In this document: piece after piece, positions 1 to 64,000 of the stretch
Position numbering within the stretch: the first letter of the stretch is position 1
Layout of the letters: the number at the start of each line of letters is the position of its first letter
Source of the DNA: Phycisphaerae bacterium
GTDB taxonomy: Bacteria > Planctomycetota > Phycisphaerae > UBA1845 > Fen-1342
NCBI GenBank assembly: GCA_030428945.1
Contig: JAUIEC010000001.1
Coordinates: 1-64,000, forward strand
Reading direction: 5' to 3'
DNA: 64,000 bases
Translations under genes and position numbers: made by a program
Notes under the pieces: model-generated
Database searches by the model: none
What the model was told of the DNA's origin: nothing
The model's input: only the letters and a program-made list of their open reading frames with translations

Positions 1-470
1 CTGCCGTGTGGCACAGGCGTCCCGCCTGTGATCAGACACACCCATGGCACGGGGATGCGTCCCTGCCGGGTGGCACAGGCGTCTCGCCTGTGATCAGACA
101 CACCCATGGCACGGGGATGCGTCCCTGCCGTGTGGCACAGGCGTCTCGCCTGTGATCAGACACACCTATGGCACAGGGATGCGTCCCTGCCGTGTGGCAC
201 ATCTGGCAGATCACAGGCGAGACGCCTGTGCCACATCAATGGTCTGTGCAGATCACAGGCGAGACGCCTGTGCCACATGAATTGTGTGTGCAGGTCACAG
301 GCCTGTGCCGCATAAGCTGTCTGTGCAGGTCACAGGCGGGAGGCCTTTGCCACACAATCTGTGCCACACAAACTGTGCCACTGGTCTGAGCAGGCCACAG
401 GCGGGACGCCTGTGCCACACAAATTGGTCTGTGCAGACCACAGGCGGGACGCCTGTGCCACAAGACTCTC
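1..470. repeat. Array of palindromic repeats in two opposing halves
   Basis: About nine copies of a 19-base palindrome, CACAGGCGGGACGCCTGTG or close variants, fill this stretch. From 1 to about 190 the copies recur every 62 bases with a shared spacer. From about 210 to 460 they recur every 42 bases in the opposite orientation. The same 42-base unit recurs at 4287-4446. Open frames through the array are repeat-derived and are not genes. Each unit could form a hairpin in DNA or RNA. The function is unknown; it resembles an expanded REP-like element. Confidence 0.85.
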
Positions 471-486
471 CTTCTTCTTGCCTTGG

Positions 487-535
487 TCTCCCGTTCCCTT
501 GCTCCCTCGCTCCCTTGCTCCCTCGCTCCCTTCTT
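487..535. repeat. 8-bp-period repeat tract (GCTCCCTC family)
   Basis: A tract of octamers such as GCTCCCTC and GCTCCCTT, of the same family seen at many other intergenic sites in this window. It abuts the stop codon of the LysM-like gene on the minus strand. Confidence 0.8.
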
Positions 536-1326
536 CACGATCCATGCTTCGCCTGCAACTGCGTCCGCGTGTTTGGATCGAGCTGCTCGGCCGGGGGCAG
601 GGAGAGGCTTTCGCGGAAGGCGTTCATCGCGTCGCGGGTCTGCTGGTCGTATTCGCCGGTCTCGTCGCAGTCGAAGCCGAGGTTGCGCAGCCGCGTCTGC
701 ACGCCCTTCCAGGTTTCGATCGGGTCCAGGTCGCCGAGATCCAGGTCGTACTCCAGCACGTCCGGTTCGACGCCCACGACCAGCTTGCCGCGCCGGGCGT
801 TGCCCGGGATCGGCACGTCCAGCTTGCCCTCCGAGTCCGTCGTCCCGGTCAGCGTGCCGACCCCGTCGATCGTCAGCTTGAACGGTTCGTTCGCTCGCGG
901 AACGTCCTGGTCCAGGATCCGCAGCGACAGGTGCGACGGTTCACCCCGGCGGCGGAAGCGATGCCGCATCTCCGCCTGGCACGGCTCGGCCTTTCTGCGC
1001 AGCGGCGGAACCGTGATCCGGTCGCCCGCCATCAGCACGTTCGGCCGCTGTCGCAAGTCCGCCAGCGACGCGTTGGCCGGGTGCTGCCAGAGCGTCTTCC
1101 AGAAGTGCCCGGTCTGCCGCGCGATCGCCGAGACACACTCGCCCGCCCGAACCACGCGATCACCGCTGCCGGCGGGCTGCGCATCGGCCGCCCCGGCCAG
1201 CGGCTCGTCAGCCGGTTCGGGCGCGTCCGCCGCGTCATCCGCCGGGCCCACACCGCTGCTGGCCTGCAGAGCCTCGGCCAGCCGGCGGCTGTATTCGTTT
1301 GCATCGATCACGGCTTCCCTGGTCAT
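535..1326 (-). CDS. LysM-like and peptidoglycan-binding-domain protein linked to VgrG
   Basis: A 263-residue protein of unknown exact role. Residues about 55-110 look like a LysM-type carbohydrate-binding segment (RVVRAGECVSAIARQTG ... GDRITVPP). The last 60 residues resemble a peptidoglycan-binding repeat (VQTRLRNLGFDCDETGEYD). I see no signal peptide. The ATG overlaps the vgrG stop in an ATGA arrangement, so the two are translationally coupled. Genes directly behind vgrG commonly encode effectors or adaptors of type VI secretion, so a cell-wall-binding effector, adaptor or tail accessory is likely. No catalytic domain is visible, which argues against a lytic effector on its own. Confidence 0.7.
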   Translation of the reverse strand: MTREAVIDANEYSRRLAEALQASSGVGPADDAADAPEPADEPLAGAADAQPAGSGDRVVRAGECVSAIARQTGHFWKTLWQHPANASLADLRQRPNVLMAGDRITVPPLRRKAEPCQAEMRHRFRRRGEPSHLSLRILDQDVPRANEPFKLTIDGVGTLTGTTDSEGKLDVPIPGNARRGKLVVGVEPDVLEYDLDLGDLDPIETWKGVQTRLRNLGFDCDETGEYDQQTRDAMNAFRESLSLPPAEQLDPNTRTQLQAKHGS

Positions 1327-3557
1327 CAGGCACGCTCCCACGCTTCGGCGTCGAGATTGGTAAAGCTCACTTCGCACAGGTCCGGGTTCTTCAGCCGGAC
1401 CCGCGCCCGACCGGCCGCATCAAGCTGGCCGTGGATCACCTCGCCGTCGGGGGTCAGGATCTCGTAGGCCTCGTTCGGCCACGGCTGCCCGGACTCGTCG
1501 ATCATCTCCAGTTCGATCCACGAGGCCTCCTCGTCATCCTCGTCCGGCTTGGCCGACGGACGCTCGTTGACTTCGTCGTAGCGCGTGTCGCGGCCGGGGT
1601 CGGTGTCGAGCGCCTCGGCCACCTCGCCCTGCACATCGACCGAGACCGCGCTGCCGACCCCGGCGATCCCGCCGCTGTTCAGGTTCAGCATCGTCGCCAG
1701 CATCGTCAGGCTCTTCTCGTCGATCACCAGGAAGTTGCCGCCGGCCTTGATCGTCAGCTTCCGGCCCGCCTCGATCACGATCTCGTTGTCGGCCCGCAGG
1801 TAATAATCGCGCTCGACATGCTCGTGGTGATTCTGCCTGAAGCGCTCGGCCACGTTGCCGCTGACCTCGACGATCTTGTCGCCGCCGACCCGCAGCGCGT
1901 GGTCCAGGCCGACATCGCTCTTGCGGGACTTCTCGATCTTCTCGAGATCGTTCTCCCGGATCGTCGTGTGCCGCTCGTGCCCGACGTGCTCGACGCGATC
2001 GTTGCGCGTCCGCACGTGCAGGTCCTTCTGCGCGTGAATCAGGATGTGCTCTTCGTCGGTCTTGTCCTCGAAGCGAATCTCGTTGGTGCCCTGGCCGTCC
2101 GGCGTGCTGTTGGTCTTGATCGTGCTGCGGGTCTTGTGTTCCGGCAGCGCGTACGGCGGCATCTGGTCCGCGTTGTAGACCCGCCCGGTGATGATCGGCC
2201 GGTCCGGATTGCCTTCGAGGAAGTCGACGATCACCTCCTGGCCGACCCGCGGCAGGAACAGCATCCCATACTGCCCGCCGGCCGAGCCCTGGCTGACGCG
2301 AATCCAGCACGAACTGAACTCGTCGCGGTCGCCTTCGCGATCCCAGTGGAACTGGACCTTCACCCGGCCGTACTTGTCGGTGTAGATCTCCTCGCTCTCC
2401 GGGCCGACCACCAGCGCGGTCTGACTCCCCCAGACGCGCGGGCGGGGCGTGCTGCGGGCCGGACGGAACGGAACCGTGGCCGGGATGACGTGCCCCTCCA
2501 CCTGGTAGCCGCTGTCGTCGGTGTCGCCGGCCTCCTCCTCGCCACCCTGCGGGCTGGCCCCCTGGCAGCGGATCCCGGTCACCAGGTAGCGGGCGTTCAG
2601 GTCCGCCAGCGGGTGCTCCAGCAGTTCGAAGGTGTGCCCCGGCGTCAGCGTGCGGGCCGTTCCCGCCAGGCTCATGCCCCGGCGGCCGACCTCGTGCGCC
2701 TCCAGTCGCAACTGGGCGTAGCGCTCGCCGGCCGGGCGGTCGACGTAGTGATCGGGAAAGTCGTAGTCCTCGAGCGTGGCCCGCGCGTCGCCCGCCCGGT
2801 GCGAGTCCAGACGGTTGGCCGGGCGGACGAAGTCGAACGCCTCCAGGCTGACGGCCCCGCACTGCAGTTCGTGCCGCTCCTCGAACCGTGTGATGAACTC
2901 GGCCTGCTCGACCAGGCCCTGCGGATTGCGGAACGGAAAGCTGCCCGGGCTGGCCAGTTCCTGGCAGGCGACCGGGCTGTCGCCCAGCACCAGCGTATGC
3001 CCCTCCTCGTCCTGGTCGAAGAAGCAGAAGATGCCCTCTTCCTCCAGCAGGCGGGCGATGAAGTCCCACTCCGATTCGCGGTACTGCACGACGTACTCGC
3101 GCGGCGCGTAATCCCGTTCGAGCGCCAGGCGCAGGCTGTCGGCCGGCAGTCCGGCGTCGGCGATGACCTGGGCGACGATCCCGGGGACGCTCATGTCGGG
3201 GCAGTTGTGCTCCTGGAAGATCCGGCAGCCACGGCGGCGGGTCAGCAGCCAGTGCTGCGGGACCAGTTCCACGACATAGTCGCTGCGCCGGCCACGCTGT
3301 CCGATCCGCTGCATCGCCATGACGATGCCGTGCACGTGCCGGCTCTGCTCGGCCGCGACGATTTCGAGGTGCGCCGGGGCGCCGATCAGGTCGGCCAGGG
3401 GCAGGTCGGCCTGGTCGCAGGCGATTTCGATCCGATAACCGAAGAGCCGCCCAAGCTGCTCATCCCCGCTGAATCGCAGTACGCGGAGCGTCTCGTGGTC
3501 GACTCCGCCGATGCGGAGCAGGAAGTCCGCCTGGTTGGCCGCCTGTCGCTGGATCAT
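1326..3557 (-). CDS. vgrG: Type VI secretion tip protein VgrG (TssI)
   Basis: A 743-residue VgrG that forms the trimeric spike of the type VI secretion needle. The N-terminal half matches the gp27-like hub (LLRIGGVDHETLRVLRFSGDEQLGRLFGY; YRESEWDFIARLLEEEGIFC). An OB-fold/gp5 part follows (TDKYGRVKVQFHWDREG; SCWIRVSQGSAG; PRVGQEVIVDFLEGNPDRPII). The C-terminal part has beta-helix repeats (TIRENDLEKIEKS ... VGGDKIVEVSGN ... EIVIEAGRKLTIKAGG). The start at 3557 was chosen because GGAGGCGAACC precedes it; the frame stays open upstream but there is no good ribosome site there. It is followed by the coupled LysM-like gene. No other T6SS structural gene is adjacent; tssA lies 33 kb away. Confidence 0.93.
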   Translation of the reverse strand: MIQRQAANQADFLLRIGGVDHETLRVLRFSGDEQLGRLFGYRIEIACDQADLPLADLIGAPAHLEIVAAEQSRHVHGIVMAMQRIGQRGRRSDYVVELVPQHWLLTRRRGCRIFQEHNCPDMSVPGIVAQVIADAGLPADSLRLALERDYAPREYVVQYRESEWDFIARLLEEEGIFCFFDQDEEGHTLVLGDSPVACQELASPGSFPFRNPQGLVEQAEFITRFEERHELQCGAVSLEAFDFVRPANRLDSHRAGDARATLEDYDFPDHYVDRPAGERYAQLRLEAHEVGRRGMSLAGTARTLTPGHTFELLEHPLADLNARYLVTGIRCQGASPQGGEEEAGDTDDSGYQVEGHVIPATVPFRPARSTPRPRVWGSQTALVVGPESEEIYTDKYGRVKVQFHWDREGDRDEFSSCWIRVSQGSAGGQYGMLFLPRVGQEVIVDFLEGNPDRPIITGRVYNADQMPPYALPEHKTRSTIKTNSTPDGQGTNEIRFEDKTDEEHILIHAQKDLHVRTRNDRVEHVGHERHTTIRENDLEKIEKSRKSDVGLDHALRVGGDKIVEVSGNVAERFRQNHHEHVERDYYLRADNEIVIEAGRKLTIKAGGNFLVIDEKSLTMLATMLNLNSGGIAGVGSAVSVDVQGEVAEALDTDPGRDTRYDEVNERPSAKPDEDDEEASWIELEMIDESGQPWPNEAYEILTPDGEVIHGQLDAAGRARVRLKNPDLCEVSFTNLDAEAWERA

Positions 3558-3745
3558 GGTTCGCCTCCGCGCGTGTCCGCGGGGTCCGAGGCCCCGCTCC
3601 ACTTCGTCATCCGACAGGCGGCGCGGTGGTCCGCCAGATTTTCGGCGGTGGCGAAGTTCCGCGCAGCACACCTGGCGTTCGGCGGGTTGTATCGGACGTA
3701 GGAGGCGGTCGTGCCGCGCAGATGCTGCGCGGGCGAGAAGCGTGG

Positions 3746-3782
3746 AAGTGGTCGCCACTTTACCTATTTTGACACAAATAGG
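3746..3782. promoter_or_regulatory. Two adjacent perfect inverted repeats between vgrG and flgM
   Basis: AAGTGG-tcg-CCACTT (3746-3760) is followed two bases later by CCTATTT-tgacac-AAATAGG (3763-3782). They sit in an AT-richer part of the 442-base divergent gap between vgrG and flgM. Candidate operators or a terminator-like hairpin pair; nothing else in this gap was recognised. No convincing sigma-28 or sigma-54 promoter was found. Confidence 0.4.
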
Positions 3783-3999
3783 GGAGTGCCCCGTAACATT
3801 GGCAATTGGGGCCGAAATCGCGAACTTTCTTTAGGAAAACATCAACTTTGCGCAGAAGGGCGGGCCGTTGATCGCCCGATAGGGATCGTTGAGCGAGGGC
3901 GTGGCGCCTGTGCAAAGGAGAGCGCGGGCTCGGGCTTTGGGTTAGCCCGGATGACCACGAACGGAGTCGGCACATTCGAGTCCCATGGGAGGCAGGCAG

Positions 4000-4275
4000 A
4001 TGACTTCAATTGGTGAACTTTTCGCGACGTCGGTCGCGACCGGGCTGAACAAGACAAACGAGCGCAACCAGGCCGACAAGGCCGCGGATCGCACCCCGCG
4101 TCCCGAGCAGGATCGGGTGGAACTGTCGTCCGAGGCCCGCGCTGAGCAGCTCAAGGGCAGCACCGAGCGGATCGTCCAGATCCGGGCCGAACTGGCGGCC
4201 GGGACGTACCTGACGGATGACAAGCTCGACGTGGCGATCGATCGGCTGACCCGGGAACTGCTGGGCGGCGAATAG
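4000..4275 (+). CDS. flgM: Anti-sigma-28 factor FlgM
   Basis: A 91-residue FlgM-like protein that would bind and hold the flagellar sigma factor FliA until the hook-basal body is complete. The C-terminal half carries the family pattern: RVELSSEARAEQL, then ERIVQIRAELAAGTY, then DKLDVAIDRLTRELLG, which are the helices that wrap sigma-28. The N-terminal half is polar and low in structure, as usual. The ATG at 4000 is preceded by GGGAGG at a good distance; an upstream in-frame ATG at 3985 lacks one. No other flagellar gene is nearby, so it stands alone between vgrG and a repeat array. Confidence 0.88.
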   Translation: MTSIGELFATSVATGLNKTNERNQADKAADRTPRPEQDRVELSSEARAEQLKGSTERIVQIRAELAAGTYLTDDKLDVAIDRLTRELLGGE

Positions 4276-4286
4276 CGGAGGAAGTG

Positions 4287-4446
4287 CGATCACAGGCGGG
4301 ACGCCTGTGCCACATCAGTGGTCAGTGCAGATCACAGGCGGGACGCCTGTGCCACATCAGTGGTCAGTGCAGATCTCAGGCGGGACGCCTGTGCCGCATC
4401 AGTGGTTTGTGCAGAACACAGGCGGGACGCCTGTGCCGCATCAATC
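4287..4446. repeat. Four-copy 42-bp palindromic repeat array
   Basis: Four copies, exactly 42 bases apart, of ATCACAGGCGGGACGCCTGTG followed by a spacer ending GTCAGTGCAG. This is the same unit as the right half of the array at 1-470. It lies between flgM and queF, which converge on it. Confidence 0.85.
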
Positions 4447-4498
4447 CACGGCCTCACCAGAATCAAGGGCTCCCCAGGGGCCGTGGCGCCGGTTGGTG

Positions 4499-4876
4499 TC
4501 ACGGCCTTGCCTTGCGCCCCTTGCGGTATTCGGCTTCGACGATCGAGTGCAGACCGCCGCGGGGGGTCCATTCGGTGATGACCTGCAGCCAGCGGGGCTT
4601 AAGGACGGCCACCAGTTCGTCGAGAATCCGGTTGGTGACCTGTTCGTAGTAGATGCCCTCGTTTCGGAAGGCCTGCAGATAGAACTTGTAGCTCTTCAAC
4701 TCGACGCACAGCCGATCCGGGGTGTACGCCAGCCGGATGGTCCCGAAATCGGGCTGCCCGGTTACCGGACAGACGCTGGTGAATTCCGGGGCCACGTGCC
4801 GGATGACGTAGTCACGCTTCGGCTGGGGGTTCGGAAACGTCTCGAGACCGTGCTTGTGCTTCCTGAGGTTCGCCAT
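4499..4876 (-). CDS. queF: 7-cyano-7-deazaguanine (preQ0) reductase QueF, short type
   Basis: A 125-residue NADPH-dependent reductase that converts preQ0 to preQ1 in queuosine biosynthesis. This is the short, single-domain (YkvM-like) form. The catalytic motif [13 protein letters not shown] places the nucleophilic Cys at residue 36 and the general acid Asp at 43. The substrate signature [16 protein letters not shown] and the C-terminal TPRGG motif are present. The start at 4876 gives a family-typical N-terminus (MANLRKH); an ATG nine bases upstream is also possible. No other queuosine gene is adjacent. Confidence 0.92.
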
Positions 4877-5034
4877 GGGTCGCATCGTAGGGAGCAGGGA
4901 ACCGTGGGGGCAAGGGCCACCGCCCGATTGCCGTCCTCTCTCGATCCCGGGCCCCCGCGGTCCCTCAATCTCTCTTACCCGTTCGCTTCTTTTTTCTAAT
5001 TCGCGCCCCACAACCGCCCAGTACACTTTCGTTT

Positions 5035-5442
5035 ATGGAAACACGCGGTGGAATTCTGAGTGGCGTGGCCGAGCGGATGCTGGCGTGGGTCGGGTTCGCC
5101 CTGCTGCTGGTGATCGGCTTCGCGATCTACAACATCCCGGCCGCCACCAAGCAGGCGATCTGGGACGGGATCTGGAAGACGATCTTCTGGCTGGTGATCG
5201 TGGCCGCGCTGCCGTGGAGCGGGCGGTTGTTCATCAAACGGGTCGTCGAGGTCGGCGAGAACTGGGCCGGGCTGGCGATGATTGCGGCCTTCGTTCTGGT
5301 CGAACTGCTGGTGGGCTGGTTCCTGCTGACGAGCTGGCCGGGCAGCGGGTGGGGCTGGCTGGCGCTGATCGCGGCGGTGGCGGTGGCCGGTACGTATACT
5401 TATCTGGTCAGTGAGTACCTGGCCGAGATGGCGGGTGGATGA
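5035..5442 (+). CDS. Small four-helix membrane protein, unknown
   Basis: A 135-residue protein with four hydrophobic stretches (about residues 14-34, 45-61, 76-97 and 107-128) and short charged loops, so a compact inner-membrane protein. I do not recognise a family. It is the first gene of the same-strand run that continues into the kinase, the ESCRT-III-like genes and the AAA ATPase. The next gene starts 28 bases after its stop, so co-transcription is likely. A role as membrane anchor or partner of that system is possible but unsupported by motif. Confidence 0.65.
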   Translation: METRGGILSGVAERMLAWVGFALLLVIGFAIYNIPAATKQAIWDGIWKTIFWLVIVAALPWSGRLFIKRVVEVGENWAGLAMIAAFVLVELLVGWFLLTSWPGSGWGWLALIAAVAVAGTYTYLVSEYLAEMAGG

Positions 5443-5470
5443 GCGTGGACCGGAAGGGAAGGTCGAGCGG

Positions 5471-6550
5471 ATGACGGATCAGTACCAGGCGGGCACGCGG
5501 GTCAGCGAGTACGTTCTCGAGGAGCGGATCGGCGCCGGTTCGTTCGGCGAGGTCTGGCGGGCCCGACATCACATCTGGGATGGTGAGGCGGTCGCGATCA
5601 AGCTGCCGACCGAGCCGGACTACGTTCGCTACCTGCGCAAGGAAGGCCTGGTCGTGCACGGCCTGCGGCACACCAACATCGTCGGCGTCAAGGGACTCGA
5701 TCCGTACGCCGAGATTCCCTACCTGGTGATGGAACTGATCCAGGGTCCCGCCCTGCGCGAGGTGATCGACAAGCACCCGGGCGGTCTGCCGCTGCCGGTG
5801 GTCGAGACCGTGCTGTACGGCGTGCTGGCCGGCCTGCAGGTCGCCCACGACGCGAGCGTGCTGCACCGCGACCTGAAGCCCGGCAACGTCCTGCTGCATC
5901 TGCCCGAAGGCCGGCTCGAGGATCTCGGCGTCGACGACGTCAAGCTGAGCGACTTCGGCCTCGGCTCCGGGGCGACCGACACGCTTCGCTCGCTGGCGCA
6001 GTCGGCTTCGCTCGACCGTGACAACCGCCTGGTCGGAACGCTGGCGTACATGGCGCCGGAACTGCGCGAGGGCACCGGCCAGGCCGACCCGCGCTCGGAC
6101 CTGTACGCGCTCGGCGTGATGCTCTTCGAGATGCTCACCGGCGAACGTCCGGCCGGGACCGAGATGCCCAGCGATCTGCGCGACGACCGGCTGCCGGCCG
6201 CGTACGACGATTTGTTCCGCAAGCTGTACACGCGACGCGACCGGCGGATCGCCAGTGCGGCCGAGGTGCTCGATTTTCTCGGCAAGCGTCTGGCGCCGGC
6301 GGCGGTGTCGGCGGGGGTCGGGCTTCCGCCGCTGCCGAACGCGGGTCGTCGCGCGGCGCCGGTGTCGGCCGGTGCTTCGGGCGGGAAGTGTCCGCAGTGC
6401 CAGGCGCAGGTTGAGCCGTACGATCAGTTCTGCACGCAGTGCCGGCACCAGTTGGTGGCGCAGGTCCGGATCTGTCCGAGTTGCGGGGCCTACCCGGGTC
6501 CGGCGGACAAGTTCTGCATTTTCTGCGGGCTGAAGCTGCCGGACCAGTAG
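5471..6550 (+). CDS. Soluble Ser/Thr protein kinase with C-terminal double zinc ribbon
   Basis: A 359-residue Hanks-type kinase. The glycine loop GAGSFGEV is at 21-28, the ATP lysine at 44 (VAIKL), HRDLKPGN at 132-139, DFG at 161-163, and GTLAYMAPE just before 197, so all catalytic elements are present. Residues about 308-355 hold two CxxC...CxxC zinc ribbons (CPQCQAQVEPYDQFCTQC; CPSCGAYPGPADKFCIFC). There is no transmembrane helix. The ATG at 5471 follows GGAAGGGAAGG; an earlier start would overlap the upstream gene. It is ten bases upstream of a zinc-ribbon membrane protein and heads the ESCRT-III-like/Vps4-like cluster, so it may regulate that machinery by phosphorylation. Confidence 0.9.
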   Translation: MTDQYQAGTRVSEYVLEERIGAGSFGEVWRARHHIWDGEAVAIKLPTEPDYVRYLRKEGLVVHGLRHTNIVGVKGLDPYAEIPYLVMELIQGPALREVIDKHPGGLPLPVVETVLYGVLAGLQVAHDASVLHRDLKPGNVLLHLPEGRLEDLGVDDVKLSDFGLGSGATDTLRSLAQSASLDRDNRLVGTLAYMAPELREGTGQADPRSDLYALGVMLFEMLTGERPAGTEMPSDLRDDRLPAAYDDLFRKLYTRRDRRIASAAEVLDFLGKRLAPAAVSAGVGLPPLPNAGRRAAPVSAGASGGKCPQCQAQVEPYDQFCTQCRHQLVAQVRICPSCGAYPGPADKFCIFCGLKLPDQ

Positions 6551-6559
6551 GAGCACGCC

Positions 6560-6835
6560 ATGAGTGTCGCATTCTGGGTGCTGGTTGCGATCATGGTCGG
6601 CTTCGTCGGTTTCTGGTTGCTGGCCCTGACGTTGATCGTCCAGGTGTTCCGTTCGCTGCTGGGTGCGTTCCGTCGCCGCCGGGTGCGGGGTTCCTCGCGG
6701 CGCATGGTCGGCGGGGTGGTGCCGCAGGTCTGCCCGCACCAGGGCTGTGGTCATCTGAATCCGCGCCCCGGGTTATACTGCTCCCGTTGTGGACGGAACC
6801 TGAGAGAGCGGCGCGAGATCGACGCGTATGGATGA
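6560..6835 (+). CDS. Single-pass membrane protein with cytoplasmic zinc ribbon
   Basis: A 91-residue protein. Residues 5-30 form one transmembrane helix, followed by a strongly basic patch (FRRRRVRGSSRR) and a zinc ribbon CPHQGCGHLN...CSRCGRNL. The positive-inside rule puts the ribbon in the cytoplasm. Its last codons overlap the next gene (ATGGATGA), indicating coupled translation. The zinc ribbon resembles those on the kinase just upstream, suggesting the two proteins could meet or bind a common partner. No exact family is recognised. Confidence 0.75.
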   Translation: MSVAFWVLVAIMVGFVGFWLLALTLIVQVFRSLLGAFRRRRVRGSSRRMVGGVVPQVCPHQGCGHLNPRPGLYCSRCGRNLRERREIDAYG

Positions 6836-8264
6836 TCGCAGCACGCAGCGCGAGTTCGAAGACCAGTTCCTGCGCCAGTTGCGGGCCCGGGCCGTCAACC
6901 TGGCGGGCACCAAGCTGCCGGCCGACGAGGTCGTGGCCGAGGCGACCAACGAGGGGGTCGACTCGACGCGGGCCGAACTGAGCCGCCTGGGCGTCTACGA
7001 CACCGATCTGTTCGAATCGCTGCCGGGGCTTTCGAGTCTGCAGCTTCGTTTTCGCAAGAAGATGCTGGGCGGACTGCTGAATACCACCAGGGTCCGCCTG
7101 CGGGCCCGGGTGCTGGTGGACACGGCCGCCCTGGTGGAGGGGCGGGCGCCGGCCCCGATGGGGCGCGAGGACGTGCGGCTGGCGCTGGCCCGCTACGAGG
7201 TGCTGCCGCGCAGCCAGAAGCCCAGCGCGGTGGTGCTGGCCAGCCCGACGGGTTTCACCGAGGATGCCCGCCGGCTGATCGAGGGCACCGAGCCGACGCT
7301 GATCCTGATCGGCGGGCGGGCGGATGGCGGCTGGGACGTGAACGTCCCCGAGAAGTACCGCAAGTCGCCGTGGGCCAAGCTGTTCGAGCTCGAAACGCGG
7401 GACGATCGGATCCGTCGCCTGCAGTATCATCTGGAGCAGGCCGGTCCGGAACTGGACGCGCGCGGCATCTCGATCGAGAGCCTCGGCGAGAAGATGGGGC
7501 TGGGGCGGCTGGAGACCGAGGCGCTGGTTCGTCGGGCCTGTCGCCAGGACGCACGACTGATGACGGTCGCGTACGATGGCCGGCAGATCCTGACGCGATC
7601 GCCGTTTGCAGACAAAGGCAGCACCATGAGTATCTGGAGTCGCTTGAAACGCCTTCTGGGCCTGAAGCCGAGCACCGCCGAGCGGATCCGCGAACTGAAC
7701 GCCCAGCGGATTCAGCTCGAGAACCAGCGCGGTGACGAAGACCAGCGGGTCGACACCCTCGAAAGCCAGGAGCGCGACCTGCTCAAGCAGGGTGCCGCGG
7801 CCGAGACCAGGGTCGAGAAGCAGCAGCTTGCCGGCCGGCTGGTCCGGGTCCGCCGGGACCTGAAGCGCGTCAAGGCCCAGCAGCAGTTGCTGACCCAGCA
7901 GTTGAACATCATCAGCACCCAGATGCACAACCTGACGATGGCCGAGCAGGGCAAGCGGGTGGATCTGCCCAAGGCCGAGGACCTGACCACCGCGGCGGCC
8001 GAGGCCGAGCAGGTCGTCAGCGAACTGGCGGCCAACGCGGACCTGGCGGCCAGCATCGAGGTGGCGGGTGAGACGCCGATGATGAACGAGGAGCAGGACG
8101 CGATCCTGGCCGAGTTCGAGGAACTGGCGGCGACGCCGGAGGCGGATGCGGCCGCGGACACGGCGGCGACGCCGGCGGAGCGTGAGGTACCGTCCGAGCC
8201 GGACCCGGCCGCGGCGACGCGTCGCAAGGCGGACGGGGAATCGGCCCGCCCCGAGATGAACTGA
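6828..8264 (+). CDS. Winged-helix protein fused to an ESCRT-III-like coiled-coil domain
   Basis: A 478-residue protein. Residues 1-185 are an unrecognised alpha/beta region (PSAVVLASPTGFTEDARRL; PTLILIGGRADGGWDVNVP). Residues about 190-258 read as a winged helix (RIRRLQYHLEQAG ... IESLGEKMGLGRLETEALVRRA ... TVAYDGRQILTRSP). Residue 267 starts an amphipathic segment MSIWSRLKRLLGL, then two long charged helices (282-375) and a C-terminal tail with MMNEEQDAILAEFEEL (418-433) and a disordered acidic/Ala end. Hairpin plus acidic tail is the ESCRT-III layout, and winged helix plus ESCRT-III recalls CHMP7 and CdvB. An in-frame ATG at 7626, preceded by AAAGG, could yield a separate 212-residue protein close in size to the two neighbours. 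The ESCRT relation is inferred from pattern, not from a search. Confidence 0.6.
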   Translation: MDDRSTQREFEDQFLRQLRARAVNLAGTKLPADEVVAEATNEGVDSTRAELSRLGVYDTDLFESLPGLSSLQLRFRKKMLGGLLNTTRVRLRARVLVDTAALVEGRAPAPMGREDVRLALARYEVLPRSQKPSAVVLASPTGFTEDARRLIEGTEPTLILIGGRADGGWDVNVPEKYRKSPWAKLFELETRDDRIRRLQYHLEQAGPELDARGISIESLGEKMGLGRLETEALVRRACRQDARLMTVAYDGRQILTRSPFADKGSTMSIWSRLKRLLGLKPSTAERIRELNAQRIQLENQRGDEDQRVDTLESQERDLLKQGAAAETRVEKQQLAGRLVRVRRDLKRVKAQQQLLTQQLNIISTQMHNLTMAEQGKRVDLPKAEDLTTAAAEAEQVVSELAANADLAASIEVAGETPMMNEEQDAILAEFEELAATPEADAAADTAATPAEREVPSEPDPAAATRRKADGESARPEMN

Positions 8265-8379
8265 TGCACGGAGCAGTGTCGGGGCGCGTGGGCGCCGGGA
8301 GGCCCGGGTCGTGGCCGGGGTGCTGGGTCGTGTCCGCCGGGCTCGGAAGCCGCCCGCCCTTCCGAGGAGCACGGAGCGT

Positions 8380-8985
8380 ATGAATTTCTTTTCCTGGCTG
8401 ACATCGAAGCGGAAGACGCTGGCGACGATGAGCGTGGCCGAGTTGCGGGCCCAGGAGATGCTGATCGATGCCGAGCGGCGTCGGATGCAGGCGAAGATCT
8501 CGCAACTGGCGAAGAACAAGCAGAAGGTGATTGCCCAGGGCGCCAGCGAGAAGACGCCGGAGATGCGGCGGACGCTGGCGCAGCAGTACGATCTGCTGCA
8601 CACCGAGCAGAGCATGCTGGCCCGGCACCTGAACGTGCGGAGCAAGGAGCACCTGACGGTCTCGCGTCTGCGGATCCTGCGCGAGTCGGCCGAGCGGAGC
8701 CGGAGCGGTGCGGGCATGATCGGCCGGATCCGCGACTCGGACCTGGCGTTGATCGAGCGGCTGATCGAATCGGACAGCGTGACGAGCGAGGTCTACCAGG
8801 AGCGCCTGGACGAGATCCTGCAGATCGGTGCCCAGGCGGACGAAGCCTCGGCGGGCCTGTCCCCGGCGGCGGACGAACTGCTGAAGGTCTGGGACGCGAT
8901 GGACCACGGCCTGATCGAAAACAACGACGCGGCCTTCGACGAAGCCGAGAAGCGTGTTCGAGAGCGGGGGAAAGCCGCGGAATGA
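8380..8985 (+). CDS. ESCRT-III-like coiled-coil protein
   Basis: A 201-residue helical protein with no transmembrane segment. It opens with a short hydrophobic/basic stretch (MNFFSWLTSKRK) that could be a membrane-inserting amphipathic helix. Residues 20-55 and 60-105 form two long charged helices joined by a short turn (GASEKTP), the helical hairpin typical of ESCRT-III and PspA/Vipp1. Shorter helices and an acidic tail follow (IERLIESDSVTSEVYQERLDEIL; DHGLIENNDAAFDEAE). The ATG at 8380 follows GAGGAG and GGAG. It lies between two further proteins of similar build, and close to a Vps4-like ATPase. An unrelated coiled-coil protein remains possible. Confidence 0.6.
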   Translation: MNFFSWLTSKRKTLATMSVAELRAQEMLIDAERRRMQAKISQLAKNKQKVIAQGASEKTPEMRRTLAQQYDLLHTEQSMLARHLNVRSKEHLTVSRLRILRESAERSRSGAGMIGRIRDSDLALIERLIESDSVTSEVYQERLDEILQIGAQADEASAGLSPAADELLKVWDAMDHGLIENNDAAFDEAEKRVRERGKAAE

Positions 8986-9023
8986 GTAAGCAAGTGAGCA
9001 AGTAAGCAGGTAAGCAAGGAGCA
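8984..9023. repeat. 8-bp-period tract (AAGTAAGC family), left copy
   Basis: Octamers such as AAGCAAGT and GAGCAAGT run directly from the stop codon of the upstream gene. The inverted counterpart lies at 9480-9521, so the two tracts bracket the four-helix-bundle gene. Confidence 0.8.
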
Positions 9024-9077
9024 TGCTCGTACGTCAGGGCGTTCTCCGCGCGGAAGTCTGATCTCGGGGGGGATTGG

Positions 9078-9491
9078 ATGATCAGGCGATTCGAGGATCT
9101 GCAATGTTGGCAGCTTGGCCGGGCTCTGTTTCGAGAGGTGCACCGTCTGACGCATGCTGCGGGGTGGTCGAAGGACCGTCCGTTGCGGGACCAGATGTGC
9201 CGGGCTGCGATCAGTATCTCGAGCAACATTGCGGAAGGATATGAACGAGGCAGTCGCAGGCAGCAGATCGAGTTCTGTTTCATCGCCCGTGGTTCCGCAG
9301 GCGAGTTGCGGAGTCAGGCCGTGCTGGCCCACGACGCGGGCCTGATTGAGGACGACGCGTACCGCAGTCTCTATCGCGCCTGCGAGGAGTGTTCGAAGGT
9401 GCTGTATGGGTACATCCGTTCGTTGCAGCGGGATGCCGCGCGGTATCCGGGGCAGAAGTTCGAGGCCGCATCAGAACAGGACACTTGCTGA
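9078..9491 (+). CDS. Four-helix-bundle protein of the S23/Avd-like family
   Basis: A 137-residue protein with the hallmarks of the small four-helix-bundle family first met as ORFs inside 23S rRNA intervening sequences: MIRRFEDLQCWQLGRALFRE at the N-terminus, then LRDQMCRAAISISSNIAEGYERGS, then IARGSAGELRSQ. Relatives include Avd of diversity-generating retroelements, but no reverse transcriptase is present here. It interrupts the ESCRT-III-like run and is flanked by inverted octamer tracts, which suggests insertion as a cassette. Cellular role unknown; the family forms pentameric, positively charged assemblies that bind nucleic acid or partner proteins. Confidence 0.85.
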   Translation: MIRRFEDLQCWQLGRALFREVHRLTHAAGWSKDRPLRDQMCRAAISISSNIAEGYERGSRRQQIEFCFIARGSAGELRSQAVLAHDAGLIEDDAYRSLYRACEECSKVLYGYIRSLQRDAARYPGQKFEAASEQDTC

Positions 9492-9521
9492 CTTGCTTAC
9501 CTGCTCACTTGCTTACTGAGG
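9480..9521. repeat. 8-bp-period tract (GCTTACTT family), right copy
   Basis: ACTTGCTTACCTGCTCACTTGC-type octamers, the reverse complement of the tract at 8984-9023. It overlaps the last codons of the four-helix-bundle gene and ends eight bases before the next ATG. Confidence 0.8.
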
Positions 9522-9528
9522 ATTCCTC

Positions 9529-10140
9529 ATGGGATTGTTCAAGTCAAAAGAAGAACGCCGCATGGAGCGGGACATCAGGATTCGCCAGGGGATCCGGCGG
9601 ATTGAGAAGTCGATTGCCGAGCAGAACAAGTTCTCGGACGAGTTCATCAAGAACGCCCGGCACGCCAAGCAGATCGGCGACATGGCCAGCTACAACTTCA
9701 TCCGCAATTCGCTGAAGAAGACGGCCACGATCAAGCGGATGCTCGAGCGGCAGTTGCTGGCGGTCAAGAACGCCCTGCTGATCAAGCGGCAGGCCGAGGC
9801 CTCGGCCGACTTCGCCGGGGCGATGAAGACGATGGCCTCGGAGGTCAGCCGGATGTACGGCGAGACCGACCTGGTCAAGACGCAGATGGACTGGGAAAAG
9901 GCGATGATGCAGTCCCAGACGATGGAGGAACGGATGGAGATGTTCCTCGACTCGGTCCAGGAAGGGGCCGAAGGCGACATCGCCGCCAGCAGCGAAGCGA
10001 TCACCGACGACGAGATCGACCGGATGATCTCGGCCGAGGAACAGGTCGAAGCCGCCCGCGAAGACGCCCAGATGTCCGCCCTGCGGGCCGAACTGAACGA
10101 ACTCAAGGGCGAGGCGTCGGGGGACAAAGAAAGCAAGTAA
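9529..10140 (+). CDS. ESCRT-III-like protein with a MIM1-like C-terminal motif
   Basis: A 203-residue, almost wholly helical protein whose layout closely follows CHMP/Vps2-type ESCRT-III subunits. A short basic-amphipathic N-terminus (MGLFKSKEERR) leads into a long helical hairpin (about 12-90, turn near 50). Then come AMKTMASEVSRM (98-109), EKAMMQSQTMEERMEMFLDS (123-142), an acidic stretch with ITDDEIDRMI, and finally ALRAELNELK at 184-193. The last fits the L-x3-L-x2-L-K/R spacing of MIM1 motifs that dock onto Vps4 MIT domains. It is encoded 82 bases upstream of exactly such an ATPase. GAGGA precedes the ATG. The homology is inferred by eye from layout and a recalled CHMP2A sequence. Confidence 0.68.
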   Translation: MGLFKSKEERRMERDIRIRQGIRRIEKSIAEQNKFSDEFIKNARHAKQIGDMASYNFIRNSLKKTATIKRMLERQLLAVKNALLIKRQAEASADFAGAMKTMASEVSRMYGETDLVKTQMDWEKAMMQSQTMEERMEMFLDSVQEGAEGDIAASSEAITDDEIDRMISAEEQVEAAREDAQMSALRAELNELKGEASGDKESK

Positions 10141-10218
10141 GCAGGTAAGCAAGTAAGCAAGGTTGGTCGGTGTGATCCTGCCTTGCTCACTTGGTTACTT
10201 GGCACTTGCTGACTGATT
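10132..10218. repeat. Inverted pair of 8-bp-period tracts between the ESCRT-III-like and AAA genes
   Basis: A forward tract (AAGTAAGC-type, about 10132-10171) and a reverse tract (GCTCACTTGGTTACTTGG-type, about 10184-10215) could pair as a long hairpin. They fill the 82-base gap, so transcription between the two genes would pass through this structure. Confidence 0.75.
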
Positions 10219-10222
10219 CATC

Positions 10223-11347
10223 ATGGCAACCTTCGCAACATTCAAACGACTGAAGGACAAGGGTGTCGCCGCGATGAAGTTCGGCGACTATGTCGCGGCC
10301 AAGCCGTACCTGATCCAGGCGGCCGAGTGCATGATTGAACTGGCCGAGGAGAACAAGGATCCGCAGCAGCGGGCCGACCAGGAGGCCTACGCCCGGGAGC
10401 TGATCGAACTGGCCAAGTCCTGCGACGCCAAGGCCCGCAAGCAGTCCGGCGGGACCCGCAGCAAGAGCGACCGCGTCGGCAACGACGACGAGGAGGGCGC
10501 CGACGCGAGCGACTGGATCGTCAGGGATCGCCCCAACATCCGCTTCGACGACATCGCCGGACTCGACGACGTCAAGCAGGAAATCTACCTGAAGATGATC
10601 TACCCGTTCGCGCACCCCGAACTGGCCCAGCACTTCGGGATCGATGTCGGCGGCGGCGTGCTGCTCTTCGGGCCGCCCGGAACCGGCAAGACGATGATCG
10701 CCAAGGCCGTCGCCTGCGAACTCGACGCGACCATGTTCGTCATCTCGCCCGCCCAGATGATGAGCAAGTGGGTCGGCGAGGCCGAACAGAACGTCCGCAA
10801 ACTGTTCGAGGCCGCCAAGGAAGAGGAAAAGGCCGTCATCTTCATGGACGAGTGCGAGGCCCTCGTGCCGAAACGGCGCGGCGGCGGATCGACCGTCATG
10901 CAGCGGGTCGTCCCGCAGATCCTGCAGGAACTCGAAGGCTTCGACCGCAAGTCCGGCCGGGCCCTGATGTTCCTCGGCGCGACCAACGAACCGTGGCAGA
11001 TCGACCCCGCGATGATGCGCCCCGGGCGACTCGACGCCAAGGTCTACGTCCCGCTGCCCGACGCGGCCGCCCGCTTCCGCCTGCTCGAGATCTACATGGG
11101 CAAGCGCCCGCTGGGCGAGGATGTCGACTTCGCCGAACTGGTCGAGCGGACGCAGGGCTACAGCGGGGCCGACATGCGGGCGATCGCGAGTCGTGCGGCA
11201 ACTCTGCCGTTTTTGGAATCGGTCCGGACCGGCGAAACTCGTAAGATATCCAGGGCGGATATTCTCCAGGTGCTGGAAGACATGCCGCCCTCGGTCAGCC
11301 CGAAAGACGTCCACAAGTACGAGGAGTGGGCCGCGCTGACCACCTGA
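10223..11347 (+). CDS. Vps4/katanin-clade AAA ATPase with N-terminal MIT-like domain
   Basis: A 374-residue AAA ATPase. Residues 1-73 form a three-helix MIT-like bundle (FKRLKDKGVAAMKFGDYVAAKPYLI), followed by an acidic linker. The AAA domain has FDDIAGLDDVKQEI (108-121), Walker A GPPGTGKT (150-157), pore loop SKWVGE (181-186), Walker B VIFMDE (205-210), sensor 1 in GATNEPW (252-258), arginine residues in MMRPGR, and SGADMRAI for sensor 2. GATNxPW, the VYVPLPD strand and the C-terminal PPSVSPKDVHKYEEW are signatures of the meiotic clade (Vps4, katanin, spastin) rather than FtsH or CDC48. The predicted role is disassembly of ESCRT-III-like polymers encoded just upstream. The upstream ribosome site is weak. 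Confidence 0.85.
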   Translation: MATFATFKRLKDKGVAAMKFGDYVAAKPYLIQAAECMIELAEENKDPQQRADQEAYARELIELAKSCDAKARKQSGGTRSKSDRVGNDDEEGADASDWIVRDRPNIRFDDIAGLDDVKQEIYLKMIYPFAHPELAQHFGIDVGGGVLLFGPPGTGKTMIAKAVACELDATMFVISPAQMMSKWVGEAEQNVRKLFEAAKEEEKAVIFMDECEALVPKRRGGGSTVMQRVVPQILQELEGFDRKSGRALMFLGATNEPWQIDPAMMRPGRLDAKVYVPLPDAAARFRLLEIYMGKRPLGEDVDFAELVERTQGYSGADMRAIASRAATLPFLESVRTGETRKISRADILQVLEDMPPSVSPKDVHKYEEWAALTT

Positions 11348-11362
11348 TCCCGGAGACGACGC

Positions 11363-13105
11363 ATGGCCCGCGACATCCTCGACCAACTCCGCGACGAAGC
11401 GCTGCTGGCGCTCAGCTTCGCCGGACGCGAGTGGCCCAGCGGCCTGCTCTCGCGAACGGTCATCCCCGACAAGTGGATCGGCCTGGTCGAGAGCGCCGAC
11501 GGACGCCGCCGCTTCGTCCCGGCTGGTGACGCGCCGCGGGCCGAGGACGGCGACCGCATCACGCTCGTCCGCAACCGCCCGCTGGTCGTCCCGCTCGAAA
11601 CCCGCGACTGCCGCAGCGAGGATGGCGACGTCGTGCACGGCCGCTGCGCCGTGTTCCTGCGCTGGCCGTCCGAGGAGCACGAACTGGCGGCGCTCCGCAA
11701 GACGCTGCTGCCGGGCGGACGACTGAACAGTGACGACCTCGCCCGACACGTGGCCGACCGCGGCGGCGTGCAGGGCCTGCGGGACTTCATCGCCCGCCAG
11801 CAGGCCGGCCCGCTGGTCCGCAGCGACGTCACCGAGGCACTGACCGAGGCGATGCGGGCGGCACTGCAGAAGTTCTGCTTCGAAAGCGGCGCGCGAATCG
11901 AGCGGGTGGCCGAGGTCGCCTTCGAGAGCACGACGCTCGACACGCGCGAACGGCTCGAACGCCAGACGCAGCGCCGCCTGGCCGAGATCCGCGCCCGCGA
12001 AATGGTCGAGCAGGCGGCCGCCCAGGCGACGCAGCGGCGCCTCGGCGAACTGTCCGGCGTGCTCGACAAGCTCAACGACGCCGCGTCGAGCGACGCCGAG
12101 GGCAACTGGCACGAACTGCTGCCGGCCCTCTCGCCGACCGAGCGCGGCGAACTGCTGGCGAACCTCTGGCGGATCACGCCCGATCAGCAGTCGACCGAGC
12201 GAATCGCCGTGGTGGCCGGGCAGATGTGCCTGCTGCTCGATCCGTCCGATCCCCGGCGTCCGCTGCGCGAGGTCGAACTGCCGGGCGACCTCGGCAGGCT
12301 GCGCTCGGTCGCCTACGCCGCGGAGCGGGATCGCCTGCTGATCGGCGCGGCCGAGGGCATCTGGTCGCTGTCGGCCGATGCCCAGGGCGTTCCGCAGCCC
12401 TACCCGGTGCCGGACATCGAGCGGCAGGGCACCGGCTTCAACGCGGTCGCGGCGCTGGCCGATGCGTACTACGCGACGCACTCGGCCCTGGGCTGCTGGC
12501 GCTGGGCGATCGACGACCCGCGGAACGCCGCGCAGATCTTCGCGGCCGGTGGCGAGGTCGGTCGCGTGCGCGCGGCGATTGCGGCCGGCGATGGTCGGCT
12601 GCTGTTCTCGGCCGACCGGACGCTGCACGCGTACGATCCGGAGGCCGACGAGGTCGCGGCGCTCGGCGAGATGCCCGGGACGATCGCGGCGATCAGCGTG
12701 CTGGACGGCGTCGCGTATGTCGGCACGTCGGACGGCGCGCTGCTGGAGTTGCGGCTGGAAGCCGGGGCCGTGCCGCGGACGTTGCAGCAGTTGCACAGCG
12801 GGGTCGAGTCGATCGTCGCGCGGCGCTGGAACGACCTGGTCGAACTGGTCGTGCCGGCCGGCCGCGAGGGGGTGCAGGGTGTCTACGGCAGCGAGCGGAT
12901 CACGGCGACGGTGCTGGCCAGCAGGGAGCCGATTCGTCGGGCGTGGGCCTGCGACGACGTGGTGGTGGCGCTGAACGACCGCCGCGACGCGCTGGTGATC
13001 TCGTATCCCCGCAAGAGCCCGACGCCGGTGACGGTTCCGCTCGCCCGACAGGTCGGGCACTCTCTTCAGGACGCCTGCCTGATCAGCAAACCGGTCTCCG
13101 CGTGA
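11363..13105 (+). CDS. SPFH/band-7-like domain protein with C-terminal beta-propeller-like repeats
   Basis: A 580-residue soluble protein. Residues about 60-215 resemble an SPFH/band-7 domain followed by its coiled coil: PLETRDCRSEDGDVVHGRCAV, FLRWPSEEHELAAL, GGRLNSDDLARHVA, then a helical stretch with ERLERQTQRRLAEIRAREM. Residues about 280-580 contain repeating beta-rich units (LLIGAAEGIWSLSAD; LLFSADRTLHAYDPEADEV; VAYVGTSDGALLELRLEAG; VVALNDRRDALVISYP) typical of a WD40/PQQ-like propeller. There is no transmembrane helix. It begins 15 bases after the ATPase gene with GGAG upstream, so it closes the same operon. SPFH proteins scaffold membranes, so a membrane-sensing or scaffold role beside the ESCRT-like proteins is plausible. 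Both domain calls are by eye. Confidence 0.55.
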   Translation: MARDILDQLRDEALLALSFAGREWPSGLLSRTVIPDKWIGLVESADGRRRFVPAGDAPRAEDGDRITLVRNRPLVVPLETRDCRSEDGDVVHGRCAVFLRWPSEEHELAALRKTLLPGGRLNSDDLARHVADRGGVQGLRDFIARQQAGPLVRSDVTEALTEAMRAALQKFCFESGARIERVAEVAFESTTLDTRERLERQTQRRLAEIRAREMVEQAAAQATQRRLGELSGVLDKLNDAASSDAEGNWHELLPALSPTERGELLANLWRITPDQQSTERIAVVAGQMCLLLDPSDPRRPLREVELPGDLGRLRSVAYAAERDRLLIGAAEGIWSLSADAQGVPQPYPVPDIERQGTGFNAVAALADAYYATHSALGCWRWAIDDPRNAAQIFAAGGEVGRVRAAIAAGDGRLLFSADRTLHAYDPEADEVAALGEMPGTIAAISVLDGVAYVGTSDGALLELRLEAGAVPRTLQQLHSGVESIVARRWNDLVELVVPAGREGVQGVYGSERITATVLASREPIRRAWACDDVVVALNDRRDALVISYPRKSPTPVTVPLARQVGHSLQDACLISKPVSA

Positions 13106-13385
13106 CCAAACGCCGCGATTGTCCAGCTTCCTGCCCGTTCGTTTGCGGTTCGGCAAGGCCTTTCCACGCCTGAACTTGGATCACGCCGACGGGGTGCGGC
13201 GTGGGACGCATCCAGAAAACAGACGATTTTTTGCAAGCTGAATCCCGCCGGCGGACATAGCGGGAGAAGGGACTGAATCCTGGCTCACTTCAGCCCGGCC
13301 CGCGTCGTTCTGCGCGGGCGTTCCGAAACTTCGTCAGGGTCGCATTCGCGTCCTGGCGCCGTCTGTTCAACAGAAGGAGAACGAG
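13106..13385. other. Intergenic region with two perfect hairpins
   Basis: No gene seen. CACGCCG-8-CGGCGTG (13182-13203) and CCCGCG-8-CGCGGG (13299-13318) are perfect stems. Neither is followed by a T run, so intrinsic termination is uncertain; they could mark the end of the preceding operon or the leader of the next gene. Confidence 0.35.
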
Positions 13386-14663
13386 ATGTTTCGCGGTCTC
13401 AAGTGCGCTTGTCTGGTCTGGACCTGCTTGGCCATGGCACCCGGCGTGCAGGCGGACGAGCATCGGATTGCCGTGCTGACGGGTTCGCAGGAAACGACGC
13501 CCACGGGTTCGCCCGCGATCGGCTGCGCGACGTTCGTGATCGACCCCGTCGCGAACACGGTTTCGTACTACATCGTCTTCTCCGGCCTGGTCGGCGCTGA
13601 AACGGCCGCGCACATCCACGGCTACTCCGGTCCCGGGGCGAACTCCTCGCCGAAGCACACGCTGCCGGCCGGCAATCCGAAGGTCGGCGTCTGGAACTAC
13701 GCGGAGGCGGACGAGCCGGACATTCTCGGCGGGCGGGCCTACGTCAACATTCACTCCACGGTCCACGGCGGCGGCGAGATTCGCGGGCAGATCGTGACGC
13801 ACTTCGCGCAGCTTGACGGCGCCCAGGAAACGACGCCGACCGGATCGCCGGCGACGGGCTGGGCGGTCTTCAATGCGGACACCGCGGCCAACACGCTCAG
13901 CTATCACATCGTGCACAACGTTGTCGGCGAGACCGTGGCGCACCTGCACGGTTATGCGGCCCACGGCGGCGGTGCGCCGCCGGTGCACACGCTGCCGCCG
14001 GGCAGCCCGAAGGTCGGTACCTGGAACTACACCGAGTCGGTCGAGCAGGCGATTCTCGATGGGATGGTCTACGTCAACATTCACAACGCCACCAACCCGA
14101 GCGGCGACATTCGCGGGCAGGTCGTGCGAACGGTCGCGCCGGTGGACGGCACCCAGGAAGTCCCGGGCAACGTGACGCCCGGGGCGGGCTTCGGGCTGAT
14201 TTCGATCGATCGCGTCAACGATGTGCTCGGCTACGACATCGGGCACGCGGGGCTGATCGGGGCCGAGAACAACGCGCACATCCACGGCTTCGCGGTCCCG
14301 GGGGTCTCGGCCGGTGTCCTGCACCCGCTGGCGCTCGGCGCCCGCAAGCTGGGCGCATGGAACTACGCGGCCGGACAGGAGGCCGACATCCTGGCGGGCC
14401 TGACGTACATCAACATTCACTCGACGTTCGACGGCAGCGGTGAGATCCGCGGCCAGATCGAGCCGCCGCCGCTGCCGTGCCCGGGTGATGCCGACTGCGA
14501 CGGCGATGTTGACCTGTCCGACCTGGCGGCGCTGCTGGGCTCGTTCGGCAGTGTCTTCGGTGACCCGTCCTACCACGCCGGTGCCGATACCGACGGCGAC
14601 GGCGACAACGACCTCAGCGACCTCGCCACGATTCTGTCCCTGTTTGGCGCCAGTTGTCCGTGA
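13386..14663 (+). CDS. Secreted triple-CHRD-domain protein with dockerin-like C-terminus
   Basis: A 425-residue secreted protein. A signal peptide ends near residue 23 (GVQA/DEH). Three CHRD domains follow, at about 27-138, 140-255 and 256-362, each with the pattern AHIHGY/F, KVGxWNY and YVNIHST..GGGEIRGQI. CHRD domains were defined in chordin and also occur widely in bacterial secreted proteins; their ligand is not established. The C-terminal 60 residues (CPGDADCDGDVDLSDLAALLGSFG ... DTDGDGDNDLSDLATILSLFG) form a paired calcium-binding dockerin-like module common at the ends of planctomycete exported proteins. An AGAAGGAGA ribosome site precedes the ATG. It stands alone. Confidence 0.9.
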   Translation: MFRGLKCACLVWTCLAMAPGVQADEHRIAVLTGSQETTPTGSPAIGCATFVIDPVANTVSYYIVFSGLVGAETAAHIHGYSGPGANSSPKHTLPAGNPKVGVWNYAEADEPDILGGRAYVNIHSTVHGGGEIRGQIVTHFAQLDGAQETTPTGSPATGWAVFNADTAANTLSYHIVHNVVGETVAHLHGYAAHGGGAPPVHTLPPGSPKVGTWNYTESVEQAILDGMVYVNIHNATNPSGDIRGQVVRTVAPVDGTQEVPGNVTPGAGFGLISIDRVNDVLGYDIGHAGLIGAENNAHIHGFAVPGVSAGVLHPLALGARKLGAWNYAAGQEADILAGLTYINIHSTFDGSGEIRGQIEPPPLPCPGDADCDGDVDLSDLAALLGSFGSVFGDPSYHAGADTDGDGDNDLSDLATILSLFGASCP

Positions 14664-14749
14664 GGGAGCCCCTGTTCGAGAGCTGGCGCAAGGCGGAGCC
14701 CGTGGCGTGCCTGACACGCGCGGGCTTCGCCCGTTCCTGCCACTCGGGC

Positions 14750-14785
14750 GATGGGTGCCCCATCCTTTCAGGATGGGGGACTGTC
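14750..14785. repeat. GC-rich palindrome of the CCCCATCC/GGATGGGG family
   Basis: GTGCCCCATCC-tttca-GGATGGGGGAC. One of several dispersed copies (15659, 19046, 20571, 26197, 39231 and others). Confidence 0.75.
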
Positions 14786-14863
14786 AGGGCTCAGGTGCCA
14801 GTGCTGATGCACAGTGGTTCTCGCGCGAAGCGACTCCGCGTCAGAAGGCATTGATTACAAGCC

Positions 14864-15544
14864 GTGGCACGACCTATCCTGCAGAATCAACGAAGCGTGC
14901 GAGGCGGCAGGGTGGACGACGACTTCCAGATGCGGGCGATTCTCGAACGGGCAACGCTGGACGATCTGCCGCTCAGTTCGACACGGATTGTCTACCTGAT
15001 GTCGCGTCCTGTTGACGGGCCGGGGCTGCGCGCGTGGGGAATCTTGGAGCATGAACTACCCAGTGCGGCCCACGTCCTGCGTGGCAGCCTGAAGTCGGAT
15101 CGGGAAGAGCCCGACCTGCTGAATCGCACACGTGCGGCCGCGGAACGCGAAGCCAAGATGCGTGGCAACGGGCAACTCAACACGCATCACTACCTGGCGG
15201 CGTACCTGCACCTGGGTGAATCGCCGGGCGTGCATCGGCTCAAGGCGGCCGGGTTGGTCGTTCCCTATCTCGTGTTTGTGCTGCGGGCGTCCACCGGTCG
15301 CGGCTTGCGGCGCGAGGAGCGATTCACGGGGCCGGAGTTGCCACAGCTTTCGCTGTCCGACTTCCCGGCAACCTTGCACAACGAATGGCTCCGGTTCCTC
15401 TTCGAGATCAGTGAGATTGTTCCGATGGATCCGTTGCAGGATGGGTTCGCGCAGGAGGCGCTTGCGCGGCATCATTTCAAGGGGCAGGATTTGCGAGACG
15501 CGCTGATTGCTGTGTATCGCGAGGCGGCCGAGTTGGAAGACTAG
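14864..15544 (+). CDS. Hypothetical protein with a Clp-N-like segment
   Basis: A 226-residue soluble protein without a clear family. Residues about 95-130 (NRTRAAAEREAKMRGNGQLNTHHYLAAYLHLGES) look like one Clp-N (R) repeat, where Ala/Glu-rich helix, G, then TxHxL.A.L is typical, so a ClpS/adaptor-like or stress-linked role is conceivable. The rest is mixed alpha/beta with several Trp/Phe residues. The start is uncertain: the frame opens with GTG at 14864, and GTG or ATG codons near 14912-14930 are alternatives; none has a strong ribosome site. Flanked on both sides by palindromic repeats. Confidence 0.55.
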   Translation: MARPILQNQRSVRGGRVDDDFQMRAILERATLDDLPLSSTRIVYLMSRPVDGPGLRAWGILEHELPSAAHVLRGSLKSDREEPDLLNRTRAAAEREAKMRGNGQLNTHHYLAAYLHLGESPGVHRLKAAGLVVPYLVFVLRASTGRGLRREERFTGPELPQLSLSDFPATLHNEWLRFLFEISEIVPMDPLQDGFAQEALARHHFKGQDLRDALIAVYREAAELED

Positions 15545-15658
15545 AGGATCGTTGAGTCGGCACCGTCACGGCTCTTGCATGGCTTCTCGACGCGAAGCAG
15601 TTTCGCGCCGAACACTTGCCAAGAGCAGTGGGACATCAACCACACTTTCTTCCACTCC

Positions 15659-15694
15659 GGACAGTCCCCCACCGTAAACGGTGGGGCACCCCAA
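15659..15694. repeat. GC-rich palindrome of the CCCCACC/GGTGGGG family
   Basis: AGTCCCCCACCGTaaACGGTGGGGCACCCC, a near-perfect hairpin immediately downstream of the minus-strand dipeptidase. It could serve as a terminator-like structure for both converging genes. Confidence 0.75.
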
Positions 15695-15713
15695 TCCGAA
15701 CTCGACTTCGAAG

Positions 15714-16697
15714 CTACTTCGGAAGGTGTTCTTTCAGGTACCGCAGCCAGTTGCCGTGGGCGAAGCCGCGCAGGTCGTCTTCGCTGAAGCCGGCTTCACC
15801 CAGCGCGCTCAGCAGGTTGCCGAACTTGGCCGGATGATCACAGCCTTCCGGCAGGCGGTCGGTGCCGAAGCCGCCGTCCGCGTCGCTGCCGAGCGCGACA
15901 TGCTGCCGTCCGCCGGCCACCTCGGCCACGTGGCAGACGTGCTCGACGCAGTCGGCCAGGGTCGCGCGGCGGTCATTCGCGAGGAAACTGCCGCACAGGT
16001 TCAGGCCGATGATGCCCCCGCGGCCGGCGATCGCGCGGATCTGGTCGTCGGTCAGGTGCCGCTGGTTGTCGCTGCCGAGGACCGCGCGGCTGTTCGAGTG
16101 CGTCGCGACGATCGGCCCGCGGGCGCAGTCGAAGAGCCCCTCGAAGGCCTCGTCCGACAGGTGCGAGGCGTCGTGGATGATGCCGCACGCGTCCAGCGCG
16201 GCCACCAGGTCGCGACCCGCGGGCGTCAGCGGCCCGTGGTTCATGTTGCCGCCGGCGTAGCGGGTGCCCATCGCCCAGGCGAGGCCGACCATCCGCATGC
16301 CGTCGGCGTGCCAGGCGGCGGCGGTTTCGGGCGTCAGCGGGTCGCCGCCCTCGATCAGCAGGACGATGGCGGGGGGCTGGTGCGGCGCGGTCGGTTCGAG
16401 GTCGGCGGCGGTGCGGACGAGGCGCAGGTGTCCGGCCTGCTCGTTCCGCAGGTAGAAGTCGCGCTGCAGTTCGCCGGCCCGCCGCGCGCCGGCCGGGTCG
16501 TCGGGGCGGTAGGCGTAGGGTTCGCCGGTGTCTTCGGGCGTCGCCTCGGTGAAGATCGTGCCGCAGGCGATCCGGATGTCGGCGGCCTGCAGCTCGGGCA
16601 GCGTGATGCAGGCGTTCGGCTCGGTGCAGGGCGCGTTCATGTCGCGGCCCTTCAGTTCAAGATACGCAAGGTCCAGGTGTCCATCAATCCAGTACAT
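15714..16697 (-). CDS. Membrane dipeptidase-type zinc peptidase (M19)
   Basis: A 327-residue amidohydrolase-fold dipeptidase that hydrolyses dipeptides, often containing D-residues. The metal ligands are present in order: HLD near residue 7-9 (IDGHLDLAYLE), Glu in LLIEGGDPL, His in DASHLSDEAF, and His in VATHSNSRAV. LGSDADGGFGTDRLPEG near the end is the family's substrate-pocket Asp motif. No signal peptide is present, so it is cytoplasmic, as in most bacterial M19 enzymes. The ATG at 16697 gives the family N-terminus; the frame runs open far upstream without homology. Octamer repeats sit directly upstream. Confidence 0.9.
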   Translation of the reverse strand: MYWIDGHLDLAYLELKGRDMNAPCTEPNACITLPELQAADIRIACGTIFTEATPEDTGEPYAYRPDDPAGARRAGELQRDFYLRNEQAGHLRLVRTAADLEPTAPHQPPAIVLLIEGGDPLTPETAAAWHADGMRMVGLAWAMGTRYAGGNMNHGPLTPAGRDLVAALDACGIIHDASHLSDEAFEGLFDCARGPIVATHSNSRAVLGSDNQRHLTDDQIRAIAGRGGIIGLNLCGSFLANDRRATLADCVEHVCHVAEVAGGRQHVALGSDADGGFGTDRLPEGCDHPAKFGNLLSALGEAGFSEDDLRGFAHGNWLRYLKEHLPK

Positions 16698-16708
16698 GCG
16701 TTGGTACC

Positions 16709-16738
16709 CGCGTGAGCAAGTGAGCAAGTGAGCAAGTC
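16709..16738. repeat. 8-bp-period tract (GTGAGCAA family)
   Basis: CGTGAGCAAGTGAGCAAGTGAGC, 12 bases from the dipeptidase start codon; the same family as the tracts at 8984 and 57222. The rest of the 16698-16880 gap shows nothing else. Confidence 0.75.
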
Positions 16739-16880
16739 CGCACCCCGGAATGGTGCCGCCGCGACCGCGGCATTGTAGCCGTCCGGCGGTGGTTCCGCGC
16801 GGGGGGTGGTCTGCTCGCCCGTTTCGCGGTGGAACGCTATCCTTTAGCGACACATTGACTACCCGAAGAAGGGAGCGGGC

Positions 16881-18971
16881 ATGAGTGCGCTGGGAATGAC
16901 CCTGCTGCTGGCGATCGGATTGCTTGTCTTTGCCCAGACCGCGCGCCGTCGCTGGCAACTGATGCAGGTCGGCCGGACGGCGCTGGACCGCGGCGACCGG
17001 ATGGGCGATCGCCTGCGCAGCGTCTGGCTGTACATGTTCGGGCAGTTGCGGATGTTCCGCTACAAGGGCGCCGGGGTCGCGCACGCGCTGATCTTCGCCG
17101 GCTTCTCGGTGCTGTCGCTGCGGACGATCATCCTGGCGGCCCGCGGGTTCAGCAGCGATCCGGAATTCGGATTCTGGCTGTTCGACGATGACGCCCCGCT
17201 CGGGGTCGCCTACCTGTTCCTCAAGGACCTGATCGGCATCGGCGTGATCGCCGGCGTGCTGTACTTCCTGTACCTGCGGATCGTCGTGCGGCCGCAGCGG
17301 ATGAACCTGTCGGCCGAGGGGATCGTGATCCTGTGCCTGATCCTGGGTCTGATCACGGCCGACATGACCTACGAGGCGACCGGCTACATCCGCGGGCAGC
17401 AGGCGCACGGGACGGGGCTGTTCCACCTGAAGACCCCGTTCGCGTCGCTGTACGCCCTGATCCTGAAGCCGCTGCTGAACAGCGAGGCGGTCAGCAACCT
17501 TTACTACCTCGGGTTCTGGGGCCACACGGTGATCGTGCTGGCGTTCCTGAACTATCTGCCGTACGGCAAGCACTTCCACATTCTGACGGTGCTGCCGAAC
17601 GTGCTGACCCGCAACCTCGACGGGATCGGGCGGCTGCGGAACATCGAGGACATCGAGGGGCGCCTGGAGCGCGAGGAGACGCTGGGGGTCAAACAGCCGC
17701 GCGACCTGGCCTGGAAGGACGTGCTGGACTTCTACACCTGCACCGAGTGCGGGCGCTGCAGCGACCACTGCCCGGCCAACAACACCGGCAAGCTGCTGTC
17801 GCCGAAGCAACTGACGGTCGACATGCGGAACGCGCTGTACGAGAACGAGCAGGCGCTGATCGCGATCCGCCCGGCCGATGCGGAGGCGGACAGCGATGAT
17901 TCGGGGGCGTTCACGTTCGTACCGGAGGTGGTCAACCCGGACGTGCTGTGGGCCTGCACGACGTGCGGGGCCTGCGAGCAGGAGTGCCCGGTGTTCATCT
18001 CGTACATCGACAAGATCGTCGACCTGCGGCGCAACCTGGTGATGGAGCAGGGCGAGTTCCCGCCGCAGTTGCAGAACGCGTTCCGCGGACTCGAAACGGT
18101 CGGCAACCCGTACAGCGCGGGGCCCGAGACGCGGGCGGACTGGGCCGAAGGGCTGAACGTGCCGCTGATCAGCGACAAGCCCGACGCCGAGTACCTGTAC
18201 TGGGTCGGTTGCGCGCCGTCCTACGATGACCGCTCCAGGAAGATCGCGCGGGCCTTCGTGCAACTGATGCAGAAGGCCGGCGTCGACTTCGCGATCCTGG
18301 GGCCGGAGGAGATGTGCAACGGCGACCCGGCCCGGCGCAGCGGCAACGAGTACCTGTTCGAGATCCTGGCGAAGCAGAACGTCGAGACGATGCAGGGTTA
18401 CAACATCCGCAAGATCGTCACGACCTGCCCGCACTGCTTCAACACGCTGGCGAACGAGTATGGCGCGTTCGACGGCAACTATGACGTGATTCATCACACG
18501 GACCTGCTGGCCGGGCTGCTCGACAGCGGCCGGCTCAAGGCGGTCAACGCCTGCAGCGAGACGGTTGCGTATCACGATTCGTGCTACATCGGGCGCTACA
18601 ACGACATCTACGATCCGCCCCGCCGGATCCTCGAGGCGATCCCCGGGCTGAAGCTGGTCGAGGCCGAGGAGAGTCGCGACCGCGGCATGTGCTGCGGCGC
18701 CGGCGGCGCCCAGATGTGGAAGGAAGAGGAAGAGATCGTCCGCGACGACGCCAAGGCCGGCAGCGGCAAGGTCAACCACGCCCGCACGAACCAGTTGCTC
18801 AAGGTCCTGCCCAGCGGCAACGGCGGCGGCGGCTGCGGCATCGCCAGCGCCTGCCCTTTCTGCAAGACGATGCTCAGCGACGGACTCAACGACCAGGGCC
18901 GCGAACAGGTCCGACAGAAAGACGTGGCCGAGTACCTGTGGGAAGCCGTCGAAGAGCCCGCCGGCAGCTAG
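16881..18971 (+). CDS. Membrane-bound Fe-S oxidoreductase with CCG domains
   Basis: A 696-residue redox protein. The N-terminal 270 residues contain five or six transmembrane helices with conserved His (AHALIFAGF; GHTVIVLAF), like a NarI/HdrE-type haem b subunit. Two 4Fe-4S motifs follow (CTECGRCSDHCP near 290 and CTTCGACEQECP near 365). The C-terminal part holds two CCG-type repeats (CPHCFNTLANEYG; SCYIGRYN; MCCGAGGAQMW) as in HdrD/GlpC. This architecture is known from heterodisulfide-reductase-like and electron-transfer-flavoprotein:menaquinone oxidoreductases, so it probably passes electrons to quinone. No etf genes are adjacent. GGGAG precedes the ATG. Confidence 0.88.
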   Translation: MSALGMTLLLAIGLLVFAQTARRRWQLMQVGRTALDRGDRMGDRLRSVWLYMFGQLRMFRYKGAGVAHALIFAGFSVLSLRTIILAARGFSSDPEFGFWLFDDDAPLGVAYLFLKDLIGIGVIAGVLYFLYLRIVVRPQRMNLSAEGIVILCLILGLITADMTYEATGYIRGQQAHGTGLFHLKTPFASLYALILKPLLNSEAVSNLYYLGFWGHTVIVLAFLNYLPYGKHFHILTVLPNVLTRNLDGIGRLRNIEDIEGRLEREETLGVKQPRDLAWKDVLDFYTCTECGRCSDHCPANNTGKLLSPKQLTVDMRNALYENEQALIAIRPADAEADSDDSGAFTFVPEVVNPDVLWACTTCGACEQECPVFISYIDKIVDLRRNLVMEQGEFPPQLQNAFRGLETVGNPYSAGPETRADWAEGLNVPLISDKPDAEYLYWVGCAPSYDDRSRKIARAFVQLMQKAGVDFAILGPEEMCNGDPARRSGNEYLFEILAKQNVETMQGYNIRKIVTTCPHCFNTLANEYGAFDGNYDVIHHTDLLAGLLDSGRLKAVNACSETVAYHDSCYIGRYNDIYDPPRRILEAIPGLKLVEAEESRDRGMCCGAGGAQMWKEEEEIVRDDAKAGSGKVNHARTNQLLKVLPSGNGGGGCGIASACPFCKTMLSDGLNDQGREQVRQKDVAEYLWEAVEEPAGS

Positions 18972-18977
18972 GCCTCG

Positions 18978-19086
18978 GGCCTCCCTCGCTCCCTGGCTCC
19001 CTCGCTCCCTCGTTCGCTGGCTCGCTGGCCCCGTGCCGGGTGCCCGACCCTTGAGCGAGCACAGCGAGCGGAAGGGTGGGGGACTG
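18978..19086. repeat. Octamer tract followed by a dispersed palindrome
   Basis: CCTCGCTCCCTGGCTCCC-type octamers (18978-19030), then the palindromic element reading CTTGAGCGAGCACAGCGAGC...GGGTGGGGGACTGC (19046-19086), which is the inverted orientation of the copy at 20571. Confidence 0.8.
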
Positions 19087-19186
19087 CCCGAATCGCCCGG
19101 CAGGCCCGCCGCCCGGATTCCGAATTGCGGAAAGAAGTTCGCGGCACGTACGATCTCAGCCTGTGTCATCTTCGGCGGAGATTCCG

Positions 19187-20359
19187 ATGCGTGTCGTCTC
19201 GACAGCGATCCTGGTTCTGACGGTGCTGACCCTGTCCGGATGTCTGCCCGTAACCCGCGATCTGCCCGGCACGGCGCAGGTCGACGGGACCGTCGTCACG
19301 CTGACGCAGCCGGTCGACCCGTTGGCCACGCAGGTGACGCTGCTGGCCCGCCGCGCGCCGGACCCGGACTTCACGATCGTCGCGCTGCCCGACACGCAGT
19401 ACTACGCCGAGAGCTACCCCGGGATCTTCCGGGCCCAGACCACCTGGATCGCGCAGCAGCGACACGCTCGCAACATCCGGGCCATGCTGCACCTCGGTGA
19501 CATCGTCGACAACGCCGACCAGCTTGGACAGTGGGCCGTCGCCGACGAATCGCTGGCCGTCCTCGACCGCGAACCGAACCTGCCCTACGGCCTGGCGGTC
19601 GGCAACCACGACCAGTTCCCGAAAGCCGACCCGGACGGAACCGCCAACTTCAACGCGTACTTTCCCGGCAGTCGCTATGCCGGGCAGGCGTGGTACGGCG
19701 GGCACTTCGGCGATGACAACGACAACCACTACATCCTGTTCGAAGCCGGTCGCGTCCGGTTCATCGCCGTGTTCCTCGAGTTCTATCGACAGGGCAATCC
19801 CGCCGCGCTCGCCTGGGCCGGCGACGTTCTTGATGCGCATCCGGACCGGCAGGCGATCGTCGTCACGCATTTCGCGATGACCAGCGACGTCGTGGCCGGC
19901 AAGTTCTCGGTGCAGGGCCGGGCGATCCGCGACGCGCTGGCCGGTCGGCCGAACTTCTTCATGCTGCTTGGCGGGCACTTCTGCGGAGCGGCCCACCGGT
20001 CCGACATGGTCGACAAGGCCAGCTTCTACTCGCTGCTGGCCGACTACCAGTGCTGGCCGAACGGCGGTGACGGCTGGCTGCGCCTGCTGGAGTTCTCGCC
20101 GCGGACCGGCATGCTGCGTTCGCGAACGTACTCACCCACGCTGGACGATCACCTGACCGGCGAGGAGCACGATTTCACGCTGCCGGTTCCGTTCCTGTCG
20201 CCCGACCCGTTCGTCCCGCTCGACGGCGTGCGGACCGCGGACGGCGTCGCGCAGGCCACCTGGAGTGACCTGTCACCCGGGCGGTACGAATGGATCGCCC
20301 GCTACCGCGTCGGTCCGCTGCGCGTCGAGACGCCGCCGCGGATGTTCGTGGTTGACTGA
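19187..20359 (+). CDS. Lipoprotein calcineurin-like metallophosphoesterase
   Basis: A 390-residue exported lipoprotein: MRVVSTAILVLTVLTLSGC is a signal sequence with lipobox LSGC. The phosphoesterase signature is complete: PDTQYY (metal Asp), LHLGDIVDN (GDxxD), AVGNHDQF (GNHD), VVTHFAM and LGGHF. It would hydrolyse phosphate esters outside the cytoplasmic membrane; the substrate is unknown. The C-terminal 60 residues are a beta-rich appendage. The ATG at 19187 was chosen because GGCGGAG precedes it and it produces the signal peptide. Flanked by repeat-rich DNA, so probably monocistronic. Confidence 0.9.
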   Translation: MRVVSTAILVLTVLTLSGCLPVTRDLPGTAQVDGTVVTLTQPVDPLATQVTLLARRAPDPDFTIVALPDTQYYAESYPGIFRAQTTWIAQQRHARNIRAMLHLGDIVDNADQLGQWAVADESLAVLDREPNLPYGLAVGNHDQFPKADPDGTANFNAYFPGSRYAGQAWYGGHFGDDNDNHYILFEAGRVRFIAVFLEFYRQGNPAALAWAGDVLDAHPDRQAIVVTHFAMTSDVVAGKFSVQGRAIRDALAGRPNFFMLLGGHFCGAAHRSDMVDKASFYSLLADYQCWPNGGDGWLRLLEFSPRTGMLRSRTYSPTLDDHLTGEEHDFTLPVPFLSPDPFVPLDGVRTADGVAQATWSDLSPGRYEWIARYRVGPLRVETPPRMFVVD

Positions 20360-20361
20360 AC

Positions 20362-20817
20362 GGGAGGGAGCGAGGGAGCCAGGGAACAGGGAGCAAGGGA
20401 GCGAGGGAGCCAGGGAGCCAGAGAGCCAGGGAGCGAGGGAGCAAGGGAGCGAGGGAGCCGTTGTAGGGTGCGTCATCGACGCGGCCGACCGCGCTTGCTG
20501 CCACGCGGACGCCGCAGGCGTCGATGCCGCACCGCTTGGCAGTTTCATCCACCGGACCGGCTGAGACCCAAGTCAGTCCCCCATCCTTCCGCTCGCTGCG
20601 CTCGCTCAAGGACGGGGCACCCGACGGGGGACTAGGGAACAGGGAAAAGGGACTAGGGAACTGGGAACAGGGAACAGGGAACAGGGAGCAAGGGAGCGAG
20701 GGAGCGAGGGAGCGAGGGAGCGAGGGAACCGTTGTAGGGTGCGTCATCGACGCGGCCGACCGCGCTTGCTGCCACGCGGACGTCGCAGGCGTCGATGCCG
20801 CACCGCTTGGCAGGGAA
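20362..20817. repeat. Composite repeat island: octamers, palindromes and a duplicated 100-bp block
   Basis: No gene. Order: octamer tract GGGAGCGA family (20362-20460); palindromic element TGCGTCATCGACGCGGC ... GCGTCGATGCCGCACC (20464-20545); GTCCCCCATCC palindrome (20571-20625); GGAACAGG and GAGCGAGG tracts (20626-20735); then a second, nearly identical copy of the palindromic element (20734-20816). About 100 bases (20447-20545) are repeated at 20720-20817, so this looks like a tandem duplication of a repeat module. Confidence 0.85.
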
Positions 20818-20828
20818 CGGCGCTTGCG

Positions 20829-21581
20829 TCAGGTCTGGCGGTTGGCCAGGGCGGCGTGGTCGGTCGTGTCGAGTCGCAGCGGCGTCAGCGTGATCCAGCC
20901 TTCGACCAGCGAGGGGAAGTCGCCGCTGGTGGCGGCCCGGTCGAGGTACGAGCCGACGTACTCGGTGACGAAACCGTCGCCGGGTTGGCCTGGCTGGCGC
21001 TCAAAGGTCATCGGCCACGACGTCAGCGAGAGCGGGCACCAGCGGACGCCCTCCGGCGCGGCCCCGTTGGCCGGGACCGGCAGGTTCAGGTTCGTCAGCA
21101 TCGGCAGGTTGGCCAGGTCACCCAGCAGCGCCTGCAGGCCCTGCTCCGCCCGTCCGACCGTTGCGTCCCAGTCCACCGGGGTCGGGTTGCGGACGAGTTG
21201 CGAAATCGCGATCCCCGGCACCCCCAGCACGGCCGCCTCCCGGGCGGCGGCCACCGTTCCGGAATAGAACACGTCGACCCCGCAGTTCGCGCCCGGGTTG
21301 ATCCCGGCCATGACGCACTCGACGGTCAGTTCGGGCAGTTGCTCGACGCCGACGCGGACGCAGTCGGCCGGGGTTCCGGAACAGGCGTAGGCCGGGGCGC
21401 CGTGGATGTCCGGGCGGCGGTCGACGCGGATCGGTCCGCGCATGCTGATCGCGTGGCTCTTGGCGCTGTGACACACCTCCGGTGCGACGACGACCGGGTC
21501 GCCGAACCGCCGGGCGACCGACACCAGCCGGGCCAGTCCCGGGGCGTCGATGCCGTCGTCGTTGGTGATCAGGATTCGCAC
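20829..21581 (-). CDS. surE: 5'-nucleotidase SurE
   Basis: A 250-residue SurE-type phosphatase acting on nucleoside 5'/3'-monophosphates during stationary-phase stress. The N-terminal ITNDDGIDAPG motif supplies the metal-binding Asp pair; VAPEVCHSAKSHAIS, GTPADCVRVGV and the GINPGANCGVDVFYSGTVAAAREA stretch complete the active site. The start codon is GTG at 21581. It lies 23 bases downstream of the secreted Spy-like gene on the same strand, so the two may be co-transcribed. Its stop is directly against the repeat island. Confidence 0.92.
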   Translation of the reverse strand: MRILITNDDGIDAPGLARLVSVARRFGDPVVVAPEVCHSAKSHAISMRGPIRVDRRPDIHGAPAYACSGTPADCVRVGVEQLPELTVECVMAGINPGANCGVDVFYSGTVAAAREAAVLGVPGIAISQLVRNPTPVDWDATVGRAEQGLQALLGDLANLPMLTNLNLPVPANGAAPEGVRWCPLSLTSWPMTFERQPGQPGDGFVTEYVGSYLDRAATSGDFPSLVEGWITLTPLRLDTTDHAALANRQT

Positions 21582-21604
21582 GCGGGTCCACGCTGCTCCG
21601 AGTA

Positions 21605-22444
21605 CTACGGACGGGCCCGGCGGCCGGTCATCCGCTTGGAGGCCTTCTCGGCCTCGGCATCCATCTGGAAGATGTTCTTGACCTTGTCGGTCCGCAGCTT
21701 CTGAATCTCGGCGTCCAGGCTGGCCCGCTGCGATTCGTTCAGGACCTCGTTCATCTTGCGGACCAGCGTGCGGAGCATCTGGGCCCGGCGGGTGTCGTCG
21801 AGTCGGCCGGCCGAGGTCGACTTCTTCCGCTGTTCCTCCTTCAGTTCGGCGATCTTCTTCTTCTGCTCGTCGCTGAGCTTCATGGCCTCGACCAGGGCGA
21901 GCAGGTCGACCGGGCGGATGTGTCCGCTCGGGTTGCGCTCCAGGCGGGCGAGGGCCTCGTCGAGCTTCTTCTTCTGGGCGTCGGTGATCTGCAGGCGGAG
22001 GTTGTCGAGGAACTCGGGCTCGTTGTCGGCGACCTTGCCAAGCTGCCGCAGTTCGCGGGTGTAGCGGGCCTTGGCCTCGGCATCTCCGTCGGCTTCGGCC
22101 TGCTGCATCAGGGCCATCAGCTCGCGGACGCGGCCGAGGTTGATCTGCGGGGCGGGCTGGCGGAGGACGGTCGAGATCAGGCCCTCGGCGGCTTCACGCT
22201 GGGCCGAGGTCAGGTCGAGCTGCCGGAGCAGGTAGCGGGCCCGCCATTCCCCCATCAGCGGGTAGGCCCGGGCGGCCGCCCGTTCGGTGATCTCGTTCGG
22301 CCCGATCTCACGCGTGGTCTGCGGTTTATCGGCCTTTTCGGTGGTTTCCTTGGGGATGATCTTGACGTCAGTCGCCTTGATCTGGGCCGTGGCCGGCATG
22401 GCCAGGACCGCGGTGAACGTCAGGATGGTCAACAGGTTACGCAT
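21605..22444 (-). CDS. Exported helical protein, LTXXQ/Spy-like
   Basis: A 279-residue periplasmic protein. The signal peptide MRNLLTILTFTAVLAMPATA is followed by an almost entirely alpha-helical, charged protein. Two segments, RQLDLTSAQREAAEGLI and MKLSDEQKKKIAELKEEQRKK, fit the L(S/T)xEQ pattern of Spy/CpxP-type periplasmic chaperone or metal-stress proteins. A third partial repeat, QITDAQKKKLDEALARL, lies between. The length exceeds classic Spy (about 160 residues). The ATG at 22444 follows GGAGGCGAAACCG. A stress-binding or chaperone role is inferred; no catalytic motif is present. Confidence 0.7.
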   Translation of the reverse strand: MRNLLTILTFTAVLAMPATAQIKATDVKIIPKETTEKADKPQTTREIGPNEITERAAARAYPLMGEWRARYLLRQLDLTSAQREAAEGLISTVLRQPAPQINLGRVRELMALMQQAEADGDAEAKARYTRELRQLGKVADNEPEFLDNLRLQITDAQKKKLDEALARLERNPSGHIRPVDLLALVEAMKLSDEQKKKIAELKEEQRKKSTSAGRLDDTRRAQMLRTLVRKMNEVLNESQRASLDAEIQKLRTDKVKNIFQMDAEAEKASKRMTGRRARP

Positions 22445-22690
22445 CGGTTTCGCCTCCGCGAGCGTTGTACGCCCGGCTGTGGGTCGGGTTGCGTCGGACT
22501 TTCCCGCAAGCGTAGGAAAGCCGGGCCGGGGATGCAAATCAGCCCCCGAGGATGAACACCGGTTCACCCGCATAAAGGAGTATTCGAGTCGGCGGGGCTT
22601 TTGCTCGAAACCTGTTCGCCCTGTCGGGTTGCGGCCCCTGTCCGGATGGCGCCGGGCGGCCCGGTCCCGGCAGCATGAAACAGTTTATCC

Positions 22691-22719
22691 TTGACACCCT
22701 TTTCGAGCCAACGTTAGCC
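22691..22719 (+). promoter_or_regulatory. Candidate sigma-70 promoter for the NYN gene
   Basis: TTGACA (22691-22696), a 17-base spacer, then TTAGCC (22714-22719). The -35 box is perfect and the spacing right, but the -10 box is weak. It lies 22 bases upstream of the NYN gene's ATG, within the 297-base divergent gap that otherwise shows no feature. Confidence 0.4.
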
Positions 22720-22741
22720 TTTTCCGCATGAAAGCAGGCCC

Positions 22742-23245
22742 ATGCCCGTCCTGATTGATGGGAACAACCTGCTGCACGCGGCCCTCGATGCGGAGCCGGA
22801 ACGGCCCCCCGGGCGGACGCAGTTGTGCACCTTTCTGGAAGAGTGGGTTCGCCGGACCGGCGAGCCCGTCCATGTCGTGTTCGACGGCCCCGCTCCGGCG
22901 AGAATGCGGGCCGAGCAGATAAGCGGATCCGAGATTCCGGTCACCTACAGCGGCGATCTGTCCGCGGACGAGGTGATCTTTGCCGAGATCCGGGCCTGCT
23001 CGGCGCCACGAAGATTGCGGGTCGTGTCGTCGGATCGAGAGATCATCGCCGCCGCCCGACGCAGGCGGGCCCGGCCGGTGCGATCCGCCGACTTCTGGTC
23101 CGAACTGCACCGCACCCTCGCCAGGCCGGAGCCGGTCGATCCTGAGCCGCCGGAAAAACGTGCCGGGCTCGCGTCGGATCAGGCCGACGCGTGGGCTGCC
23201 GAGTTTGGCCTGGATGCCGACCCGGAGCCCGGAGAGTCCGGTTGA
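22742..23245 (+). CDS. NYN-domain (YacP/Rae1-like) ribonuclease
   Basis: A 167-residue protein with a PIN-like NYN fold. MPVLIDGNNLLHAAL carries the first catalytic Asp and the Asn of the family. VHVVFDGPAP and VVSSDREIIAAARRR supply further acidic residues and the central strand. Relatives (YacP/Rae1) are ribosome-associated or RNA-processing endonucleases. The C-terminal 40 residues are acidic and low-complexity. A TTGACA promoter lies just upstream; the PilZ gene begins 19 bases downstream, so the pair is likely an operon. Confidence 0.85.
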   Translation: MPVLIDGNNLLHAALDAEPERPPGRTQLCTFLEEWVRRTGEPVHVVFDGPAPARMRAEQISGSEIPVTYSGDLSADEVIFAEIRACSAPRRLRVVSSDREIIAAARRRRARPVRSADFWSELHRTLARPEPVDPEPPEKRAGLASDQADAWAAEFGLDADPEPGESG

Positions 23246-23264
23246 ACCGCCGAGGAGAACGCCC

Positions 23265-23633
23265 ATGGCTGTCGAACGGAGTGAACGGCGTCGCGAGAAG
23301 CGCGAATCGGTGATCGGGCACCTCTGGCTGGTAGATCCGCAGGGCCGGGCCGTCGTCCGCTGCCGCTGCCTCGACATGTCACCCAATGGCATCCGCGTGC
23401 GGGCCCCGCTCGGCTACGGGCTCGGAACCGGGCGAACCTATCAACTCTGCTCGCACCCGCCCGGAAGCAGCCAGCCCAGCGGACTCGGCCTGCAGATCAG
23501 CCGCCCCGGCACCGTCGTCCGCGCCGATGTGCTGACGGCCGAGGCGGGCGACACGATCGAACTGGGGATCGAACTCTCGCCGCAGCGTGACGCGCAGCTC
23601 AGTCCGTTGTCGGCGGCCGCAACGCCCGCTTGA
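23265..23633 (+). CDS. PilZ-domain c-di-GMP-binding protein
   Basis: A 122-residue stand-alone PilZ protein. The two c-di-GMP-binding motifs are there: RRREKR near residues 8-13 (RxxxR) and CLDMSPNGIRV (D/NxSxxG) about 30 residues on, followed by the beta-barrel strands. It would act as a c-di-GMP receptor controlling motility or surface functions. GAGGAG precedes the ATG. Its last 35 bases overlap the 3' end of the convergent acyl-CoA ligase gene. Confidence 0.85.
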   Translation: MAVERSERRREKRESVIGHLWLVDPQGRAVVRCRCLDMSPNGIRVRAPLGYGLGTGRTYQLCSHPPGSSQPSGLGLQISRPGTVVRADVLTAEAGDTIELGIELSPQRDAQLSPLSAAATPA

Positions 23634-25059
23634 GAATCTTGCCGGTCGGCCCGCGGGGCAGGTCCTGGCAGACCTCGATGTGTCGCGGCACCTTGCACTG
23701 CGCCAGGTGCCGGCGGCAGTGCGAGCGCAGTTCGAGCGGGCTGGGCTCGCTTCCCTCCGCGATCACGAACGCGACGACCGCCTCGCCGCGCAATTCGCAC
23801 GGCGCGCCGATCACGGCCGCCTCCGCCACGGCCGGATGGCTGCAGAGGACCTCTTCGATCTCGCGTGGAAAGACGTTCTCGCCCGCGACAATCAGCATCT
23901 CCTTGGCGCGTCCGGTGATGTAGACGAAACCGTCCGCATCGACCCGTCCGACATCGCCGGTTCGCAGCGCTCCGGCCCGCAGGACCTCGGCGGTCTCTTC
24001 CGGACGATTGCGGTAGCCCCGCATGACGCTGTGCCCGCGGATCTGCAGTTCACCTTCCTCGTCGGCCGGCAGGCGCTTGCCGTCGTCATCAACGGCCCAG
24101 ATCTCCATGCCCGGCACCGGTTGACCGACTGATCCGTCCTTGCGGGCCCAGGGTGCGTTGCACGAGGCGACCGGCGAGGTCTCGGTCAGTCCGTAGCCCT
24201 CGAGAATCGGCCGGCCGAAGCGCTCGGCGAACCGCAGCGCGACACTGGCCGGCAGCGGTTCGCCGCCGCTGATCGGATACGTCAGGTTCCGCAGGGCGTT
24301 CTCGGGCACTTCCTTCAGCCGACAGAGGGCCGCGAACATGCTGGCGACGGCCGGGAAGATCGTGACCTGCTGGCTGGCGATCGTCTCGGCCACCAGCAGC
24401 GGGCTGAAGCGCGGCAGGTGCCAGACGCGGGCGCCCAGCACGATCGGCGTCAGCACACCGAGCGTGAAACCGAAGGCGTGGAAGAACGGCAGCACGCTCA
24501 GGAAGACGTGGCTGGGCTCCATGCGGAAGTGCTCGATGCACGCGGCCGCGTTGCCGGCGAGGTTGTCGAACGTCAACTCGACGCCCTTCGGCAGCCCGGA
24601 GGTGCCGGAGGTGTAGATCAGGGCGGCCAGGTCGTCGGCCCGCACATCCGGCGGCGGGATCTTTCCGGGGATCAGCGTGTCGGCGTTGAGGGGCAGGGTC
24701 GGCAGGCCGAGGGCGGCGGCCAGTTCGGCGAAGTGCTCGATCGTCAGCAGCAGGTCGAGTTCCGCGTCGCGGGCGACTTCGGCAATGACCTCGGGCGACA
24801 ACAGGAAGTTCAGCGGCACCGGCGTGCGCCCCGCGTAGTAGCAGGCGAAGGTCGCGACCAGGCCGGCGGTCGAGGCCGGCGCGAGGATGCCGACATGCGG
24901 TCGGTCGCTGCGCTGCCGGATCTGCTCGGCGAGTCCGGCCGCACAGGCGGCGAGTTGCCGGCCGGTCAGTTGCAGGCTCTGGTCGCCGCTGACGGGGCGG
25001 TCGGGGTTGTCGCGTGCGTAGCGTTCGAGCGGTTCCAGCAGCGGATGCATCGCGATCAC
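23599..25059 (-). CDS. Acyl-CoA ligase/AMP-dependent synthetase
   Basis: A 486-residue ANL-superfamily enzyme activating a carboxylate as acyl-AMP and then acyl-CoA (or acyl-ACP). Key motifs: P-loop YTSGTSGLPKGVELT, FFHAFGFTLG, YGLTETSPVAS, the GDVGRVDADGFVYITGR hinge and GENVFPREIEEVL, and the catalytic Lys in PTGKILKRAL at the C-terminus. Substrate chain length cannot be read from sequence. The start is GTG at 25059, in a GTGA overlap with the stop of the upstream gene, so the two are coupled. Confidence 0.9.
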   Translation of the reverse strand: MIAMHPLLEPLERYARDNPDRPVSGDQSLQLTGRQLAACAAGLAEQIRQRSDRPHVGILAPASTAGLVATFACYYAGRTPVPLNFLLSPEVIAEVARDAELDLLLTIEHFAELAAALGLPTLPLNADTLIPGKIPPPDVRADDLAALIYTSGTSGLPKGVELTFDNLAGNAAACIEHFRMEPSHVFLSVLPFFHAFGFTLGVLTPIVLGARVWHLPRFSPLLVAETIASQQVTIFPAVASMFAALCRLKEVPENALRNLTYPISGGEPLPASVALRFAERFGRPILEGYGLTETSPVASCNAPWARKDGSVGQPVPGMEIWAVDDDGKRLPADEEGELQIRGHSVMRGYRNRPEETAEVLRAGALRTGDVGRVDADGFVYITGRAKEMLIVAGENVFPREIEEVLCSHPAVAEAAVIGAPCELRGEAVVAFVIAEGSEPSPLELRSHCRRHLAQCKVPRHIEVCQDLPRGPTGKILKRALRPPTTD

Positions 25060-26165
25060 TCCGGGCGCGCGGGTTGCGTGGCGGTCGGTCGGTTCCGCTC
25101 GGCGGCCGCCCGTTCGGCATCGTCGAGGTTGGCGAGGATGGCCGCAACGGTTTCGGGCAGCGGCACGTGCCGGTCAAGCCGGTCGGCCCACGGTTGGCGG
25201 AGCGCCCGGATCGCGGCGGGCACCTTCTGGTAGTAGCGGCACAGTTCGCCGTATCCGCGGTGATCGGGTCCGAAGTGGTCGCGGACGACGGCGGCGGCCT
25301 GCAGGAAGATCAGCGTGTGGGGGAGATCGCGAAGGCGCTCGACGTGGCTGCTTTCGCGCAGGGCGGCCCGGAGTTGCTGCAGGGCGGTCGGTTGCTCCTG
25401 CGTGGCGAAGTCGAGGGCGTGCAGCGTCTCGTGCAGGATGACCTCGACCAGCAGGTCGAGACCGGCCCCCTGGCAGTCCGTGCCGGCGTCGAGAGCGACC
25501 ACGCAGGCGAGGCCTGTTCTCGACCGGTAGGTGATCGCGCCGGGACGCGGGCCGCTTGGAACAAGGTAGACCGGAACGGAGTGCCCGGGGTCGGTCATGC
25601 CGAGCGCGTCGCAGGCGTCGCGGTAGCAGTCGGCCAGTCGCGGTGCGAGGTATTCGTTCAGGCTCTCGATGGCAGCCTCGACCTCCCGGCCGGCGGCCGG
25701 CGCGATCGTCGCGAGATACCAGGGGCGCAGCGCGTCGAGGGCGTCAGTGTAGGGACGCGGGTCGGGCTTGAGGTCATGCAGGCGCGTTCGAGCTTCTTCC
25801 GGGCTCAGGCCGCCGGCATCGTTGTAATAGCGCTCCGGCATCCCGCGGGCGTGGCTCCGCAGGACGGCGTCCTCAAGCGGCAGACCTGCCAGCAGAAGGG
25901 GTTCGATGCGGGCCCAGACGAGCATCGGGTTGCCGCCTTCCTGCTCGTAGTCGCGCAGCGCGGCGATGGCGGCCCTGGCCTCCGGAGCCTGAAGATCCGC
26001 GGGTCGTTCCGCCTCGGCCCGGACCCACCAGTGCAGGGCGAGTTCATCGTGCGTGAAGAATTCGATGGTGGTGTGCTGCGCCGCGGCGGGCGCGCCGAGC
26101 AGGGTGAGCAGTGCCACGCACAGTGCCGCGGGGAATCTCGTTGCCGGACTGGGGGTTCTGGTCAT
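25056..26165 (-). CDS. Exported protein with HExxH zinc-metallopeptidase motif
   Basis: A 369-residue secreted protein; signal peptide MTRTPSPATRFPAALCVALLTLLGAPAAA. I do not recognise a named family. Residues near 246-250 read HETLH (VEVILHETLHALDF), an HExxH zincin motif, so a zinc peptidase is possible. Further elements include a hydrophobic core strand (GLACVVALDAGTDC) before it and a helical C-terminus. The stop overlaps the start of the acyl-CoA ligase by GTGA coupling. Substrate unknown. Confidence 0.65.
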   Translation of the reverse strand: MTRTPSPATRFPAALCVALLTLLGAPAAAQHTTIEFFTHDELALHWWVRAEAERPADLQAPEARAAIAALRDYEQEGGNPMLVWARIEPLLLAGLPLEDAVLRSHARGMPERYYNDAGGLSPEEARTRLHDLKPDPRPYTDALDALRPWYLATIAPAAGREVEAAIESLNEYLAPRLADCYRDACDALGMTDPGHSVPVYLVPSGPRPGAITYRSRTGLACVVALDAGTDCQGAGLDLLVEVILHETLHALDFATQEQPTALQQLRAALRESSHVERLRDLPHTLIFLQAAAVVRDHFGPDHRGYGELCRYYQKVPAAIRALRQPWADRLDRHVPLPETVAAILANLDDAERAAAERNRPTATQPARPE

Positions 26166-26196
26166 GTCGTTCCCCGGCGACTACCGGTCGGCGGTC

Positions 26197-26379
26197 AGAC
26201 AGTCCCCCACCCTTCCGCTGCGCTCAAGGGCGGGGCACCCATTTCGCCGTGCCACGCAAGCAGGTATAGCCGGTGAACTGCCGGCGCGGGGGCGCTCCCC
26301 CTTGCTTACCTGCCGACGTCCGTACTTGCTCTCGTCCTTACTTGCTCACGTGCTCACTCGCTCACTCGCTCACTGCGCT
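26197..26379. repeat. Dispersed palindrome plus octamer tract upstream of the prolyl oligopeptidase 3' end
   Basis: The AGTCCCCCACCCTTCCGC...GGGCGGGGCACCC palindrome spans 26197-26241. From 26300 a tract of TTGCTTAC, TTGCTCAC and TCGCTCAC octamers runs to about 26379 and encodes the last residues and stop codon of the minus-strand peptidase gene. Confidence 0.8.
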
Positions 26380-28524
26380 CGCGCCTGTCATCTCCGTCGG
26401 CGTCTGCATCTTCAGCACGCGGAACAGGAACGCGTTGCGGTCGGCGAGTTCCTCGATGATCTTGGCGGTCGGCTTGCCGGCTCCGTGTCCGGCGCGGGTT
26501 TCGATGCGGATCAGGATCGGGTTGTCGCAGCCCTGCGCGGCCTGCAGGGCCGAGGCGAACTTGAAGCTGTGCGACGGCACGACGCGGTCGTCGTGATCGC
26601 CGGTCGTGATCATCGTCGGCGGGTAGCAGGTGCCGGCCTTGATGTTGTGGTACGGGCTGTACCGGCGAAGCACCTCGAAGGCGTCCTTCTCGTCCGGGTC
26701 GCCGTAGTCGCTGGTCCAGGCCCAGCCGATCGTGAACTTGTGGAAACGCAGCATGTCGAGCACGCCGACGGCCGGCAGGGCCGCCCCGAACAGGTCCGGG
26801 CGCTGCGTGATGCAGGCCCCGACCAGCAAACCGCCGTTGCTGCCGCCGGAGATCGCCAGTTTCTCGGTCCGCGTGTAGCCCTGCTCGATCAGCCACTCGC
26901 CGGCCGCGATGAAGTCGTCGAAGACGTTCTGCTTGTTGTCGAGTCGCCCCGCGTTGTGCCAGGCCTTGCCGTACTCGCCGCCGCCCCGCAGGTTGGCCAG
27001 GGCGTAGACACCGCCCATCTCCATCCAGACCAGGTTGTTGATCGAGAACGAGGGCGTCAGGGCGATGTTGAAGCCGCCGTAGCCGTACAGCATGGTCGGG
27101 TTGCTGCCGTCCAGCTTGAGACCCTTCTTGTGCGTGATGAACATCGGCACGCGGGTGCCGTCCTTGCTCTTGTAGAAGACCTGCCGGGTCGTGTAGACGC
27201 TCGGGTCGAAGTCGACGTCCGGCTGGCGGTAGAGCGTGCTCTCGCCGGTCCGCAGGTCGTAGCGGTAGATCGTCGGCGGCGTCGTGAAACTGGTGAAGGT
27301 GTAGAACGTCTCGGTGTCGTCCGGTTCGCCGCCGAACCCGCCGGCCGTGCCGATGCCCGGCAGTTGCACGTCGCGGACCGGCCTGCCGGTCGTATCGAAG
27401 ATCTTCACCTGCGTCTGGGCGTCCTTCAGGTAGCTGGCGACGAACTGGTGGTTGACCAGGCCGACGCCGCGGAGGGTCTCCTCGGCCTGCGGGATCAGCG
27501 TCTTCCACGCGCTTCGCTTCGGGTTGCCGGTGTCGATCGCGATGACCTTGCCGCGCGGGGCGTCCAGGTCGGTGCGGAACCAGAAGACCGGTCCGTCATT
27601 GCCGATCAGGCGATACTCGGCGTCGAAGTCGTCGAGCAGCTTGTGCACCGTGTCCGGGTCGTCGGACTCCAGGTCGCGGTAGTAGATGCGGTTCTTGCGC
27701 TCGGTGCCCTGCGAGATCGAGATCACCAGGTAACGCTGGTCGTCGGTCAGGAAGCCGCCGAAGCCCCACTCCTTCTCGTCCGGGGTGTGAAAGACGAGCG
27801 TGTCGTCAGACTGCGGCGTGCCGATCTCGTGGTAGTAGAGCTTCTGGTAGTAGTTGACGTCCTCGTACTTGTTGCCGTCGGCGCTCGGGGCCGGCTCGTC
27901 GTAGCGGCTGTAGTAGAAGCCGGTCCCGGCCTTGTTCCAGGCCGCCCCCGAGAACTTGATCCACTTCAGGTGATCGGAGAGGTGCGCTCCGGTCGTCACG
28001 TCGAGCACCTTGAACTCGCGCCAGTCCGAACCGGCGGCCGAGATCCCGTAGACCATCTTCGTGCCGTCGTCGCTGATCCAGGTGCCGCCCAGCGCGACCG
28101 TCCCGTCGGCGGCCCACTCGTTCGGGTTCAGCAGTTCACGCGGCGTGCCGTCCAGTCCCTCGGTGACGTACAGCACCGACTGGTTCTGCAACCCGTCGTT
28201 GCGGCGGTAGAAGTAGCGCCCGCCGTGCTCGGACGGGGCCGTGTACTTCTCGTAGTTCCACAGCTTCGTCAGCCGCGCGCGGAGCGCTTCGCGAATCGGG
28301 ATCTCGCGCAGGAAGCCGAAGCTGACCTCGTTCTGCGCGGCGACCCAGGCGGCCGTCTCTTCCGAGTCGAGATCCTCGAGCCAGCGATACGGGTCGGCGA
28401 TTTCGTGCCCGTGCAACTGCTCGACCGTGTCATCCATCCGCGTCTGCGGGTACTGCGGCGGGCCGGCGCTCGCGGTCACGGCCACGACGCCCGGAACGAT
28501 CAGCAGGGACAGGCTGCGAAACAT
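26362..28524 (-). CDS. Exported prolyl oligopeptidase (S9A)
   Basis: A 720-residue peptidase cleaving after proline in short peptides. A signal peptide ([20 protein letters not shown]) predicts export. The N-terminal beta-propeller begins [14 protein letters not shown]. The alpha/beta-hydrolase domain carries LYGYGGFN, the nucleophile Ser in [11 protein letters not shown] (about residue 559), the Asp in [12 protein letters not shown] (about 644) and the His in RAGHGAGKP (about 679). The length is normal for the family. Its stop codon lies inside an octamer repeat tract, so the last few residues (SAVSE) are repeat-derived. Confidence 0.95.
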
Positions 28525-28606
28525 GGGTAACTCCTTGTTTCAGGTGCAGAAGTGGAGCGGGTCAGCGTGCCGCGGCTTCTCTCGGTCGCCGCAGCGCCTT
28601 CACCCT

Positions 28607-29542
28607 TCACTTGTTCACTTCTTCCGGCTCGCTTTCGAACAGTGCTTCGACGAATTCGCCCGGGTCGAACGGGCGAATGTCCTCGGGCGTCTCGCCGAGG
28701 CCGATGAACTTGACCGGGATCGCAAGCTGGTCGTGAATGCTGACGACGATGCCGCCCTTGGCCGAACCGTCCAGCTTGGCCACGAACAGCCCCGAGACGT
28801 CGACCGCCTCGGCGAACGAACGGGCCTGGTTGACCGCGTTCTGCCCGATCGTCGCATCCAGCACCAGCAGCACCTCGTGCGGCGCGGCCGGGATCTTCTT
28901 CTGCACCACCCGCTGGATCTTGTTCAGTTCGGCCATCAGGTGATCCTGCGTGTGCAGGCGGCCGGCCGTGTCGATCAGGATCGTGTCGACGCCGCGGGCC
29001 AGGCCGGCTTCGCAGGCGTCGAATGCGACCGCGGCCGGGTCGCTGCCGGGCTGATGCTTGACGATGTCCACGCCGAGCCGTTCGGCCCAGATGGTCAACT
29101 GGTCGATCGCGGCCGCCCGGAAGGTGTCGCACGCGCCGAGCAGGACGCTGTCACCGCGGGCCCGCAGGAACTGGCAGAGCTTGGCGACGCTGGTGGTCTT
29201 GCCGGAGCCGTTGATGCCGACCACGAAGATGACGGTCGGGCCGCTTTCGGCCCGGGCCAGTTGGCGGTCGCCGCTGGTCCAGGTCCCGGCGATGGTGTCT
29301 TTCAGGAAGGCGAGGATTTCCTGGGCCTCGCTGAGCTTGCCGGCCTTCCAGGCCGCCCGGATTTCGTCCTGCAGGCGATCGGCGGTGGCCGGTCCGATGT
29401 CGCCGGCCAGCATCGCGACGTACAGTTCGTCGAGCAGGTCCTCGTCGATCTTGCGGCCGAAGGGCAGCACGGCCCGCAGGCCCGAGACGAGTTTCTCGCG
29501 GGTCTTGCTGAGTCCCTTGCGGATGAAATCGAACAGGCCCAT
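28607..29542 (-). CDS. ftsY: Signal recognition particle receptor FtsY
   Basis: A 311-residue SRP GTPase that docks SRP-ribosome complexes at the inner membrane. It has a short N-domain start (MGLFDFIRKGLSKTREKLV) without the long acidic A-domain of E. coli. The NG domain holds G1 GINGSGKTTS, DTFRAAA, G3 DTAGRLH and G4 AKLDGSAKGG, followed by FIGLGETPEDI. The ATG at 29542 gives the conserved N-terminus. It is the last gene of a ribH-nusB-ftsY run, eight bases after nusB. Confidence 0.95.
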   Translation of the reverse strand: MGLFDFIRKGLSKTREKLVSGLRAVLPFGRKIDEDLLDELYVAMLAGDIGPATADRLQDEIRAAWKAGKLSEAQEILAFLKDTIAGTWTSGDRQLARAESGPTVIFVVGINGSGKTTSVAKLCQFLRARGDSVLLGACDTFRAAAIDQLTIWAERLGVDIVKHQPGSDPAAVAFDACEAGLARGVDTILIDTAGRLHTQDHLMAELNKIQRVVQKKIPAAPHEVLLVLDATIGQNAVNQARSFAEAVDVSGLFVAKLDGSAKGGIVVSIHDQLAIPVKFIGLGETPEDIRPFDPGEFVEALFESEPEEVNK

Positions 29543-29549
29543 GCGCGGC

Positions 29550-30017
29550 TCACTCGCTGGTGGTCTTGGTTTCGATATCGTCGGGCAGCTTGCGGGCAGC
29601 GTCCAGCACACCGTTGACGAAGGCCGACGAGTCGTGATCGCTGAACCGCCGGGCGAGTTCGACGGCTTCGCTCAGGATCACTTCCGGCGGCGTGTCGTCG
29701 CTGTTCAGCAACTCGTACAGGCCCAGGCGCAGGGCGTTGCGATCGACCGGGTTCATCCGCTTCAGCGACCAGTCGCGGGCCACGGCGCTCAGCCGGGCAT
29801 CCAGCTTGCGGCGGGCCTGCCAGGCGCCCTGGGCAAGCTGCCGCGCGAAGGGCAGCAGGTCCGGATCCAGTTCACCCTCGATGCCGAGGTCGCGATGCGC
29901 TTCGGTGTCCTTCAGGAACGCGCTGAGCTGCGCGTCGAAGCTGCCGCCGATTGCGTCGTACAGGCACAGGGCCTGCAAGGCGAGAGCCCGCGCCTGCGAG
30001 CGTTTGCGGATCGCCAT
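29550..30017 (-). CDS. nusB: Transcription antitermination factor NusB
   Basis: A 155-residue all-helical RNA-binding protein that works with NusE (S10) at boxA to prevent premature termination in rRNA operons. Family motifs are RSQARALALQALCLYD at the start, MNPVDRNALRLGLYELL and PPEVILSEAVELARRFSD in the middle, and SSAFVNGVLD near the end. The ATG is at 30017, immediately after the ribH stop and with GGAAG inside the ribH end, so translation is coupled. The ribH-nusB order is widespread in bacteria. Confidence 0.95.
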   Translation of the reverse strand: MAIRKRSQARALALQALCLYDAIGGSFDAQLSAFLKDTEAHRDLGIEGELDPDLLPFARQLAQGAWQARRKLDARLSAVARDWSLKRMNPVDRNALRLGLYELLNSDDTPPEVILSEAVELARRFSDHDSSAFVNGVLDAARKLPDDIETKTTSE

Positions 30018-30019
30018 GA

Positions 30020-30490
30020 TCACTTCCGTAGCTGGGCGAGCAGATTGACCATCTCGATCGCGGCCACGGCGGCATCGACCCCTTTGTTGCCGGCCTTGCT
30101 GCCGGCCCGTTCGATCGCCTGCTCGAGCGTATCGGTCGTCAGGATCCCGAGTGCGACCGGAATGCCGTGCCGCTGACTGACCTGGGCGACACCCTTGGTC
30201 GCCTCCCCGGCCACGTACTCGAAGTGCGGCGTCGACCCGCGAATCACGCAGCCGATCGCGATGATCGCGTCGCAGGACTTCTGCGCGGCCACGGTCTCGA
30301 CCGCCAGCGGCAGTTCCCACGCCCCGGGGACCCAGACCTCGGTGATGTTCCCCTCGCCCGCCCCGTGCCGCCGCAGGGCGTCGCGTGCGCCCGCGGCCAG
30401 GCGTTCGGTGATCAGGTCGCTGAACCGCGATACGATGATCGCGAAACGATGCGGCCCCGCGTCCAGACTCCCGACAATCTTGTTTGCCAT
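30020..30490 (-). CDS. ribH: 6,7-dimethyl-8-ribityllumazine synthase
   Basis: A 156-residue riboflavin enzyme that condenses 5-amino-6-ribitylamino-uracil with dihydroxybutanone phosphate. Diagnostic stretches: [42 protein letters not shown], and [15 protein letters not shown] with AGSKAGNKG. The active-site His is in TPHFEY. First gene of the ribH-nusB-ftsY operon. No other rib genes and no FMN riboswitch were recognised upstream. Confidence 0.96.
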
Positions 30491-30568
30491 CGGCGTTCCG
30501 TTTCCTTATTGAGTAACAGGCCATTGTAGCGCTCGCCCGCATCGCGGGCAACGAACGCGGAGAGCCCC

Positions 30569-31387
30569 ATGCCCACGCCTTCCAGACCCCGGACCATGCC
30601 GATCGCCCTCGTGGTCGGCATGTTCATCGGCGGATGGGCGCTGCTGATCGGCCCCGGGCGGGCGGCCCTCAGCAATGCCCTGGCGGATCGCGCCGCGCAG
30701 CTTGCCCGGTTCGATGACCCCGACCCCGCCGCCCGCAAGCAGGCCGCCTGGGACCAGTTGCCGACGCCGGCGCCGGCCGTGGTCGAGCGGATGACCGCAG
30801 GCCTGCTGGGCGGCGAGTCCGACCCCGATGTCCGGGCCGCCTTTGCCTACACGCTCGGGCGGGCCGGGGACCGCAGCGCGGTCGGTGCCCTCGAGCAGGT
30901 GCTGGATACCGACCCGGCCGGCCTGGTGCGGTGCGAGGCCTGGCTGGCGATCGCGCGGATCGATCCGGCCCACTGCCGCACGCTGCTGGCGGCGGCCGCC
31001 GCGCCGCGGGATGCCTGGGACCGGCTCAGCCAGGTGCAGGCTGCGGTGGCCTGCGGGCAGACGGATTCGATTCGCGACCTGATCGACCTGGCCGAGGGAG
31101 GCCGGCACGAACAGCGGGTGGTGGCCGGTCGGGCCATCGTCCGCCAGATGCTGCCGCTGCTGGACCTGGTCGGGCGCTGGCCGCTGTCCGTGTCGCTGCC
31201 GGGCTCGGACGAACCGTGGTCGCCCGCGCAGATTGCGGCGTTGCGGCAGGCGTCCGAAGGACTCGACTTCGTGGCGCTGCGTCGGCACCTGGACCTTGAT
31301 CCGCAAGCCGTGGCGGCCTGCCGGCACTCCGTTGAACGCGTCTACCGCGGGCGCGCGTGGTTGCATCGCCGGCTGTTCGGAAGCTGA
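30569..31387 (+). CDS. Membrane-anchored HEAT-repeat-like protein
   Basis: A 272-residue protein with one N-terminal hydrophobic segment (residues about 10-29) and an otherwise helical, presumably periplasmic or cytoplasmic body. Residues about 78-130 have the alternating helix pattern of HEAT repeats (DPDVRAAFAYTLGRAGDRSAVGALEQVL; DPAGLVRCEAWLAIARI). No catalytic motif. Divergent from ribH with 78 bases between them. Such proteins are common in planctomycetes and probably mediate protein contacts; the function is unknown. Confidence 0.65.
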   Translation: MPTPSRPRTMPIALVVGMFIGGWALLIGPGRAALSNALADRAAQLARFDDPDPAARKQAAWDQLPTPAPAVVERMTAGLLGGESDPDVRAAFAYTLGRAGDRSAVGALEQVLDTDPAGLVRCEAWLAIARIDPAHCRTLLAAAAAPRDAWDRLSQVQAAVACGQTDSIRDLIDLAEGGRHEQRVVAGRAIVRQMLPLLDLVGRWPLSVSLPGSDEPWSPAQIAALRQASEGLDFVALRRHLDLDPQAVAACRHSVERVYRGRAWLHRRLFGS

Positions 31388-31492
31388 GCGCGAGCCGACC
31401 GCGGCTCGCGCTGTTAGGATAGGCGGCGTGAACAGCGTCGGCCGCGTGCGGGGCGCGGCGCACGTCTGCAGGCGATAGCTGGGAGTTCTCTG

Positions 31493-31996
31493 ATGTTGAT
31501 TTCCGAACCGATGGTGCGCGAGTTGAACGAGCAGGTCATGCACGAATTCAACGCATCGCATTCGTACCTGGCGATGGCCTGCCAGTTGGAGGACTGGCAC
31601 CTCTCGAGCATGGCCAACTGGTTCCGGGCGCAGGCGGAGGAGGAGCGTGAGCACGCGATGAAACTGCTGGACTACGTGCTGCAGGTCGGCGGTCGGGTGC
31701 ACCTGGCGGGTTTGAGCGAGCCACGGAGCAGCTACTCCTCGCCATCGGAGATCATCGAGACGGCGCTCGGGCAGGAGCGTACCGTGACCGAGCAGATCAA
31801 CGCGCTGATGAACCTGGCGGTCAAGGAAAACGACCACGCCACGCAGAGCTTCCTGCGGTGGTTCGTCGACGAGCAGGTCGAGGAGATGGACAGCATCGGG
31901 CACCTGTGCGGCCTGGCCCGCCTGGCGGGAGACAACCTGCTGCAACTCGATGAGTCCGTGCGCGCCCTGAATCGCGGCGGGGTCGAGAAGACCTAG
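31493..31996 (+). CDS. Ferritin (non-haem)
   Basis: A 167-residue ferritin that oxidises Fe(II) and stores it as ferric mineral in a 24-mer shell. The ferroxidase centre is visible: Glu18 (NEQVMHEFNAS), Glu51 and His54 (AEEEREHAMK), Glu near 95 (LGQERTVTEQ), with a B-site Gln/Glu in FVDEQVEEM. The length and absence of a haem-ligand Met pattern fit FtnA rather than bacterioferritin. GGGAG lies upstream of the ATG. No Fur box was identified with confidence. Confidence 0.93.
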   Translation: MLISEPMVRELNEQVMHEFNASHSYLAMACQLEDWHLSSMANWFRAQAEEEREHAMKLLDYVLQVGGRVHLAGLSEPRSSYSSPSEIIETALGQERTVTEQINALMNLAVKENDHATQSFLRWFVDEQVEEMDSIGHLCGLARLAGDNLLQLDESVRALNRGGVEKT

Positions 31997-32050
31997 GCGG
32001 ATCAACTCCCGGGCGCCCGGCGGCCCGCGCCCGACAGGAACCGTCGCGGG

Positions 32051-32623
32051 TCAGTCGTCCTCCGCGGGGTCGGCCACGCGGGCGTAAGGGTAGCGCAACG
32101 TCGTGCCGCCGACGTCATGCCCGCGGACATTCAGCGGGCCGAGCTGCGCTTCGAACGTTCGCAGGCCGCGCATCCGCGGCGACCCGCCCAGGAAGTGCGC
32201 GGTCTCGCCGCTGGCCCGCCGTTCGGCCTGGGTCGGAGCCTGCAGACGCAGGGTGAAGTTCCCCGGCCGGCCGGCGCCTTCACGCTCGATTGGTGCGATC
32301 TGCAGTTGCAGTTCGGGCTGGTCGACCGGCAGCAGGGCGGTCAGGTCGGAGTTCCAGATCCAGACCCGGACCTGCGGCGCGGTGCGGCTGATCCGCATCT
32401 CGAGCATCGCGACCTCCGCCCCCAGGCGATAACGCTCGCCGCCGTTCGGGCCCGGCCAGACCACCCGCGTGTCCTCGTTCTCGTCCGCCACGTCCGCCAC
32501 TGCCGCGGCCGAGTCGGATCGATCCGGGGTTTCGGACGAATCAGCCGATTGCCGCGGCTCAGACGGGCGATCACAGGCGGCCAGCAGCAGCAGCCCGGCC
32601 AGGATCCATCGGTTCGTGCGCAT
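32051..32623 (-). CDS. Predicted lipoprotein, unknown function
   Basis: A 190-residue lipoprotein: MRTNRWILAGLLLLAACD has the lipobox LAAC with the Cys at 17. A low-complexity Ser/Asp/Glu linker follows, then a beta-rich domain (VWIWNSDLTALLPVDQPELQLQIAPIE; FTLRLQAPTQAE). I do not recognise the family. The frame is open upstream, but only the ATG at 32623 gives a signal sequence. It lies downstream of the nuclease-like gene on the same strand. Confidence 0.7.
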   Translation of the reverse strand: MRTNRWILAGLLLLAACDRPSEPRQSADSSETPDRSDSAAAVADVADENEDTRVVWPGPNGGERYRLGAEVAMLEMRISRTAPQVRVWIWNSDLTALLPVDQPELQLQIAPIEREGAGRPGNFTLRLQAPTQAERRASGETAHFLGGSPRMRGLRTFEAQLGPLNVRGHDVGGTTLRYPYARVADPAEDD

Positions 32624-32742
32624 GCCACAGGATAACGCCGATCCCGGGGACGGGCGCGTAGCCGGAGTTATCCACAGGACTTTGTGCGTGCCAGACAGCC
32701 TTCGGCCGGGCGATGCTCTGTTAATCTTTGTAAATGAGCTAG

Positions 32743-33417
32743 TTATGGATCGCCAGTGGCTCGTTTGGGCGAGTTCCTGCCTGTGGATAACTCGGTGGAT
32801 AACTGGGGTGCGGGCGGTTTGCAGCGGTTGCACGGCTTCAGACGGGCGGCCGCCTCGGCCAGGGGGATCGGCCGGCCGGACTCCCGCACGTGGGGGCACG
32901 CGCCGCGGTGGTAGCGGGTGCCGGTTCGGGTGATGTAGACCTCGGCCTCCGAACCGGCGGGGGAGTCTCCGGGCCGGTGCCAGCGACCGACGCCTCGCTC
33001 CCGGGCGTGGGCTTCGTAGGCCGCCAGGGCGGGCAGGACCCGGGCGGCGGCCGGGTCGGCGGCAAAGGCCCCCTGGCGGATCAGTTCGAGATTCAGGCAC
33101 AGCCCGTCCGGTTCCCGGAAGGCCAGTACGGTTCGATCGCCGTGGGGCTGCCAGCGGATCGCTTCGCCCCGGACCAGTTGCCAGAGGGCGGTGCGGGCGG
33201 TCGTGGCGGCGGACGTTTCGGTCGGCATCGCCAGACCGGCCAGTTGGAGAGTCCGGCGGTCGGTGCCGCCGCGGACGACCAGTTGCAGGGTCGGCGTGAC
33301 GTCGACGACCTGCCCGGCCCGGGCGCTGGCAATCGGGGCCGGATAGGGGGGCAGTGACCCGATCCCGGTCAGTCCGGTAATCAGCATCAACAGGGCGGTG
33401 GACGGCATGTCGAACAT
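32743..33417 (-). CDS. Degenerate thermonuclease-like exported protein
   Basis: A 224-residue protein with a hydrophobic N-terminus that could be a signal peptide. The middle follows the staphylococcal-nuclease plan (LQLAGLAMPTE; LNLELIRQGAFAADPAA; YEAHARERGVGRW). However, the catalytic positions appear lost: the GDT Asp is replaced (VTPTLQL), the RLIGIDTPE Arg and Asp are replaced (TLQLAGLAMPT), and the GR Arg is missing. The C-terminal YITRTGTRYHRGACPHV...PCNRCKPP is a Cys/His motif found at the ends of bacterial thermonuclease proteins. Start is certain: AAAGGAGG precedes the ATG. Probably not an active nuclease. Confidence 0.75.
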   Translation of the reverse strand: MFDMPSTALLMLITGLTGIGSLPPYPAPIASARAGQVVDVTPTLQLVVRGGTDRRTLQLAGLAMPTETSAATTARTALWQLVRGEAIRWQPHGDRTVLAFREPDGLCLNLELIRQGAFAADPAAARVLPALAAYEAHARERGVGRWHRPGDSPAGSEAEVYITRTGTRYHRGACPHVRESGRPIPLAEAAARLKPCNRCKPPAPQLSTELSTGRNSPKRATGDP

Positions 33418-33861
33418 GAATCGCCTCCTTTCGGGTTCCGCCGAACCGGTTCTGGCTTCACGGACCCGAGCTTAGCGATGCGGCCTCCGGCGGCGCTTCA
33501 GGTGTTCACCCCTGATTTGGCGGAATCTTCCGCGGCTGGCCGCTGGGGCCGGGATTCCGAGGACGGCGGCCGGTCGTTTTTATCGGGCTCCTGGAAGCCG
33601 CCGGTGTGGCGAACCGGGAATGCGGGTGATGAACTCGGACGGTGGGCCTCTCCCGGTTCGCCGGAGGTCACCGGGGCCGAACAACCGCGCTCGGGGCGGG
33701 AAGCGGGCTCTCTGCGGCCGGTTGGCCGAATCCCGGCGGGCTGTTGCGGGTGGCGGCGACGCGACGCGGGATGCCGGATCAAGCGGTGATCCCGGCGGGC
33801 CGATACCAGCATGCCGGGGGAAGTGTCCCGGCAGCGTGGCACCCGTCTGTCGAGGTTCAGC
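33418..33861. other. 444-bp intergenic region without a recognised feature
   Basis: GC-rich divergent gap between the nuclease-like gene and the HDOD gene. Several open frames cross it but none has a ribosome site, conserved motif or sensible composition. No repeat family of this window is present. Confidence 0.5.
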
Positions 33862-34734
33862 ATGTCGGAATCGGGCCTGGAAGCGCTTGCTCCCCTTTCC
33901 ACGGAAGACGTCGTGCGGCGGGTGGTCGAAATCTCGACGCTCCCGCAGGCGGCGATGCGGGTCATCGAGGTCGTCAGCGACCCGGAGGCGGGGGCCTCGG
34001 AACTGAAGGCGGTGGTCGAGTCGGATCCGGCTCTGAGCGCCCGGCTGTTGCGGGTGATCAACTCGGCGTCGAGCGGGATGCGGACCAAGGTCACCAACCT
34101 GCAGCAGGCGATCAGCTTCCTGGGGTTCAACCAGGTTCGAAACCTGGCGCTGACTGCATCGGTCGGCGAGATCTTCAAGAGTGAAGCGTCGATTGGCAGC
34201 TATACGCGGGCCGGGCTCTGGCGGCACATGGTTTCGGTCGGGATCGCCGCCCGGCTGATCGCCAGTCGTTGCGCGCTGGCCGAGTTCGAGGACGCGTTCC
34301 TGGCCGGTCTGCTGCACGACCTGGGGATCGTGATCATCGACCAGGTCGCCCACGATCACTTCGTGGCGGTGATGGAATCGCTCGACCCGGACGAGACGCT
34401 CGAGGCGGTCGAGCGCCGCCTGATCGGGTTCGATCACGCCGAACTGGGGGCCGAACTGGCCGCCGCGTGGCAGTTCCCGGAACTGATCCAGCAGACGATG
34501 CGCTGGCATCACGATTCGGCCCGGGTGGCCGGCCCGGTGGCGGACCTGGTGGCGTGCGTCGAGATCGCCAACACGGTCTGCACGCTGAAGGGGATCACGT
34601 CGGTCGGGCAGAAGCTGGTCAAGCCGCCGCTGGCGGCCTTCAAGCGGATGGGATTCCGACGTGAGGACATCCTGGTGCTGGCGACGGACCTGGATGGCGA
34701 GTTCGCCCGCAATCGACGGCTCTTCGAGGTGTAG
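33862..34734 (+). CDS. HDOD-domain signalling protein
   Basis: A 290-residue HDOD protein (HD-related output domain). Recognisable stretches are LPQAAMRVIEVVSDPEAGASELKAVVESDPALSARLLRVINSA, ISFLGFNQVRNLALTASVGEIF and LLHDLGIVIIDQVAHDHF, with FDHAELGAELAAAWQFPELI after it. Unlike true HD phosphodiesterases, HDOD proteins usually lack activity and work as signalling hubs. The ATG at 33862 follows GAGG. Nine bases separate it from the hybrid kinase gene, so they form a two-gene signalling unit; tssA follows. Confidence 0.92.
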   Translation: MSESGLEALAPLSTEDVVRRVVEISTLPQAAMRVIEVVSDPEAGASELKAVVESDPALSARLLRVINSASSGMRTKVTNLQQAISFLGFNQVRNLALTASVGEIFKSEASIGSYTRAGLWRHMVSVGIAARLIASRCALAEFEDAFLAGLLHDLGIVIIDQVAHDHFVAVMESLDPDETLEAVERRLIGFDHAELGAELAAAWQFPELIQQTMRWHHDSARVAGPVADLVACVEIANTVCTLKGITSVGQKLVKPPLAAFKRMGFRREDILVLATDLDGEFARNRRLFEV

Positions 34735-34743
34735 CGCGGACCG

Positions 34744-36534
34744 ATGTCCAACCACGAACTGGAAGCAGCGATCGACGCGATGTTCGCCGCGGAATCCGCG
34801 GCGGATGAGAGCGGCGCGCTGTACCTGCTGGCCGGGGCGCTGCGCGATCCCGACCCGGCGGGCGTCTTCCTGGCGCGGCGCGACGGGCTGATTACGCACG
34901 TGTATCCGCACCTGAACGACGATGTCCGCGCGCGGATCGGCGGGCTGCTGGCGGACCTGCTGCCCCTGGGCGGGACCGACCCGGAGACGCGGCGGGACGG
35001 GGACCTGTGGCTGGCGGTGGCGCCGGTGCGGGGTGGTTCGGGCGTGATCGGCGTCCTGCGGACCGTCGAGGCGGGGGCCGAGTCGCCCGAACCGGGCTGG
35101 CTCGAACAGCTTCCCAGCCTGGGACGCGTCGCGCAGTTCACGGTCAACCTGCACGGCGACCTGGTGCGCGAGCGGCGCCGGACGCGGCACCTGCTGGCCG
35201 AGCAGCAGACGATTCGCGACGCCCACGAACAGACCGTGGCCGATGTGCTCGAGGAGCGCGAAGAGCGCCTGCAGGAGAAGCGGACGCACATCAACCTGCT
35301 GGAGGCGGAGGTGCATCGCCGTTCGAGTGACCTGCGCGAAGCGCTGACCCAGGCCGAGCAGGCCAACCAGGCCAAGTCGGAATTCCTGGCGAACATGAGT
35401 CACGAGATTCGCACACCGATGACCGCGATCCTGGGCTACGCCGAGGTCCTGCTGGATCCGAACGTGCTGGAGGAGCAGTCGCGCAGCGCGATTCACACGA
35501 TCCGGCGCAACGGCGTGCACCTGCTGGAGATCATCAACGACATTCTCGACATCTCGAAGATCGAGGCCGGCAAGCTCGAGACCGAGCGGATCGCCTGTGA
35601 CCCCTGCCGGCTGCTGACCGACATCGACGGGCTGCTGCGGCATCGGGCGACCGAGAAGGGACTGGCCTTCGAGATCGGAATCGAGGGCGGCATTCCCGAA
35701 GAGGTCCGCACCGACCCGACCCGACTGCGACAGATCCTGATCAACCTGATCGGCAACGCGCTGAAGTTCACCAGCGCCGGGTTCGTCCGGGTGACGGCCG
35801 CCTATGACGGCGGGCAGAACCGCCTGCTGATCACGGTGGCCGACACGGGGATCGGGATTACGTCCGAGCAGCAGGACCTGCTCTTCCGTCCGTTCACGCA
35901 GGCGGACCAGTCGACCACGCGGCGCTACGGCGGCACGGGCCTGGGGCTGACGATCAGCAAGCGGCTGGCGCGGCTGCTGGGCGGTGACCTGACGGTCGAG
36001 AGTACGCCGGGGGTCGGCTCGCGCTTCACGGTCTCGATCGCGGCGGGCTGTCCGGCGGGCGTCCGGCTGAGGACGAAGCTGGCGTCGGTCACGCCGGATT
36101 CGCTGACGCCTCCCGCCGAGGTCAGGCGGCAACTGCCGAACGTGCGGATCCTGCTGGCCGAGGACGGCACCGACAACCAGCGCCTGATCAGCTACATCCT
36201 GAAGCGGGCCGGCGCGGCGGTCAGCGTGGCCGCGGATGGCCAGGCCGCGGTCGAGGCCGCCTGCGCGGCGGATCAGGCCGGGCAGCCGTTCGACATCGTG
36301 CTGATGGACATGCAGATGCCGGTGCTGGACGGTTACGGCGCGGCGGCCGAGCTTCGGCGGCTCGGGTTCGACGTGCCGATCCTGGCGCTGACCGCGCACG
36401 CGATGACCGGTGATCGCGAGCGGTGCCTGGCGTCCGGCTGCAACGATTACGACACCAAGCCGATTGACCGCAGTCGCCTGCTGGGCAAGATCCAGGCGAT
36501 GGTCGCGGCCGCGAGCCGCAGTCCCTTCTCCTGA
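34744..36534 (+). CDS. Hybrid sensor histidine kinase/response regulator
   Basis: A 596-residue cytoplasmic hybrid kinase. Residues 1-140 form a GAF-like sensory part ([21 protein letters not shown]). A coiled coil at 150-205 leads into HisKA with the H-box [13 protein letters not shown] (His220). HATPase_c motifs are [16 protein letters not shown] and [10 protein letters not shown] receiver domain at about 470-590 has [10 protein letters not shown], phosphoacceptor Asp522 in [12 protein letters not shown], and the Lys in DTKPI. There are no transmembrane helices, so it senses a cytoplasmic signal. The receiver has no DNA-binding output. It is paired with the HDOD gene upstream. Confidence 0.93.
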
Positions 36535-36639
36535 GTTGTTTGCCCGTCTTCCCCGATCTGCTATCGTTAGCGCCCGAGTCGGCGGCGCCCTGTCGCCGGC
36601 GTGACGCTACCCCACCGGCGGTCCGTCGGGAGACGCGCG

Positions 36640-38259
36640 ATGTCAAGCGAGCGGCTGAACCAGATCGTGGAACTCTGCCAGGCACCGATCAGCGACGCGA
36701 GTCCGGTCGGTGATCCCGTCCGCTACGAGGAGGACTTCGAGGAACTCCAGGGCGAGATGGACAAGATCGGTTCGCTGACCGGCGAGAACCCCAACTGGCG
36801 CCGGGTGGTCGAACTGTCGACCGAGATCACCAGGTCCAAGTCCAAGGACCTGCTGGTGATGACCTACCTGGTCCTCGGACTGTTCGAGACCGAACGGTAC
36901 GCCGGGCTCGCGGCCGGCTTCGCCGGCATGACCGCCTTCATCAAGGCCCACTGGGAACGCTGCTATCCGAAGATCAAGCCGCCGCACGGGCGCTACAACG
37001 CGGTCCAGTACCTGGCCGACAAGATCGAGCCGCTGGTCGAACTGAAGGGCGGTCCCAAGGTCGCCCCGCAGCCCAGCGAAAAAGAAGCGGTGCACCTGTG
37101 CCACGAGCAGGTCTCCGCCTTCGACGAAGCCATCGCGACCGCCTTCACCGGGCAGCCGGAAACACCCAACCTGCTCCCGCTGGTCCGCGACTTCAAGGCC
37201 CTCAAGGAGAAGGTCGGACCGCTGGTCGAGGAACCGCCTCCGGCACCGGCCGCCACGCCGGCGCCCGCGGAAGGTGCCGCCCCGGCCGCTGGCGCTGCGC
37301 CTGCCGCGGCCCCGGCGGCGGCCCCGGCCGACGGTGGCGGTGGCGTCGCCCTGCCGGACCAGTTCAACAGTCCGACGCAGGCCCAGCAGTCGGTCGTCAA
37401 GATCGCCAAGTACTTCCTCGGGCAGAACGACAAGGACGCCCGCGGGTATCGACTGATGCGGGCGGCCCACTTCGGTGCGCTGCTGCAACCGCCGAAGGAC
37501 AAGCTGATCCCGCCTCCGCCCGCCGCCCGCCGGACGTTCTTCGAGAACGCGGCCGCCGAGGGCGACTGGGCCAACCTGCTCAAGCAGGCCGAGGGGCAGT
37601 TCGCCACCACGCCGCTGTGGCTCGACATGCAGCGCTACGTCGCGCTGGCGGCGAAGAACTGCGGGCCGGCCTATGCGGCCGTGCATGACGCGGTCGTGTT
37701 CGAGGCCGTGGCGCTCTACCAGCGTCTGCCGGCGGTCTTCGACCTGTCGTTCAAGGACGGCAAGGGCTTCGCCGACGCGGGCACGAAGGGCTGGATCGAG
37801 GAGATGGCCGGCAGCATCGGCGGCGGAGGTGGCGGGGGCGGCGCCGCGGCCGCGGGCGATGCGGTCGGCGTCGCGATCAGCGAGGCCCGCAAGCTGCTGA
37901 GCGAGGCGAAGACGGCCGACGCGGTCACGCGGCTGAGTGACGCGATCGAGAACGCGGGCAGTCGCCGGCAGCGTTACCGGGCGCAGCTTGCGCTGGCCGG
38001 CATCTGCCTGGACATGAATCGCCTGGCGCTCGCGAATTCGATCCTCGAGGGTCTCGAACGCACGATTGACGAGTACCAGTTGGCCGAGTGGGAACCGGAA
38101 CTGGCGGCCAGCGCGATGGCGGACCTGTACACCTGTCTGAACAAGCTGAAGCCCAAGCCGACGCCGGACGACGCGGCCCGCGCGAGCGAGGTGTTCGCCC
38201 GCCTGTGCCGGCTGGATCCGGCGGCCGCGTTCAAGCTGGACGCGGCGAAGAAGTCCTGA
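36640..38259 (+). CDS. tssA: Type VI secretion protein TssA (ImpA family)
   Basis: A 539-residue TssA, the cap protein that primes and organises sheath/tube polymerisation. The N-terminal ImpA_N domain is clear (LCQAPISDASPVGDPVRYEEDFEELQGEMDKI, then NWRRVVELSTEITRSKSKDLLVMTYL). An Ala/Pro-rich linker (about 205-255) separates it from the helical middle domain, and a Gly-rich stretch (about 400-410) precedes the C-terminal TPR-like part. The ATG at 36640 follows GGGAG. No other tss gene is adjacent; together with vgrG at the left edge it suggests a scattered or incomplete T6SS set in this window. It overlaps functionally with the lipoprotein gene nine bases downstream. Confidence 0.9.
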   Translation: MSSERLNQIVELCQAPISDASPVGDPVRYEEDFEELQGEMDKIGSLTGENPNWRRVVELSTEITRSKSKDLLVMTYLVLGLFETERYAGLAAGFAGMTAFIKAHWERCYPKIKPPHGRYNAVQYLADKIEPLVELKGGPKVAPQPSEKEAVHLCHEQVSAFDEAIATAFTGQPETPNLLPLVRDFKALKEKVGPLVEEPPPAPAATPAPAEGAAPAAGAAPAAAPAAAPADGGGGVALPDQFNSPTQAQQSVVKIAKYFLGQNDKDARGYRLMRAAHFGALLQPPKDKLIPPPPAARRTFFENAAAEGDWANLLKQAEGQFATTPLWLDMQRYVALAAKNCGPAYAAVHDAVVFEAVALYQRLPAVFDLSFKDGKGFADAGTKGWIEEMAGSIGGGGGGGGAAAAGDAVGVAISEARKLLSEAKTADAVTRLSDAIENAGSRRQRYRAQLALAGICLDMNRLALANSILEGLERTIDEYQLAEWEPELAASAMADLYTCLNKLKPKPTPDDAARASEVFARLCRLDPAAAFKLDAAKKS

Positions 38260-38267
38260 GGACGATC

Positions 38268-38918
38268 TTGAAGGCCCGTCTTGGTTCGTGGGCGATGGTA
38301 CCGCTGGTCGCGCTGCTGCTGTTCGGTGGCGGCTGTGACCGCGGGCCGGTTGATCCTGCGCCAGCCCGCGAGCGTCTGCAGGACCTGGTGTTCGCTCGTC
38401 GGGCGGGCGATCTCGCGGCGGTCGAGCGACTGGTGCTGCCGGCCCGGCGGACGGAACTGATCGAGACGCTGACGGCGATCGACGGGTTCGTCGAGGCGGC
38501 CGAGCGGCTGCAGGACTACGTGCGGCGGACGTTCGGCGCGGCGCTGGCCGAGGGTGTTCAACTGGCTGCGCTCGGGCGGAACCTGGGTGTCCTGAGCGCG
38601 GATGTGGAACTGCTCGATGCCCGCCCCCTGGCCGACGAGGCGGGCGTCGTGCGGGTGTCGTACGTGGCCGGCAACGCGCCGCCGGCCCGTTATGCGCGAA
38701 TGGTGCGGTCGGACGGATCGTGGTGGTACGACCCGGGCGAGGGATTCGACCCGGCCTTGCCGGCCGCGTTCCGGCGGATGGCCGAGGACCTGGCGCGGTT
38801 CCAGGCGGAACTCGAGGGTGACGAGGCGCTGCGAACGCGGATTCACCGCGACGCGCAGGTGTTCCAGGATGCGCTCGCAGAACGGATGGCGCCCGGGCTG
38901 GGGATGTTGCCGGGGTAG
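38268..38918 (+). CDS. Predicted lipoprotein downstream of tssA
   Basis: A 216-residue lipoprotein of unknown family. The start is taken as TTG at 38268, because GAGGA lies just before it and it gives a full signal sequence (MKARLGSWAMVPLVALLLFGGGC) with the lipobox Cys at residue 23; an ATG at 38295 would leave no basic N-region. The mature part is mixed alpha/beta with a YARMVRSDGSWWYDPGEGF strand like the lumazine-binding/DUF4878-type lipoprotein fold. It follows tssA by eight bases, and a TssJ-like role is conceivable, but there is no motif to support this. Confidence 0.65.
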   Translation: MKARLGSWAMVPLVALLLFGGGCDRGPVDPAPARERLQDLVFARRAGDLAAVERLVLPARRTELIETLTAIDGFVEAAERLQDYVRRTFGAALAEGVQLAALGRNLGVLSADVELLDARPLADEAGVVRVSYVAGNAPPARYARMVRSDGSWWYDPGEGFDPALPAAFRRMAEDLARFQAELEGDEALRTRIHRDAQVFQDALAERMAPGLGMLPG

Positions 38919-38929
38919 CGGCCGTGCCA

Positions 38930-39265
38930 GGGAGCGAGGGAGCCAGGGAGCGAGGGAGCGAGGGAGCGAGGGAGCAAGGGAGCCAGGGAGCGAGGGGGCA
39001 AGGGACGGGGAAGTGCGACACGGGCGTGCCGCCCGAGGCTCTTGGCGGTGTGTGTACTGCGATCTTCGCATTGTTCTTCCCCTGGCTCCCTTGCTCCCTT
39101 GCTCCCTATTCGTAGGGTGCGTCATCGACGCGGCCGACCACGAGCATCTCCGTCGTGGAAGCCTCAGGCGTCGATGCCGCACCGCTTGGCTCTTCCGTGT
39201 CGTGGTCCTTTTGTGGTGTTGCGGTCAAACGCAGTCCCCCACCCTTCCGCTCGCTTCGCTCACTC
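38930..39265. repeat. Repeat island left of the IS110-type element
   Basis: No gene. GAGCGAGG octamers (38930-39007), GCTCCCTT octamers in the opposite orientation (39076-39108), the TGCGTCATCGACGCGGC palindrome family (39112-39190), and the left half of the GTCCCCCACCC palindrome (39231-39265), which is interrupted by the IS element at 39266. Confidence 0.8.
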
Positions 39266-39336
39266 TAATGACATGAAAGGCCGCCTCCCGCGCGGGATAC
39301 TCCCGGTGTTGTTCAGAAACCACAAGGAGACGGCCC

Positions 39337-40446
39337 ATGAAGAGTAAGATAGCAGCGGTCGGCTGGGATGCCCATCGGCGTTTCAGCCAGGTGACGATGC
39401 GAGATGCCGACGCGAAGATCGTCGGCCGTCAGCGGATCGAGCATGCGGATCGGAGCGGCTTCCGAGAGATTCTGTCGCGCTGGCCGGCCGAGGTGCCGGT
39501 CGTGATCGAGGCGACGTTCGGCTGGGGCTGGATCGTGAACGAGCTGATCGAAGTCGGCCTCGAGCCGCGGTTGGCGAGTACCAACAAGATGAGTGCCTGG
39601 CGGAAAGCTCGAGGTCTACCGAAGTCGAACCGCCTCGATGCCGACCTGCTGAGCGAAGTCCCGTTCGAGAAGACCGAGTGGTGGCGGGTCTGGGTGCCGC
39701 CGATCGAAGTCCGCGACGCGCGTGAACTGCTGCGACATCGGATGGCCCTGGTCAAGATGCAGACCTCGCTGAAGAACCGCATGCACGCGTTGCTGCATCG
39801 ACACGGGATCCTGCATGACTTCAGCGACCTGTTCGGTGCCGGTGGCCGACGCTTCTTGCAGAGACTGGTCGGCGGTGCCGATGAACGACTGCGAGCGACC
39901 GGGCGGGCGACGCTGAAGAGCGAACTGCAACTGCTGGACGCATTGCGGCGCCAGATCGCCCAGGCCACCCGCGCGTTCCGTAAGCGGGTCGAAGCAGACG
40001 CGAACGCGAAGCTGCTGATGACGCTTCCGGGTGTTTCGTGGATCCTGGCGTACACGCTGCTGGCCGAGATCGGGGACATCGGGCGTTTTCCGAACGGGAA
40101 GCATCTGGCTTCGTACGCGCTGCTGGCTCCGATCGCCCACGACAGCGGCGACAAGAGCGCGTCCGCGCCGGGCCGGCACGTGGGCTGGATCGGACGGGAC
40201 ACGCTCAAATGGGCCTACATCGAAGCAGCCCGCAGTGCGGTCCGCTGCGACGCCCGCTTCCGCGAGATCTTCAACCGGCGAACCGACAACGGTCGCCGTG
40301 ATCGCAACCGGGGTTACATCGCGGTGGCCCGGCAGATGGCGATGGTGACGTACTCGATGTGGCGTCATCAGCAGGCTTACTCGGCGACCCCGCCTCAGCG
40401 GCCGGGGTCGGAGAAACGGCGACGCAGTCGTCGCGACAAAGCGTAG
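39337..40446 (+). CDS. IS110-family DEDD transposase (bridge-RNA-type recombinase)
   Basis: A 369-residue recombinase. The N-terminal RuvC-like DEDD domain begins AAVGWDAHRRFS (first Asp near residue 10), VVIEATFGWGWIV supplies the Glu, and SNRLDADLLSEV the Asp pair. The C-terminal Tnp_20 domain has LLMTLPGVSWILAYTLLAEIGDIGRF, with the conserved Ser of the second active site in this region (GDKSASAPGRHVGWIGRDTLKWAYIEAA). A basic tail (EKRRRSRRDK) follows. The length is typical and the frame intact, so the element may be active. AAGGAGA precedes the ATG. Confidence 0.93.
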   Translation: MKSKIAAVGWDAHRRFSQVTMRDADAKIVGRQRIEHADRSGFREILSRWPAEVPVVIEATFGWGWIVNELIEVGLEPRLASTNKMSAWRKARGLPKSNRLDADLLSEVPFEKTEWWRVWVPPIEVRDARELLRHRMALVKMQTSLKNRMHALLHRHGILHDFSDLFGAGGRRFLQRLVGGADERLRATGRATLKSELQLLDALRRQIAQATRAFRKRVEADANAKLLMTLPGVSWILAYTLLAEIGDIGRFPNGKHLASYALLAPIAHDSGDKSASAPGRHVGWIGRDTLKWAYIEAARSAVRCDARFREIFNRRTDNGRRDRNRGYIAVARQMAMVTYSMWRHQQAYSATPPQRPGSEKRRRSRRDKA

Positions 40447-40788
40447 TCAGCATCCCGGAACGGGCCCAGCCCGACCATCCTGTGGGCCGCGTGACAGCCG
40501 TCGCGACAGGCCGTGCTCTAAATGGGCCGCCCGCACCGGAGGTCAGAATAGGTCGTCTCTGCCAGCGGGAAGGAAGGGCGGATCGCTGAGGCGATCCGTT
40601 GCAGGGGCCAGCCTGAATGAATAGATGGAACGGTCGATGCGACCGAGTCCCCGACGCCGGTGCAGTGGATGCCAGCTACGACGGAATTTGCGTCAGCTTC
40701 CTTTGAGGTGCTTGCTCAAGATCCTGGAAGGAAGAGCGGAGAAAAAATGCGCGGAAGTCGGTCTTGACTATCAATTGCCTTTCATGAA
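40447..40788 (+). ncRNA. Candidate bridge RNA region of the IS1111-like element
   Basis: The 342-base right end is non-coding and rich in stems, for example CGGATCGC-tgag-GCGATCCG (40570-40589). In IS1111-type members the bridge RNA that pairs with target and donor DNA is encoded in this position. The RNA boundaries and its guide loops were not determined. Confidence 0.4.
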
Positions 40789-40960
40789 AAGGATGGGGCA
40801 CCCGGCACATGAGGAAGGGGCACCCCGCACCTAAGGACGGGCACCCGGCACCTGAGGATGGGGCACCCGGCAGCTAAGGATGGGGCACCCGGCAGCTAAG
40901 GATGGGGCACCCGGCACCTAAGGACGGGCACCCGGCACTCAAGGATGGGGCACCCGGCCT
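40789..40960. repeat. 22-bp tandem repeat GGATGGGGCACCCGGCACCTAA
   Basis: About eight imperfect copies of a 20-22-base unit containing GGGGCACCC, directly against the right end of the IS element. The first copy is the right half of the palindrome split by the IS. The array looks like an amplification of that half. Confidence 0.85.
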
Positions 40961-40962
40961 CG

Positions 40963-41013
40963 CTCTCTGGCTCCCTGGCTCCCTCGCTCCCTCGCTCCCT
41001 TGCTCCCTTCTTA
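40963..41013. repeat. 8-bp-period tract (GCTCCCTC family)
   Basis: Octamers ending at the stop codon of the minus-strand pcp gene; same family as 487 and 51262. Confidence 0.8.
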
Positions 41014-41616
41014 AGGAAGAAGTGTCCGCAGGGCGGCGCGGATGGCGGCGACGGAGTCCTTGAGGGAGAGGGTCGGGGTGGTTTCGCCGTCGCGGAGTTG
41101 CTCGGTCAGCAGGGGGACGTGGATGAAGCCGGCCAGCAGGTCGGGGCGGCGCGTGGCGGCGTGGTGCAGCAGGGTGTAGAGCACCTGGTTGCAGAGGAAC
41201 GCGCCGGCGTCGCGGGTGACCTGTGCCGGAATGCCGATCTGCGTGATGGCCGCCTCGATCGCGCGAAGCGGCAGGCGGGCGTCGTAGGCCGAGGGACCGT
41301 CGGGCTCGATCGGCTCGTCACGGATCTGCACGCCGGCGTTGTCGGGAATGCGGTAGTCGCGCAGGTTGTGTCCGAAGCGCTCGAGGTGCATCGCGTCGTA
41401 GCCGGCCGCCTCGCCCATCGAGATGACGGCGTCGGGCTGTACCTGCTCGATCGCATGCAGCACCGTCGCGGGTCCCTCCGCATCGGTGACCGGCAGGATC
41501 GCGACGTGCAGTTCGATCCCTTCCGGCGGATCGGCGGCCACCGCCCGGGCAATCTGCTCGGACGCGTTGGTGTTGCGCCCGTCGAAGGGCTCGAAACCGG
41601 TCAACAGGACGCGCAT
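41011..41616 (-). CDS. pcp: Pyroglutamyl peptidase I (C15)
   Basis: A 201-residue cysteine peptidase removing N-terminal pyroglutamate. The family start MRVLLTGFEPFDGRNTN is exact. The catalytic triad can be placed at Glu79 (HLERFGHNLRD), Cys142 (GAFLCNQVLY) and His166 (GFIHVPLL). Cytoplasmic, with no signal peptide. A repeat tract separates it from hutU on the same strand; both act on amino-acid derivatives, but no functional link is evident. Confidence 0.93.
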   Translation of the reverse strand: MRVLLTGFEPFDGRNTNASEQIARAVAADPPEGIELHVAILPVTDAEGPATVLHAIEQVQPDAVISMGEAAGYDAMHLERFGHNLRDYRIPDNAGVQIRDEPIEPDGPSAYDARLPLRAIEAAITQIGIPAQVTRDAGAFLCNQVLYTLLHHAATRRPDLLAGFIHVPLLTEQLRDGETTPTLSLKDSVAAIRAALRTLLP

Positions 41617-41633
41617 CAGAGAACCTCAGCAGG

Positions 41634-41735
41634 AAGCAAGAGAGCAAGGCAGGAAGGGAGCGACAAGGACACTGCTCATGCGCCACGGAGCGGGGTGATC
41701 GTCCTCGCTCCCTGGCTCCCTGGCTCCCTCGCTCC
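41634..41735. repeat. Octamer tracts in both orientations between pcp and hutU
   Basis: GGAAGCAAGAGAGCAAGG-type units (41634-41665) and GCTCCCTGGCTCCC-type units (41703-41735) face each other about 40 bases apart and could form a long hairpin. Confidence 0.75.
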
Positions 41736-41736
41736 G

Positions 41737-43425
<1,689 letters not shown>

Positions 43426-43510
43426 CGGGCGACTCCCCAAGAAGAGTTCAGGGTTCAGGGTTCAGGCTGAACCCGCCCGCATGGTAGCGGGTGGGGTGCT
43501 TCGGGCTCAA

Positions 43511-43906
43511 TCACAGTCCGCCGCAGAAGCCGATCGAGGAGATGATGCCGACGAAGCCGAGGCAGATGCCGGTCATGGCGAAGCCGCCGCCGGTCAGGCG
43601 TCCGTGGGCGGCGCGGATTTCCTTCCGGGCGCCGACGCCGACCATGATGGCGAACAGTCCGAAGAGTCCGCCGAGGGGCGGGGCGCACAGGGCGAAGATG
43701 CCGAGGATCAGGCTGGAGACGGCGCCGTCGACCCGGCGGCGGGGCGGAAGCGGATACTTGGCGGGTTCCGGGCCGAGTCGCTGCCCGCACTCGGGGCAGA
43801 ACCGGGGCACGAGGGCCCGCCGGTTGCTGACGGAGAATCCGCAGCGGGCACAGGCGCGTCGTTCGGTCGGATGGATCCACGGGCTCGGCACGGGCACCTC
43901 CGGCAC
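43511..43906 (-). CDS. Zinc-ribbon membrane protein (DUF4190-like)
   Basis: A 131-residue membrane protein. The N-terminal 45 residues form a zinc ribbon (CARCGFSVSNRRALVPRFCPECG). Two hydrophobic helices follow (SLILGIFALCAPPLGGLFGLFAIMVGV and GGFAMTGICLGFVGIISSIGF), with the short charged loop ARKEIRAAHGRLTG, the usual DUF4190 pattern. The function is unknown. It is divergent from the microcompartment operon, about 150 bases away; the TATAAA at 43942 may belong to a promoter there, but no matching -35 box was found. Confidence 0.75.
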   Translation of the reverse strand: MPEVPVPSPWIHPTERRACARCGFSVSNRRALVPRFCPECGQRLGPEPAKYPLPPRRRVDGAVSSLILGIFALCAPPLGGLFGLFAIMVGVGARKEIRAAHGRLTGGGFAMTGICLGFVGIISSIGFCGGL

Positions 43907-44053
43907 CTGGGGAGTGTAGCGGCAGGGCGTGGCGCCTGAATCTATAAAACCGCGGCCGGTCTATAGCGGGTCGGGGCGGGTCCAGCTTGACAGGCCTGCG
44001 GCGATGGATTCAAGTCTCGAAACTGCAACCACGACCTGTTGGGCGACCTGTTC

Positions 44054-45454
44054 ATGTCCGAGCCAGACCGCAGCATTGCACTGGGTGCCGATCACGGCGG
44101 ATTCTCCCTGAAGGAACATCTGAAGGGCTACCTGCAGCAGCAGGGCTACGCGGTGACGGACTGCGGCACGCATTCGACCGAGGCGGTCGACTACCCGGAT
44201 ATCGCCGCGGCGGTGGCCGAGCACGTCTCGGACGGGCGCTGCGGGCGGGGGATCATCATCGACGGGGCCGGGATCGGCTCGGCGATGGTGGCCAACCGGT
44301 TCGCCGGCGTGCGGGCGGCGATGTGCTACGACGTCTCGACCGCCCGGAACAGTCGCGAGCACAACGACGCGAACGTGCTGACGCTCGGGGCGGGCCTGAT
44401 CGGGGTCCGACTGGGCGAGCAGATCGTCGAGACCTGGCTGAAATGGGACTGCACGGCCGAGCGGCATCGCCGCCGGGTGGCGAAGATCACGGCCCTGGAT
44501 CCGTCCGGCGCCGCGACGGGCTCGTGCGGATGCGGCGGCGGATCGGGCGGTGGTTCGGCCGCGGTTTCGAGCGCGGACCTCGACCGGATCGCGGCCCGGG
44601 TCGCGGAACTGGCCGGCGCGGAGGCGCCGGCGTCCGCGGCGGGTGGCGACTGTCCGGCCTGCCGGGTGTGTGCGGACCTGAGTCCGGAACGGGCCCGGGC
44701 CCTGATCGACGCGGGGGCCCATCGCATCGGGCATCGCCCGGGGCAGGCGCCGCCGCCGAAGGATGTGGCCGGCCTGATCGACCACACGCTGCTGAAGCCG
44801 GAGGCGACCAACGCGGACATTGACCAGATCTGCGACGAGGCGCGGCAGTATGAGTTCGCGTCGGTGTGCGTCAATCCGAACTACGTGGCCCGGGCGGCCG
44901 CGGCGCTGCGTGGCACGTCGGTGAAGGTCTGCGCGGTGGTGGGTTTTCCGCTAGGGGCGCACGTGCCGGAGATCAAGGCGCTGGAGGCCCGGCGGGCGAT
45001 CCGGGACGGGGCCCGCGAGATCGACATGGTGATCAACGTCGGCGCGCTGCGGAGCGGCGAGTGCGAACTGGTCCTGCGCGACATCCGCGGGATCGTCGAT
45101 GCCTGTCGCGAGCGGGGCGCGGTGTGCAAGGTGATTCTCGAGACGGCCTCGCTGAACGATGAAGAGAAGGTCGTCGCCTGCCAGCTCGCCCGCGAGGCCC
45201 GGGCCGATTTCGTCAAGACCTCGACCGGTTTCGGCGGCGGTGGCGCGACGGCCGAGGATGTCGCCCTGATGGCGGCGGCGGTGGCCGGGACGCGGATGGG
45301 CGTCAAGGCCTCGGGCGGGATTCGCGACTACGCGACGGCCCGGCAGATGATCGCGGCCGGGGCGACCCGTCTGGGGGTCAGTGCGGGCGTGCGGATCGTC
45401 AATGAGTCGAAGGGCCTGACGGTTTCGGGCGGTGGCGGTTCGGGGAAGTACTAG
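44054..45454 (+). CDS. RpiB-DeoC fusion: sugar-phosphate isomerase plus deoxyribose-phosphate aldolase
   Basis: A 466-residue bifunctional protein. Residues 1-150 are an RpiB-type isomerase (ALGADHGGFSLKEHL; RAAMCYDVSTARNSREHNDANVL), but the usual catalytic Cys (ICGTGIG) reads IDGAGIG, with Asp70. Residues 150-240 are a linker with SCGCGGGSGGGS, an amphipathic helix SSADLDRIAARVAELAG (172-188) resembling a microcompartment encapsulation peptide, and CPACRVC. Residues 240-466 are DeoC: LIDHTLLKPEAT, Asp324, Schiff-base Lys388 (VKTSTGFG) and Lys418 (KASGGIR). DeoC yields acetaldehyde and glyceraldehyde-3-phosphate. It is the first gene of the shell locus, so the aldehyde is probably released inside the compartment. 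The start at 44054 is the first ATG; the upstream ribosome site is weak. Confidence 0.9.
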   Translation: MSEPDRSIALGADHGGFSLKEHLKGYLQQQGYAVTDCGTHSTEAVDYPDIAAAVAEHVSDGRCGRGIIIDGAGIGSAMVANRFAGVRAAMCYDVSTARNSREHNDANVLTLGAGLIGVRLGEQIVETWLKWDCTAERHRRRVAKITALDPSGAATGSCGCGGGSGGGSAAVSSADLDRIAARVAELAGAEAPASAAGGDCPACRVCADLSPERARALIDAGAHRIGHRPGQAPPPKDVAGLIDHTLLKPEATNADIDQICDEARQYEFASVCVNPNYVARAAAALRGTSVKVCAVVGFPLGAHVPEIKALEARRAIRDGAREIDMVINVGALRSGECELVLRDIRGIVDACRERGAVCKVILETASLNDEEKVVACQLAREARADFVKTSTGFGGGGATAEDVALMAAAVAGTRMGVKASGGIRDYATARQMIAAGATRLGVSAGVRIVNESKGLTVSGGGGSGKY

Positions 45455-45554
45455 GTTCCAGGGCGCCGGGGGCGAGCGTGACCGCGGCGGAGACCCGCGC
45501 GTCGTCGCGGCCCGGACGGGGTCGGCGGAGTCGGTTGGACCGGGAGAGTGATGG

Positions 45555-46193
45555 ATGAGTAGCAACAACGTTGATCTGCGGGCGTACGTCTTCCTGGACA
45601 GTCTGCAGCCGCAGTACGCGGCGTTTCTGTCGACGATCGCGCAGGGGTTTCTGCCGGTCGTGGGGCAGGCGGCCCTGTTCGTCGAGATTTCGCCCGGGAT
45701 CGAGATCAACCGGGTGACCGACATCGCGCTGAAGAGCACGCGGGTGACGCCGGGCATGCAGATCGTCGAGCGGCTCTACGGGATGCTCGAGATTCACTCG
45801 GACTCGCAGGCGGACACGCGGGCGGCCGGGGCGGCGATCCTGGATGCGCTCGGCCTGAAGGAGGAGGAGCGTCGCAAGCCGACGATCATTTCGAGCCAGG
45901 TGATCCGGCACGTCGACGATCACCAGACGCAACTGATCAACCGCATGCGGCACGGCAACATGATCCTGCCCGGCCAGACGCTGTACATCCTGGAGTGCGA
46001 GCCGGCGGCGTACTCGGCCCTGGCCGCGAACGAAGCGGAGAAGGCGGCCGAGATCAACATTCTCGAGGTGCGTTCGTTCGGCAGTTTCGGGCGGCTGTAC
46101 CTGGGCGGTGAAGAGCGTGACATTGAGGTCGGATACCAGGCCGCGATCGCCGCGATCGAAGGCGTCGCCGGGCGCCCGGCGGAGCGCAAGTAA
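45555..46193 (+). CDS. BMC-T shell protein, CsoS1D-like double-disc type
   Basis: A 212-residue tandem-BMC-domain shell trimer. It is notably close to CsoS1D of carboxysomes: [63 protein letters not shown] and [27 protein letters not shown]. Members of this type form two stacked trimers with a gated central pore, thought to let large metabolites or cofactors through. It is encoded 100 bases after the RpiB-DeoC gene and 24 bases before the BMC hexamer. Confidence 0.9.
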
Positions 46194-46217
46194 GCAACGA
46201 CTCGGAGGAATACCGTT

Positions 46218-46517
46218 ATGACCGATGCACTCGGCATGATTGAAACGCGCGGTTTCGCGGCGATGGTGGAAGCCTCGGACGCGATGGTCAAGGCGGCCAA
46301 GGTTGAACTGGTCAGCTACGAGAAGATCGGCGGCGGCTACGTCACGACCGTCATTCGCGGCGACGTCGCGGCCGTCAAGGCGGCCTGCGATGCCGGGCAG
46401 GCGGCCGCCAGCCGGGTCGGCGAGGTGGTCTCGGTGCACGTGATCGCCCGGCCGCACACGAACGTCGATACGGTTCTGCCGCTCGGTCGCGGCGACCAGG
46501 CCCGCGGCAAGAAGTAG
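46218..46517 (+). CDS. BMC-H shell hexamer protein
   Basis: A 99-residue single-BMC-domain protein that tiles the facets of the shell. Family features: [53 protein letters not shown], then [11 protein letters not shown] near the end. The hexamer pore residues lie in the KIGGGYV loop. A basic tail (RGDQARGKK) follows. It is the only BMC-H gene in the window, with GGAGGA before its ATG. Confidence 0.96.
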
Positions 46518-46544
46518 CCGCGGCAGCGGTTCGGAGGTGCCGGC

Positions 46545-46838
46545 GTGCAGCTCGCGAAAGTGATCGGGACGGTTGTCGCTTCGCAGAAGGTCGAGTCGCT
46601 GGTCGGGCTGCGCTTCCTGGTGCTGCAGGCGCTCGACCCGAACGGCAAGCCCGGAGGCGGCAGCGTGGTGGCCATCGACGCGGTCGGGGCCGGGGTCGAC
46701 GAGGTCGTGCTGTATGCCTCGGGCAGCAGCGCCCGCCAGACGCAGGCGACCGACGGACGCCCCTGCGACGCCGTCGTCATGGCGATCGTCGACAACTGGG
46801 AAGTCGGCGGGAAGCTGAAGTATCAGAAGGGAACATAG
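46545..46838 (+). CDS. BMC-P pentamer vertex protein 1 (EutN/CcmL)
   Basis: A 97-residue pentamer that caps shell vertices. Family pattern: [51 protein letters not shown] and [13 protein letters not shown]. The start is GTG at 46545, with GGAGG eight bases upstream. First of three BMC-P genes in the locus. Confidence 0.95.
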
Positions 46839-46987
46839 GGAACCGGGTGAGCGTGCGGCGGGCCGCGGCGGCGCGAACCGTCCACGAGGAGCGCCGCTGA
46901 CCGACGACCTGTTTCGCCCTTCCCGGCTTCCACCACCTCGCGTTTTCATTTGCCACCGGGCAGCGAGCCGGTAGCGGAGACGGCGAC

Positions 46988-48445
46988 ATGAGTCAGCTCA
47001 GCGACAAGCAGATCGAGCAGATCGCCGGGGCCGTGCTGCAGCGGCTCGGACGGATTCCGCCTGCGCCCCCGGCCGGCGGGGCGGACCCGCGGCAGGTGAA
47101 CCCGGCCGCGCTGGCGAATCAGCCGGGCGTGTTTCCGGACATCGACAGCGCCGTCGCGGCCGCGACCGAGGCCCAGGCGGCCCTGATGCGGCACACGCTG
47201 GCCGATCGCGAGAAGATGATCGCGAGCATCCGCGCGGCGATGCGGCGGCACGGCGCGGACCTCGCCCGGGAGGCCCACGAGGAGACCGGCCTCGGGCGGA
47301 CCGACGACAAGATCAAGAAGAACGCCCTCGTCACCGAGAAGACGCCGGGGACCGAGGACCTGGCCCCGAGCGCCCGCTCCGGCGACCACGGGCTGATGCT
47401 GACCGAACCGGCTCCGTTCGGGGTGATCGGCGCGATCACGCCGACGACCAACCCGACCTCGACGATCATCTGCAACTCGATCGGCATGCTGGCGGCCGGC
47501 AACGCGGTCGTCTTCAACGTGCACCCGAGCGCCAAGCTGGTCTCGCAGCGGAACGTGGCGTTGCTGAACGAGGCGATCGTGGCGGCCGGCGGTCCGGCCA
47601 ACCTGATCTGCACGGTCGCCGCCCCGACGATCGAGTCGGCCCAGGCGCTGATGAAGCACCCGGGGATTCGCCTGCTGGTGGTCACCGGTGGTCCGGCCGT
47701 GGTCAAGGTGGCCCTGGCGAGCGGGAAGCGGGCGATCTGTGCGGGTCCGGGCAATCCGCCCTGCGTGATCGACGAGACGGCGGACCTGGAGAAGGCCGGG
47801 CGCGACCTGGTCTTCGGCGCGTCGTTCGACAACAACGTGATCTGCACGGACGAAAAGACCTTCATCGCCGTCGAGCGGATCGCCGACGACCTGCTGAAGA
47901 ACCTGCAGCGGAGCGGCGCCCGGGTGCTGAGCGCCAGCGAGGCCTGCAAGGTGACCGCGACGATCTTCACCGAGCAGCGCGGCCCGCGCAGGCACGCCCG
48001 GGTCAACCGCGACATGATCGGCAAGAACGCCGGCTGGATCCTGCAGCAGTGCGGGCTGGCGGCCGACCATGACCTGCGCCTGGCGGTGATGGACGTGCCC
48101 AACGATCACCCGCTGGTCTGGTCCGAGCAGATGATGCCGATCATGCCGCTGACCCGGGTCGGCAGCGCCCGCGACGGGATTCGCCTGGCGGTCGAGGCGG
48201 AACTCGGCCGGCGGCACACCGCCTCGATGTTCAGCCGCAATCTCGATCACCTCAGCGAAATGGCCCGGGCGGTGAACTGCAGCATTTTCGTCAAGAACGG
48301 CCCGACCCTGGCCGGGCTGGGCTTCGGTGGCGAAGGGCACACCTCGTTCTCGATCGCCAGTCCGACCGGCGAGGGACTGACCCGCCCGCGGGACTTCGCC
48401 CGCTATCGTCGCTGCACGCTGGTCGATCACTTCAGGATTGTCTGA
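46988..48445 (+). CDS. BMC-associated CoA-acylating aldehyde dehydrogenase
   Basis: A 485-residue enzyme of the PduP/EutE group that oxidises an aldehyde to acyl-CoA with NAD+. The first 22 residues (LSDKQIEQIAGAVLQRLGRI) form an amphipathic encapsulation helix, followed by a Pro/Ala-rich linker to residue 48. Catalytic features are GVIGAITPTTNPTSTIICN, the VTGGPAVVKVA cofactor motif, and nucleophile Cys286 in FDNNVICTDEK. Candidate substrates are acetaldehyde from the DeoC domain and lactaldehyde from the class II aldolase. This is the core enzyme of an aldehyde metabolosome. Confidence 0.93.
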   Translation: MSQLSDKQIEQIAGAVLQRLGRIPPAPPAGGADPRQVNPAALANQPGVFPDIDSAVAAATEAQAALMRHTLADREKMIASIRAAMRRHGADLAREAHEETGLGRTDDKIKKNALVTEKTPGTEDLAPSARSGDHGLMLTEPAPFGVIGAITPTTNPTSTIICNSIGMLAAGNAVVFNVHPSAKLVSQRNVALLNEAIVAAGGPANLICTVAAPTIESAQALMKHPGIRLLVVTGGPAVVKVALASGKRAICAGPGNPPCVIDETADLEKAGRDLVFGASFDNNVICTDEKTFIAVERIADDLLKNLQRSGARVLSASEACKVTATIFTEQRGPRRHARVNRDMIGKNAGWILQQCGLAADHDLRLAVMDVPNDHPLVWSEQMMPIMPLTRVGSARDGIRLAVEAELGRRHTASMFSRNLDHLSEMARAVNCSIFVKNGPTLAGLGFGGEGHTSFSIASPTGEGLTRPRDFARYRRCTLVDHFRIV

Positions 48446-48449
48446 GCCG

Positions 48450-49025
48450 ATGCCGAAGTACCCCGCCATCGCCCTGTTCGAGTTCGCCACCACGCCGGCC
48501 GGCGCCGTGGTGGCCGACGCGATGGCCAAGGCCGCGCCGCTCGATCACTTCCAGGTCGGAACGGTCCAGCCGGGACGCTACCTGATCCTGCTGGGCGGGC
48601 AGGTCGCGGCCCTCGAAGAGGCGATCACGGCCGGGCAGCGGGTCGCGCCGCAGCCGGCCAGCGACTGGATCCTGCTGCCGGACATCGACCCCGACGTGCA
48701 CGCCGCGGTGCTGGGCCGCCGCCGGACCGAGATCGTCGACGCCCTCGCGGTGGTCGAGACCGAGCGGATCCCGCGAATCGTCGCGGCCACCGACGCGGCC
48801 GTGAAGAGCGCGAGCGTGCAGGTTCTGGAGATGCGACTGGGCGACGGTCTGGGTGGCCGGGGCCTGGTGCACCTGGGCGGGCTGCTGGCGGATGTCGAGG
48901 CGGCCGTCGAGGTGGTGCGGGAACGGATCGGCGACCCGCAGGCGGTGCAGACGCAGGTCATCTCGAACGTCTCGGACGGGCTGGCCGGCGCGTTCGGCCG
49001 GGCGACGCGCTTCGGAGGTGCGTGA
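48450..49025 (+). CDS. BMC-T shell protein, PduT-like
   Basis: A 191-residue tandem-BMC-domain trimer. It parallels PduT: RYLILLGGQVAALEEAITAG, LLPDIDPDVHAAVLG, then a second domain ALAVVETERIPRIVAATDAAVKSASVQVLEMRL with GLGGRGLVHLGG. PduT binds an Fe-S cluster at its pore through the Cys of TICPGK; here the position reads GTVQPGR, so the Cys is absent and no cluster is expected. The ATG at 48450 is five bases after the dehydrogenase stop. Confidence 0.88.
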   Translation: MPKYPAIALFEFATTPAGAVVADAMAKAAPLDHFQVGTVQPGRYLILLGGQVAALEEAITAGQRVAPQPASDWILLPDIDPDVHAAVLGRRRTEIVDALAVVETERIPRIVAATDAAVKSASVQVLEMRLGDGLGGRGLVHLGGLLADVEAAVEVVRERIGDPQAVQTQVISNVSDGLAGAFGRATRFGGA

Positions 49026-49297
49026 TGCTGCTGGGGCGCGTGATCGGAACGGTGACCCCGTGCGTGGTCTGCGAGGGTCTGCAGGGCGTGCCGATGCTGC
49101 TGGTGCAGCCACTCGACAGCAAGGGGAAGGTCAGCGGCGGCGCGATCGTCGCGGCCGACAGCACGCGAATGGCCGGCCCGGACGAGTTCGTCTACTACGA
49201 GGGCGGGCGCGAGGCGGCCATGGCGCTCGAGGAGACATTCGTTCCGGTCGATCACACGATCGTCGGGATTGTCGATGACCTGCACACTGTGCAGTGA
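49025..49297 (+). CDS. BMC-P pentamer vertex protein 2 (EutN/CcmL)
   Basis: A 90-residue pentamer protein: LLGRVIGTVTPCVVCEGLQGVPMLLVQPLDSKG and HTIVGIVDDLHTV. The ATG overlaps the preceding stop (TGATG) and GGAGG is correctly spaced, so translation is coupled to the BMC-T gene. Confidence 0.94.
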   Translation: MLLGRVIGTVTPCVVCEGLQGVPMLLVQPLDSKGKVSGGAIVAADSTRMAGPDEFVYYEGGREAAMALEETFVPVDHTIVGIVDDLHTVQ

Positions 49298-49392
49298 AAA
49301 GGTGAAAGCGTGGAGGAGTGAAGGAGTGAAGACGCGCCCATTGCCTCCCGTTCCTTTTTCACCCCTTCACTTCTTCACTTTCCTGCTGCGAA
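49296..49392. repeat. Inverted octamer tracts between two BMC-P genes
   Basis: GTGAAAAGGTGAAAGC...GAGTGAAGGAGTGAAG on the left and TTCACCCCTTCACTTCTTCAC on the right form an imperfect long hairpin with 8-base periodicity. It interrupts an otherwise tightly packed operon and could attenuate or stabilise mRNA. Confidence 0.75.
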
Positions 49393-49402
49393 GGAACTGA
49401 GC

Positions 49403-49681
49403 ATGTTCTTGGCCGTGGTAACCGGTGAGATCACTTCGACGATCAACCATCCGTTCTATGACGGGAAGCGGTTGCTCGTGTGTGATCGAATCGATCCGCA
49501 CGGCGCGCCGACCGGCCGGTATGTCGTCGCGGTGGCGGGGGTCGATGCCGGGGTCGGACAGCGGGTGCTGATCCTCGACGAGGGTGGTTCGGCCCGCATC
49601 ATCGTCGGGGACGAGGCCGCGCCGCTGCGGAGCATGGTGATCGGAATCGTCGACGAGGTGGCGGTCGAGGCTTCGGCATGA
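49403..49681 (+). CDS. BMC-P pentamer vertex protein 3 (EutN/CcmL)
   Basis: A 92-residue pentamer protein: MFLAVVTGEITSTINHPFYDGKRLLVCDRID, VAVAGVDAGVGQRVLILDEGGSARII and MVIGIVDEV. Its stop overlaps the aldolase start (ATGA). Three different pentamers in one locus is typical of planctomycete/verrucomicrobial compartments. Confidence 0.95.
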   Translation: MFLAVVTGEITSTINHPFYDGKRLLVCDRIDPHGAPTGRYVVAVAGVDAGVGQRVLILDEGGSARIIVGDEAAPLRSMVIGIVDEVAVEASA

Positions 49682-50361
49682 ACGGCGCCTGGCAATTGCG
49701 GCGCGACCTGGTCGACTTCGCGGCCAGGACCTACCAGCGCGGCCTGGTGGCCGCGACGGATGGCAACCTGAGCGTGCGGTTGCCGGCGAATCAGTTGCTG
49801 GTCACGCCGAGCGGGCTGTGCCTCGGCGACCTCAGGCCGGACGATCTGTGCGTGGTGTCGCTCGACGGCCGCTTCCTGAATGGTCCGCACAAGCCGACCT
49901 CGGAACTGGCGCTGCACCTGGAAGTCTACCGGCAGCGGAGCGACGTGCAGGCGGTGGTACATGCGCATCCGCCGACGATCAACGCGTTCAGCTTCGCGGG
50001 GCACACGCTGGACCCGTGCGTGATTCCCGAGGCGGTCGTCGGGCTCGGGCGGGTGCCGACCACGCCGTACGCGACGCCGTCCTCGGACGAGGGCCCGCGG
50101 GCGATCCGCGACCTGATCCGCGACAACGATGCCCTGATCATGCAGCGGCACGGCTCGCTCACGGTCGGCCGGACGATCCGCGAGGCGTACTTTCGCACCG
50201 AGAAGATGGAGCACGCGGCCGAGATCCTGCTGAAGGCGCGGCAGCTTGGCCCGATCGTTCCGATGAGCGACGACGAAGTCGCCCGGCTGGGCGCGATCGC
50301 GGAAAGCCGCGGCTGGTGCCGGGCGGACGACATCCGGCGGGCCTGCGGGAGAGGGAGCTAG
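49678..50361 (+). CDS. Class II aldolase, L-fuculose-phosphate aldolase type
   Basis: A 227-residue zinc aldolase. Active-site residues align with E. coli FucA: Glu76 (PTSELALHLEVY), His95 and His97 (VVHAHPPT) and His158 (MQRHGSLTVG). It would cleave fuculose-1-phosphate or rhamnulose-1-phosphate to dihydroxyacetone phosphate and lactaldehyde. Coupled by ATGA to the BMC-P gene, it is the last gene of the shell operon. In characterised planctomycete microcompartments this type of aldolase serves fucose and rhamnose degradation. No encapsulation helix is obvious at either end. Confidence 0.93.
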   Translation: MNGAWQLRRDLVDFAARTYQRGLVAATDGNLSVRLPANQLLVTPSGLCLGDLRPDDLCVVSLDGRFLNGPHKPTSELALHLEVYRQRSDVQAVVHAHPPTINAFSFAGHTLDPCVIPEAVVGLGRVPTTPYATPSSDEGPRAIRDLIRDNDALIMQRHGSLTVGRTIREAYFRTEKMEHAAEILLKARQLGPIVPMSDDEVARLGAIAESRGWCRADDIRRACGRGS

Positions 50362-50371
50362 GATTCGGGAC

Positions 50372-50402
50372 GGGAACAGGGAACAGGGAACAGGGAACAG
50401 GG
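50372..50402. repeat. GGAACAG heptamer tract
   Basis: Four tandem GGAACAG units just after the microcompartment operon; a similar run lies within 20636-20690. Confidence 0.7.
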
Positions 50403-50475
50403 GGAGACGGGGTCTTCGTCGTGCACGACCCGACGCGCGGGCACCCTGCGGACTCTTGTGCCACTGCTCTTGAGC

Positions 50476-50964
50476 TCAGACGCAGCAGTTGACGGCGCCG
50501 CACTCCGGACAGAGCGCGCTGCTGTTTCCGGTCAGGTCGTAGCCGCACTGGTGGCAGGTGCCGGGTTTCGGCCGGTGACGGATGATGAGTATCCACAGCA
50601 GCAGCGCGGCGAGCCAGGCGGCGGTGGCGACGGGTTGCAGGGCGATGGTGGCGTTGGCGAGGGTCGTCTGGTCGGTGGTTCCGAACGACGTGCGCTTCTG
50701 TGAGACGTAGTCATGGTCCCACCATTTGCCGCGAGAGTCGGACAGCCCCTCGATCATCAGGCTGCGCATGTGGCGCTCGACATCCGCCTGCGACGAAGGC
50801 TCACTCCCGACGGGTGAGATCCGCACGAGCACGTAACTGGCGTAACCGCGATGCAGAACGATCGAGTGATCGCCCAGCGTCCAGACGGCTGACGAGGGCA
50901 GACACGCGAGTGTTGCGAGGATCGCGGTGAGGGTGAGGAGCAGACCCAGTCTTCGGCGTGCCAT
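50476..50964 (-). CDS. Membrane protein ending in the CGYDLTGN zinc ribbon
   Basis: A 162-residue protein with an N-terminal hydrophobic segment (signal or helix, residues 6-26), an extracytoplasmic domain, a second transmembrane helix (ATAAWLAALLLWILII, about 113-128) and a short C-terminal ribbon CHQCGYDLTGNSSALCPECG. That last motif is a recurrent planctomycete signature on small membrane proteins; its role is unknown. It is convergent with the microcompartment operon. Confidence 0.8.
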   Translation of the reverse strand: MARRRLGLLLTLTAILATLACLPSSAVWTLGDHSIVLHRGYASYVLVRISPVGSEPSSQADVERHMRSLMIEGLSDSRGKWWDHDYVSQKRTSFGTTDQTTLANATIALQPVATAAWLAALLLWILIIRHRPKPGTCHQCGYDLTGNSSALCPECGAVNCCV

Positions 50965-51352
50965 TGGGACAGTCTAGTCGACGAGACCGACGGGCAGTTC
51001 CCCATCCTCCGCTCGCGCAGGCTCGCTAAAGCGTGGGGGCTGTGCTATGGACGATCTGGTGGGGCATGGGTCCGAGGACAGGCGGCGCAGCGGGCCGAGC
51101 GCCCCGAGAAACGTCCCCTGCGTTGAGCAGCGTCTTCTCCGCGCAGGTGGCTCAACCGACTGCCGGGATTGCCACGCGGTGCGGCATCGACGCCTGGGGC
51201 GTCCGCGTCAGACGTGATCGCGGGCTGCCGCGTCGATGACGCACCCTACGGCACCCTCGCCCCCTCGCTCCCTGGCTCCCTGGCTCCCTTGCTCCCTTGC
51301 TCCCTTGCTCCCTGGCTCCCTCGCTCCCTCGCTCCCTTGCTCCCTCCCCCAT
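50965..51352. repeat. Repeat island upstream of paaN
   Basis: No gene. Contains a palindrome-family remnant (51001-51034), an inverted copy of the GCGTCGATGACGCACC element (51176-51252), and a tract of GCTCCCTG/GCTCCCTT octamers (51262-51350). Nothing was recognised from 51353 to the paaN start at 51659. Confidence 0.75.
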
Positions 51353-51658
51353 AAACCGACAGATCGGACGAACGCGCCGCGTCCGCCCGATCCCGGGAGC
51401 CAAAAAGGAAATCTGTTACGGGGGAAGCGTGCCTGTCGAGGTGCTCGGCGGCCGGGCCCTGCGGGCCGTGCTTCTTGCCGTTCATCTCTTTTCTAGGACG
51501 GGTTGAAAGCGGAAGTCAACCATTTCTTTGCCGCGGCGGGGGCGACACTTTTCCGGGGCGGTCGGCCGGTCGCGGGCGGGCGGACGGGCGGTTCGGCGGT
51601 TACACTGCCGGATCTGGCAACCGGCGAGTTCCCCGACATTCAGCAACGAGGACCGAGC

Positions 51659-53338
51659 GTGAGTGAGACCCTCTTTTCTCAGCATCGCGACAAGCTGCAG
51701 GCCGCCTGCGAGGCCATCCGGACCCGGGCCTACTGGAGCGGCTACCCCGAAGTCCCCAGCGGCAAGATCTACGGCGAAACCGCCCGGAAAGACGGGGCGG
51801 CCGCCTTCCAGGGCTACTGCGGCAGCACCTTCGAACTGGATCAGCCCGGAGCGGGCGGGACCGTCGGCAGCGAAACCTCGCCCTTCGGACTCGACCTGAA
51901 CATCCGCTACCCGCAGTCCGACCTCGCCAGCCTGGTCGCGGCCGCCTCGGACGCCCAGTGCGGCTGGCGGGACGTCGACCTGGAATCGCGGGTCGGCGTC
52001 TGCCTCGAGATCCTCGAGCGCCTGAACCGCCGCAGCTTCGAGATGGCCTGCGCGGTGATGCACACCACCGGGCAGGGCTTCATGATGGCCTTCCAGGCCG
52101 GCGGCCCGCACGCCCAGGACCGCGGCCTCGAAGCGGTCGCCTATGCCTACGAGGAACTCAGCCGTCTGCCGCGCGAGGCCGAATGGACCAAGCGGGTCAG
52201 CAAGACCGACTCGATCACGCTTCGCAAGACCTATCGCGTCGTGCCGCGCGGGATCGCGGCCGTCGTCGGCTGTTCGACCTTCCCGACCTGGAACAGTTAC
52301 CCGGCCCTGTTCGCCAGCCTCGCGACCGGCAACGCCGTGATCGTCAAGCCGCACCCGGGCGCGATCCTGCCGCTGGCCCTGACCGTGCGGATCGCCCGCG
52401 ACGTCCTCCGCGAGGCCGGGCACGACCCGAACGTCGTGACGTTGCTGGCCGACAGTCCGGACGCGCCGCGGACCAGGGACCTGGTGACGCATCCGGCGGT
52501 CGGGATCGTCGACTACACCGGCGGTTCGGCCTTCGGTGACTGGGTCGAGGAGAACGCCCGCCAGGCGGTGGTCTTCACCGAGAAAGCCGGCGTCAACGCG
52601 ACGATTCTCGACAGCGCCGACGACCTCAAGGCCCTGACCGGCAACCTGGCGTTCTCGCTGTGCCTGTACTCCGGCCAGATGTGCACGACGCCGCAGAACA
52701 TCTTCATCCCGGCCGGCGGCATCACGGTCGGGGGCGAGAAGCTGAGCTTCGACGACACGGCCAACGCGCTCATCAAGGCGATCGACTGGCTGCTGAGCGA
52801 TCCGGCCCGCGGGGCGGAGATCCTCGGGGCGATCCAGAACCCGGCCACGGCGGCCCGCATCGAGCAGGCGGCCCAGGCGGGCGGGACGGTGCTGCGGGCC
52901 TCGACGCCGGTGGTCAACGAGCAGTTCCCGGACGCGCGGGTGCATTCGCCGCTGGTGCTGCAGGTTGATGCCAGCCAGACGGAACTGTTCCAGAAGGAGA
53001 TGTTCGGGCCGATCTGCTACCTGGTGAAGACGGCCGACACGGCCGAGAGCATCCGCCTGGCGGCCGAGACGGCCCGCTCGTGCGGAGCGCTGACCAGCGG
53101 CGTGTACACGACGGACGAGGCGACCCGGGCGGCGGCCGAGCAGGCCCTGATCAACGCGGGCGCGAACATCAGTTGCAACCTGGTGGGTCCGATCTACGTG
53201 AACCAGGCGGCCGCGTTCAGCGACTACCACGTGTCGGGTGCGAACCCGGCGGGGAACGCGACGCTGACGGACGCGGCCTTCGTGACGAGCCGGTTCCGGG
53301 TGGTGCAGAGTCGCAGCCTGGTACCGGCACAGGGATGA
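51659..53338 (+). CDS. paaN: PaaN-type aldehyde dehydrogenase
   Basis: A 559-residue aldehyde dehydrogenase of the PaaN group (phenylacetate-pathway ring-opening aldehyde dehydrogenase without a hydratase domain). Typical features: N-terminal WSGYPEVPSGKIYGE, FGLDLNIRYPQ, GFMMAFQAGGPHAQDRGLEA, cofactor motif VGCSTFPTWNSYPALFAS, and nucleophile Cys in YSGQMCTTPQNIF. The start is GTG at 51659 with GAGGA upstream. No other paa gene is nearby, so its substrate may differ. It is only 1.3 kb from the microcompartment operon but has no encapsulation helix. Confidence 0.85.
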   Translation: MSETLFSQHRDKLQAACEAIRTRAYWSGYPEVPSGKIYGETARKDGAAAFQGYCGSTFELDQPGAGGTVGSETSPFGLDLNIRYPQSDLASLVAAASDAQCGWRDVDLESRVGVCLEILERLNRRSFEMACAVMHTTGQGFMMAFQAGGPHAQDRGLEAVAYAYEELSRLPREAEWTKRVSKTDSITLRKTYRVVPRGIAAVVGCSTFPTWNSYPALFASLATGNAVIVKPHPGAILPLALTVRIARDVLREAGHDPNVVTLLADSPDAPRTRDLVTHPAVGIVDYTGGSAFGDWVEENARQAVVFTEKAGVNATILDSADDLKALTGNLAFSLCLYSGQMCTTPQNIFIPAGGITVGGEKLSFDDTANALIKAIDWLLSDPARGAEILGAIQNPATAARIEQAAQAGGTVLRASTPVVNEQFPDARVHSPLVLQVDASQTELFQKEMFGPICYLVKTADTAESIRLAAETARSCGALTSGVYTTDEATRAAAEQALINAGANISCNLVGPIYVNQAAAFSDYHVSGANPAGNATLTDAAFVTSRFRVVQSRSLVPAQG

Positions 53339-53401
53339 ACGCGTGAAGACGCGCAGGCGTAGGGGCATCGGTTCGCAGGTCTCGCAGTTGAGAGAGTTGT
53401 C

Positions 53402-56400
53402 ATGATTCGTTCGGGCTGTATCGCGGTGTCGCTGCTGGTGGCCGTGGGCGTGGTGGTCGGGCAGCAGCAGGAGTTTCCGGCCGGGGCGTTGCTGCCGAAG
53501 GAAGAGACCGGCGCGGCCCGCTTCCTGGCGGCGCACCCCGAGTACGACGGTCGTGGCGTGGTGGTGGCGATCTTCGACACCGGCGTGGATCCGGGTGCCC
53601 CGGGGATGCAGATCACCAGCGACGGCCGGCCGAAGATCGTCGACATGATCGACGGCAGCGGCAGCGGGGACGTGCCGACGACGACGGTGCGCACGGTCGA
53701 GGATGGTGTGCTGGCGGGTCTCTCGGGTCGCAGCCTGCAGGTTCCGTCCGGCTGGAGCAACCCGAGCGGCGACTATCACCTGGGGCTGAAGCGTGGCTAC
53801 GAGCTGTTCCCGGGTGGACTGGTGGGGCGGATCAAGGCCAAGCGGAAGGAGGCCTGGGACGAGCGGCAGCGGGCGGCGCTGGCGGACGCGCGTCGCGGAC
53901 TGGTGGCCTTTGACGCCGCGCACGCGAAGCCGACGCGCGAGGAACTGAAGACGCGGCAGGATCTGCAGGACCGGATCACGCTGCTGGAGACCCTGCAGAA
54001 GAACTACGACGATCCGGGTCCGATGTACGACTGCGTGGTGTTTCACGACGGCGACACCTGGCGGGCGGTGATCGACACGGACGAGGACGGCGACCTGGGC
54101 GACGAGCGGGTGCTGACGAACTTCCGGGCCGAGCGGCAGTTCGCGACGTTCGACCAGGAGACGCTGCTGAACTTCGCGGTCAACATCTACGCGGACGGCA
54201 GGCTGCTCTCGATCGTGACCGACAGCGGCGCGCACGGGACGCACGTGGCCGGGATCGTGGCGGCGCACTTCCCGGACCAGCCCGAGCTGAACGGGATCGC
54301 GCCGGGCGCGCAGATCGTGGCCGTCAAGATCGGCGACACGCGACTGCGTTCGTCGTCGGCGGGAACGGGCGAGATTCGCGGCGCGATCGCGGCCCTGGCG
54401 AACGAGTGCGACCTGATCAACATGAGCTACGGCGGGCCGACGCCGAGTCCGAACGAAGGCCGGATCATCGACATCTACTCGGAGATCGTGGATCGCTACG
54501 GCGTGATCTGGTGCGCGAGCGCGGGTAACAGCGGCCCGGCGCTGTCGACGGTCGGCGGACCGGGCGGGACGACCGAGGCCCTGTTCGGAATCGGGGCGGC
54601 GATCTCGCCGGCGATGATGGACGCCCAGTACGCGCTCCGCGAATCCACGCAGGAGATGCAGTACACCTGGTCGAGTCGCGGGCCGACGCTGGACGGCGCG
54701 ATCGGGGTCAAGTTCAGCGCGCCGGGCGGGGCGATCGCGCCGGTCCCGAACTGGGTCCTGCAGCGCAACATGCAGATGAACGGGACGTCGATGGCGGCCC
54801 CGAACGCGTGCGGCGGCATCGCCCTGCTGCTGAGCGGACTGAAGGCCGAGGGGATCCCCTACGCGCCGCGGCACATCCGCCGGGCGATCGAGAACACGAC
54901 CCGCGAGATTCCCGGCGAGCCGGTCTTTCACGTCGGCGCCGGCATGATCCAGATCGACGCGGCCTTCGCGCACCTGCAGGCGCATCGGCCGTACACGCAG
55001 CGGGACCTGCGGTTCGAGGTCAGCGTCGCCGGACGGGACGGGGCCCGCGGGATCTACCTGCGCGAACCGCACGAGACGCGCCGCGTCCTGCAGACCAACG
55101 TGCGGGTCACGCCGGCCTTCCATCACGACGCCGACAACCGCGACAAGGTCGACTTCGAGATGCGCGTCCGGCTGGAAACCGACGCCCGCTGGGTGGGCGT
55201 GGCCGACCACCTGATGCTGATGCACGGCGGCCGGTCGTTCGAGGTGCGGGTCGACCCGACCCGGCTCGAACCCGGGCTGCACTACGCCGAGATCCGCGGG
55301 TTCGACAGCGACGATCCGGAGCGCGGCCCGCTGTTCCGGATTCCGGTGACGGTGATTCAGCCGCGGCCGGTCGATGCGGAGGCTGTTCCGCACTGGAACA
55401 GTCGGCTGCGGTTCCAGCCCGGACAGATCGCGCGGCGTTTCCTGGCGGTCCCGCCGGGGGCGACCTGGGCCGACGTGCGGATCAGCATGGTGGATGCCGA
55501 CGCGCGGCGGAGGCTCGTGCTGCACACGCAGCAGATCCTGCCCGAACGGGCCTTCGATGTCCGCAACCGCCGCGAGTACATCTGGGTCGAGCCCGGACAG
55601 CCCGAGGTGCGGACCCTGCCGGTCGTCGGCGGGCGGACGCTGGAGTTCTGCCTGGCGCAGTACTGGTCGAGCCTCGGCGAGGGGACCTTTGACGTGGAAG
55701 TTTCCTTCCACGGCCTGGTGCCCGACACCCAGGATGTCGCACTGACCGACGGCGGCTACAGCCGGATGATCGACGTTGTCGCGCCGCTGCAGACCGAGAC
55801 ACTCGCCCCCGCCGCGACGCTGAAGACCTGGCGGCAGACGCTGCGTCCGGAGAAGCACGAGATCCGTCCGCTGGACAGCGTCCGCGACCGCCTGCCGGAG
55901 AACCGGCAGATCTACGAGCTGATTCTCTCGTACGCGTTCGAGCAGGAATCGGACGGGGACGTGCTCTGTCGGCCGGCGCTGACGCGCGACCCCGAAGCGT
56001 GGGACACCTGGGAGTCGCAGACCTACGCGGTCTATGACGCGAACAAGCGGCTGCTCGGGTTCGGGTTCGAAGGAAGCGACCCGCTGGAACTGAAGAAGGG
56101 CGGGCACCATGTCCGCTTCCACGTGCGCTCCACCGACCTGGCGCGGCTCGAGAAGCTGGCCGACATGCCGATGTGGATCGATCGCCCGCTCGACAAGCCG
56201 ATCACGCTGAAAGCCTACGGCGATCCGGATGATGTTGTCGCACGCCGCGGCGGGTTCGGATCGCGGATGCTCGCGCCCGGCGAACGGGCCTCGTTCTTCC
56301 TGGCGGGCCCGGACGGGGACCAGGTTCCGAAGAAAGCCGCCCCCGGCGATCGACTGGTCGGCACGCTGACGCTCGGGCAGAAGGACGACAGCCTGCCCGG

Positions 56401-57208
56401 GCTGGGACAGCGCCCCGGCGGCTGGCCGCTGACGTTCGTCGTGCCGCCGCGGGCGGTGCCGGACAAGGAGCCGTCGGCCAGCGATGACGAGCCGGCCGAC
56501 AAGCCGGGCCCGCTGGCGGAACTGGCCGACGAGTTGCGTGATGCCCGGATCGCCCGGCTGGGCACGTGGTCGGTCGACGACGAGGCGTTCGGCACGCTGC
56601 GTGACCAGTTGCTGGCCGAGTTCCCCGAGCATCTGCCGCTGCACCAGGTGCTGCTGGAGCGGCTGGACCAGGCCGACGAACGCCGCGCGCGGCTCGACGA
56701 GATCATCGCGGCCTGCACGCGTCTGCTGGAACGGATCGACCGCGACGCGCTGGCGCGTCACTTCGGGACCGAGGTGGACGGCGATGACCCGACGCAGAAG
56801 GCGGCCCGCAAGCGGTTCGAGGAGCAGCGCGAGATTCTGACCGACACGCTGTACCGGCAGGGTCGGGCGCTGTGGTATCGATTGATCGACGAGGACGGTC
56901 GGCTGCGTGAGGATCTGCCGGAGGCGGACCAGGTTGCCGCCCGCATGGAGCAGACGATCGCGGAACTGGATCGCTGGGTGGACCTCGACGCGCCGGAGTA
57001 CGTGCTGCTGAAGATCGCGCGGGCGCGGCTGCACGGGCGACTGGGCACCGCGGTCAGCCTGCTGAACAAGCGGATCGACCACGAGGCCGAGCGACGCCTG
57101 TACGAAAAGCGGGCCCGGCTGTTCGACCAGCTTGGCTGGTCACACTGGGCGGCCTACGAACGCAACTGGCTGCTGATTCGCTACCCGGATGACTACCAGC
57201 CGTTCTAG
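53402..57208 (+). CDS. Exported subtilisin-family peptidase, tripeptidyl-peptidase II-like
   Basis: A 1268-residue S8 peptidase. A signal peptide ends near residue 20. The catalytic triad is Asp59 (VAIFDTGVDPGAPG), His278 (SGAHGTHVAGIVA) and Ser463 (NGTSMAAPNACGG), with the oxyanion Asn in CASAGNSGP. A long insertion of about 200 residues between Asp and His, and a very long beta-rich C-terminus, match tripeptidyl-peptidase II, which removes tripeptides and forms giant assemblies. Unlike the cytosolic eukaryotic enzyme it has an export signal. It is 63 bases downstream of paaN. Confidence 0.92.
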   Translation: MIRSGCIAVSLLVAVGVVVGQQQEFPAGALLPKEETGAARFLAAHPEYDGRGVVVAIFDTGVDPGAPGMQITSDGRPKIVDMIDGSGSGDVPTTTVRTVEDGVLAGLSGRSLQVPSGWSNPSGDYHLGLKRGYELFPGGLVGRIKAKRKEAWDERQRAALADARRGLVAFDAAHAKPTREELKTRQDLQDRITLLETLQKNYDDPGPMYDCVVFHDGDTWRAVIDTDEDGDLGDERVLTNFRAERQFATFDQETLLNFAVNIYADGRLLSIVTDSGAHGTHVAGIVAAHFPDQPELNGIAPGAQIVAVKIGDTRLRSSSAGTGEIRGAIAALANECDLINMSYGGPTPSPNEGRIIDIYSEIVDRYGVIWCASAGNSGPALSTVGGPGGTTEALFGIGAAISPAMMDAQYALRESTQEMQYTWSSRGPTLDGAIGVKFSAPGGAIAPVPNWVLQRNMQMNGTSMAAPNACGGIALLLSGLKAEGIPYAPRHIRRAIENTTREIPGEPVFHVGAGMIQIDAAFAHLQAHRPYTQRDLRFEVSVAGRDGARGIYLREPHETRRVLQTNVRVTPAFHHDADNRDKVDFEMRVRLETDARWVGVADHLMLMHGGRSFEVRVDPTRLEPGLHYAEIRGFDSDDPERGPLFRIPVTVIQPRPVDAEAVPHWNSRLRFQPGQIARRFLAVPPGATWADVRISMVDADARRRLVLHTQQILPERAFDVRNRREYIWVEPGQPEVRTLPVVGGRTLEFCLAQYWSSLGEGTFDVEVSFHGLVPDTQDVALTDGGYSRMIDVVAPLQTETLAPAATLKTWRQTLRPEKHEIRPLDSVRDRLPENRQIYELILSYAFEQESDGDVLCRPALTRDPEAWDTWESQTYAVYDANKRLLGFGFEGSDPLELKKGGHHVRFHVRSTDLARLEKLADMPMWIDRPLDKPITLKAYGDPDDVVARRGGFGSRMLAPGERASFFLAGPDGDQVPKKAAPGDRLVGTLTLGQKDDSLPGLGQRPGGWPLTFVVPPRAVPDKEPSASDDEPADKPGPLAELADELRDARIARLGTWSVDDEAFGTLRDQLLAEFPEHLPLHQVLLERLDQADERRARLDEIIAACTRLLERIDRDALARHFGTEVDGDDPTQKAARKRFEEQREILTDTLYRQGRALWYRLIDEDGRLREDLPEADQVAARMEQTIAELDRWVDLDAPEYVLLKIARARLHGRLGTAVSLLNKRIDHEAERRLYEKRARLFDQLGWSHWAAYERNWLLIRYPDDYQPF

Positions 57209-57221
57209 GACCAGGTCACCA

Positions 57222-57283
57222 AGTAAGCAAGTAATCAAGTGAGCAAGTGAGCAGGTGAGCAGGTGAGCAGGTACGCGAGCATG
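57222..57283. repeat. 8-bp-period tract (AAGTGAGC family)
   Basis: AAGTAAGC, AAGTGAGC and AGGTGAGC units in tandem after the subtilase stop; same family as 8984 and 16709. Confidence 0.8.
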
Positions 57284-57320
57284 GGAGGACGCCGGGGCTG
57301 TCTGACGCCCGGGATGCGCG

Positions 57321-57989
57321 ATGATTGAACATGGTCCGTTGCAACTGAGTTTCTTCATTGACCCGATGTTCCAGGAGAACGGGGTGCTGCTCTGGCGGGC
57401 GGGGGAGCAGGACGCCTGGGCGATCGACCCCGGCCTGCCGCCGCAGCCGGACGACATGCTCGCGATGCTGCGCAAGCATGACCTGACGCTGCGGGCGATC
57501 GTGCTGACACACTGCCACGCCGATCACATCGCGGGCATCGTTCCGCTGCGGTCGGCCCTCGGCGACGTGCCGGTGGTCTGCCCGGTCGATGAGACCACCC
57601 TGCTGATGGATCCCTACGAGAACCTCTCGGCCCAGTTCGGCATGCCCGTCTCCGGTCCGCCCGCCGACCAGACGCTGGCACCCGGCGACCCGCTCGACAT
57701 GGGCGACTTCGACTGGAACGTGCTCGACGTCCGCGGCCATTCACCCGGCGGCCTCGCGTTTCACTGCCCCGAACTGGGCATCGCGTTCGTCGGCGATGCC
57801 GTCTTCGCCGAGGGCATCGGCCGCTATGACTTCCCGCACAGCGACGGGCAGGCCCTGATCGCCAACATCCGCGACAACCTGCTGACGCTCCCCGACGAGA
57901 CCGTGCTGTACGCCGGGCACGGACCGGCCACCACCGTCGAACGGGTCCGCCGCGAGAACCAGATGCTCCGGCAGGTGCTCGGGCTGTGA
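57321..57989 (+). CDS. Metallo-beta-lactamase-fold hydrolase, glyoxalase II-like
   Basis: A 222-residue MBL-fold enzyme. The metal-binding motif THCHADH (His64, His66, Asp68, His69), the later DVRGHSPGG His, the GDAVFAEG Asp and YAGHGPATT His give a full binuclear site. The size and the GHSPGG and GHGPATT motifs fit YcbL/glyoxalase II-type thioester hydrolases. Its stop overlaps the start of the binding-lipoprotein gene (TGATG). Confidence 0.88.
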   Translation: MIEHGPLQLSFFIDPMFQENGVLLWRAGEQDAWAIDPGLPPQPDDMLAMLRKHDLTLRAIVLTHCHADHIAGIVPLRSALGDVPVVCPVDETTLLMDPYENLSAQFGMPVSGPPADQTLAPGDPLDMGDFDWNVLDVRGHSPGGLAFHCPELGIAFVGDAVFAEGIGRYDFPHSDGQALIANIRDNLLTLPDETVLYAGHGPATTVERVRRENQMLRQVLGL

Positions 57990-58861
57990 TGCGGGCCGGC
58001 CTGGGGGTGCTGCTGGCCGCCGCCCTGAGCCTGGCCGGCTGCAGCGAGCCGCCGGCGCAACCCCCGGACAGCGCGGTGCCGCAGCGGATCGTGGCCGGGT
58101 CGCCGGCCGCGGTGGAGATCTGCTGCGCGCTCGGGCTGCGCGAGCGACTGGTGGGGCGCAGCGCGTTCGCGTCCTTCCCACCCGGGATCGAGACGGTCGC
58201 GTCGGTCGGCGGCCTGACCGATGCGAATCCCGAGCAGCTTGTGCGTCTGAAGCCGGACCTGATCCTGATTTCCGGTACCAGCCAGATGCACCAGGAACGC
58301 TTCGGGCGCCTGGGGCTGCGGCTCGAATCGCTGCCGGACGGCGGCCTCGAAGACATCTTCACGGCGATCCACCAGGTCGGACAGATCGTGCAGCGGCAGC
58401 GCCAGGCCGGCGAGGTCGTGGCCGGCCTGCGGTCGGCGCTGGATGCCGTCGATCAGCAGGTGCCGCCGGGTTCGGGCCGACGCGTGCTGCTTGTGCTGCA
58501 GCCGCTGGCCAATCCGCCGGAGCCGCCCACGGTGCTCGGTCCCGGCTCGTACGGTCACGACCTGCTGCTGCGGGCCGGGTATCGGCCGGCGATGCCCGCG
58601 CTCACGGGCGCGTACTCGGATCCGAGCCTGGAGGCGATCGCCCGGTCCGATCCCGAGATCATCATCGAACTGGTGCCGGGCTCGCAGGCGGCCGATCCGG
58701 ACGAGCGGGCGGCCCACTGGCGGCTGCTGGGCGATCTGGCGGCCGTGCGGGCGGGTCGGGTGCTGCAGTTGGCCGACCCCAAGTATTTCGTGCCGGGGCC
58801 GCGGGTGGCGGAGTTCTACGCGGATCTGCGGCGGGCGCTGGCCGAGGCGGACGAGCGATGA
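57989..58861 (+). CDS. Periplasmic binding lipoprotein (BtuF/FecB type)
   Basis: A 290-residue ABC-transporter binding protein. A signal sequence with lipobox LAGC places Cys18 as the lipid anchor. The class III fold is shown by RIVAGSPAAVEICCALGLRERLVGRS, SVGGLTDANPEQLVRLKPDLILISG and PGSYGHDLLLRAGYRPA. The ligand is probably vitamin B12, haem or an iron chelate; it cannot be fixed by sequence. Coupled to the MBL gene upstream and the ATPase gene downstream (ATGA). No permease gene accompanies it. Confidence 0.87.
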   Translation: MRAGLGVLLAAALSLAGCSEPPAQPPDSAVPQRIVAGSPAAVEICCALGLRERLVGRSAFASFPPGIETVASVGGLTDANPEQLVRLKPDLILISGTSQMHQERFGRLGLRLESLPDGGLEDIFTAIHQVGQIVQRQRQAGEVVAGLRSALDAVDQQVPPGSGRRVLLVLQPLANPPEPPTVLGPGSYGHDLLLRAGYRPAMPALTGAYSDPSLEAIARSDPEIIIELVPGSQAADPDERAAHWRLLGDLAAVRAGRVLQLADPKYFVPGPRVAEFYADLRRALAEADER

Positions 58862-59655
58862 GCACCGCGATCCTGGAAGCCCGGGGCCTGTCGGTGCGGC
58901 TGTCCGGCCGGGCGGTGCTTTCCGACGTGGACCTGGTGGTGGAGCCGGGCGCGTGCGTGACGATCATCGGTCCGAACGGAGCCGGCAAGACGACGCTGCT
59001 GCGGGCGTTGCTGGGGTTGCAGCCGCTGGATGGCGGGTCGGTGACGTGTGCGGGGCAGAGTCTGTCGTCGCTGGGGGCGCGGGCCCGGGGGCGTTTCGCG
59101 GCGTACGTTCCGCAGTCGCTGCCGGGAGATCCGCCGGTCAGTGTCCGCCAGGCGGTGGAACTGGGACGCTTTCCGCATCAGGGCCCGTTCCAGGCGGCCG
59201 GCGTCGCGGATCGCGCGGCGGTCGACGCGGCCTTGGAGGCCTGCGGGCTGACGGAACTGGCCGAGCGGCCGATGGGTTGCCTGAGCGGCGGTGAACGGCA
59301 GCGGACGCTGCTGGCGGCGGCCTTTGCGCAGGCGCCGCGGGTGCTGTTCCTGGACGAGCCGACGACGGGGCTGGACCCGGGCTATCAGCTTGAACTGGTG
59401 GGGTTGCTGCGCGGGTGGCGTCGGCAGGGCGGGACACTGGTGCTGGTGAGCCACGATCTGCACCTGCCGGGGGCCCTGGGGGGCAGGCTGGTGGCGTTGC
59501 GGGCCGGCCGGGTGGCGGCCGATGCGCCGGTTGTGGAACTGTTACGCGCCGAACGCCTGGGCGAGATCTACGGCGCGCCGCTGGAGGTGGCGGCCCTGGG
59601 CCCGGCGCGGACCGCGGTGATCCCGGCCTTTCCGCCCGAGCGGTCGGAGGACTGA
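58858..59655 (+). CDS. ABC transporter ATPase (BtuD/FecE type)
   Basis: A 265-residue ATP-binding subunit. Walker A GPNGAGKT (39-46), Q-loop AAYVPQSLPG, signature LSGGERQR, Walker B VLFLDEPTTGLDP and the switch His in LVSHDLHLPG are all intact. VRQAVELGRFPHQGPF is the pattern of the metal-chelate/B12 uptake subfamily. It would energise uptake with the upstream binding protein, but the membrane subunit is missing downstream, where repeats begin. Confidence 0.92.
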   Translation: MSTAILEARGLSVRLSGRAVLSDVDLVVEPGACVTIIGPNGAGKTTLLRALLGLQPLDGGSVTCAGQSLSSLGARARGRFAAYVPQSLPGDPPVSVRQAVELGRFPHQGPFQAAGVADRAAVDAALEACGLTELAERPMGCLSGGERQRTLLAAAFAQAPRVLFLDEPTTGLDPGYQLELVGLLRGWRRQGGTLVLVSHDLHLPGALGGRLVALRAGRVAADAPVVELLRAERLGEIYGAPLEVAALGPARTAVIPAFPPERSED

Positions 59656-59980
59656 CGCGACACGCCGCCCGCCTCCCTCTGAAGACACTGCTCAAGAGCC
59701 GTGGCACCAGGACCCCGTCGCAGTCGGCGCGCACCAGGGTTCCGTCGCAGTCTTCCGCATGCTGGTCCTGCCCCAGGGCTGGTCGGAGGTCCTGGAAGAT
59801 GCGGGCCCGCGTCCGGACGCTGCGCACCAGTGTCCTCGCTCCCTCGCTCCCTTGCTCCCTTGCTCCCTTCCCTTATGATCCATCGCTGCAGGACGCCCTG
59901 CGGGGCGGGCGGGCGCATCACCCAATCGATGAGATCAGCTAACCCGGCGCACGGGCCGGACGACACACTGGGAGTCGAGC
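59656..59980. other. 325-bp intergenic region with repeats
   Basis: No gene recognised. A pair of 26-base direct repeats built on GCACCAGG..CCGTCGCAGTC lies at about 59703-59754, and a GCTCCCTT octamer tract at 59837-59873. The remainder up to the ppdK start shows nothing. Confidence 0.55.
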
Positions 59981-63085
<3,105 letters not shown>

Positions 63086-63171
63086 CAGAGACAGAGCGAG
63101 TTCGAAGCGCGGGCGGTCCCGGGAGTCGTGCCCGGTGACCGCCAGCCTCAGCATCCGATAAAAACGACACT

Positions 63172-64000
63172 ATGCCGATCGAGGAAACACAGGAGTCCGC
63201 CACCGCGACCACAGGGGACGCGGCGCCGGCTGACGGTGGTCGCCCGCGGCCACCGGGCCAGGCGGCGCCTCCCGGCCCCCGGGCGTGGTGTCATCTGGTG
63301 ACGTTGGTCGTCATCCTGGCTCTGGCCGGGATCGCGCACGACCCGATCGCCACCTTCCGCGGCGACGACACCCGGCCGGCTTACCAGTTGCTGGGGTCGG
63401 ACACGCTGCAGCAGATCAACTCGGCCCGGATCGAGTCGGTGTCCGACCTGCTGGGAACCTTCACCGAAACGCTGACCGACGGCCGGATCGCGGCCGCGTT
63501 CTATCGTCCGCTGCAGAATCTCTCGATCGCGCTGGATTACGCGCTGTGGGATCTCGCACCGGGCGGGTACCACCTGCAGTCGTGGATCGTGTTCGGGCTG
63601 TGCATCGTGGCGGTGTACCTGGCGAGCAGGCGACTGCTCGGTCCGGCAAGCTGGTTCGGCCCTGCCCTGGCCGCGTTGTTCTACGGTCTGCATCCGATCC
63701 TGCTGAACGTGGTCGCGTTTCCCTGCCGGCGTTCGGAAACGCTGGTGGTCCTGTTCCTGATGCTGCTGTTGTGGGTGCTGCCGCGGCGGCGGACCGGGCC
63801 GGGGCTGGGTGTGCTGCTGGCGGGGATCCTGGTGCTGCTGGCGTGCGGGGCGAAGGAACTGGGGGCCCTGGGGGTCGGCCTGGTCTTCCTGCACCAGTGG
63901 ATCTATGCCCGCGAGGGGTCGGTGCTGCAGCGGGCCGGAAAGGCCGCGCTGGCGACGGTGCCGGCCTTCACGTTCTTCGGAATCTACATGATCAACCGGA
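63172..64000 (+). CDS. Multi-pass membrane protein, GT-C/TMTC-like, truncated by the window edge
   Basis: At least 276 residues, open at the right edge. A Pro/Ala-rich cytoplasmic N-terminus of about 38 residues precedes the first transmembrane helix (LVTLVVILALAGIA). The luminal loop contains FYRPLQNLSIALDYALWDLAPGGYHLQSWIVF, a pattern typical of GT-C-type membrane proteins of the TMTC/dolichyl-phosphate mannosyltransferase-like group, which often carry TPR repeats further on. More hydrophobic helices follow (ALAALFYGLHPILLNVVAF; LVVLFLMLLLWVL; LGVLLAGILVLLACG). A glycosyltransferase role is inferred; the catalytic loop cannot be confirmed from the part seen. Confidence 0.7.
   Translation, partial: MPIEETQESATATTGDAAPADGGRPRPPGQAAPPGPRAWCHLVTLVVILALAGIAHDPIATFRGDDTRPAYQLLGSDTLQQINSARIESVSDLLGTFTETLTDGRIAAAFYRPLQNLSIALDYALWDLAPGGYHLQSWIVFGLCIVAVYLASRRLLGPASWFGPALAALFYGLHPILLNVVAFPCRRSETLVVLFLMLLLWVLPRRRTGPGLGVLLAGILVLLACGAKELGALGVGLVFLHQWIYAREGSVLQRAGKAALATVPAFTFFGIYMINR

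What the first reader, a model, noticed from the sequence alone, without database searches (positions are those of the whole stretch)
5035..13105. Candidate bacterial ESCRT-III/Vps4-like membrane-remodelling operon
Nine same-strand genes combine a Vps4/katanin-clade AAA ATPase with an MIT-like N-terminus, three small helical proteins with the ESCRT-III layout (amphipathic N-terminus, long hairpin, acidic tail), a winged-helix fusion, an SPFH-like scaffold, and a zinc-ribbon kinase with a zinc-ribbon membrane protein. Seen: the motifs and gene order. Known: bacteria have PspA/Vipp1 as distant ESCRT-III relatives, but a dedicated Vps4-type partner is characteristic of archaea and eukaryotes. Inferred: these products act together. 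Planctomycetes have unusual inner-membrane invaginations, which makes the idea attractive.
Basis: partly seen in the sequence, partly recalled or inferred. Interest (0 to 1): 0.93.

Follow-up and report, generated by a model that had tools for sequence, protein, structure and literature searches.

The report
Bacterial ESCRT-III/Vps4-like membrane-remodelling operon
A planctomycete-like bacterial genome with no detectable FtsZ carries a conserved gene cluster that pairs a protein predicted to fold like ESCRT-III filament subunits with a Vps4-like ATPase, and together they would likely bend, cut or seal membranes, a kind of machine that recent surveys assign to archaea and eukaryotes only.

Summary
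The protein at 9529-10140 (SnfC) belongs to a large Planctomycetota family whose profile picks ESCRT-III proteins as its best five PDB sequences (best E 0.0096). Foldseek's first 19 hits for its predicted model are ESCRT-III superfamily, none below E 0.001. Its tail has a MIM1-like motif in 79 of 80 relatives. The next gene (10223-11347) is a single-AAA ATPase with a predicted three-helix N-domain and a Vps4_C end above Pfam's cut-off; its profile aligns nearly end to end with archaeal CdvC (E 6e-73). The two genes are both present or both absent in 58 of 61 relatives, and 27 of 38 long loci share one seven-gene order. Not supported: ESCRT-III identity of 7626-8264 and 8380-8985, and an SPFH domain (11363-13105 matches WD40-type propellers). 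Trees leave the ATPase's origin open. The genome lacks FtsZ, but so do nearly all Planctomycetota sampled, most without this cluster, so a division role is only a hypothesis. Membrane action is inferred. Ten searches of open papers found no report of this operon.

The parts
5035..5442 (+). TM1: small protein, hydrophobic stretches by eye; first gene of the conserved order
   Evidence: No Pfam match at E<=1; homologue in 36 of 38 full-flank loci. No transmembrane predictor was run.
5471..6550 (+). Ser/Thr protein kinase with C-terminal double zinc ribbon
   Evidence: Pkinase E 2.7e-35, DZR 1.2e-07; homologue in 37 of 38 full-flank loci.
6560..6835 (+). Small protein with possible zinc ribbon and membrane segment (by eye)
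   Evidence: Only sub-threshold zinc-ribbon matches; tblastn match in some relative loci, e.g. L037, L038, L041, L048, L049.
6828..8264 (+). wHSnf: N-terminal domain plus C-terminal helical part (7626-8264)
   Evidence: Homologue in 37 of 38 full-flank loci; the two parts are separate ORFs in L074 and L078; Snf7 match of the C-part in 1 of 20 members, E 0.044; C-part related to SnfB (hhalign 95.4%, E 1.7e-8).
8380..8985 (+). SnfB: small helical protein of unresolved fold
   Evidence: Homologue in 36 of 38 full-flank loci; no Snf7 match in 24 members; one weak PDB match, ATG16 coiled coil, E 0.024.
9078..9491 (+). 23S rRNA-intervening-sequence four-helix bundle protein; variable insert, probably not part of the system
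   Evidence: PF05635 E 1e-29, TIGR02436 E 2.7e-30; in 13 of 30 relative loci incl. the window.
9529..10140 (+). SnfC: ESCRT-III-like protein
   Evidence: Profile A2 against PDB: best five rows CHMP3, CHMP3, Snf7, Snf7, CHMP2A; Snf7 in 17 of 32 members; model helices 7-49, 52-110, 115-153, 160-198; Foldseek first 19 hits ESCRT-III superfamily.
10081..10107 (+). MIM1-like tail motif LRAELNELK of SnfC
   Evidence: Pattern in the last 35 residues of 79 of 80 relatives; 0.9% of shuffled tails. Comparison with MIM1 is recalled.
10223..11347 (+). AAA1: Vps4-like single-AAA ATPase
10232..10447 (+). MIT-sized three-helix N-domain of AAA1
   Evidence: Helices 4-19, 23-43, 47-75; block pLDDT 90-97 up to residue 70; sequence evidence split between TPR and MIT.
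11363..13105 (+). Protein with WD40-type propeller in its C-terminal half; N-terminal half unassigned (no SPFH found)
   Evidence: No Pfam match at E<=1; the family profile matches propeller proteins in PDB, best E 4.7e-24 (60 of 102 rows shown); homologue in 30 of 38 full-flank loci, once on the other strand.

Best explanation
The cluster encodes a bacterial ESCRT-III/Vps4-like module in which SnfC (9529-10140) would likely polymerise on the inner membrane and AAA1 (10223-11347) is predicted to pull subunits out of the polymer, so that the membrane is bent, cut or sealed. In this mechanism SnfC sits on the membrane through its N-terminal segment and helical hairpin; AAA1 grips the MIM1-like tail of SnfC with its MIT-sized N-domain and threads subunits through its hexamer (conserved SKWVGE loop, pore role recalled); the kinase, the small membrane-like proteins, wHSnf, SnfB and the propeller protein would place and regulate the polymer. 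Shown by calls: homology and predicted fold of SnfC, domain architecture of the ATPase, co-occurrence and gene order. Inferred: polymerisation, membrane binding, SnfC-AAA1 contact, the role of every other gene, and the cellular process, for which I put general inner-membrane scission or repair before cell division.
For: SnfC profile against PDB: the best five of 177,635 distinct sequences are ESCRT-III proteins (E 0.0096 to 0.29), the next two have E above 5; two other families of the operon searched the same way gave other coiled coils. Snf7 is the only family matched by more than 3 of 32 members (17). Predicted helix layout and Foldseek's first 19 hits. Conserved MIM1-like tail in 79 of 80. 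ATPase: Vps4_C above cut-off, three-helix N-domain, near end-to-end CdvC alignment, best VIA chain an archaeal Vps4. Linkage: SnfC and AAA1 both present in 48 and both absent in 10 of 61 relatives; all 13 genomes with AAA1 at E<1e-110 are among the 20 with SnfC in a sample of 294; 27 of 38 loci with one gene order; 14 of 16 distant loci with an AAA1 or AAA2 match.
Against: SnfC's Snf7 score is below the gathering cut-off in the window protein (19.1 against 27.3) and in all ten members listed singly (best 27.2). The profile from 13 close members found nothing in PDB. No Foldseek hit below E 0.001, and VIA places unrelated helical proteins close to Snf7. The N-domain matches TPR in 14 of 25 members and MIT in 1; its profile against fungal Vps4 scores only 1.2% probability. 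The ATPase groups with neither CdvC nor Vps4 in the free trees and Foldseek ranks p97 first. One SnfC-negative genome, G142, has an AAA1-like match at E 2.9e-101. No direct evidence for membrane binding or polymerisation.
Confidence: 0.6

Rival explanations
1. The cluster is an AAA unfoldase with coiled-coil adaptors in a kinase-controlled protein-remodelling complex; SnfC, SnfB and wHSnf are adaptors or substrates, not a membrane polymer, and the ESCRT resemblance is generic to long helical hairpins.
Against: Sequence profile and Foldseek agree on ESCRT-III superfamily for SnfC and not for the sister families; MIM1-like tail; near end-to-end CdvC alignment of the ATPase.
Confidence: 0.2
2. 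The cluster is a Cdv-like cell-division machine that takes the place of FtsZ in these bacteria.
For: No FtsZ/tubulin match in the window genome or in any of 39 good relatives. [quoted passage not shown] SnfC is strongly conserved, 63-86% identical across the relatives that have it.
Against: FtsZ matches are missing from 291 of 294 sampled phylum genomes, of which only 20 have SnfC; 10 of 61 close relatives lack FtsZ, SnfC and AAA1. So FtsZ-free division does not need this cluster.
Confidence: 0.12
3. SnfC is a divergent PspA/Vipp1-type stress protein whose polymer seals the membrane without ATP-driven turnover, and the ATPase is a general chaperone.
For: PspA and Vipp1 chains are among Foldseek's first 19 hits; the window genome has no PspA_IM30 match and 9 of 61 relatives have one, so another protein could do that task.
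Against: PspA_IM30 is not among the families matched by any of 32 SnfC members at E<=0.1 while Snf7 is matched by 17; no PspA or Vipp1 sequence among the PDB rows up to E 10; SnfC and AAA1 are gained or lost together; five of the 49 relatives with SnfC also have PspA.
Confidence: 0.08

Closest known systems
Archaeal Cdv/ESCRT systems (CdvB = ESCRT-III, CdvC = Vps4)
   Same: ESCRT-III-like gene next to a single-AAA ATPase with N-terminal helical domain and Vps4_C-type end; near end-to-end profile alignment with CdvC. Archaeal loci also hold winged-helix, Ser/Thr kinase or SPFH genes (PMC10936438, passages).
   Different: Bacterial; the ATPase scores 228.5 against NCBI's CdvC cut-off of 650 and does not group with CdvC; has SnfB, wHSnf and propeller genes without assigned counterparts; no SPFH found.
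Eukaryotic ESCRT-III (CHMP3, CHMP2A, Snf7) and Vps4
   Same: SnfC's best PDB sequence matches and first Foldseek hits; MIM1-like tail (comparison recalled); Vps4_C.
   Different: Below Pfam's Snf7 cut-off; Glu where MIM1 has Arg (recalled); N-domain not clearly MIT by sequence.
Bacterial PspA/Vipp1
   Same: Same superfamily by fold ranking; proposed membrane role.
   Different: No PspA_IM30 match in 32 members; SnfC travels with a Vps4-like ATPase, while a 2023 review says bacteria lack a clear Vps4 homologue (PMC7615534, passages).
Bacterial VPS4-like and PspA/Snf7-AAA+ neighbourhoods of Ravi et al. 2024 (PMC11237479, passages)
   Same: VPS4-like AAA+ ATPases in bacteria, and some bacterial PspA or Snf7 proteins near AAA+ ATPases: a partial precedent.
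   Different: There the VPS4-like ATPases stand without snf7, or the AAA+ protein has two AAA domains; the word planctomycet does not occur in the main text. Their supplement was not available to me, so overlap with this family is not excluded.
Cdc48/p97
   Same: Foldseek's first hits; mean identity to the p97/Cdc48 D2 pieces 42% (these pieces hold the AAA part only, whereas the 33% for CdvC there includes N-terminal columns).
   Different: One AAA domain, three-helix N-domain, no second AAA domain.

Membership tests
ESCRT-III (Snf7/CHMP/CdvB) for SnfC | Snf7 profile score above the curated cut-off | tested here: not met
   Window 19.1 bits, best of ten listed members 27.2, cut-off 27.3; still the only family matched by more than 3 of 32 members.
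ESCRT-III (Snf7/CHMP/CdvB) for SnfC | ESCRT-III helix layout and fold | tested here: met
   Prediction only, mean pLDDT 76.5; Foldseek first 19 hits ESCRT-III superfamily, none below E 0.001.
ESCRT-III (Snf7/CHMP/CdvB) for SnfC | C-terminal MIT-interacting motif | tested here: inconclusive
   MIM1-like pattern in 79 of 80 close relatives, different tail in other classes; binding not tested.
ESCRT-III (Snf7/CHMP/CdvB) for SnfC | Polymer on membrane | not testable with these tools
   Needs protein and lipid.
ESCRT-III for SnfB and wHSnf C-part | Snf7 similarity or ESCRT-III fold | tested here: inconclusive
   Sequence: 0 of 24 and 1 of 20 members; fold not predicted.
Vps4/CdvC for AAA1 | Single AAA domain with Vps4_C end | tested here: met
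   AAA E 1.5e-38, Vps4_C 24.3 against 21.3.
Vps4/CdvC for AAA1 | N-terminal MIT domain | tested here: inconclusive
   Three-helix bundle predicted; Pfam MIT 1 of 25, TPR_2 14 of 25; VPS4B MIT E 0.079 among PDB rows; CdvC N-terminus 27.9%; fungal Vps4 1.2%. VIA rows cover 91-374 only.
Vps4/CdvC for AAA1 | Placement in the Vps4/CdvC clade | tested here: inconclusive
   Not grouped in the free trees; AU test does not reject AAA1+CdvC+Vps4 (p 0.239).
CdvC equivalog (NF041006) | Score above NCBI's cut-off | tested here: not met
   228.5 against 650 bits.
PspA/Vipp1 (PF04012) for SnfC | PspA_IM30 profile match | tested here: not met
   Not among the 20 families matched by any of 32 members at E<=0.1.
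SPFH/Band-7 for 11363-13105 | SPFH domain | tested here: inconclusive
   No Pfam match at E<=1; PDB rows shown are propeller-type matches to the C-terminal half (60 of 102 rows); N-terminal half not modelled.

The most novel reading that the evidence does not exclude
Probability: 0.2. Interest if true: 0.96.

Novelty: new variant of a known kind. Interest (0 to 1): 0.86.

Why it matters
[quoted passage not shown] A bacterial pair inherited as a unit would change that picture. It would also give a genetic handle on how some FtsZ-free bacteria shape and cut membranes; which protein drives division in Phycisphaerae is raised as an open question in PMC6952346 (passages). Whether the ATPase is old or a second recruitment of an AAA protein to an ESCRT-III-like polymer becomes a testable question.

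Tried and rejected
SPFH scaffold: not found; propeller matches instead. Winged helix: helix-turn-helix matches only at E 0.3 or weaker. Transfer of the ATPase from the sampled archaeal CdvC: not supported, since AAA1, AAA2, CdvC and Vps4 each form one group; deep order unresolved, long branches flagged (own_L169, own_L170). Row L171 was left out and all three own-genome paralogues out. FtsZ absence as support for a division role: uninformative, as 291 of 294 phylum genomes lack it. PSI-like step: the first profile A1 of 13 close members found nothing in PDB; the signal came with the broader A2. PF03357 over the whole own genome gave no match at E<=0.001. Viral fold library: no hit below E 0.001, a Megaviridae Snf7 protein second. 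Complementarity of PspA and SnfC: 4 of 12 SnfC-negative and 5 of 49 SnfC-positive relatives have PspA, too few to use. Complex prediction and models of SnfB or wHSnf could not be run.
Full report
What is there. Nine + strand ORFs fill 5035-13105. Pfam and NCBIfam identify a Ser/Thr kinase with double zinc ribbon (5471-6550), a 23S rRNA-intervening-sequence protein (9078-9491) and an ATPase with AAA, AAA_lid_3 and Vps4_C (10223-11347; Vps4_C 24.3 bits against cut-off 21.3). The protein at 9529-10140, called SnfC here, has one sub-threshold family, Snf7 (E 0.0011, 19.1 bits against 27.3). The window lies in a 5.5 Mb genome, 94.7% complete. Of 143 confirmed SnfC loci in named genomes the best 80 were kept; their titles name Phycisphaerae, Phycisphaerales, Phycisphaera, Planctomycetota, Planctomycetaceae or planctomycete, except one titled Alphaproteobacteria and one titled just bacterium.

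Origin of the ATPase. In trees AAA1, AAA2, CdvC and Vps4 each form one group with full bootstrap. The first tree, which kept N-terminal columns, joined AAA1 with a TPR-AAA paralogue of the same genome (100/100); with the core only and a mixture model this fell to 91/83 and was flagged as long branches meeting. Without own-genome paralogues a weak branch (86/67) puts AAA1 with Cdc48 and AAA2 with CdvC and Vps4. AU tests reject none of four groupings at 0.05 (AAA1+CdvC+Vps4 p 0.239, AAA1+AAA2 0.378, AAA2+CdvC+Vps4 0.502, AAA1+CdvC 0.0825). Only Sulfolobales/Desulfurococcales-type CdvC and fungal Vps4 were sampled. Recent transfer from the sampled CdvC is not supported; the deep origin is open.

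Linkage. Of the 80 named loci 38 have full flanks; the order TM1-kinase-wHSnf-SnfB-SnfC-AAA1-propeller is identical in 27 of 38, and AAA1 lies on SnfC's strand in 31 and on the other strand in 2. Of 19 SnfC genomes elsewhere in the phylum sample I fetched long loci for 16; 14 of 16 have an AAA1 or AAA2 match, in L079 only a 49-bit piece near the contig end about 4 kb away, and L072 and L084 have none. The models were built partly from these loci. Ten of the 16 carry AAA2, a second ATPase whose N-terminal region and AAA align with Vps4 and CdvC. Across 61 relatives SnfC and AAA1 are both present in 48, both absent in 10, SnfC alone in 1 (G025) and AAA1 alone in 2 (G018, G022); G025 and G018 are under 90% complete and all three are in 580 or more contigs. 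In family f4 three genomes have both and seven have neither. In the phylum sample 20 of 294 have SnfC and 13 have AAA1 at E<1e-110, all 13 among the 20. I set the AAA1 threshold at the gap in the E-values; G142, without SnfC, comes next at 2.9e-101. Genomes are related, so the counts are not independent.

Other genes. SnfB and the wHSnf C-part are homologous (hhalign 95.4%, E 1.7e-8), not detectably related to SnfC (0.8% and 5.4%). In L074 and L078 the two parts of wHSnf are separate ORFs. The 11363-13105 family matches propeller proteins over its C-terminal half.

Function. I propose membrane remodelling by a SnfC polymer that AAA1 takes apart. The window genome has no FtsZ and no PspA match, but 291 of 294 phylum genomes also lack an FtsZ match, and 10 of 61 relatives lack FtsZ, SnfC and AAA1. 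One relative, G013 (8% contamination), has an FtsZ match. I therefore rank a division role below general membrane scission or repair.

Literature. Ten searches of open PMC papers, no preprints, listed no paper that by title or abstract start reports a planctomycetal ESCRT-III/Vps4 operon. I saw passages only, no whole papers. [quoted passage not shown] PMC7615534 says bacteria lack a clear Vps4 homologue. PMC11237479 reports bacterial VPS4-like ATPases without snf7 and some bacterial PspA/Snf7 neighbourhoods with AAA+ ATPases, a partial precedent whose supplement I could not see. PMC8281802 leaves open whether an ATPase serves Vipp1 as Vps4 does ESCRT-III. PMC6952346 and PMC5147048 describe FtsZ-free division in Phycisphaerae.

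Noticed in passing
L073:8574-9758, L075:1698-2912, L077, L078:8052-9272, L080:7411-8646, L082, L083, L085, L086, L087: A second ATPase (AAA2) lies upstream of SnfC in 10 of 16 distant loci; it has an MIT-like N-terminal region and an SRFEKKI stretch like Vps4, and no copy was seen in the window's locus.
   Followed up: partly
window 9078-9491 and gaps between SnfC and AAA1 in L040, L043, L046, L048, L049: The spaces inside the operon hold unrelated small genes in different genomes: a 23S rRNA-IVP protein here (13 of 30 loci), elsewhere ORFs that by eye look like nucleotidyltransferases, a HEPN-MNT-like pair and a Mut7-C/PIN-like protein. It may be an insertion hot spot.
   Followed up: partly
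G000:C31:256209-257000 (L169): The same genome has a 535-residue TPR-AAA open frame whose AAA core joins AAA1 in two of the trees with long branches; a possible source of AAA1.
   Followed up: partly
L032 (G023:C1:52000-70000): In this complete-contig relative SnfC stands alone among the window's gene set within 18 kb, while AAA1 lies at G023:C1:3509454-3510560: the pair is kept although the operon is broken up.
   Followed up: partly
G142:C95:2691-3743: A same-class genome without SnfC has an AAA1-like ATPase covering most of the profile (15-370, E 2.9e-101).
   Followed up: no
wHSnf C-terminus, window about 8240-8264, and alignment A7: After a variable acidic, proline-rich linker many wHSnf proteins end in PEA, PEM or PQA; reason unknown.
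   Followed up: no
window 1326-3758 (-): Large minus-strand ORF that by eye looks like a VgrG-type protein; not scanned.
   Followed up: no
window 4284-4649: ORF with a repeated peptide (QAGRLCHISGQCRS-like), probably a short tandem DNA repeat upstream of the operon; not analysed.
   Followed up: no
window 13386-14663: Downstream ORF with repeated segments and a dockerin-like C-terminus by eye; not scanned.
   Followed up: no
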